From positions 1-32,819 of the forward strand of contig NZ_JALTON010000059.1 of the NCBI RefSeq assembly GCF_027000115.1: a stretch of DNA of 32,819 bases. The letters run 5' to 3'. Source of the DNA: Thiohalobacter sp. GTDB taxonomy: Bacteria; Pseudomonadota; Gammaproteobacteria; Thiohalobacterales; Thiohalobacteraceae. The notes beneath the pieces were generated by a model. That model saw nothing but the letters and a program-made list of their open reading frames with translations, made no database searches and had not been told where the DNA came from. Made by a program: the position numbers and the translations under genes. The first letter of the stretch is position 1, and every line of letters begins with the position of its first letter. Below, piece by piece: positions 1 to 32,819 of this stretch.

Positions 1-103
1 TTCACCATCAGGGCCCGGGCGGGCAACAGACCGCCCATATCACAGAGGCCGAATATATGCAGGCAACCGACCCCACCTGTCTTCCGGCGTCTTGCAAAAC
101 GGG

Positions 104-123
104 GGAGTCCATATATGGATTCC
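104..123. repeat. Near-perfect 20-bp palindrome
   Basis: Twenty bases centred on TCCATATATGGA form an inverted repeat with one mismatched pair. It lies in the 154-bp stretch before the macrodomain gene, which holds no gene I can recognise. A weak hairpin (GGGCGG 17-22 with CCGCCC 31-36) is also present there. The palindrome could be an operator for a gene outside the window or chance; nothing here decides it. Confidence 0.3.
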
Positions 124-154
124 GTGGGTGCCGTGGCCATTGCCCGACAGGCTG

Positions 155-649
155 CTAGAGTTCTGCCAGTATCCGCCGATACAGCGCGGCGTCCCCGGCA
201 CTGAAACAGCAGGCGATGATGCGGTCGAAACGGTCCTCGTATGCGCGCATCACCCCGACGGCGATTCGCGTGGCTGCTTCCTTGGGATAGCCGTAGACGC
301 CGGTGCTGATGGCGGGAAAGGCGATGCTGCGCACGTCGTTTCGAAGCGCCAGTTCGAAGGCATTCCGGTAACAGGACTCGAGCAGCCGCGCCTCGCCCTG
401 GTCGCCGCCATGCCATACCGGGCCGACGGTAGAGATCACCCACTGCGCGGGCAGATCGAATCCGGGGCTGATGCGTGCCTCGCCCGTCGGGCAGCCACCC
501 AGACTGCGGTTGTATTCCCTCAGGCGCGGGCCGGCAGCGCGATGGATGGCACCGTCCACGCCGCCGCCGCCAAGCAGCGATTCGTTGGCGGCATTGACGA
601 TGGCGTCCACTGCCAGTTCGGTGATGTCGCATTCGGCGATTTCGATCAT
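155..649 (-). CDS. Macrodomain protein, YmdB-type ADP-ribose deacetylase/hydrolase
   Basis: This 164-residue protein is a single macrodomain. The ligand-binding segment [19 protein letters not shown] starts at residue 19, with Asn22 and Asp32 at the positions of the catalytic Asn and Asp of E. coli YmdB. The second loop, [11 protein letters not shown], is also intact. The family hydrolyses O-acetyl-ADP-ribose and removes mono-ADP-ribose from protein or nucleic acid in the cytoplasm; YmdB also modulates RNase III. The ATG at 649 is 30 bases downstream of the dolP stop, so it is probably the last gene of the lpoA-yraN-diaA-dolP operon. Its start has no strong ribosome-binding site. The fold is certain from the motifs; the physiological substrate cannot be told from sequence. 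Confidence 0.93.
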
Positions 650-679
650 GGGGTCATGCCCGGTAACAGGACTGCGCGG

Positions 680-1267
680 TCAGTCCAGATACTCGAACAG
701 CTTGACCACCCGCTGCACGCCACTTACCGTGCGCGCCGCCTCGGCGGCGGCATCGGCCTCCATCCGGCGCACCAGGCCCATCAGATAGACGGTGCCGTTC
801 TCGGTGACCACCTTGACCCGCGTCGGATCAAAGTCCTCGATGCCCTTGATACCGAACAGGGCGGTCTTGACCTTGGCCGTGATCAGGGTGTCGCTGGAAC
901 GGCTCATCATGGAGGAAGGGGCGGCGACGCGCAGCTCGTTGTGTACCTGACGAACGCGCTCGATGCCACGCACGATCTCGGCGGCGCGCTGGCGCATGGC
1001 TTCGGTCGGTGTCTCGCCGGTGAGCAACACGATCAGGTTGTAACTGGTGACATTGATGTGCGCCTGCTCTCGGATCTCGGGATCCTCGCGCAGCCTGGTC
1101 AGGGCCTTGAGCTCGATGGACTGGTCCTCAAGGACGGTGCCCGCGGTGCGCCTGTCATGGACCACGGCCGCGCCGGTGGCCGCGCCACCCACGACCACGG
1201 GGGTGCAGCCCGAGCCGGCCACGAGGGCGACGATGAGCAACGCGCATGCAGATAGGGTACGTGACAT
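680..1267 (-). CDS. dolP: BON-domain outer-membrane lipoprotein DolP (YraP)
   Basis: This 195-residue lipoprotein has a lipoprotein signal peptide ending at Cys21 (motif GSGC) followed by two BON domains, roughly residues 45-115 and 120-192. The second contains VKVVTENGTVYLMGLV, the conserved BON core. DolP sits in the outer membrane, binds anionic phospholipid at division sites and supports envelope integrity and BAM function. The ATG at 1267 is preceded by a perfect AGGAGG (plus-strand 1278-1283); an upstream in-frame start would lie inside diaA and is less likely. It begins five bases after the diaA stop, as in the conserved gammaproteobacterial diaA-dolP pair. Length and order match the E. 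coli protein closely. Confidence 0.95.
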   Translation of the reverse strand: MSRTLSACALLIVALVAGSGCTPVVVGGAATGAAVVHDRRTAGTVLEDQSIELKALTRLREDPEIREQAHINVTSYNLIVLLTGETPTEAMRQRAAEIVRGIERVRQVHNELRVAAPSSMMSRSSDTLITAKVKTALFGIKGIEDFDPTRVKVVTENGTVYLMGLVRRMEADAAAEAARTVSGVQRVVKLFEYLD

Positions 1268-1272
1268 GGGTT

Positions 1273-2269
<997 letters not shown>

Positions 2270-4182
2270 CGGCCTCGGCCTCCCTGCCAAGGGTGGGTTG
2301 AACGAATTCTGTTTCCGGAATGACCTCGGGTGTGCCGCGACGGAAGCGCGCCGCGACGAGGTGCCGGCGGATGCGGTTTCCCGCTGTCAGCTCCAGCCGC
2401 CCGGTTGCTCCGGACTCGAAGGCCAGCAGGCCGCTGCGAAGGTCGTCAAGGACATGGGTGAGATCGAAGGCGTCCACCCCCAGCGCAAACAGCCGCTGCT
2501 GGCGGCGCCCCCGCTCGGGCCATTGCGCGATGATCTCGTTCTTGAGCCGGGCCTGATCGGCATCCGTTTCCAGTACCCAGGGCAGGTCGACGAACAGCAG
2601 GCCGTCGAGATCGCGGTCGCGCTGCGGCGAGGCAACGCCCGAGTAGGCATGGGCGGTCGCGAACAGGGACAGTTCGCCGGCATGGTGAAAACGAAACAGC
2701 GGCTTGATCAGGCGGGCCTGGTCCGGTTGGGCGGCCATGAAGGCAAAGTCCGCGTCCTTGCGGCGGCGCGGCTCGAATTCGAGGCGCTGGCCCAGCAGCC
2801 GGGTCAGTTGCTGATGCCGGCGCTGGCTGGCGTCTATGTTGAGCAAGCGCTCGATCACGCCCGACAGGCCGCGGGTCTCCGCGGGATAGGCCTGCGCCTC
2901 CAGCAGCACGCCGCCGCCGGCCTCCCATTCGCCGGCAAAGGCGCTCAGCAGGCGCTGCCCCCATTCCCCCTCGGGCACCAGGGCCAGCGCGGTGGCGAAG
3001 CCCAGTCGGCGTGCCTGCACGGCGACCTCGGTGGCATCGTCCTCGGGTGCCAGTCCGAACTGGAACAGGCCGACAGGCGTGGGCAGATCGACATCGACGC
3101 GGTTGAGGGCGAGCACCGGCACCTCGAGCGTCCCGGCCTGGGCCAGTCGGCGCACCGCCGGCTTGAGCAGCGGCCCGATGATCATCTCGGCCCCGGCATC
3201 GACCGCCTCCCGGTAGCGGTTCCAGGCAATGTCGGCGTCACCGGCGGTGTCGAAGAAGCGCAGTTCACCCGGCTGTCCGGCACGGAACCAGGCCGCCACC
3301 AGGCCGTCGCGAATGGCATCGCCGGCGGATTTCAGTGAACCGCTGGCGGGCAAGAGCACGGCAATGTGGCGAGGCTGCCGGCTGACCCTGAGCTGTTGCG
3401 CACCGAGTGCGGCGAGCAGGGCATCGGATGCCGGGTGCCCGGGGTAGCGGCGCCGCCATTCTCCCAGTGCCTCTTGCAGCGCGGCCGGATCGTCCCGATA
3501 GTGCCGCCCGAGCTGCACCAGTTCCATCCAGCCGCTGAGTGCATCCGGCGGGCCGCTGCGCAGCCGGATCAGCGCTGCATCGGAGAGCCGGGTGAGCGCC
3601 GCCCAGAGCGCCTGCTGGTTGGCCTCGCGCTGTTGCGGGTCGCGGATCAGTCCGTCCAGCCACACGTGTTCGCGCGCCGCCTCCAGATGATTGCCCCTGG
3701 CCGAATAGGCATTGGCCCGCAGGCGGTGAACCTCGATGGCCCGCTCGGGCGGCAGGTTCGTGGTGTCGATGGCCAGCAGTTCGGACACCCGCTCCGGCTC
3801 GCGCGCGGCCAGCGCCATGCGGGCCGCCTGCAGCCGCAGGGAAAGATCGGGGGCCGCGGCCAGCGCCCGCTCCAGCGCCGCCAGGGCACGCCCCGGCTCA
3901 TCCAGGCGCTGGTACAGTTCGGCGGCGCGGCGGTACCGGGCCGCGGCCTGCGCACCACGGGCGGTATCGGCAGCGGCCTCGTAGCGTGCAGCTGCCGCCT
4001 CCAGGTCACCGGCCGCGACCAGCGCCTCGGCCTCGGCGAGGGTGGCCGGCGGCGCGGCGACAACGGCTGCCGGTGGTCGGGGCGCGGGCGCGGTGCAGGC
4101 ATTGAGCCAGAGCGCCATGACAAGGAGCAGGAACGCGGTCGGGCGACGGGCTGGCATCCGGTGCGCGATGGAATGGGTCACG

Positions 4183-4218
4183 TTGGCTTGGGTCCCTGGC
4201 AGCTTGCCGGTATTGTAC
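4183..4218. promoter_or_regulatory. Divergent lpoA / rsmI promoter region
   Basis: On the minus strand, TACAAT (plus-strand 4212-4217) matches five of six -10 bases and would start transcription about 50 bases before the chosen lpoA start. No good -35 is seen for it. On the plus strand, TTGGGT (4188-4193), a 17-base spacer and TATTGT (4211-4216) form a moderate sigma70 promoter for rsmI. The two overlap, so they would compete. Read by eye only. Confidence 0.35.
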
Positions 4219-4330
4219 TCGGACAGGTGAAGGGTACGCGACATTGCGGCGCGTCGCGATTCGGGCTCGTGACAGGATTCCGGATGCAGTGTTTCCCTTG
4301 CCGTCCGTTTCCCGGCAGAGGTTTGTTTCC

Positions 4331-5170
4331 ATGTCAGGCCAGCTGTTCGTCGTCGCCACGCCCATCGGCAACCTGGGCGACCTGAGCCCGCGCGCCCGCG
4401 AGACCCTGGCGGCGGTGGACCTGATCGCCGCCGAGGATACCCGCCATTCCCGTCACCTGCTGGCGCATTTCGGCATCCGCCGACCGCTGGTTGCGCTGCA
4501 CGAGCACAACGAACGGGAACGCAGCGGGCAGCTGATCGAACGCCTGCGGGCAGGCGAGTCGGTGGCCCTGATCTCCGATGCCGGCACCCCGCTGATCAGC
4601 GATCCGGGCTACCGGCTGGTGCGTGCTGCGCGCGAGGCCGGGGTGCCGGTGGTGCCGATCCCGGGGCCCAGCGCCCTGATTGCAGCGCTGTCGGTCGCCG
4701 GCCTGCCCACCGATCGTTTCGTGTTCGAGGGCTTCCTGCCGGCGAAGGCGCAGGCGCGCCGCAGCCGGCTGCAGGTGCTGGCCGGAGAGCCGCGCACGCT
4801 GGTGTTCTACGAATCCAGTCATCGTATCCAGGCCATGCTGGGGGACCTCGCCGCGACCTTCGGCGCGGCCCGCGAGGCGGTGCTGGCTCGGGAGCTGACC
4901 AAGCAGTTCGAACAGATCGAGGGCGGGCGGCTGGACCAGCTGTGCGCATGGCTGGATGCCGATGAACATCACCGCCGCGGCGAATTCGTGGTGCTGGTGG
5001 CCGGTGCGCCGCCAGAGGAGGCAGAGGCCGGGGATGCGCGCCGCATGCTGGAGATACTGCTGCGGGAACTGCCGGTAAAGCGCGCGGCGGCAGTGGCGGC
5101 GGAACTCACCGGTCGGCGCCGCAACGAGCTCTACCGGCTGGCGCTGGCGCTTTCCGGGCAGAACTATTAA
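4331..5170 (+). CDS. rsmI: 16S rRNA (cytidine1402-2'-O)-methyltransferase RsmI
   Basis: This 279-residue tetrapyrrole-methylase-fold enzyme has TPIGNLGD at residues 10-17, the family signature ISDAGTPLISDPG from residue 81, and IPGPSA further on. RsmI 2'-O-methylates C1402 of 16S rRNA in the decoding centre, using S-adenosylmethionine. The ATG at 4331 follows CAGAGG with a nine-base gap and starts the conserved domain directly. The frame stays open upstream to 4244, but that part is not conserved. It is divergent from lpoA, the standard order. Oddity: the stop codon TAA (5168-5170) lies inside the left arm of a 285-bp palindromic element, so the final residues may have been set by that insertion. 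Length is normal for the family. Confidence 0.95.
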   Translation: MSGQLFVVATPIGNLGDLSPRARETLAAVDLIAAEDTRHSRHLLAHFGIRRPLVALHEHNERERSGQLIERLRAGESVALISDAGTPLISDPGYRLVRAAREAGVPVVPIPGPSALIAALSVAGLPTDRFVFEGFLPAKAQARRSRLQVLAGEPRTLVFYESSHRIQAMLGDLAATFGAAREAVLARELTKQFEQIEGGRLDQLCAWLDADEHHRRGEFVVLVAGAPPEEAEAGDARRMLEILLRELPVKRAAAVAAELTGRRRNELYRLALALSGQNY

Positions 5171-5449
5171 CCCGGCAACCCAATATGTCGTGTTCAGCCG
5201 GGCTGTGCCGATCCACAGCAAGGCGTCGGCGCGCCGCTGTAGCACCCCTACAGCAAGCGACGACAACGCAGACTGTGGACCGGCACAGCCCGGCCTTTCC
5301 CTTGATCTTGAACAGGTCAGGGATGCAGAGAAAGCCCCTGCCCGGCGTTGTGGCGCTTGCCAAGGGCTGGGCCATTGCCTGCGAGCCACGCCTTGTTCAG
5401 GGGCTTTCTCTGCATCCTGAACACGACATATTGGGTTGCCGGGTTAATA
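5165..5449. repeat. Nested palindromic element, MITE-like
   Basis: A perfect 33-bp inverted repeat bounds the element: 5165-5197 pairs with 5417-5449. Inside are two further long inverted repeats. Stem A is 5198-5218 with 5273-5293 (21 bp, one mismatch) and encloses a small hairpin (GCTGTAG 5236-5242 with CTACAGC 5248-5254). Stem B is 5321-5340 with 5398-5417 (20 bp, perfect). The whole can fold as a three-way junction. The outer arms read TA-TTAACCC...GGGTTAA-TA, so a TA target duplication is plausible, as for IS630/Tc1-mariner-derived MITEs. There is no coding frame. It fills nearly all the space between the convergent rsmI and trhP genes and may terminate transcription in both directions. 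The repeats are seen directly; the mobile origin is inference. Confidence 0.85.
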
Positions 5450-5455
5450 AGGGCC

Positions 5456-6748
5456 TCAGTCCAGGCAGCGTGCCAGCAGGCCCAGCCGGCAGTCGTCGAT
5501 CTCGAGTGGCAGCTTCACCCGGTAGCCGCCGCCCGGCGCCACTGCCATGGGTTCGCCGCCTTCATCGAACAATGCCTCGAGCCGGAACTCCCGGTTGCCG
5601 GACGGCAGGACGAGTTCCAGCCGGTCGCCTACGGCAAAGCGGTTCTTCACCTCGACCTCCGCCAGTCCCTGCTGCGGGTCGTAGCCGACCAGCTCGCCCA
5701 CGAAGCGCCGGCTGCGGGATTCCGAGCGGCCGTCCTCGTAGTTCTGGTATGCGTGGGACGGGTGTCGTTCCAGAAAACCGTCCGTATAGCCGCGATTGGA
5801 CAGTGCCTCCAGCGCCTCGACCAGCCCGGCGTCCAGCGGGCGGCCCGCGCAGGCGTCGTCTATGGCACGGCGGTAGGCCTGGGTGGCCCTGGCGACGTAA
5901 TAGTGCGACTTGGTGCGACCCTCGATCTTGAGGCTGTCGACGCCCATGCGCACCAGCCGCTCCACGTGCTGGATGGCACGCAGGTCCTTCGAGTTCATGA
6001 TGTAGGTGCCGTGTTCGTCTTCCTCGATGGGCATGAACTCGCCAGGTCGTTCCCGTTCCTCGAGCAAGAACTCCCCGGCCGGCCGTGCCGATTCGATGTC
6101 GGCGGCCTCGCCCGTGTCGTCCGTGTTTCCCGCATGCACCTTGTATTCCCAGCGACAGGCATTGGTGCAGGTGCCCTGGTTGGCATCGCGGTGATTGAAG
6201 TAGCCCGACAGCAGGCAGCGCCCGGAATAGGCGATGCAGAGCGCGCCGTGCACGAAGACCTCGAGCTCCATGTCGGGACAGGCCTGGCGGATTTCCTCGA
6301 TCTCGTCCAGCGATAGTTCCCGTGACAGGATCACCCGGCGGATTCCCACGCCCTGCCAGAAGCGCACCGCGGCATGGTTCATGGTGTTGGCCTGCACCGA
6401 CAGGTGAACGGGCAGATCCGGCCAGCGTTCCCGCACCATCAGGATCAGGCCGGGATCGGCCATGATCAGGGCATCCGGCTGCAGCGCCACCACCGGCGCC
6501 AGATCGTCGAGAAAGGTGCGCAGCTTGGCGTTGTGGGGCAGGACATTGGTGGCGAGGAAGAAGCGCCGGCCGGCGGCATGCGTCTGCTCGATGCCGGCGG
6601 CGAGATTCTCCAGCCGATGGAAGTCGTTGTTGCGCACCCGCAGGCTGTAGCGTGGAATGCCGGCGTAGACGGCATCGGCGCCATAGGCCAGCGCGTAGCT
6701 CAGGTTGCGCAGGTTACCGGCGGGGGCGAGCAGTTCGGGGGCTTTCAT
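5456..6748 (-). CDS. trhP: Peptidase U32 family tRNA hydroxylation protein TrhP (YegQ)
   Basis: This 430-residue U32-family protein begins MKAPELLAPAGNL and has the family signature around residues 165-202, with Cys171, Cys178, Cys194 and Cys198 (GRCLLSGYFNHRDANQGTC), a probable iron-sulfur ligand set. In E. coli, TrhP (YegQ) makes 5-hydroxyuridine at wobble position 34 of certain tRNAs, using prephenate. Its paralogue RlhA acts on 23S rRNA. Length and the overall match favour TrhP, without certainty. The start has no Shine-Dalgarno sequence. A TATACT -10 box ends eight bases before the ATG, so the mRNA may be leaderless. It lies downstream of queG on the same strand, separated by a heptamer tract, and converges on rsmI. 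Confidence 0.85.
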   Translation of the reverse strand: MKAPELLAPAGNLRNLSYALAYGADAVYAGIPRYSLRVRNNDFHRLENLAAGIEQTHAAGRRFFLATNVLPHNAKLRTFLDDLAPVVALQPDALIMADPGLILMVRERWPDLPVHLSVQANTMNHAAVRFWQGVGIRRVILSRELSLDEIEEIRQACPDMELEVFVHGALCIAYSGRCLLSGYFNHRDANQGTCTNACRWEYKVHAGNTDDTGEAADIESARPAGEFLLEERERPGEFMPIEEDEHGTYIMNSKDLRAIQHVERLVRMGVDSLKIEGRTKSHYYVARATQAYRRAIDDACAGRPLDAGLVEALEALSNRGYTDGFLERHPSHAYQNYEDGRSESRSRRFVGELVGYDPQQGLAEVEVKNRFAVGDRLELVLPSGNREFRLEALFDEGGEPMAVAPGGGYRVKLPLEIDDCRLGLLARCLD

Positions 6749-6755
6749 GGCGGGG

Positions 6756-6761
6756 AGTATA
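6756..6761 (-). promoter_or_regulatory. Possible -10 box for a leaderless trhP transcript
   Basis: TATACT on the minus strand matches five of six bases of the sigma70 -10 consensus. Initiation seven bases downstream would fall at 6749, one base before the trhP ATG at 6748. No ribosome-binding site is seen. The -35 position falls within the CGTGAGG units of the heptamer tract and has no match to TTGACA. Confidence 0.35.
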
Positions 6762-6766
6762 CAGGG

Positions 6767-6885
6767 CGTGAGGCGTGAGGCGTGAGGAGTGAGGAGTGAG
6801 GAGTGAGGAGTGAGGAGTGAGGAGTGAGGAGTGAGGAGTGAGGAGTGAGGAGTGAGGAGTGAGGAGTGAGGAGTGAGGAGTGAGG
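6767..6885. repeat. Tandem heptamer repeat, 17 units
   Basis: Seventeen uninterrupted 7-bp units fill 119 bases: three copies of CGTGAGG (6767-6787), then fourteen of AGTGAGG (6788-6885). On the minus strand the tract is pyrimidine-rich and lies 18-137 bases upstream of the trhP start. It also lies just past the 3' end of queG. The units are identical within each class, which suggests recent slippage expansion, so copy number should vary between strains. It is not a CRISPR: the units are far too short and there are no spacers. Confidence 0.97.
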
Positions 6886-6919
6886 GGCGGGGGGAAAGGA
6901 TTCCCTGATGTTCAGGTGG

Positions 6920-8005
6920 TCATGCGCTTTGCTCGTGGAGCCGTGCCAGGGCCCAGGCGACGTGTTCGCGTACCAGTGCGGAGGGATGGTCCCGGCGCGC
7001 CTCGAGGGCGGCGCGTGCCGCCGCTGTCGCCGGGCCGTTGCCCAGTGCTACGGCGATGTTGCGCAGCCAGCGCTCGTGGCCGATGCGGCGGATGGCCGAC
7101 CCTTCGGTGCGGGCGAGGAAGGTCGCCTCGTCCCAGCCGAACAGTTCGGCCAGTGGCGGCGCATCCAGCCCGTGGCGGGGCGCGAAGTCGGGCAGGGGCG
7201 TGGTGCGCGCAAAGCGGTTCCAGGGGCAGACCAGCTGGCAGTCGTCGCAGCCGTAGATGCGGTTGCCGATCAGCGGTCGCAGCGGTTCGGGGATGCTGCC
7301 CTTGAGCTCGATGGTGAGATAGGAGATGCACAGCCGGGCGTCGAGGCGCCAGGGGGCGACGATGGCGCCCGTCGGGCAGGCATCGATGCAGCGGCGGCAG
7401 TCGCCGCAATGGTTCGCTGCCGGTGCGTCGACCGGCAGCGGCAGGCTGGTGTAGAGCTCGCCCAGAAAGAACCAGGAGCCCGACTGGCGATCGATGAGAT
7501 TGGTGTGTTTGCCGATCCAGCCCAGGCCGGCCTGCTCGGCCAGTGCCTTTTCCAGTACCGGTGCGCTGTCGGTGAAGGCACGGTAGCCGAAGGGGCCGAC
7601 AGCCTCGGTGATGCGGTCGGCCAGCTTCTGCAGGCGGCGGCGCAGCACCTTGTGGTAATCGCGACCGAGGGCATAGCGCGAGACATAGCCGCGTGTGGGG
7701 TCGTTCAGCACCCTTTCGGGGTCCGCGGCCTCGGGCCAGTAGTTCATGCGCGCCGAGATCACGCGCAGGGTGCCGGGTTCGAGTTCCGCCGGCCGGCTGC
7801 GCCGGGTGCCGTGCCGCGCCATGTAGTCCATCTCCCCGTGCAGGCCGGCCGCCAGCCAGTCGAGCAGGTACGCCTCGTGGCGTCCCAGGTCGATACCGCT
7901 GATGGCGATGGCATCGAAGCCGAGGTCACGGCCCCAGCGGCGGATGTCCGTGGCCAGTTGCGCGGGGTCGAAGTCGGTGACGGGGGGGCTGGCGTTCACT
8001 GGCAC
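6920..8005 (-). CDS. queG: Epoxyqueuosine reductase QueG
   Basis: This 361-residue iron-sulfur and cobalamin enzyme carries out the last step of queuosine synthesis, reducing epoxyqueuosine at tRNA position 34. A ferredoxin-like site CGDCRRCIDACPTGA (Cys200, 203, 206, 210) and the second set CDDCQLVCPWN (Cys253, 256, 260, with Cys226 upstream) match the two 4Fe-4S clusters. FTDSAPVLEK contains the conserved Asp146 of the active site. A HEAT-like helical tail follows residue 290. The start is a GTG at 8005, with another GTG two codons later; neither has a clear ribosome-binding site, so the start is uncertain by a few residues. It is divergent from nnr, an arrangement common in gammaproteobacteria, and precedes trhP on the same strand. 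Confidence 0.95.
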   Translation of the reverse strand: MPVNASPPVTDFDPAQLATDIRRWGRDLGFDAIAISGIDLGRHEAYLLDWLAAGLHGEMDYMARHGTRRSRPAELEPGTLRVISARMNYWPEAADPERVLNDPTRGYVSRYALGRDYHKVLRRRLQKLADRITEAVGPFGYRAFTDSAPVLEKALAEQAGLGWIGKHTNLIDRQSGSWFFLGELYTSLPLPVDAPAANHCGDCRRCIDACPTGAIVAPWRLDARLCISYLTIELKGSIPEPLRPLIGNRIYGCDDCQLVCPWNRFARTTPLPDFAPRHGLDAPPLAELFGWDEATFLARTEGSAIRRIGHERWLRNIAVALGNGPATAAARAALEARRDHPSALVREHVAWALARLHEQSA

Positions 8006-8077
8006 GTGTGAGGGCTTCGCGGTAAGGTGCGGCTGCTCAGCAGTCTATCATCCATTCGTCCCCTTCGAGCCGCTGTC

Positions 8078-9580
8078 ATGAATACGGAGTTCGCGTCCCT
8101 CTTGCACCGTTCCGGTTGCCTGCCCTTGTATCGCGCGGAACAGGTTCGGGAGATGGACCGACGCGCCATCGAGGAGCGGGGCATTCCGGGCTGCGAACTC
8201 ATGTCCCGCGCCGGCGCGGCCCTGTTCGCCGTGCTGCGCGAGTGCTGGCCGGAGGCACGGCGGGTCGGCGTGCTCTGCGGCGCCGGCAACAACGGCGGCG
8301 ATGGCTGGGTGGTGGCGCGGCTGGCACAGGCCGCCGGGCTCGAGGTGACGGTGGTCAGCCTGCTCGAACCGGAACGACTGCAGGGGGAAGCCGCGCGGGC
8401 GGCCCGCGATGCCGTCGGGGCCGGGGTGCGCTGGCAGCCCTTCACGGGTGGCCTTCCGGAGGCCGATGTCCGCGTCGATGCCCTGCTGGGTACCGGACTT
8501 GCGCGACCGGTCGCGGGCCCCTGGGCCGAGGCCATCGGGCTGCTCAATGTCAGTGGCCGGCCGGTGATTGCGGTCGACGTGCCGAGCGGGGTCGATGCCG
8601 ACACCGGCGCCATCCGCGGGGCCGCGGTGCGCGCGGAGGTCACGGTTTCCTTCATTGGCCGCAAGTTCGGCCTCTACACCGGTGCAGGTTCCGAATGTGG
8701 CGGCGAGCGGCGCTTCGACGATCTCGGGGTGCCCTCCGAGGTGTCCGCCGGCCTGGTGCCCCACGGCTGGCTGGCGGTGCCCGGGCTGGTTACCCGCTGG
8801 TTGCCGCGTCGCCATCGCAATGCCCACAAGGGCGATTTCGGCCATGTGCTGGTGGTCGGTGGCCAGCCGGGGATGGCGGGCGCCGCGCGGCTGGCATCAG
8901 CCGCGGCGCTGCGCACCGGCGCGGGCCTGGTCAGTCTGGCCACCCACCCGGTGCATGCGGCGATCGCGGCGGCGGAACGGCCGGAACTGATGGCCCGCGG
9001 CGTCGCCGACGCCGAGGCCCTGGCGCCGCTGCTGGCCCGCGCCGGCGTGATTGCACTGGGACCCGGCCTGGGACAGGGCGACTGGGGGCGGCCCCTGTTC
9101 GAGGCCGGCCTCGACAGCGGTCTGCCGCTGGTGGTGGATGCCGACGGCCTCAATCTGCTGGCCGGCGCGCCGCGGCGCTGTGATCGCTGGGTCCTGACCC
9201 CCCATCCGGGCGAGGCCGCGCGCCTGCTCGACCGGCCCGTGGCCGAGGTGCAGGCCGATCGCCATGCGGCGGTTCGCGATCTGGCAGTCCGCTACGGCGG
9301 TGTGGCCGTGCTCAAGGGTGCCGGCACGCTGGTGAGCGATGGCGAGACCGTGGCCGTGGTCGGTCGTGGCAATCCGGGCATGGGCAGCGGCGGCATGGGG
9401 GACCTGCTCACCGGCGTGATTGCCGCGCTGCGGGCGCAGGGGCTGACGGCGACGGAGGCGGCGCTGCTCGGGGCCTGGGTGCACGCCGAGGCGGGCGACC
9501 GCGCTGCGGCGGAGGGTGGCGAGCGCGGGCTGCTGGCCTCGGACCTGCTGCCCTGGCTGCGCCGGCTGGTGAATCCATGA
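8078..9580 (+). CDS. nnr: Bifunctional NAD(P)HX epimerase/dehydratase
   Basis: This 500-residue fusion repairs hydrated NADH and NADPH. The N-terminal YjeF_N epimerase domain (about 15-225) has [14 protein letters not shown] and [13 protein letters not shown]. The C-terminal ribokinase-like ADP/ATP-dependent dehydratase domain (about 235-495) has [37 protein letters not shown] and the catalytic-loop motif [16 protein letters not shown]. The ATG at 8078 is preferred because conserved sequence begins about 20 residues later; the frame is also open from 8027. The stop overlaps the tsaE start (ATGA), so the two are translationally coupled. It heads the long plus-strand housekeeping run and diverges from queG. 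Confidence 0.96.
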
Positions 9581-10041
9581 GCGAGCGCTGCCTGGAGATC
9601 GCCGACGACGCGGCCATGCGCGCGCTCGGCGCGGCGCTGGCCCGGGCTCTGCCCCCCGGCGGCCTGGTGATCCATCTGCAGGGGGATCTCGGCGCCGGCA
9701 AGACCACGCTGGCGCGCGGCCTGTTGCGGGCGCTGGGTGTCAGCGGCCATGTGCGCAGCCCGACCTACACCCTGGTGGAGCCCTATGAAGTTCCCGGCCG
9801 GACGCTCGCTCACCTCGACCTGTACCGGCTGGCGGATCCCGAGGAACTGGAGTGGCTGGGGCTGCGTGATCTGCTGGCCGATGACGCGGTGCTGCTCGTC
9901 GAGTGGCCGGAGCGCGGCGAGGGCTTTCTGCCTCCGGCCGATCTGCTGGTCGCCATCGAGCACAACGACGACGGTCGTCGGCTGCGTTTGCGGGCCGGTT
10001 CTCCGGCTGGCGAACGCCTGCTGGCGCGTCTCGAGGTCTGA
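9577..10041 (+). CDS. tsaE: tRNA t6A biosynthesis ATPase TsaE
   Basis: This 154-residue P-loop ATPase has Walker [10 protein letters not shown] at residues 36-44, then [11 protein letters not shown] and [13 protein letters not shown], and the Walker-B-like [10 protein letters not shown]. TsaE works with TsaB and TsaD to form threonylcarbamoyladenosine at A37 of tRNAs that read ANN codons. Length is typical. The ATG overlaps the nnr stop by four bases. It is followed by a 150-bp gap with a candidate promoter before amiB. Nothing unusual is seen. Confidence 0.96.
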
Positions 10042-10122
10042 CGTTCGGTCAATAGGCTGCGACTTTCTCTTGCCTGAACTTGAAAGGAATCCTGTGTAGT
10101 AGCCGGATTGCTCAGGAAAAAC

Positions 10123-10150
10123 TTGAAATCTGTCCGGGGCGCGGTCTAGA
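10123..10150 (+). promoter_or_regulatory. Candidate sigma70 promoter for amiB
   Basis: TTGAAA (10123-10128), a 16-base spacer and TCTAGA (10145-10150) lie in the 150-bp gap between tsaE and amiB. Initiation would fall about 35 bases before the amiB ATG. The boxes are moderate matches; the call is by eye. Confidence 0.4.
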
Positions 10151-10191
10151 CTTGGGGCAGTCCTGCCGGGGGAAGGCCAGCGAGGGGAACG

Positions 10192-11505
10192 ATGGGGATC
10201 TGGCGACAGATTGCGGGCGTGCTGCTGCTGGGCTGGGCGCTGATCGTCGGTGCCACGGAGGTTCGCGAGGTACGGGTGGGCGGTGACGCCGACGCCACCC
10301 GGGTGGTGCTGGAACTCGACGCCCCGGCGGAACATCGCATCTTCACCCTGTCCGCGCCGGACCGGGTGGTGGTGGATCTCCCCGCCGCCCGTTTCTCCGC
10401 TTCGCTCGATGAGTTGAATCTGGATCAGGGCCTGGTACGGGCCCTGCGCAAGGGCGTGCGCAACGGCCGCGACCTGCGCATCGTGCTCGATCTGCGGGCG
10501 CCGGCCAAGCCGCGCAGCTTTCTGCTCCCGGCCGCGGACGGCAAGGGTCCCCGTCTGGTCATCGATCTCGGTGAGAAGAAGACCGAAACCGCGGCGGTGC
10601 CGCGGGTGGTCAAGGACGCGGCCGAGGTCACTGCCCGGCCCCGCGATCTGATTATCGCCATCGATGCCGGCCACGGCGGCAAGGATCCCGGCGCGCGCGG
10701 TCGCCACGGGACCCGGGAAAAGGACGTGGTGCTGGCCATCGCCCGCAAGCTCGCCCGCCTGATCGAGCGCGAGCCCGGCATGAAGCCGGTGCTGATCCGC
10801 GATGGTGACTACTTCCTGCGTCTGCGTGAGCGTATCCGCCGCGCCCACGATCATCGTGCCGACCTGTTCATCTCCATCCATGCGGATGCCTTCAACGATA
10901 CCCGCGTGCATGGCTCCTCGGTTTATGTACTGTCGCGTCGCGGTGCCAGTTCGGAAATGGCGCGGCTGCTGGCGCGTCACGAGAATACGGCCGACCTGGT
11001 CGGTGGCGTCAGTCTCGACGACAAGGATGACCTGCTGAAGACGGTACTGCTCGATCTGTCGCAATCGGCCAGTATCGAGGCCAGCACCGAAGTCGCCGAC
11101 AAGGTGCTGCGCGAACTCAGGCGGGTGGGCAAGGTACACAAGCGCTCGGTGCAGAAGGCCGGCTTCGTGGTCCTCAAGTCACCGGACATTCCGTCCATCC
11201 TGGTGGAAACCGCCTTCATATCCAACCCGCGCGAGGAGCGCAAGCTGCGCGACCCCAGGCATCAGGAGCGTATGGCGCGCGCGATACTCGCCGGTGTTCG
11301 CGGCTATTTCGAGCAGAACCCGCCGCCCGGCACCCTGATCGCCGCGCGGGTGCGGGAACAGCGCCACGTCATTCGACCCGGTGATACCCTGTCGGGGATC
11401 GCGCGCCGCTACGACGTGTCCCTGCGCGAGCTGAAGGTCGCCAACGGGCTGGACTCCGACCGCCTGCGGGTCGGCGACGTGTTGCGCATTCCGCGCGGCA
11501 GCTGA
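10192..11505 (+). CDS. amiB: N-acetylmuramoyl-L-alanine amidase AmiB/AmiC type
   Basis: This 437-residue periplasmic amidase cleaves the bond between MurNAc and the stem peptide to split daughter cells. A Sec signal peptide (1-20) precedes an AMIN domain (about 22-125), an Amidase_3 catalytic domain (about 150-370) and a C-terminal LysM domain (about 390-435, HVIRPGDTLSGIARRY). Zinc and catalytic residues are visible: His161 (DAGHGGKDPG), Glu176 (REKD), His230 (SIHADAF) and Glu339 (VETAFISN). A helix between the third and fourth ligands (about 260-300) matches the EnvC/NlpD-controlled autoinhibitory segment of division amidases. Position between tsaE and mutL identifies AmiB; the LysM tail is common outside Enterobacterales. 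Confidence 0.95.
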   Translation: MGIWRQIAGVLLLGWALIVGATEVREVRVGGDADATRVVLELDAPAEHRIFTLSAPDRVVVDLPAARFSASLDELNLDQGLVRALRKGVRNGRDLRIVLDLRAPAKPRSFLLPAADGKGPRLVIDLGEKKTETAAVPRVVKDAAEVTARPRDLIIAIDAGHGGKDPGARGRHGTREKDVVLAIARKLARLIEREPGMKPVLIRDGDYFLRLRERIRRAHDHRADLFISIHADAFNDTRVHGSSVYVLSRRGASSEMARLLARHENTADLVGGVSLDDKDDLLKTVLLDLSQSASIEASTEVADKVLRELRRVGKVHKRSVQKAGFVVLKSPDIPSILVETAFISNPREERKLRDPRHQERMARAILAGVRGYFEQNPPPGTLIAARVREQRHVIRPGDTLSGIARRYDVSLRELKVANGLDSDRLRVGDVLRIPRGS

Positions 11506-11556
11506 GTTCCGCGGATATTCCGTTTCCGGCCGCGGGTCGGTGGTCGCCGGGCGGCG

Positions 11557-11565
11557 TGATAGAAT
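11557..11565 (+). promoter_or_regulatory. Extended -10 promoter, probable leaderless mutL start
   Basis: TGATAGAAT is an extended -10 element (TG, one base, TAGAAT). Initiation seven bases after its last base falls on the A of the mutL ATG at 11572. There is no ribosome-binding site before that ATG. This fits a leaderless transcript. The -35 position shows no good match, as is usual for extended -10 promoters. Confidence 0.42.
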
Positions 11566-11571
11566 CCGCCC

Positions 11572-13371
11572 ATGCCCATTCGCCTGCTGCCGCCGCAGCT
11601 CGTCAACCAGATCGCCGCCGGCGAGGTGGTCGAGCGACCCGCCTCGGTCCTCAAGGAACTGCTGGAAAACAGCCTGGATGCCGGCGCGCGCAGCCTTGCG
11701 ATCGACATCGAGCAGGGCGGACGGCGGCTGATCCGGGTGCGCGACGACGGCCTGGGCATCCCGCGCGAGGAGCTGACCCTGGCGCTGTCGCGGCATGCCA
11801 CCAGCAAGATCGCCGATCTCGACGACCTGGAGCGGGTCGTCAGTCTGGGCTTTCGCGGCGAGGCCCTGCCCAGCATTGCCTCCGTGAGCCGGCTGCTGCT
11901 GGCCTCGCGCACGCCCGACGCCGACAGTGGCTGGCAGGTGCGCGGTGATGGCAGCGACCGCTTCGAGGCGCCGGAACCCGTGGCCCATCCCGTGGGCACC
12001 ACGGTCGAGGTCCGCGACCTTTTCTTCAATACCCCCGCCCGACGCAAGTTCCTGCGCACCGATGCCACCGAGTTTCGCCATGTCGAGGACGTGGTGCGGC
12101 GTATCGCACTCAGCCGTCCCGGTGTCGCCATCGAGTTGAACCACAATCGCCGTACCCTGTGGCGGCTGCGGGCGGCCGGCGACCGGCTGGCGCAGGAACA
12201 GCGGCTGGCGAAGCTCTGCGGCGAGCCCTTCGTGGCCGAGTGCCGGTATCTGGAGCGCGAGAGCGGCGGGTTTCGCCTGCACGGCTGGATCGGACTGCCG
12301 ACCTTCTCCCGCAGCCAGGCCGACCTGCAGTACTTCTTCGTCAACGGCCGCGCCATTCGCGACAAGGTGATCGCCCATGCGGTGCGTCAGGCCTACCAGG
12401 ACGTGCTCTATCACGGCCGCCATCCGGCCTTTGTACTGTTCCTGGATATGGATCCGGCCGAGGTGGACGTGAACGTGCATCCGACCAAGCACGAGGTGCG
12501 CTTCCGCGACAGCCGCACCGTGCACGGCTTCATCAGTCACACCCTGGGCGAGGTTATCGCCGCCGAGCGGCCGGCTATGGTCAACCGCGCCCCGGTGCCG
12601 GCCGGCCTGTCGTCCGGGCAGGGCGGGGCGGCCGGCGTCGTGCCGGCTGTACCCGCACCGGCGCCGCGGCAGCAGCCCATGCCGCTGGCGGTGCGGGAAC
12701 AGGTGGCGGCCTACGCGGCCCTGCACCCGCCGGTACCGGAGCCGGCGGCCGAGGTCGCCCCGGCCGGGGCGGAGGCGGCGGAGACGGTACCGCCCCTCGG
12801 CTATGCCATTGCCCAGTTGCACGGTGTCTACATACTGGCCCAGAACGCCGAGGGCCTGGTGATGGTGGACATGCACGCGGCGCACGAGCGCATCACCTAC
12901 GAGCGGCTCAAGCAGGGCCTGGAGGGCGATGGCATCCGTGCCCAGCCTCTGCTGGTGCCGCTGACGCTGGCGGTGAGTGAACGCGAGGCCGATCTCGCCG
13001 AGGCGCATCCCGAGGTGTTTTCGGAGTTGGGCTTCGAGGTCGACCGCAGCGGTCCGGAGCAGGTCCGGGTGCGCCAGGTGCCGGCGCTGCTGGTCGAGGC
13101 GGACGTGGCGCAACTGGTGCGCGACGTGCTCGCCGATCTGGCCGAGCACGGGATGAGCGGGCGCCTGCGCGAGGCCGCAAACGCGGTGCTCTCCACCATG
13201 GCCTGTCACGGCTCGGTGCGCGCCAACCGCGAACTGACGCTGCCGGAGATGAACGCGCTGTTGCGCGAGATGGAAGGCACCGAACGCAGCGGTCAGTGCA
13301 ATCATGGCCGGCCCACCTGGGTCGCCTGGTCACTGGCGGAACTGGACCAGTGGTTCCTGCGCGGCCGGTGA
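11572..13371 (+). CDS. mutL: DNA mismatch repair protein MutL, with endonuclease motif
   Basis: This 599-residue protein has the N-terminal GHKL ATPase domain (about 1-330: [25 protein letters not shown]). A low-complexity linker rich in Pro and Ala (about 345-400) leads to the C-terminal dimerisation domain. In the C-terminal part, D433-M-H-A, Glu439 and Glu444 fit the DQHA(X)2E(X)4E endonuclease motif. A-C-H-G near 544 and C576-N-H-G-R-P are the accompanying metal-site motifs. E. coli MutL lacks these, so this MutL probably nicks DNA itself in a MutH-independent pathway. The start probably sits on a leaderless transcript. The stop overlaps the GTG start of miaA. Confidence 0.97.
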
Positions 13372-14309
13372 GCGCTCCGGCACCAACCCCGGTGGCCTGC
13401 ATCATGGGCCCCACCGCCTCGGGCAAGACCGAGCTGGCGGTGGCGCTGGTAGAGCGCCTGCCGTTCGAGATCATCAGCGTCGACTCGGCGATGGTCTACC
13501 GCCACATGGACATAGGGACGGCCAAGCCCGATGCCGCCGTCCTCGCCCGCGCGCCGCACCGGCTGATCGACATCCTGGATCCCGCTGAAACCTACTCCGC
13601 CGCCCGTTTCCGGGCGGACTGCCTGGCGGAAATGGAACGGATCCGGGCCCGGGGGCGTCTACCGCTGCTGGTGGGCGGCACCGGGCTCTATTTCCGGGCG
13701 CTGGCCGAGGGTCTGGCCGATCTGCCCGGGGCCGATCCCGAGCTGCGGGCGGAACTGGCCGAACGGCTGGCGCAGGACGGTTCCGCCGGACTGCACGCCG
13801 AGCTGGCGCGGGTCGATCCCGAGTCCGCGGCGCGCATCCATCCCAACGATCCGCAGCGGCTGCAGCGGGCGCTGGAGGTGTACCGGCTCACCGGCGAGCC
13901 GCTGAGTGCCTGGCATGCCCGGCAGGCGGAGGTGGCCGTGCCGCTGCGGCGGCTGGTGCTGGCGCCGCCGCGCGAGGTGCTGGGCGCGCGCATCGAGCAG
14001 CGCTTCGATGCCATGCTGGCGGCCGGATTCGTCGACGAGGTGGGGGCGTTGCGGGCGCGCGGTGACCTTCATCCGGAACTGCCGTCGATGCGCGCGGTCG
14101 GATACCGGCAGGCGTGGCAGTTTCTCGACGGCGAGCTGGACGAGGCCGCGTTCCGGGAGCGGGCCATCGCGGCGACCCGGCAGTATGCCAAGCGGCAGCT
14201 CACCTGGTTTCGTCGCGAGCCCGCGGCGCACTGGGTCGACCCGCTGAACGAGGATCCGCTGGCCGCGGCAAGGGCCTTTTTCGAGGTCGCCGCCCCGGCT
14301 GTACAGTGA
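13368..14309 (+). CDS. miaA: tRNA dimethylallyltransferase MiaA
   Basis: This 313-residue enzyme transfers the dimethylallyl group to N6 of A37 in tRNAs that read UNN codons. Walker-A-like GPTASGKT is at residues 14-21. [26 protein letters not shown] and [10 protein letters not shown] follow in the family order, and the C-terminal [13 protein letters not shown] is conserved. I chose the GTG at 13368, which overlaps the mutL stop (GTGA) and places the P-loop at its usual distance from the N-terminus. An upstream ATG at 13296 lies inside mutL and would add 24 unrelated residues. It is followed by hfq, as in most gammaproteobacteria. Confidence 0.95.
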
Positions 14310-14333
14310 CAGGTGCAGCGACTATGCTACACT
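14300..14333 (+). promoter_or_regulatory. Candidate hfq promoter(s) at the end of miaA
   Basis: Two overlapping sigma70-like pairs are visible: TGTACA (14300-14305), 17 bases, TATGCT (14323-14328); and GTGACA (14306-14311), 16 bases, TACACT (14328-14333). Either would give hfq a leader of roughly 105 bases. The 136-bp gap before hfq holds no gene. Moderate matches only. Confidence 0.35.
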
Positions 14334-14445
14334 TGCTCGAAATTTGAAAAGGCGATCGTTACCTTTTGTTCGCACAGGTAATTCCTAACAGCGGATGACG
14401 TCGGGATAATCTTTGGCGGGCATAATTACAAGAAGGAGAGGCGAC

Positions 14446-14703
14446 ATGGCGCGTGGGCAATCCTTGCAGGAACCCTTTCTCAATACGCTGCGCAAGGAGC
14501 GTGTTCCGGTTTCGATCTACCTGGTCAACGGCATCAAGTTGCAGGGCCAGATCGAATCCTTCGATCAGTTCGTGGTCCTGCTCAAGAACAGCGTCAGCCA
14601 GATGGTATACAAGCACGCGATTTCCACCGTGGTGCCGGCGCGCAACGTGCGCCTGTCGCACGGTCACGACAATGGTGACGGACCTGAACCCGGCAACCGC
14701 TGA
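14446..14703 (+). CDS. hfq: RNA chaperone Hfq
   Basis: This 85-residue Sm-like hexameric protein pairs small RNAs with mRNAs. The Sm1 region is [20 protein letters not shown] and the Sm2 signature is YKHAIS at residues 55-60, followed by TVVPAR. The disordered C-terminal tail is short (about 20 residues), shorter than in E. coli Hfq (102 residues) and similar to the Pseudomonas type. The ATG at 14446 follows AAGGAGA; an in-frame ATG at 14413 lies before this ribosome-binding site and is rejected. It lies between miaA and hflX, the standard order. Confidence 0.98.
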
Positions 14704-14732
14704 CGGTCTCCGGCAACGGTGGGAGGCGCTGC

Positions 14733-16055
14733 TTGTTTGAGCGTCCCCGCAGCGGTGAGCGGGCGTTGCTCGTTCACGTCAACCTTCCGCACGGGCAGGA
14801 TCAGGAAGACCTCCAGGAGTTCGCCGAGCTGGCCGCATCGGCCGGAGCGCGCGTGCTCGGCTCGGTGGTTGCCACCCGGCGGGCACCCGACCCCCGCTAC
14901 TTTGTGGGTGCCGGCAAGGCGGAGGAGATCCGCGCGCAGGCCGAGGCCCTTGGCGCCGAGCTGGTGCTGTTCAATCATGAACTGTCTCCGAGCCAGGAAC
15001 GCAACCTGGAGCGGCTGTTCCGCTGCCGGGTGCTGGATCGTACCGGTCTGATCCTCGACATCTTCGCCCAGCGTGCCCGTTCCCACGAAGGCAAGCTGCA
15101 GGTGGAGCTGGCCCAGCTCAGGCACCTGTCCACCCGGCTGGTGCGCGGCTGGACCCACCTCGAGCGCCAGAAGGGCGGTATCGGCCTGCGCGGTCCCGGC
15201 GAGACCCAGCTCGAAACCGACCGCCGGCTGCTGGGCCAGCGCATCCGCCAGCTCAACCTGCGGCTGGACAAGGTGCAGCGCCAGCGGGCGCAGGGACGGC
15301 GCGCGCGGACCCGCGCCGAGTTGCCGACCGTGTCCCTGGTCGGCTATACCAATGCCGGCAAGTCGACCCTGTTCAATCGTCTCACCGAGGCCGAGGTCTA
15401 CGCCGCCGATCAGCTTTTTGCGACCCTGGATCCCACCCTGCGCCGGCTGGAATTGCCGGGCGCCGGCCCCCTGGTGCTGGCCGATACCGTAGGGTTTATC
15501 CGTCACCTGCCGCACGATCTTGTGGCCGCCTTCCGCTCCACGCTGGAGGAGACGCGCAGCGCGGACCTGCTCCTGCACCTGGTCGATGCCAGCGATTCGG
15601 CGCACCGGGAACGGATCGGGCAGGTCAACCAGGTGCTGGCCGATATCGACGCCGGCGAAGTGCCGCAACTGGTCGTCTACAACAAGATCGACCGGCTGGG
15701 CGCGGAGCCGCGCCTGGAACGCGACGAGCAGGGTCGGCCCTGGCGGGTCTGGCTGTCGGCACGCAGCGGCGATGGCCTTGATCTGCTGGCGTCGGCGATT
15801 GCCGAGCGACTGGGTGGGCAGTTCATCGACGGCTGGGTAACCCTGGCGCCCGCGCAGGGCCGCCTGCGCGCGCAGCTCTATGCCAGCGGCTTCGTCATGG
15901 AGGAGCGTGCCGCCGAGGACGGCGGCAGCCACCTGCACCTACGCTTCCCGGCGGCCGAGTATGCGCGTCTGCAGGGCACGACCGATGGCGTACTGGCCGA
16001 TCTGGCGCCCGACCCCGGGGCCGGCATGGTTGCGGCGGCTGCGCCGGCCCAATAG
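14733..16055 (+). CDS. hflX: Ribosome-associated GTPase HflX
   Basis: This 440-residue GTPase binds 50S and 70S ribosomes and splits stalled or hibernating ribosomes. The N-terminal HflX domain contains RRAPDPRYFVGAGKAEEI, and a glycine-rich junction GGIGLRGPGETQLETDRR follows. The G domain has G1 GYTNAGKS (204-211), G3 DTVGFI and G4 NKID. The start is a TTG at 14733, supported by GGGAGG six bases upstream and by the N-terminus (MFER...), which aligns directly with E. coli HflX (MFDR...). No ATG nearby gives that N-terminus. It follows hfq by 29 bases. The stop overlaps a possible hflK -10 box. Confidence 0.96.
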   Translation: MFERPRSGERALLVHVNLPHGQDQEDLQEFAELAASAGARVLGSVVATRRAPDPRYFVGAGKAEEIRAQAEALGAELVLFNHELSPSQERNLERLFRCRVLDRTGLILDIFAQRARSHEGKLQVELAQLRHLSTRLVRGWTHLERQKGGIGLRGPGETQLETDRRLLGQRIRQLNLRLDKVQRQRAQGRRARTRAELPTVSLVGYTNAGKSTLFNRLTEAEVYAADQLFATLDPTLRRLELPGAGPLVLADTVGFIRHLPHDLVAAFRSTLEETRSADLLLHLVDASDSAHRERIGQVNQVLADIDAGEVPQLVVYNKIDRLGAEPRLERDEQGRPWRVWLSARSGDGLDLLASAIAERLGGQFIDGWVTLAPAQGRLRAQLYASGFVMEERAAEDGGSHLHLRFPAAEYARLQGTTDGVLADLAPDPGAGMVAAAAPAQ

Positions 16056-16058
16056 AAT
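16030..16058 (+). promoter_or_regulatory. Candidate promoter for hflK-hflC
   Basis: TTGCGG (16030-16035), a 17-base spacer and TAGAAT (16053-16058) lie at the very end of hflX, the -10 overlapping its TAG stop. It would initiate about 105 bases before hflK. The 114-bp gap also has a small hairpin (GGCCAG 16077-16082 with CTGGCC 16088-16093) without a T-run, so it is not a clear terminator. Confidence 0.35.
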
Positions 16059-16169
16059 CAGCCCTTTGTTTTCCATGGCCAGCAGGACTGGCCGCCTCTC
16101 AAATTCTCACAGCAAACGGCCGCGGCGGGTTTCGAACCTGGCCGGCGCGTTGCGACGGAGCACAACCGG

Positions 16170-17312
16170 ATGGCCTGGAACGAACCGGGTGGCAACAACC
16201 GCGATCCCTGGGGTGGACGCGGGGACGATCAGGGCCCACCTGACCTCGACGAGGTCGTGCGCAAGATGCAGGAAAAGCTCGGCGGCCTGTTCGGCGGGCG
16301 CGGCGGTCGTCGCGGTGGCGGGGGCACGGGCGCCATCGGCTTCGGGTTCCTGGCCATCGTGATCGCCGCTCTGTGGCTGGGTTCCGGATTCTACATCGTC
16401 GATTCCGCGGAACGCGGCGTTGTGCTGCGCTTTGGCAAGTATCAGGAAACCGTGGGACCGGGTTGGCACTGGCACATCCCCTATCCCATCGAACGGGTGG
16501 AAACGGTCAATGTCAATCAGGTGCGTCCGGCCCAGCATCGTGCCCAGATGCTGACCAAGGACGAGAATCTGGTTCAGATCGCACTGTCGGTGCAGTATCA
16601 GGTGCGGGATCCCGAGGACTACCTGTTCAGGGTGCGGGATCCCGACTACACCCTCAAGGAAGCCACCGAGAGCGCATTGCGCGAGGTGGTCGGCTCCAAG
16701 ACCCTGGATGACATCCTGTCCAAGACCGGCGGTCGCGAGGTGCTGGTCAACGAGACCGAGAAGAACATCCAGGAACTGCTCGACCTTTACCAGACCGGCC
16801 TCAACGTGGTGAAGGTCAACCTGGAGGGCGCGCAGCCGCCGCAGGAAGTCCAGGCGGCCTTCGACGATGCCATCAAGGCGCGCGAGGACGAGGACCGGTT
16901 CAAGAAACAGGCCGAGGCCTACGAGCGTGACATCATCCCCAAGGCCGAGGGTGACGCCCAGCGTTTCATCGAGGAGGCCGAGGCCTACAAGCAGCAGATC
17001 GTCGAGCGGGCGCGTGGTGAAACCAGCCGCTTCCTGCAGACCCTGGCCGAATACCGCAAGGCGCCGGAGGTCACCCGCAAACGCATGTATCTGGAAACCA
17101 TGGAGCAGCTGCTCAGCGATGTGAGCAAGGTGGTGGTGAAGGTGGACAACGGCAACAGTCTCATGTACCTGCCACTGGACAAGTACCTGGATCGTGGCAA
17201 CGCTGCACCTCGGGTCAGGCCCAATGAATATGTCACCCAGCCGCAGTCGGGCGCGGCTCTGCCGTCGCGTCCGATCCGCACCGATTCGTTGCGTCTGAGG
17301 GAGGGTCGCTGA
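16170..17312 (+). CDS. hflK: FtsH protease modulator HflK (SPFH domain)
   Basis: This 380-residue inner-membrane protein forms, with HflC, a large periplasmic cage around the FtsH protease and limits its action on membrane proteins. A Gly/Arg-rich cytoplasmic N-terminus (1-52) precedes one transmembrane helix (about 53-76), then an SPFH/band-7 domain (AERGVVLRFGKYQETVGPGWHWHIPYP) and a long coiled coil rich in Ala, Glu and Lys. The ATG at 16170 follows ACGGAG. The stop overlaps the hflC start (TGATG), so the two are coupled for equal synthesis. Length is slightly below that of E. coli HflK (419). Confidence 0.96.
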   Translation: MAWNEPGGNNRDPWGGRGDDQGPPDLDEVVRKMQEKLGGLFGGRGGRRGGGGTGAIGFGFLAIVIAALWLGSGFYIVDSAERGVVLRFGKYQETVGPGWHWHIPYPIERVETVNVNQVRPAQHRAQMLTKDENLVQIALSVQYQVRDPEDYLFRVRDPDYTLKEATESALREVVGSKTLDDILSKTGGREVLVNETEKNIQELLDLYQTGLNVVKVNLEGAQPPQEVQAAFDDAIKAREDEDRFKKQAEAYERDIIPKAEGDAQRFIEEAEAYKQQIVERARGETSRFLQTLAEYRKAPEVTRKRMYLETMEQLLSDVSKVVVKVDNGNSLMYLPLDKYLDRGNAAPRVRPNEYVTQPQSGAALPSRPIRTDSLRLREGR

Positions 17313-18181
17313 TGGGCAATCTGCGCATTCCCGCCCTGGCCGGATTGCTGCTGGTCATCGTGGTCGGCTGGATGTCGGTGTTCACCGTGGACGAACGCGA
17401 GCGCGCCATCCTGTTCCATCTCGGCCAGATCGTGCGTTCCGACTTCGAGCCCGGCCTGCATTTCATGATTCCGGTCTACCACAATGTCCGCAAGTTCGAT
17501 CGCCGTATTCTGACCCTGGACGCCAAGCCGGAACAGATACTGACCGGCGAAAAGAAGAACGTGCTGGTGGACTACTTTGCCAAGTGGCGGATCACCGATG
17601 TCGAGGCCTTCTATCGTTCCTTCGGTGGCCGCGAGATCGACGCGGCCTCGCGCATGGCGCAGATCATCAAGGATGGATTGCAGTCCGAGCTGGGTGACCG
17701 GACCATCCGCGCCGTGGTATCGGGCGAACGCAAGGAGATCATGGAAGGTGTCGCTCAGCGGGCCAACGACAAGATGCGCGACTTCGGCATCCAGATCGTG
17801 GACTTCCGCATCAAGCAGATCGAGTTGCCCAGCAATGTGGCGGGCGCCGTGTTCGAGCGCATGCGCGCGGAGCGCGAGCGCATCGCCAAGGAACATCGGG
17901 CGCTGGGCGAGAAGGCCGCGCGCATCATCCGCGCACGCGCCGATCGCGCCCGTACCGAGATCCTGGCCGAGGCCAGACGTAAATCGGACGAGATTCGGGG
18001 TGCCGGCGAGGCGCAGGCGACGGAGATCTATGCCAAGGCCTATGATCGCGACCGGGAGTTCTACGATTTCTACCGCAGTCTCCAGGCCTACCGCACCGCC
18101 TTCCGCAGCTCGGACGACCTGCTGGTGCTGGAACCGGACAGCGAGTTCTTCCGCTATTTCGGTAGCCACAAATCTCGGTAG
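17312..18181 (+). CDS. hflC: FtsH protease modulator HflC (SPFH domain)
   Basis: This 289-residue partner of HflK has an N-terminal transmembrane helix (about 6-24, ALAGLLLVIVVGW). An SPFH/band-7 domain follows (VDERERAILFHLGQIVRSDFEPGLHF), then a coiled coil with heptad-like Arg/Glu/Ala runs (about 190-245). In the membrane it assembles with HflK into the FtsH-enclosing complex. Its start overlaps the hflK stop. A strong intrinsic terminator begins 26 bases after its stop, marking the end of the nnr-to-hflC transcription run. Length is shorter than in E. coli (334) but normal for other gammaproteobacteria. Confidence 0.96.
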   Translation: MGNLRIPALAGLLLVIVVGWMSVFTVDERERAILFHLGQIVRSDFEPGLHFMIPVYHNVRKFDRRILTLDAKPEQILTGEKKNVLVDYFAKWRITDVEAFYRSFGGREIDAASRMAQIIKDGLQSELGDRTIRAVVSGERKEIMEGVAQRANDKMRDFGIQIVDFRIKQIELPSNVAGAVFERMRAERERIAKEHRALGEKAARIIRARADRARTEILAEARRKSDEIRGAGEAQATEIYAKAYDRDREFYDFYRSLQAYRTAFRSSDDLLVLEPDSEFFRYFGSHKSR

Positions 18182-18206
18182 CCGGATACGGGGATGCCGA
18201 TCGATC

Positions 18207-18229
18207 ACCGGGCGTGAGCCCGGTTTTTT
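18207..18229 (+). terminator. Intrinsic terminator after hflC
   Basis: CCGGGC (18208-18213), a GTGA loop and GCCCGG (18218-18223) form a six-bp GC hairpin followed directly by six T residues (18224-18229). It ends only 12 bases before the yjeT ATG, so yjeT transcription must read through it or begin elsewhere. Confidence 0.9.
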
Positions 18230-18241
18230 CTGGAAGCCCTG

Positions 18242-18427
18242 ATGTGGAACGATCTGTTTGTTGCCCTGGCACTGGTGCTCGTGATCGAAGGCATGCTGCC
18301 GTTTCTCAGTCCGCAGCGCATGCGCGAGGCCATGCTCAGCATTGCGCGCATGGATGACAGGATCCTGCGCATCACGGGGCTGTTGAGCATGCTGGCGGGC
18401 GTGGGTCTGCTGTATCTGGTGCACTGA
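18242..18427 (+). CDS. yjeT: DUF2065 small membrane protein YjeT
   Basis: This 61-residue protein has two hydrophobic segments (about 4-24 and 42-60, separated by a basic stretch with RMREAMLSIARMDD). This matches the DUF2065/YjeT family, found between hflC and purA in many gammaproteobacteria. The function is not known; the position suggests a link to HflKC but that is inference. The ATG at 18242 has a weak TGGAAG upstream. A terminator hairpin ends 12 bases before it. hisZ follows 20 bases after its stop. Confidence 0.9.
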   Translation: MWNDLFVALALVLVIEGMLPFLSPQRMREAMLSIARMDDRILRITGLLSMLAGVGLLYLVH

Positions 18428-18447
18428 AGGAAGGCAAGGTCATAGAG

Positions 18448-20999
<2,552 letters not shown>

Positions 21000-21004
21000 G
21001 GCGG

Positions 21005-21040
21005 GAAAGAAAAAGGGCCGATGTCTTTCGACATCGGCCC
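21005..21040 (-). terminator. Intrinsic terminator of tRNA-Leu (possibly bidirectional)
   Basis: GGGCCGATGTC (21015-21025) pairs with GACATCGGCCC (21030-21040), an 11-bp stem with a four-base loop. On the minus strand it is followed by TTTTTCTTT, so it ends the tRNA-Leu transcript. On the plus strand it lacks a T-run, but could still slow polymerase leaving purA. Confidence 0.85.
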
Positions 21041-21049
21041 TTCGGGAAC

Positions 21050-21136
21050 TGGTGCCGAGGAGAGGACTTGAACCTCCACGGGGTTACCCCCACTAGCACC
21101 TGAAGCTAGCGCGTCTACCAATTCCGCCACCTCGGC
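21050..21136 (-). tRNA. tRNA-Leu, anticodon CAG
   Basis: The minus strand gives an 87-base class II tRNA with the acceptor stem GCCGAGG/CCTCGGC and an encoded CCA end (plus-strand 21050-21052). The anticodon stem CTAGC/GCTAG encloses loop TTCAGGT, reading CUG codons. A long variable arm (GGGG TAA CCCC) and the T loop TTCAAGT are present. It is flanked by its own promoter and terminator and stands alone on the minus strand between purA and rnr. Codon CTG is very frequent in the neighbouring genes, so this tRNA should be heavily used. Confidence 0.98.
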
Positions 21137-21170
21137 ATGCCAGGCCGGTCGCCCGCCCTGGAAGCCGCGC

Positions 21171-21199
21171 ACTTTACCCGGCGCTCACGGGCTTGTCAA
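21171..21199 (-). promoter_or_regulatory. Sigma70 promoter of tRNA-Leu
   Basis: On the minus strand, a perfect TTGACA (plus-strand 21194-21199), a 17-base spacer and TAAAGT (plus-strand 21171-21176) lie 35 bases upstream of the tRNA 5' end. The -10 is followed by GC-rich sequence, as expected for a growth-rate-controlled discriminator. This is the best promoter in the window. Confidence 0.85.
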
Positions 21200-21250
21200 T
21201 CCGCCCGCGAATGCCGAACGGAACGCCGAATACAAGGGAAAAGACCCGAC

Positions 21251-23689
21251 ATGACACGCAAGAAAAAGGGCAGCGGATCCGCCGGCAAGCGTCGCCGCGA
21301 TCCCCATGCCGCCCGCGAGGCCGCCAGGTACGAACGGCCCATTCCCAGCCGCGAGTTGATCCTCGAGGTGCTCAAGGAGCAAGGCGAGCCCCTGCACGCC
21401 GACGCGCTGGCCCGCCTCCTGGGACTGAAGCATCCGGACGAACTCGAGGCCCTGCAGCGTCGCCTGCGGGCCATGACACGCGATGGCCAGATCGTGCGCA
21501 ACCGGCGCGAGGGCTATGCACCGATCGACAAGCTGGACCTGGTCCGTGGCCGGGTGATCGCCCATCCCGATGGTTTCGGCTTTCTGGTTCCCGACGAGGG
21601 CGGTGACGACCTGTTCCTGTCGCCGCGCGAGATGCGCAGCCTGTTCCACGGCGATCGCATCGTGGCCCGCATCATTGGCAGGGACTATCGCGGGCGCAAG
21701 GAAGGCGCCGTCGTCGAGATCCTGGAGCGCAACACCCAGCGGGTAGTCGGGCGTTTCCATGCCGAAAACGGGGTGCAGTTCGTGCAGCCCGACCACAAGC
21801 GCATCCCCCATGACATCCAGATTCCGCCGGGTGCCGAGGGCGATGCACGCGACGGCCAGATCGTCACCGTGGAGATCGTCGAGCAGCCCGGTTACCGCAA
21901 TCCGCCCATCGGCCGCGTGGTCGAGGTACTGGGTGATCACATGGCCCCGGGCATGGAGATCGATGTCGCCATCCGTGCCCACGACCTGCCGCTGGAATGG
22001 CCGGAGGCAGTCGAGCAGGAAGTCGCCGGCCTTGGCGAGAAGGTGCCGCCCGCGGCCAAGCGCGGACGCGTCGATCTTCGCGAGACCCCGCTGGTGACCA
22101 TCGACGGGGTGGATTCTCGCGATTTCGACGATGCCGTCTACTGCGAGGCCAAGCCCAAGGGATGGCGGCTGCTGGTCGCCATCGCCGATGTCTCGCACTA
22201 CGTGCAGCCGGGCACTGCACTGGACCGGGAGGCCGAGTCGCGCGGCAATTCGGTTTACTTCCCGCAGCGCGTCATCCCCATGCTGCCGGAAATTCTTTCC
22301 AATGGCCTGTGTTCGCTCAACCCCCAGGTCGATCGGCTGTGCATGGTGGCCGAGCTCTACATCGATCGCGAAGGCAACATCCGCCGTTCCCGCTTCTTCG
22401 AGGGCCTGATGAAGTCCCACGCGCGGCTGACCTATGACGAGGTCGCCGCCATGCTGGTCGACCGGGATCCGGTCACCCGCAAGCGTTATCGCAAGCTGCT
22501 GCCGCATCTGGAGGAATTGCATCGGCTCTACAAGGTCCTGCACAAGGCGCGCGAGGCGCGCGGTGCCATCGATTTCGATACCACCGAAACACGCATCGAA
22601 TTCGGGCCTGATCGCAAGATCGATCGCATCGTGCCGGTGGAGCGCAACGATGCCCATCGGCTGATCGAGGAATGCATGATTGCAGCGAACGTGGCCGCAG
22701 CGCGTTTCCTCGCGCGCCACAAGCTGCCAACCCTGTATCGGGTCCACGAGGGTCCCACGGCCGAGAAGCTGACGGCCCTGCGTGAGTTCCTGGGCGAACT
22801 CGGGCTCAAGCTTGGTGGTGGGGACCGCCCCGAGGCGCACGATTACGCGAAGCTGCTCAAGGCCATCAAGGGCCGTCCCGACGCCCACCTGATCCAGACC
22901 GTCATGCTTCGCTCCCTGTCCCAGGCGGTGTACACGCCCAGCAATCATGGCCATTTCGGTCTGGCATTGCCCCAGTATCTCCACTTCACTTCGCCCATCC
23001 GCCGCTATCCCGACCTGCTGGTGCATCGCGGCATCCGTCATGTGCTGCGCAATGCCAACCGCAAGCGCAAGCAGGCCTTCCCCTACAGCGAGGCCGACAT
23101 GGATGGTATGGGGGCCCACTGTTCCATGACCGAGCGGCGCGCCGACGAGGCGACCCGCGACGCCGTGGACTGGCTGAAGTGCGAATACATGCTGGACAAG
23201 GTGGGCGAGGTCTACGACGGCATCATCGCCGGTGTGACCTCGTTCGGGATTTTCGTCGAGCTGCAGGGTATCTTCATCGAGGGCCTGGTGCACGTCACCG
23301 CGCTGAAGAACGACTACTATCACTTCGACCCCTCCCATCACCGGCTGGTGGGCGAACGCAGCGGCCGGACCTACCGGCTCGGCGATCCGATCGAGGTGAA
23401 GGTGGTGCGGGTGGATCTGGACGAGCGCAAGATCGACCTGGCGCTGCCGGACGAGGCCGGCGAGGAAGCGCCTTCCCGCAGCAGCCGGCGCTCGCGGCGT
23501 CGTGGCAAGCGCGGCGGCAAGACACGGAATGAGGCCGCGGCCAGCGGCGGCAGGCAGCAGGACAAGGGTGCCGCCGGCAAGGGCAGCGAACCGAAGCAGG
23601 ACGACAAGGCGCCCGAGAAGGGCCGCGGCCGGTCCCGCCGGCGGGGCGGTCGGCGTTCCGGTCGCGGACGCAACAGGAGGACGGACTGA
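21251..23689 (+). CDS. rnr: Ribonuclease R
   Basis: This 812-residue processive 3'-5' exoribonuclease degrades structured RNA. A basic N-terminus and winged-helix domain (about 30-90) is followed by cold-shock domains (about 90-240). The catalytic RNB domain (about 270-600) has TIDGVDSRDFDDAVY, with its metal-binding Asp cluster, and HFTSPIRRYPDLLVHR. An S1 domain (about 650-735, GIIAGVTSFGIFVEL) and a Lys/Arg/Gly-rich tail (about 740-812) finish it. The ATG at 21251 gives the typical MTRKKK start. The tail in E. coli helps trans-translation binding and unwinding. The stop overlaps the next ATG (TGATG). Confidence 0.97.
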   Translation: MTRKKKGSGSAGKRRRDPHAAREAARYERPIPSRELILEVLKEQGEPLHADALARLLGLKHPDELEALQRRLRAMTRDGQIVRNRREGYAPIDKLDLVRGRVIAHPDGFGFLVPDEGGDDLFLSPREMRSLFHGDRIVARIIGRDYRGRKEGAVVEILERNTQRVVGRFHAENGVQFVQPDHKRIPHDIQIPPGAEGDARDGQIVTVEIVEQPGYRNPPIGRVVEVLGDHMAPGMEIDVAIRAHDLPLEWPEAVEQEVAGLGEKVPPAAKRGRVDLRETPLVTIDGVDSRDFDDAVYCEAKPKGWRLLVAIADVSHYVQPGTALDREAESRGNSVYFPQRVIPMLPEILSNGLCSLNPQVDRLCMVAELYIDREGNIRRSRFFEGLMKSHARLTYDEVAAMLVDRDPVTRKRYRKLLPHLEELHRLYKVLHKAREARGAIDFDTTETRIEFGPDRKIDRIVPVERNDAHRLIEECMIAANVAAARFLARHKLPTLYRVHEGPTAEKLTALREFLGELGLKLGGGDRPEAHDYAKLLKAIKGRPDAHLIQTVMLRSLSQAVYTPSNHGHFGLALPQYLHFTSPIRRYPDLLVHRGIRHVLRNANRKRKQAFPYSEADMDGMGAHCSMTERRADEATRDAVDWLKCEYMLDKVGEVYDGIIAGVTSFGIFVELQGIFIEGLVHVTALKNDYYHFDPSHHRLVGERSGRTYRLGDPIEVKVVRVDLDERKIDLALPDEAGEEAPSRSSRRSRRRGKRGGKTRNEAAASGGRQQDKGAAGKGSEPKQDDKAPEKGRGRSRRRGGRRSGRGRNRRTD

Positions 23690-24390
23690 TGACGCAGACA
23701 GGAAGAACCCTGGTTTCCCTCCTGGTCGTGGCGGCCCTCGGGGGCTGCGCGGCCGACGACCCCAACCGCCGCGCCAAGACGGGCGCCGCGGTAGGTGCCG
23801 TGGTGGGTGCCATCATCGGCCATCAGATCGACGATGACAGCGGGCGTTTCGTCGGCGCGGCAGTGGGCGCCGTTGCCGGCGGCCTGGTCGGCAACTACAT
23901 GGACCGGCAGCAGCAGGAGTTTGAACGAGCGCTGGAAGAGGAACGGCGCAGGAACCAGATCGAGATCGAGCGGCTCAAGGACGAGAGCCTCAAGATCGAC
24001 ATCTCCAGCGAGGTGTCCTTCGACTTCGACAGTGCCGCCATCAAGCCTGCCTTTCGTCCCACCCTGGACAAGGTGGCGGAGATCCTGCGGCGCTACGACC
24101 GCACCATCGTGCATGTGGTGGGCCACACCGACAGCGTCGGGGACGCGGACTACAACCAGCGGCTCTCCGAGCGCCGGGCCCGGGCCGTGGTCGACTATCT
24201 GGTATCGCGGGGCGTGCCGCGCGAGCGCCTGCGGGCGGAAGGCCGCGGCGAACGGGAACCCCGCGCCAGCAACGACACCGAGGCCGGTCGCCAGCTCAAT
24301 CGCAGGGTCGAGCTGTTCGTCAAGCCCATCGTCGAGGGCCAGGAGCAGCGTGCCTACGAATCGCCGGGTCCAGCGCGCTGGAATCCCTGA
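23689..24390 (+). CDS. OmpA-family lipoprotein with glycine zipper
   Basis: This 233-residue predicted outer-membrane lipoprotein has a lipobox GGC ending at Cys20 and glycine-zipper segments rich in GAAVGAVVGAIIG (about 31-70). A charged coiled coil (about 71-100) and a C-terminal OmpA peptidoglycan-binding domain (about 105-215) follow. The domain has FDFDSAAIKPAF, GHTDSVGDADYNQRLSERRA and NRRVELFV. This is the YiaD architecture; it should anchor the outer membrane to peptidoglycan. The ATG overlaps the rnr stop by one base, so it is translationally coupled to rnr, and its end is close to or overlaps the rlmB start. Its insertion between rnr and rlmB differs from E. coli. Confidence 0.88.
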   Translation: MTQTGRTLVSLLVVAALGGCAADDPNRRAKTGAAVGAVVGAIIGHQIDDDSGRFVGAAVGAVAGGLVGNYMDRQQQEFERALEEERRRNQIEIERLKDESLKIDISSEVSFDFDSAAIKPAFRPTLDKVAEILRRYDRTIVHVVGHTDSVGDADYNQRLSERRARAVVDYLVSRGVPRERLRAEGRGEREPRASNDTEAGRQLNRRVELFVKPIVEGQEQRAYESPGPARWNP

Positions 24391-24403
24391 TTCGGCCGCA
24401 TCG

Positions 24404-25156
24404 GTGAGCAGGACGAGCGTACGCGTCGGCGGGCTGCACGCAGTCGCCTCACTGCTGGCCCGCGACAGTACGCGAGTCCGCCGGCTGTGGGTGCGCGCCG
24501 GTCGCGAGGATGACCGGTTGGCGGCGCTGCTGGCGATGGCGGAGTCTACCGGAATCCCGGTTGAACGCGTGGCGCGCGAGCGGCTGGATTCGCTGGCCGG
24601 CCTGACCTCCCATCAGGGGGTGGTGGCCGAGCTGGCGCCGGCCCCGCCCCGGGGCGAGGCCGAACTTGAGGCTTGTCTCGATGCCCTGGCCAAACCGCCA
24701 CTGCTGCTGATCCTTGACGGGGTGCAGGACCCCCACAATCTGGGGGCCTGCCTGCGCACCGCCGACGCCGCGGGCGTGGACGCCGTCATCGTCCCGAAGG
24801 ACCGCTCGGCGGGCCTGACTGCGGTGGTTCGCAAGGTTGCCAGCGGGGCGGCCGAGGTGGTGCCGCTGTTCCAGGTGACCAATCTCGCACGTTGCCTGCG
24901 GGCGCTGCGCGACCGCGGCATCTGGCTGTACGGGGCGGCGGGGGAGGCCGAGCAGAGCCTGTACCGGACCGACCTGACCGGGCCGCTGGGCCTGGTTCTG
25001 GGCAGCGAGGGCAAGGGCTTGCGGCGCCTGACCCGGGAACACTGCGACGCCCTCGTGCGCATCCCGCTGTTCGGCAGCGTCGCCAGCCTCAATGTCTCGG
25101 TGGCGGCCGGGGTGCTGCTGTTCGAGGCGCGCCGGCAGCGTTCCCCCGACATTTGA
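24404..25156 (+). CDS. rlmB: 23S rRNA (guanosine2251-2'-O)-methyltransferase RlmB
   Basis: This 250-residue SPOUT methyltransferase 2'-O-methylates G2251 in the peptidyl-transferase P loop. Motif 1 (LDGVQDPHNLGACLRTADAAG), motif 2 (GLVLGSEGKGLRRL) and motif 3 (IPLFGSVASLNVSVAAG), which form the SAM-binding trefoil knot, are all intact. The GTG at 24404 aligns best with the E. coli N-terminus but lacks a ribosome-binding site. An in-frame GTG at 24350 has AGGAG upstream and would overlap the OmpA gene by 41 bases; it is the alternative. It follows rnr at one gene's distance, as in E. coli apart from the extra lipoprotein gene. Confidence 0.94.
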   Translation: MSRTSVRVGGLHAVASLLARDSTRVRRLWVRAGREDDRLAALLAMAESTGIPVERVARERLDSLAGLTSHQGVVAELAPAPPRGEAELEACLDALAKPPLLLILDGVQDPHNLGACLRTADAAGVDAVIVPKDRSAGLTAVVRKVASGAAEVVPLFQVTNLARCLRALRDRGIWLYGAAGEAEQSLYRTDLTGPLGLVLGSEGKGLRRLTREHCDALVRIPLFGSVASLNVSVAAGVLLFEARRQRSPDI

Positions 25157-25181
25157 TCTCGGCTCGCTAATTCAGTAGCAT
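25153..25181 (+). promoter_or_regulatory. Candidate promoter of the rpsF operon
   Basis: TTGATC (25153-25158, overlapping the rlmB stop), a 17-base spacer and TAGCAT (25176-25181) form a moderate sigma70 pair. It would give rpsF an 86-base leader, enough for the hairpin described next. Confidence 0.4.
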
Positions 25182-25225
25182 ACCGCGCTCTTCGTCCCCG
25201 GTTCCGCCGGCGGGCGAGTCTCCTT

Positions 25226-25248
25226 GCCACACCGCGCTGACGGGTGGC
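25226..25248 (+). promoter_or_regulatory. Possible S6:S18 autoregulatory leader hairpin
   Basis: GCCAC (25226-25230) pairs with GTGGC (25244-25248), and after a bulged A, CC (25232-25233) pairs with GG (25242-25243). The CCG trinucleotide spans the loop edge (25232-25234). rpsF leaders in many bacteria carry a hairpin with a conserved CCG that binds the S6:S18 complex for feedback. Position and general shape agree; I could not score it against the known model. Confidence 0.4.
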
Positions 25249-25273
25249 TGATGTAAACCGTAGGGAGCACACA

Positions 25274-25672
25274 ATGCGTCATTACGAAATCGTGTTCCTG
25301 GTCCATCCGGACCAGAGTGAACAGGTGCCCGCCATGATCGAACGCTACCGTTCGACCATCGAGGGCTCCGGCGGCAGGATCCACCGTCTCGAGGACTGGG
25401 GTCGCCGCCAGCTTGCCTATCCCATCCAGAAGGTCCACAAGGCCCACTACGTGCTGATGAACGTGGAGTGCGACCAGGCCGCGCTCGACGAGCTGACCTC
25501 CGCCTTCCGTTTCAACGACGCCGTGCTGCGCAATCTGGTGATTGCAAGGGACGAGGCCATCACCGAGCCCTCGCCGCTGGCGAAGCGCGACGAGAGCAAG
25601 GACCGGGACGGCGAGAGTGCGAGCGAGTCCACCGAGGACAAGAAGGCAGCCTCCAGCGAGGATGCCGCCTGA
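25274..25672 (+). CDS. rpsF: Small ribosomal subunit protein bS6
   Basis: This 132-residue protein is the small-subunit protein that pairs with bS18 on the 16S platform. [18 protein letters not shown] at the N-terminus and [19 protein letters not shown] are diagnostic. The C-terminus (about 100-132) is an acidic tail rich in Glu, Asp, Ser and Lys. In E. coli the corresponding tail is extended post-translationally with glutamates by RimK. The ATG at 25274 follows AGGGAG; an in-frame ATG at 25244 precedes that site. It is the first gene of the rpsF-priB-rpsR operon. Confidence 0.98.
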
Positions 25673-25686
25673 GCGCAGCCATCGGC

Positions 25687-26016
25687 ATGCGCAACCGCAC
25701 CGAGCTGGAAGGCTGGCTGGTTGCGCCCCCGGAGGTCAGGTACACCCCCGCCGGCATCCCCATTGCGCGCTTCCTGCTGGAACACCGCTCCACCCAGACC
25801 GAGGCCGCGCACCCGGTGGAAATCCGGGCCAGGATGCGGGTGGTGGCGGCCGGCCGGGCCCTGCAGGACAGGCTGGCCGGCCTCGAAACAGGCAGTCGCC
25901 TGAGGGTGCGGGGCTTTCTGGCACAGCCGAGCCGGCGCTCCGGGCCGGTGACCATCGAACTGCACGCCGACTGCATCGAGCGGGTGGCGGAGCAGCAGGA
26001 CACGGAATCGAATTGA
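25687..26016 (+). CDS. priB: Primosomal replication protein PriB
   Basis: This 109-residue single-OB-fold, SSB-like dimer works with PriA to reload DnaB at stalled forks. Typical features are NRTELEGWLVAPPEVRYTPAG at the N-terminus, FLLEHRS and LRVRGFL. The ATG at 25687 is 14 bases after the rpsF stop, with no strong ribosome-binding site, which suggests coupling to rpsF. The location between rpsF and rpsR is diagnostic for PriB, which is largely confined to Gamma- and Betaproteobacteria. dnaB lies about 1.7 kb further on. Confidence 0.93.
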   Translation: MRNRTELEGWLVAPPEVRYTPAGIPIARFLLEHRSTQTEAAHPVEIRARMRVVAAGRALQDRLAGLETGSRLRVRGFLAQPSRRSGPVTIELHADCIERVAEQQDTESN

Positions 26017-26030
26017 AGAGGTAACAGACC

Positions 26031-26255
26031 ATGGCTCGTTTCTTTCGTCGCAGAAAGTACTGCCGTTTCACCGCCGAGGGCGTCAAGGAGATCGACTACA
26101 AGGATCTCGCGACGCTGAAGAACTACATCACCGAGACCGGCAAGATCGTGCCCAGCCGCATCACCGGCACCAGCGCGCGCTACCAGCGCCAGCTGGCCAC
26201 GGCGATCAAGCGCGCGCGCTACCTGGCCCTGCTGCCCTACTGCGACGCCCACTGA
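26031..26255 (+). CDS. rpsR: Small ribosomal subunit protein bS18
   Basis: This 74-residue protein matches bS18 along its full length: [17 protein letters not shown], then [20 protein letters not shown] and [20 protein letters not shown]-like sequence to the end. It binds bS6 on the 16S platform. The ATG at 26031 follows AGAGG. Length and sequence are canonical. A hairpin follows before the DUF2232 gene. Confidence 0.98.
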
Positions 26256-26263
26256 GGCAGTCG

Positions 26264-26279
26264 GCCGGGGCAACCCGGC
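26264..26279 (+). promoter_or_regulatory. GNRA-capped hairpin after rpsR
   Basis: GCCGGG (26264-26269), a GCAA tetraloop and CCCGGC (26274-26279) form a very stable small hairpin in the 39-bp gap between rpsR and the DUF2232 gene. There is no T-run, so it is more likely a processing, attenuation or mRNA-stability element than a full terminator. Confidence 0.35.
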
Positions 26280-26294
26280 GGGTTCGAGTCGAGC

Positions 26295-27206
26295 ATGCGC
26301 GCCCTTGCCGCCTTCGTGATGGGCGGATGGCTGTCTGCCGTTCTGGTGGTGGCCGGCATGACGGTGCTGGCGCTGCTGCTGCCGCCGCTGACCTCGCCGC
26401 TGGCCTATGCAGGGGGTGGCGGACTGGCGTTGGTGACCCTGAGGCGGGGACCGGGCGCCGGGGCCGGGGTGCTGACCGGTGCTGCCGTATTGCTGGGGCT
26501 GGCCAGCCAGTTGCTGGCCGGCTCCATGGTCCCCGGACTGGCCGCGGGGCTGGTGCTCTGGGTGCCGGTGTGGCTGGCCGCGGGCGTGCTGCGGACGACC
26601 ATTGCCTGGCCGCTGACGCTGCTGGCCGTGGTGGCGATGGGCATTGCGCTGATCGCGCTGATGCACCTGGCGCTGGGTGACCCGGCCGGATGGTGGGCGG
26701 CGCGCATGCAGGCGCTGGCCGAGCGTCTGCCGGATCAGGGCCTGGCCCTCGCCGAGGTCGTTCCGGCGCTGAGTCGCTGGATGACGGCAGTCATGGCCGC
26801 GGCGCTGGCGGTGGGCGTGGTCGCCAGCCTGCTGCTCGGCCGCTGGTGGCAGTCGCTGCTGTACAACCCCGGCGGCTTCGGGCGCGAGTTCCGTGCCCTG
26901 CAGATGGGGCGGGGCTACGGCCTGGTGGTGCTGTTGCTGGTCCTGGCGGGCGCCCTGCTGGGCGGCGCGCCGGGGCGGCTGAGCGCCGATCTGGCGCTGG
27001 TGGCCGCGGTGCCGCTGCTGTTTCAGGGCATCGCTGTGGTCCACGGGCTGGTGGTCGCGCGCGGCATGCACCGGGGCTGGCTGGTCGCGCTGTATGTGCT
27101 GTTGCTGGTGGCCGAGCCGCATGCGGCGATGCTGGCCACCCTGCTCGGATGGCTGGACACCGGCCTGCGGTTTCGCGGGCGCATGCCGGATGCCGGCGCA
27201 TCCTGA
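26295..27206 (+). CDS. DUF2232-type polytopic membrane protein
   Basis: This 303-residue, highly hydrophobic protein has about eight predicted membrane segments. An amphipathic loop at about 128-152 has the sequence [21 protein letters not shown] more conserved stretch near 185-205 reads [19 protein letters not shown]. The last feature and the position between rpsR and rplI match the DUF2232/YybS-like membrane proteins seen at this place in Pseudomonas relatives. Function is unknown. The context is purely ribosomal, with no transporter ATPase nearby. The ATG at 26295 lacks a clear ribosome-binding site. Confidence 0.82.
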
Positions 27207-27238
27207 ATTCGAGAAACACTGAGATCGAGGTAACCATC

Positions 27239-27685
27239 ATGGAAGTCATTCTGCTGGAGAAGGTCGCGAATCTGGGCAACCTGGGCGACAAGGTCAAGGT
27301 CCGGCCCGGTTACGGCCGCAATTTTCTGATCCCCCAGGGCAAGGCCACGCCGGCCACGCCCGAGAACGTGGCCAGGTTCGAGGCCCGTCGCGCCGAGCTG
27401 GAGAAGGCCGCCGCCGAAGCGCTGGCCGCCGCGGAGGCCCGCCGCGACGCGCTGGAAGGCTTTGCCGTGGAGATCGCCGCCAAGGCCGGTGACGAGGGCA
27501 AGCTGTTCGGCTCCGTCGGCACCAGCGACATTGCGCGCGCACTCACCGAGGCCGGTCATCCGGTCGAGCGCCACGAGGTGCGGCTGCCGGAGGGTCCCTT
27601 CCGCACCACGGGGGAATTCGACGTCCAGTTACACCTGCACACCGACGTCGAAGCGACCGTCAAGCTGACCATCGTCGCCGAATAA
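27239..27685 (+). CDS. rplI: Large ribosomal subunit protein bL9
   Basis: This 148-residue elongated protein has two globular domains joined by a long helix. The N-terminal domain is [19 protein letters not shown] followed by [16 protein letters not shown], the bL9 signature. The connecting helix, rich in Ala, Glu and Arg, is about 41-75, and the C-terminal domain includes [13 protein letters not shown]. The ATG at 27239 follows GAGG. It is the last ribosomal gene of this cluster and is followed by a long hairpin. Confidence 0.98.
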
Positions 27686-27711
27686 CAAGCACTTGATCGC
27701 GGCTTCCTGAT

Positions 27712-27747
27712 GCGCGCCGGTGACCGGCTTGTCGGTCACCGGCGCGC
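27712..27747 (+). terminator. Long perfect hairpin between rplI and dnaB
   Basis: A perfect 15-bp stem (27712-27726 with 27733-27747) encloses loop GCTTGT, 26 bases after the rplI stop. Only TTGTGT follows, so the T-run is poor. It probably ends or stabilises the 3' end of the ribosomal operon mRNA. TTGTCG (27729-27734), 18 bases and TATGCT (27753-27758) could be a weak dnaB promoter sharing the same DNA. Confidence 0.55.
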
Positions 27748-27772
27748 TTGTGTATGCTCCCGGAAACCCCCG

Positions 27773-29191
27773 ATGACCGTTCCCGATCGAGTATCCGCGA
27801 TGCATGAATCCGTCCAGCCGGCGGCGACCCTGACCCCCGCCGACAACCTGAAGGTCCCGCCGCACTCGATCCCCGCGGAACAGGCCGTGCTCGGCGGGCT
27901 GATGCTGGACAACGAGGCCTGGGACCGCATCGCCGACCGCGTCACCGAGCAGGACTTCTATCGCCGCGACCACCGGCTGATCTTCCGCGCCGTCGCCGAC
28001 CTGGCCGAGCAGGGCAAGCCCTTCGATGCCGTGACCCTGTCGCAGGAGCTGGAACGACGCGCCGAACTGGCCGAGGCCGGGGGGCTGGCCTATCTGGGCG
28101 AGCTGGCCAAGAACACGCCCAGCGCCGCCAACATCTCCGCCTACGCCGACATCGTGCGCGAGCACTCGGTGCTGCGCCAGCTGATCCGGGTGGGGACCGA
28201 CATCGCCAATTCCGCCTACCAGCCCGACGGCCGCAAGCCGGAAGAATTGCTGGATCTCGCCGAACAGCAGGTATTCCGCATTGCTGAACAGGGCAAGCAG
28301 GGCAAGCAGGGTTTCGTACCCATCAAGGAACTGCTGACGCGCACCGTCGACCGCATCGATCACCTGTTCCAGCTCGACAATCCCATCACCGGGGTGCCCA
28401 CCGGTTTCAGGGACATCGACGAAATGACCGCGGGTCTGCAGCCTTCCGACCTGGTCATCATTGCCGGGCGGCCCTCCATGGGCAAGACCACTTTTGCCAT
28501 GAACATCGCCGAACATGCCGCCATCAAGGGACGGACGGCGACCGCCGTGTTCAGCATGGAAATGCCCGGCGAGCAGTTGGCCATGCGCCTGATGTCCTCG
28601 CTGGGCCGTATCGACCAGCACAAGGTGCGCACCGGCAAGCTCGAGGACGACGACTGGCCGCGGCTGACCTCGGCAGTCAGTATCCTCGCCGAGGCCCCGC
28701 TGTTCATCGACGACACCCCGGCGCTCACGCCCACCGAACTGCGCGCCCGTGCCCGCCGCCTCAAGCGCGAGCACGATCTCGGCCTGATCGTCATCGACTA
28801 CCTGCAGCTCATGCAGGCGCCCGGCGCCGGCGACAACCGCGCCCAGGAGATCTCCGAGATCTCGCGCGGCCTGAAGGCGCTGGCCAAGGAACTGCACGTG
28901 CCGGTGATCGCCCTGTCGCAGCTCAACCGCAGCCTCGAACAGCGGCCGAACAAGCGCCCGGTGATGTCGGACCTGCGCGAATCGGGCGCCATCGAGCAGG
29001 ACGCGGACATGATCGTATTCATCTACCGCGACGAGGTCTACAACGAGGACAGCCCCGACAAGGGCACCGCCGAAATCATCATCGGCAAGCAGCGCAACGG
29101 CCCCATCGGTATGCGCCGTCTCACCTTCCTCGGCAAGTACACCCGCTTCGAGAACTTCGTCTCCGACGGATTCAGCGACGAGGCCTACTGA
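27773..29191 (+). CDS. dnaB: Replicative DNA helicase DnaB
   Basis: This 472-residue hexameric helicase unwinds DNA at the replication fork. The N-terminal domain (about 25-130) starts LKVPPHSIPAEQAVLGGLMLD. A linker with a short repeat (QGKQGKQG, from GGGCAAGCA-type direct repeats near 28290) follows. The RecA-like domain has Walker A GRPSMGKTT (Lys238), Walker B LIVIDYLQLM, and the motifs SQLNRSLEQRPNKRP and DLRESGAIEQDAD. No intein is present. The start is uncertain: ATG at 27773 or at 27800 (MHESVQ); neither has a good ribosome-binding site. The stop overlaps the alr ATG. Confidence 0.97.
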   Translation: MTVPDRVSAMHESVQPAATLTPADNLKVPPHSIPAEQAVLGGLMLDNEAWDRIADRVTEQDFYRRDHRLIFRAVADLAEQGKPFDAVTLSQELERRAELAEAGGLAYLGELAKNTPSAANISAYADIVREHSVLRQLIRVGTDIANSAYQPDGRKPEELLDLAEQQVFRIAEQGKQGKQGFVPIKELLTRTVDRIDHLFQLDNPITGVPTGFRDIDEMTAGLQPSDLVIIAGRPSMGKTTFAMNIAEHAAIKGRTATAVFSMEMPGEQLAMRLMSSLGRIDQHKVRTGKLEDDDWPRLTSAVSILAEAPLFIDDTPALTPTELRARARRLKREHDLGLIVIDYLQLMQAPGAGDNRAQEISEISRGLKALAKELHVPVIALSQLNRSLEQRPNKRPVMSDLRESGAIEQDADMIVFIYRDEVYNEDSPDKGTAEIIIGKQRNGPIGMRRLTFLGKYTRFENFVSDGFSDEAY

Positions 29192-30273
29192 TGTCGCGTC
29201 CCGCGCGGGCGTGCATCGACCTTGCGGCCCTGGCTCACAATCTCGATCGAGTGCGCCGGGCGGCTCCGGACAGCCGCATCATGGCGGTGGTCAAGGCGGA
29301 TGCCTACGGCCACGGCCTGGTCGACGTGGCACACGCACTGGGCGAAGCCGGCGCCGACGGTTTCGGAGTCGCCTCGGTCGGCGAGGCGCGGCTTTTGCGC
29401 GAGGCCGGCCTCGAACAGCCGGTGAGTCTGCTGTCCGGCCTGTTCTCTGCGGACGAACTGGAATCTGCCGCTCGTTACCATCTGCGGCCGGTGATACACA
29501 GCGACCACCAGGTCGAGTGGCTGGCTCGGGCGCGTCTTGATCGCCCCCTCGATATCTGGTTGAAGGTCGACAGCGGCATGCATCGACTCGGATTCGCCCC
29601 GGAACGGACGGCGGAAGTGCATGCGCGTCTGCGTGCCTGTCGCGCGGTCAGTGCCATCGGTTTCATGTCGCACCTGGCGCGCGCCGACGAGCGCGGCGCA
29701 CCGCACACCCTGCGTCAATTGGAAAGCTTCCTGGCCGCGACCGACAGTCTTGAAGGCGAGCGTTCGCTGGCCAACTCTGGCGGCGTGCTGGGCTGGCCGG
29801 ACACGCATCTCGACTGGGTGCGGCCCGGTCTCATGCTCTACGGTATCACGCCCTTTGTTTCCGGCAGCGCCACCGAACACGGATTGCGTGCGGTGATGAC
29901 CTTCGAAACTGCCCTGGTTGCCGTCAGGCGCTGCCGGCGCGGCGAGGCCATCGGTTACGGTGGGGCCTGGGTATGTCCCGAGGACATGCCCGTGGGCGTT
30001 GCGGCGGTCGGATACGGCGATGGCTATCCGCGCCATGCCCCATCCGGCACGCCGGTGCTGGTCAACGGCAGGCGTGCCACGCTGGTCGGGCGGGTATCGA
30101 TGGACCTGCTCTGCATCGATCTGCGTGAAACGCCGGACGCCCGGCCCGGAGATCCCGTCATCCTGTGGAGTGAGGGCCTGCCGGTCGAAGACATCGCGAA
30201 GCGTGCCGAGACCATTCCCTACCAGCTCGTCTGTGGTCTTTCCGCCCGGGTGGCACGACGGTTCTCGGGTTAA
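29191..30273 (+). CDS. alr: Alanine racemase
   Basis: This 360-residue PLP enzyme interconverts L- and D-alanine for peptidoglycan synthesis. The PLP lysine is Lys35 in VVKADAYGHG, and the catalytic Tyr is Tyr256 in GEAIGYGGAW. WLKVDSGMHRLGF, GVAAVGYGDGYPR and GRVSMDL are the other conserved stretches. The ATG overlaps the dnaB stop (TGATG), the pairing also seen in E. coli. It ends the conserved block; a 251-bp gap without a gene follows. Confidence 0.97.
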   Translation: MSRPARACIDLAALAHNLDRVRRAAPDSRIMAVVKADAYGHGLVDVAHALGEAGADGFGVASVGEARLLREAGLEQPVSLLSGLFSADELESAARYHLRPVIHSDHQVEWLARARLDRPLDIWLKVDSGMHRLGFAPERTAEVHARLRACRAVSAIGFMSHLARADERGAPHTLRQLESFLAATDSLEGERSLANSGGVLGWPDTHLDWVRPGLMLYGITPFVSGSATEHGLRAVMTFETALVAVRRCRRGEAIGYGGAWVCPEDMPVGVAAVGYGDGYPRHAPSGTPVLVNGRRATLVGRVSMDLLCIDLRETPDARPGDPVILWSEGLPVEDIAKRAETIPYQLVCGLSARVARRFSG

Positions 30274-30524
30274 TGGCAGTCCGCCATCGCATCCAGGCCG
30301 CCAGCCCCCTTTCCCCCACTGAAAATCGCTCATGTCCGGGTAGCGCCCGCCCTTGCCAAGCCTTGGGGATCCCGGCGACCAGGGCACGTCAGCCGGTGTG
30401 CCGATACATCCTGAACGAAAGCAGCAGGGCGCTCTCCTACTGAGCACGGGGCCGGGAAACCGGTATCATCGGCATCGGTCACACAGGATCCGGTTGCCCA
30501 TATGTCATCGTCGCTCCGCGTCTC
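30274..30524. other. Gene-free gap between alr and the binding-protein gene
   Basis: I see no gene, RNA motif or strong terminator. A short hairpin (ATGGC/GCCAT) starts just after the alr stop. TATCAT at 30464-30469 could be a -10 box for the downstream pair, but the -35 position (TGAGCA) is poor. Confidence 0.4.
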
Positions 30525-31409
30525 ATGAAGGACCCATCCGGCAACACAGCCATGTCAGGGCTGGCGGTGGCACTCTGCCTGATGGCTGTTTTCTTTTCCA
30601 CCGCTCCCGCCGCGCAGGAGATGACTCCGCCGAGGCAACTGACCTTCGGTTTCCTGCCCATCGTCAGCACGGAACGGCTGGTGCGCCGCTTCGGCCCGCT
30701 GGTGGACTATCTCTCCCGGTCTCTCGGGCGGCTGGTGCGCATGGAAACGGCGCCGGACTTCGAGACCTTCCTGCGTCGCACCCAGCATGAAAGGCGCTAT
30801 GACTTGCTGTTCACGGCCCCCCATTTCTACTATCTGGCCCGGCGGCAGGCAGGCTACCGCGCCCTGGTGCGGGTGGACCGGCCCGGGATGCGCGCAGTCA
30901 TCGTCGCACCGCGGACAGGGCCGCTGAGGACGCTCGCCGACCTGCGCGGCCGCCGGCTGGCCACCGTGGATCCACTGGCGCTCGCCACCATGCTGGTGCG
31001 TGCGCGGCTGCAAGAAGCCGGGCTGGATCCGGACCGGGATCTCGTGCTGGTGCCGACGCCCAGCCACAATGCCTCGCTGCTCAGCGCCCTGCAGGGACAA
31101 GCAGAGGCCGCCTCGCTCATGCTGCCGCTCTTCGAACAGGCCGCGCCCGGGCTGCGCGCCTCCCTGCGCGTCCTGGCCAATACCGGCGTCAGCCCGCACA
31201 TGCCCATCAGCGTGGCCCCCTGGGTACAACCCGAACTCGCGGCCCGCATTCGCGAGCTGTTGCTCGGACTGCGGGAGACTCCCGAGGGCCGGGCGCTGCT
31301 CAAACATCTGAACTGGCCTGGCCTCACGACCGTGGCGTCCGGCAGCTACGAGGGGCTGGCCTGGGCGGCGCCGGCACTGGACACCGCCCTGGGGGATGGT
31401 GCGCCATGA
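30525..31409 (+). CDS. PhnD-family periplasmic substrate-binding protein
   Basis: This 294-residue exported protein has a signal peptide (cleavage near residue 30, after APAAQ) and a type II periplasmic-binding fold of the PhnD/phosphate-phosphonate family. Supporting stretches are LTFGFLPIVSTERLVRRFGPLVDYL, DLLFTAPHFYYLARR and TLADLRGRRLATVDP. The start may be the ATG at 30525 or 30552. No permease or ATPase gene adjoins it. Instead its stop overlaps the ATG of a sensor kinase (ATGA). PhnD-type proteins serve as ligand sensors for kinases elsewhere (AioX with AioS for arsenite; the TtrS sensor domain), so a sensory role is more likely than transport. The ligand is unknown. Confidence 0.85.
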   Translation: MKDPSGNTAMSGLAVALCLMAVFFSTAPAAQEMTPPRQLTFGFLPIVSTERLVRRFGPLVDYLSRSLGRLVRMETAPDFETFLRRTQHERRYDLLFTAPHFYYLARRQAGYRALVRVDRPGMRAVIVAPRTGPLRTLADLRGRRLATVDPLALATMLVRARLQEAGLDPDRDLVLVPTPSHNASLLSALQGQAEAASLMLPLFEQAAPGLRASLRVLANTGVSPHMPISVAPWVQPELAARIRELLLGLRETPEGRALLKHLNWPGLTTVASGSYEGLAWAAPALDTALGDGAP

Positions 31410-32819
31410 ACGGTGTCAAGCCCTGGCGCTCGCTGCGGGTGCGACTGATCGCCAGCGTGGTGCTGGTGGAGGTCGTCATGCTGTCGTTGCTGGTATGGCA
31501 CAACCTCGGCGTCATCCGCGAGGCCCATGCCGACCGCCTGCACGACACCGCCACCAGCATGCTGCAACAGATCACGGCGACGGCTGGCAGCTATCTGGTG
31601 GAAGTGGACTATGCCAGCCTGGAGGAATACCTGCGCAACATCGCCCGCCATCCGGAACTGGCCTACCTGGTGATCATGGACCGGGATGGGCGCATTGCGC
31701 TCAGCCAGGGGGAACCGCCCGCCGGACCGGCGCCCCTGCCCGATGTCCACCCGCTTGCGGCCGATGACGGACGCTACGATGTGCAGGCGGACATCGTGTT
31801 CGGCGGCCGTCCGATGGGCCGGGTGTTGATGGGGTTGTCGCTTGCCCAGATGGAGCAGGCCATCGCCGACGCCCGCGACCGCAGCATCGCCATCGCGGGG
31901 GCGGAAATCGTGCTGAGCATCCTGGTGACCGTGCTCATCGGGGTCCACCTCACCCGCCGCCTGGGCCGTCTGGCGCGGGCGGCCCAGCGCGTGGGCGCGG
32001 GTGACTACGACACCGAGGTGCCCACCGGCCCGGCCGACGAGGTGGGCATGACGGCCTCTGCCTTCAACCGCATGGTCAAGGAAATCTCGCAACGCACCCG
32101 CCGCCTGCAGGAGGCGCTGGCCCGGGAGCGGGTCATCGAGGAAACGGCCATCGACGGCATGATCACCTATGGCCGCGACACCCGCATCCGCTCTGCCAAT
32201 CCCGCCATGCCCGACCTGTTCGGTTTCGACGAGGACAGGCTGGCCGGACAGCCGGCCTCCATGCTGCTCGATGGCGACCCGGACCCCGGCTTCTGGACCC
32301 GGCCCACAGGGCGGCGACGGGAAGCCAGGGGCCGGCGCCGCGACGGCAGCGTCTTCCCGCTGGAGGTCTATGTGGGCCGGGTGGAGATCCACGGCGAACC
32401 GCTCTACGCGGCCACCCTGCACGACATCACCGAGCGCAAGCGGGCCGAAACCGAGTGCAAGACCCTGCTGGAGGGCAACCGTTTCCTGATCCACAAATCG
32501 CTGGCCGTGCAGGAGGAAGAACGCCGCCACCTGGCCCGCGAACTGCACGATGAGCTGGGACAGTGCATGACCGCTATCCAGGCCGACGCCGAACTCATCC
32601 GCGAAACGGCCGGGCGCGACAATCCCCGCGTGGCCGCCAGCGCCGAGGCCATCCTGGACATTTCCTCGAGGATGTACGATGCCGTCCACGCCATGATGCG
32701 CCGGCTCAGGCCCACGGTACTGGACGATCTGGGCCTGGTGGCGGCGCATCATGGCGTGGACGGCATCGTACATCCTCGAGGAAATGTCCAGGATGGCCTC
32801 GGCGCTGGCGGCCACGCGG
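31406..32819 (+). CDS. Membrane sensor histidine kinase, NarL-type (partial; reliable to 32741)
   Basis: The frame starts at an ATG overlapping the binding-protein stop and runs off the window. Two transmembrane helices (about 10-32 and 160-182) flank a ~127-residue periplasmic domain. A HAMP domain (about 182-235), a PAS domain (about 238-355) and a HisKA_3 dimerisation domain follow, with ARELHDELGQ and phospho-acceptor His381. It reaches LRPTVLDDLGLVAA and then enters a fold-back: 32742-32819 is the exact reverse complement of 32626-32703. The last ~26 codons are therefore not real kinase sequence, and the ATPase domain is missing. A LuxR-type response regulator would be expected downstream in the genome. 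Confidence 0.85.
   Translation, partial: MNGVKPWRSLRVRLIASVVLVEVVMLSLLVWHNLGVIREAHADRLHDTATSMLQQITATAGSYLVEVDYASLEEYLRNIARHPELAYLVIMDRDGRIALSQGEPPAGPAPLPDVHPLAADDGRYDVQADIVFGGRPMGRVLMGLSLAQMEQAIADARDRSIAIAGAEIVLSILVTVLIGVHLTRRLGRLARAAQRVGAGDYDTEVPTGPADEVGMTASAFNRMVKEISQRTRRLQEALARERVIEETAIDGMITYGRDTRIRSANPAMPDLFGFDEDRLAGQPASMLLDGDPDPGFWTRPTGRRREARGRRRDGSVFPLEVYVGRVEIHGEPLYAATLHDITERKRAETECKTLLEGNRFLIHKSLAVQEEERRHLARELHDELGQCMTAIQADAELIRETAGRDNPRVAASAEAILDISSRMYDAVHAMMRRLRPTVLDDLGLVAAHHGVDGIVHPRGNVQDGLGAGGHA
32626..32819. repeat. 78-bp perfect inverted repeat at the window end (fold-back)
   Basis: Bases 32626-32703 and 32742-32819 are exact reverse complements, separated by 38 bases. The left arm is good kinase coding sequence (HisKA_3 region); the right arm merely reads it backwards and ends with the window. 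This is typical of a chimeric or hairpin read joined at a contig edge rather than biology. Confidence 0.95.

Follow-up and report, generated by a model that had tools for sequence, protein, structure and literature searches.

Terminal fold-back repeats in a Thiohalobacter draft assembly, very probably snap-back artefacts, and the kinase gene cut by the longest of them

Star et al. 2014 (PMC3946424) describe interrupted palindromes in reads from historic and ancient DNA and propose that short, naturally reverse-complementary stretches form hairpin loops, with trimming by an exonuclease and fill-in. A related report (PMC10908179), in its account of chimeric reads after sonication, presents the PDSM model, in which a strand is joined to its own inverse complement at inverted repeats; its pipeline uses inverted repeats totalling 8 bp or more. 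Foldback and palindrome artefacts, with a strand followed by its own reverse complement, are also described for long reads and whole-genome amplification (PMC12870357, PMC6218980).

The inverted repeat at the right end of contig C59 from a Thiohalobacter sp. draft shares with the palindromes of Star et al. 2014 (PMC3946424), as set out there, a reverse-complement copy at the 3' end and a natural inner part, and we liken it also to their short natural seeds, here only putative, and to their constant 5' to 3' extension on the same strand; it differs in that the copies here are contig tips of a bacterial draft, known from the assembly alone. Like the PDSM chimeras, it runs from a strand into that strand's inverse complement at inverted repeat sequences, although in the model outlined in PMC10908179 two different partial single strands pair, and the model was built for human variant calling. 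The artefacts covered in PMC12870357 and PMC6218980 have the same geometry but a long-read or multiple displacement amplification (MDA) origin, whereas this assembly looks short-read, with k = 127. Our literature searches brought up nothing on point about such artefacts as contig ends, and an account may exist in print.

An inverted repeat inside a kinase gene

The window analysed here is the entire contig (32819 of 32819 nucleotides), one of 63 in a 2.65-Mb draft assembly listed at 100% completeness and 0.03 contamination. Bases 32742-32819 are a perfect reverse complement of 32626-32703, giving 78-nt arms with 100% complementarity around a 38-nt spacer, the right arm thus being anchored on the contig's last base. 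The first-pass annotation had reported that the final 78 bases mirror 32626-32703; direct comparison found the match exact, with reverse complement as the proper term. Under a simple random model, ~1e-37 such 78-nt pairs are expected per window of equal size. We ran a census of inverted repeats (exact arms of at least 16 nt, spacers of at most 300 nt) over 1,558,842 unmasked bases, 59% of the genome and enriched for contig ends. The arms at the C59 right end were the longest in it, and those ranked second and third (56 and 44 nt) likewise finish on a contig's last base.

The repeat falls within a plus-strand gene for a sensor histidine kinase, of which 31406-32746 encodes the N-terminal 447 residues (HAMP, PAS and HisKA_3 by Pfam, and by comparison with relatives) and the HATPase_c half is missing. 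HisKA_3 is found in the window frame (Pfam, E 2.8e-13); NarL-type kinases have HisKA_3 followed by HATPase_c, and here the latter is cut off. The sense frame from 31406 stays open to the contig end for 471 codons, comprising real residues 1-447 and then 24 spurious ones. An antisense frame of 490 amino acids also crosses the artefact; the genuine sequence is already open in antisense, and the artefact merely supplies that frame's beginning. The earlier remark that automatic annotation would yield a false truncated protein and false antisense frames at this end is plausible.

Three relatives carry the kinase intact: the single-contig genome G004 (581 aa, 71% identical over window residues 7-447), the Thiohalobacter sp. 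MAG L131 (74%) and the gammaproteobacterial MAG L132 (70%). In place of the window's ...LDDLGLVAAHHGVDG... all three have ...LDDLGLVAAL..., and none has an inverted repeat at the LGLVAA site. In the G004 protein, HisKA_3 spans residues 371-438 and HATPase_c residues 480-572 (Pfam), which bears out the earlier expectation that an ATPase domain should follow LGLVAA in the kinase.

Judged by alignment, genuine sequence stops within a few bases of 32746, because agreement with the relatives ends there; the following codon is H in the window and L in the relatives. The left arm (32626-32703, plus strand) is genuine HisKA_3 coding sequence, aligning with all three relatives, and genuine too is the 38-nt spacer (32704-32741, plus strand), still coding (LRPTVLDDLGLV) according to the repeat geometry and the relatives. 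The right arm starts at 32742, and about five bases, CGGCG at 32742-32746 (plus strand), perhaps six, are common to gene and copy: they appear to be both real coding sequence (VAA) and the beginning of the arm. The remainder, 32747-32819 as read on the plus strand, is best taken as an artefactual copy of the opposite strand, foreign to the genome at this place, and 32747 itself may be genuine by chance. The copy lies at the extreme end around an inner part that is natural, and its terminal bases leave the genuine locus sequence after 32746. A genuine inverted repeat is not what we see: the contig stops where the arm ends, and the repeat is absent from the three relatives.

Fold-backs at other ends and their straight readings

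We sampled both ends of all 63 contigs and dropped 10 of the 126 ends, belonging to five wholly masked contigs. Exact arms of at least 13 nt anchored on the last base occurred at 7 of the remaining 116 ends: C59_R (78 nt), C8_R (56 nt; the L012 end), C33_R (44 nt; the L037 end), C56_L (28 nt; the L060 start), C38_L (24 nt; the L042 start), C22_L (19 nt; the L026 start) and C28_R (13 nt). No other end exceeded 9 nt. Only 1 of 10,000 random interior pseudo-ends had an arm of at least 13 nt (it measured 14 nt). Three related drafts, from which 38 ends were taken and 10 excluded for N, gave none among 28, with a longest arm of 7 nt. The 1.56 Mb of unmasked sequence contain 11 inverted repeats whose arms reach 19 nt or more and whose spacers do not exceed 60 nt, and 6 of the 11 lie at distance 0 from a contig end; that sample is enriched for contig ends, though its interior repeats sit at arbitrary distances. 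The fold-back ends have spacers of 14-40 nt and arms of 13-78 nt, and their arms are unrelated in sequence, not common to different ends and not conserved in relatives. Anchoring on the last base, recurrence at six other ends and the intact relatives together uphold the initial reading, that of a fold-back artefact where the contig ends within a kinase domain. The mechanism, the place of the missing half and the recurrence within the assembly go beyond the first-pass annotation and are new here.

Three of these ends have a second reading elsewhere in the same genome. The pairs C56_L/C26_R, C38_L/C55_R and C22_L/C7_R each overlap by exactly 126 nt; the partner ends C26_R, C55_R and C7_R continue straight through the fold, and at C56_L, C38_L and C22_L the terminal bases depart from that straight contig. 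The two readings diverge at an inverted microhomology of 4 or 7 nt at the arm's inner edge, the fold starting at CCCGGCC (C56_L), CGCC (C38_L) or GCCCCAT (C22_L), each with its complement across the spacer. Read straight, C26 and C56 give an open frame of 420 aa, and a G004 homologue of 421 aa aligns with C26 over residues 41-220 and with C56 over residues 221-415; the frame is split between the two contigs. For C59_R, C8_R, C33_R and C28_R, no straight-reading partner was found among the contig ends examined. A homologue was found in G004 for C8_R and none for C38_L.

Many contig ends overlap by exactly 127 nt, and because of these overlaps we identify the assembly as de Bruijn with k = 127. 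The 126-nt overlaps fall one below k, presumably as if pruning had cut the first step of the true path beside a chimeric branch. There is an even chance that snap-back chimeras helped to create the breaks in this way, the assembler at three junctions keeping the chimeric branch on one contig and cutting the true path at 126 nt; an ordinary gene would then have been split even though its true sequence was in the data. If this is general, fold-back ends with a 126-nt partner mark breaks that could be found and closed by sequence alone in many high-GC drafts. The corresponding check looks for a terminal fold-back together with a k-1 overlap to a second contig; it works without reads and applies to any draft.

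Proposed origin and competing readings

We consider it very probable, on the sequence evidence at hand, that the repeat at C59_R is a sequencing or assembly artefact made from snap-back (hairpin-primed) chimeric reads taken as the contig tip. The signature points to such chimeras because terminal fold-backs recur, straight partners exist and the folds start at microhomologies of 4-7 nt. In general form, a 3' end would anneal to a 4-7-nt complement lying 14-40 nt upstream and then be extended into a copy of the opposite strand. At C59, a single-stranded 3' end near 32746 would fold back, placing CGGCG on CGCCG 38 nt away; a polymerase would extend the folded end, copying from 32698 back to 32626, and reads from the folded molecule would become the tip of the contig. 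Low true depth, or pruning that prefers the wrong branch, might let chimeric reads become tips. The 5-nt annealing site at C59_R, CGCCG at 32699-32703 (plus strand) with the putative priming end at 32742-32746, is suggested by the sequence and by the short natural inverted matches shown at three other ends (7, 4 and 7 nt); the true continuation is missing here, and the assignment draws on distant relatives in its place. The enzymatic step, and the reason why a piece is missing, are likewise our deductions.

Among other origins, a chimera made by template switching during whole-genome MDA, instead of during library end repair, fares best, and we hold it unlikely. MDA makes inverted chimeras too, and amplification yields many artificial palindromic sequences, as PMC6218980 reports; short microhomology fits MDA and end repair alike. 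Against it, 100% completeness with 0.03 contamination is unlike an amplified single cell, and spacers of 14-40 nt with arms of at most 78 nt are as expected of short single-stranded ends.

That the assembler alone erred, its graph walk turning onto its own reverse strand with every molecule intact, is very improbable. De Bruijn assemblers do merge both strands, and the 127-nt overlaps give k = 127, but the switch occurs at matches of 4-7 nt, far below that k, so the fold must have been in the reads; the arm lengths, 13-78 nt, match no k either. We also considered the 78-nt arm as a k-mer overlap left by the assembler and ruled it out, the end overlaps being 127 nt and the arms varying.

Least credible of all is that the genome itself has an inverted duplication or a hairpin end here, such as the closed end of a linear replicon, or a kinase gene that was rearranged. 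The perfect inverted repeat at an end speaks for it. Against it, seven ends of one assembly are so shaped in unrelated sequences, three have a straight reading on another contig, the kinase gene's continuation lies on C23 in the same gene order as in relatives, and the arms are neither common to the ends nor conserved in relatives. A natural hairpin in any form (terminator, linear replicon end or inverted duplication) was separately rejected on the recurrence and the straight contigs, and a terminator scan of 32400-32819 found no terminator.

The missing kinase half and other features of the contig

Having named snap-back chimeric reads as the preferred origin, we turn to what should follow the break. 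In the relatives the kinase continues with HATPase_c, and next come a response regulator and a 5'-nucleotidase-like gene. Residues 138-214 of the G004 response regulator match C23 at its right end, over bases 60577-60807 of 60809 (minus strand, 75% identity), and the next C23 gene, 5'-nucleotidase-like, matches the corresponding next region of G004 and L131. By alignment with these genomes, ~0.8 kb is absent between C59 and the C23 right end, because the gene order of the relatives resumes on C23. The span between the two matched points, taken from coordinates, is ~811 nt in G004, 803 in L131 and 821 in L132, with a G+C content of 69-72%. Searching genome-wide for the ATPase half of the kinase with the G004 sequence returned only a 37% paralogue (C46) and a weak match (C21). 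A contig filling the gap would comprise ~0.8 kb plus two overlaps of ~126 nt, or ~1.05 kb, and the shortest contig seen has 1,653 bases; a length filter on the deposited assembly probably removed such a contig. The five wholly masked contigs could in principle hold the missing piece, although each has at least 1,653 bases against the ~1.05 kb expected.

For users of this genome, C59 and C23 are neighbours to be placed side by side; 32748-32819 (or, for safety, everything from 32742) should be trimmed, and the kinase should not be taken as a real truncation. At least six further contig ends share this defect, which breaks up at least one other gene. The biological import is small: this is an ordinary two-component sensor kinase, adjoining a phosphonate-binding-like protein and a LuxR-type response regulator, that was cut technically. 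The gene upstream of the kinase (30525-31409, plus strand) encodes the periplasmic phosphonate-binding-like protein (PF12974, by Pfam), and the order is conserved in relatives. This protein, the sensor kinase and the LuxR-type response regulator also occur together in G004 and L131 (L132: part available), and from this gene order we regard the three as a conserved sensory unit.

Other repeats occur on this contig and elsewhere in the draft. A 285-bp element at 5165-5449 is bounded by perfect 33-nt terminal inverted repeats and encloses a nested hairpin (5321-5417); C54 carries a copy of 95% identity, C13 and C55 carry partial ones, and by these copies it is a dispersed MITE- or REP-like repeat. 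A 7-base tandem repeat with a GAGGAGT-like unit occupies about 97 bases (6782-6878). Many interior hairpins measuring ~91-97 bases, in which arms of 16-21 nt flank a spacer of 55-59 nt, occur on C4, C6, C7, C29, C32, C38, C39, C50 and C53, and perhaps form a second dispersed palindromic repeat family. At the left end of C59, bases 1-127 are also the end of C37 and have 96-99% matches near the ends of C31, C58 and C14; this end, judged by those matches and in contrast to the right one, is broken by an ordinary repeat.
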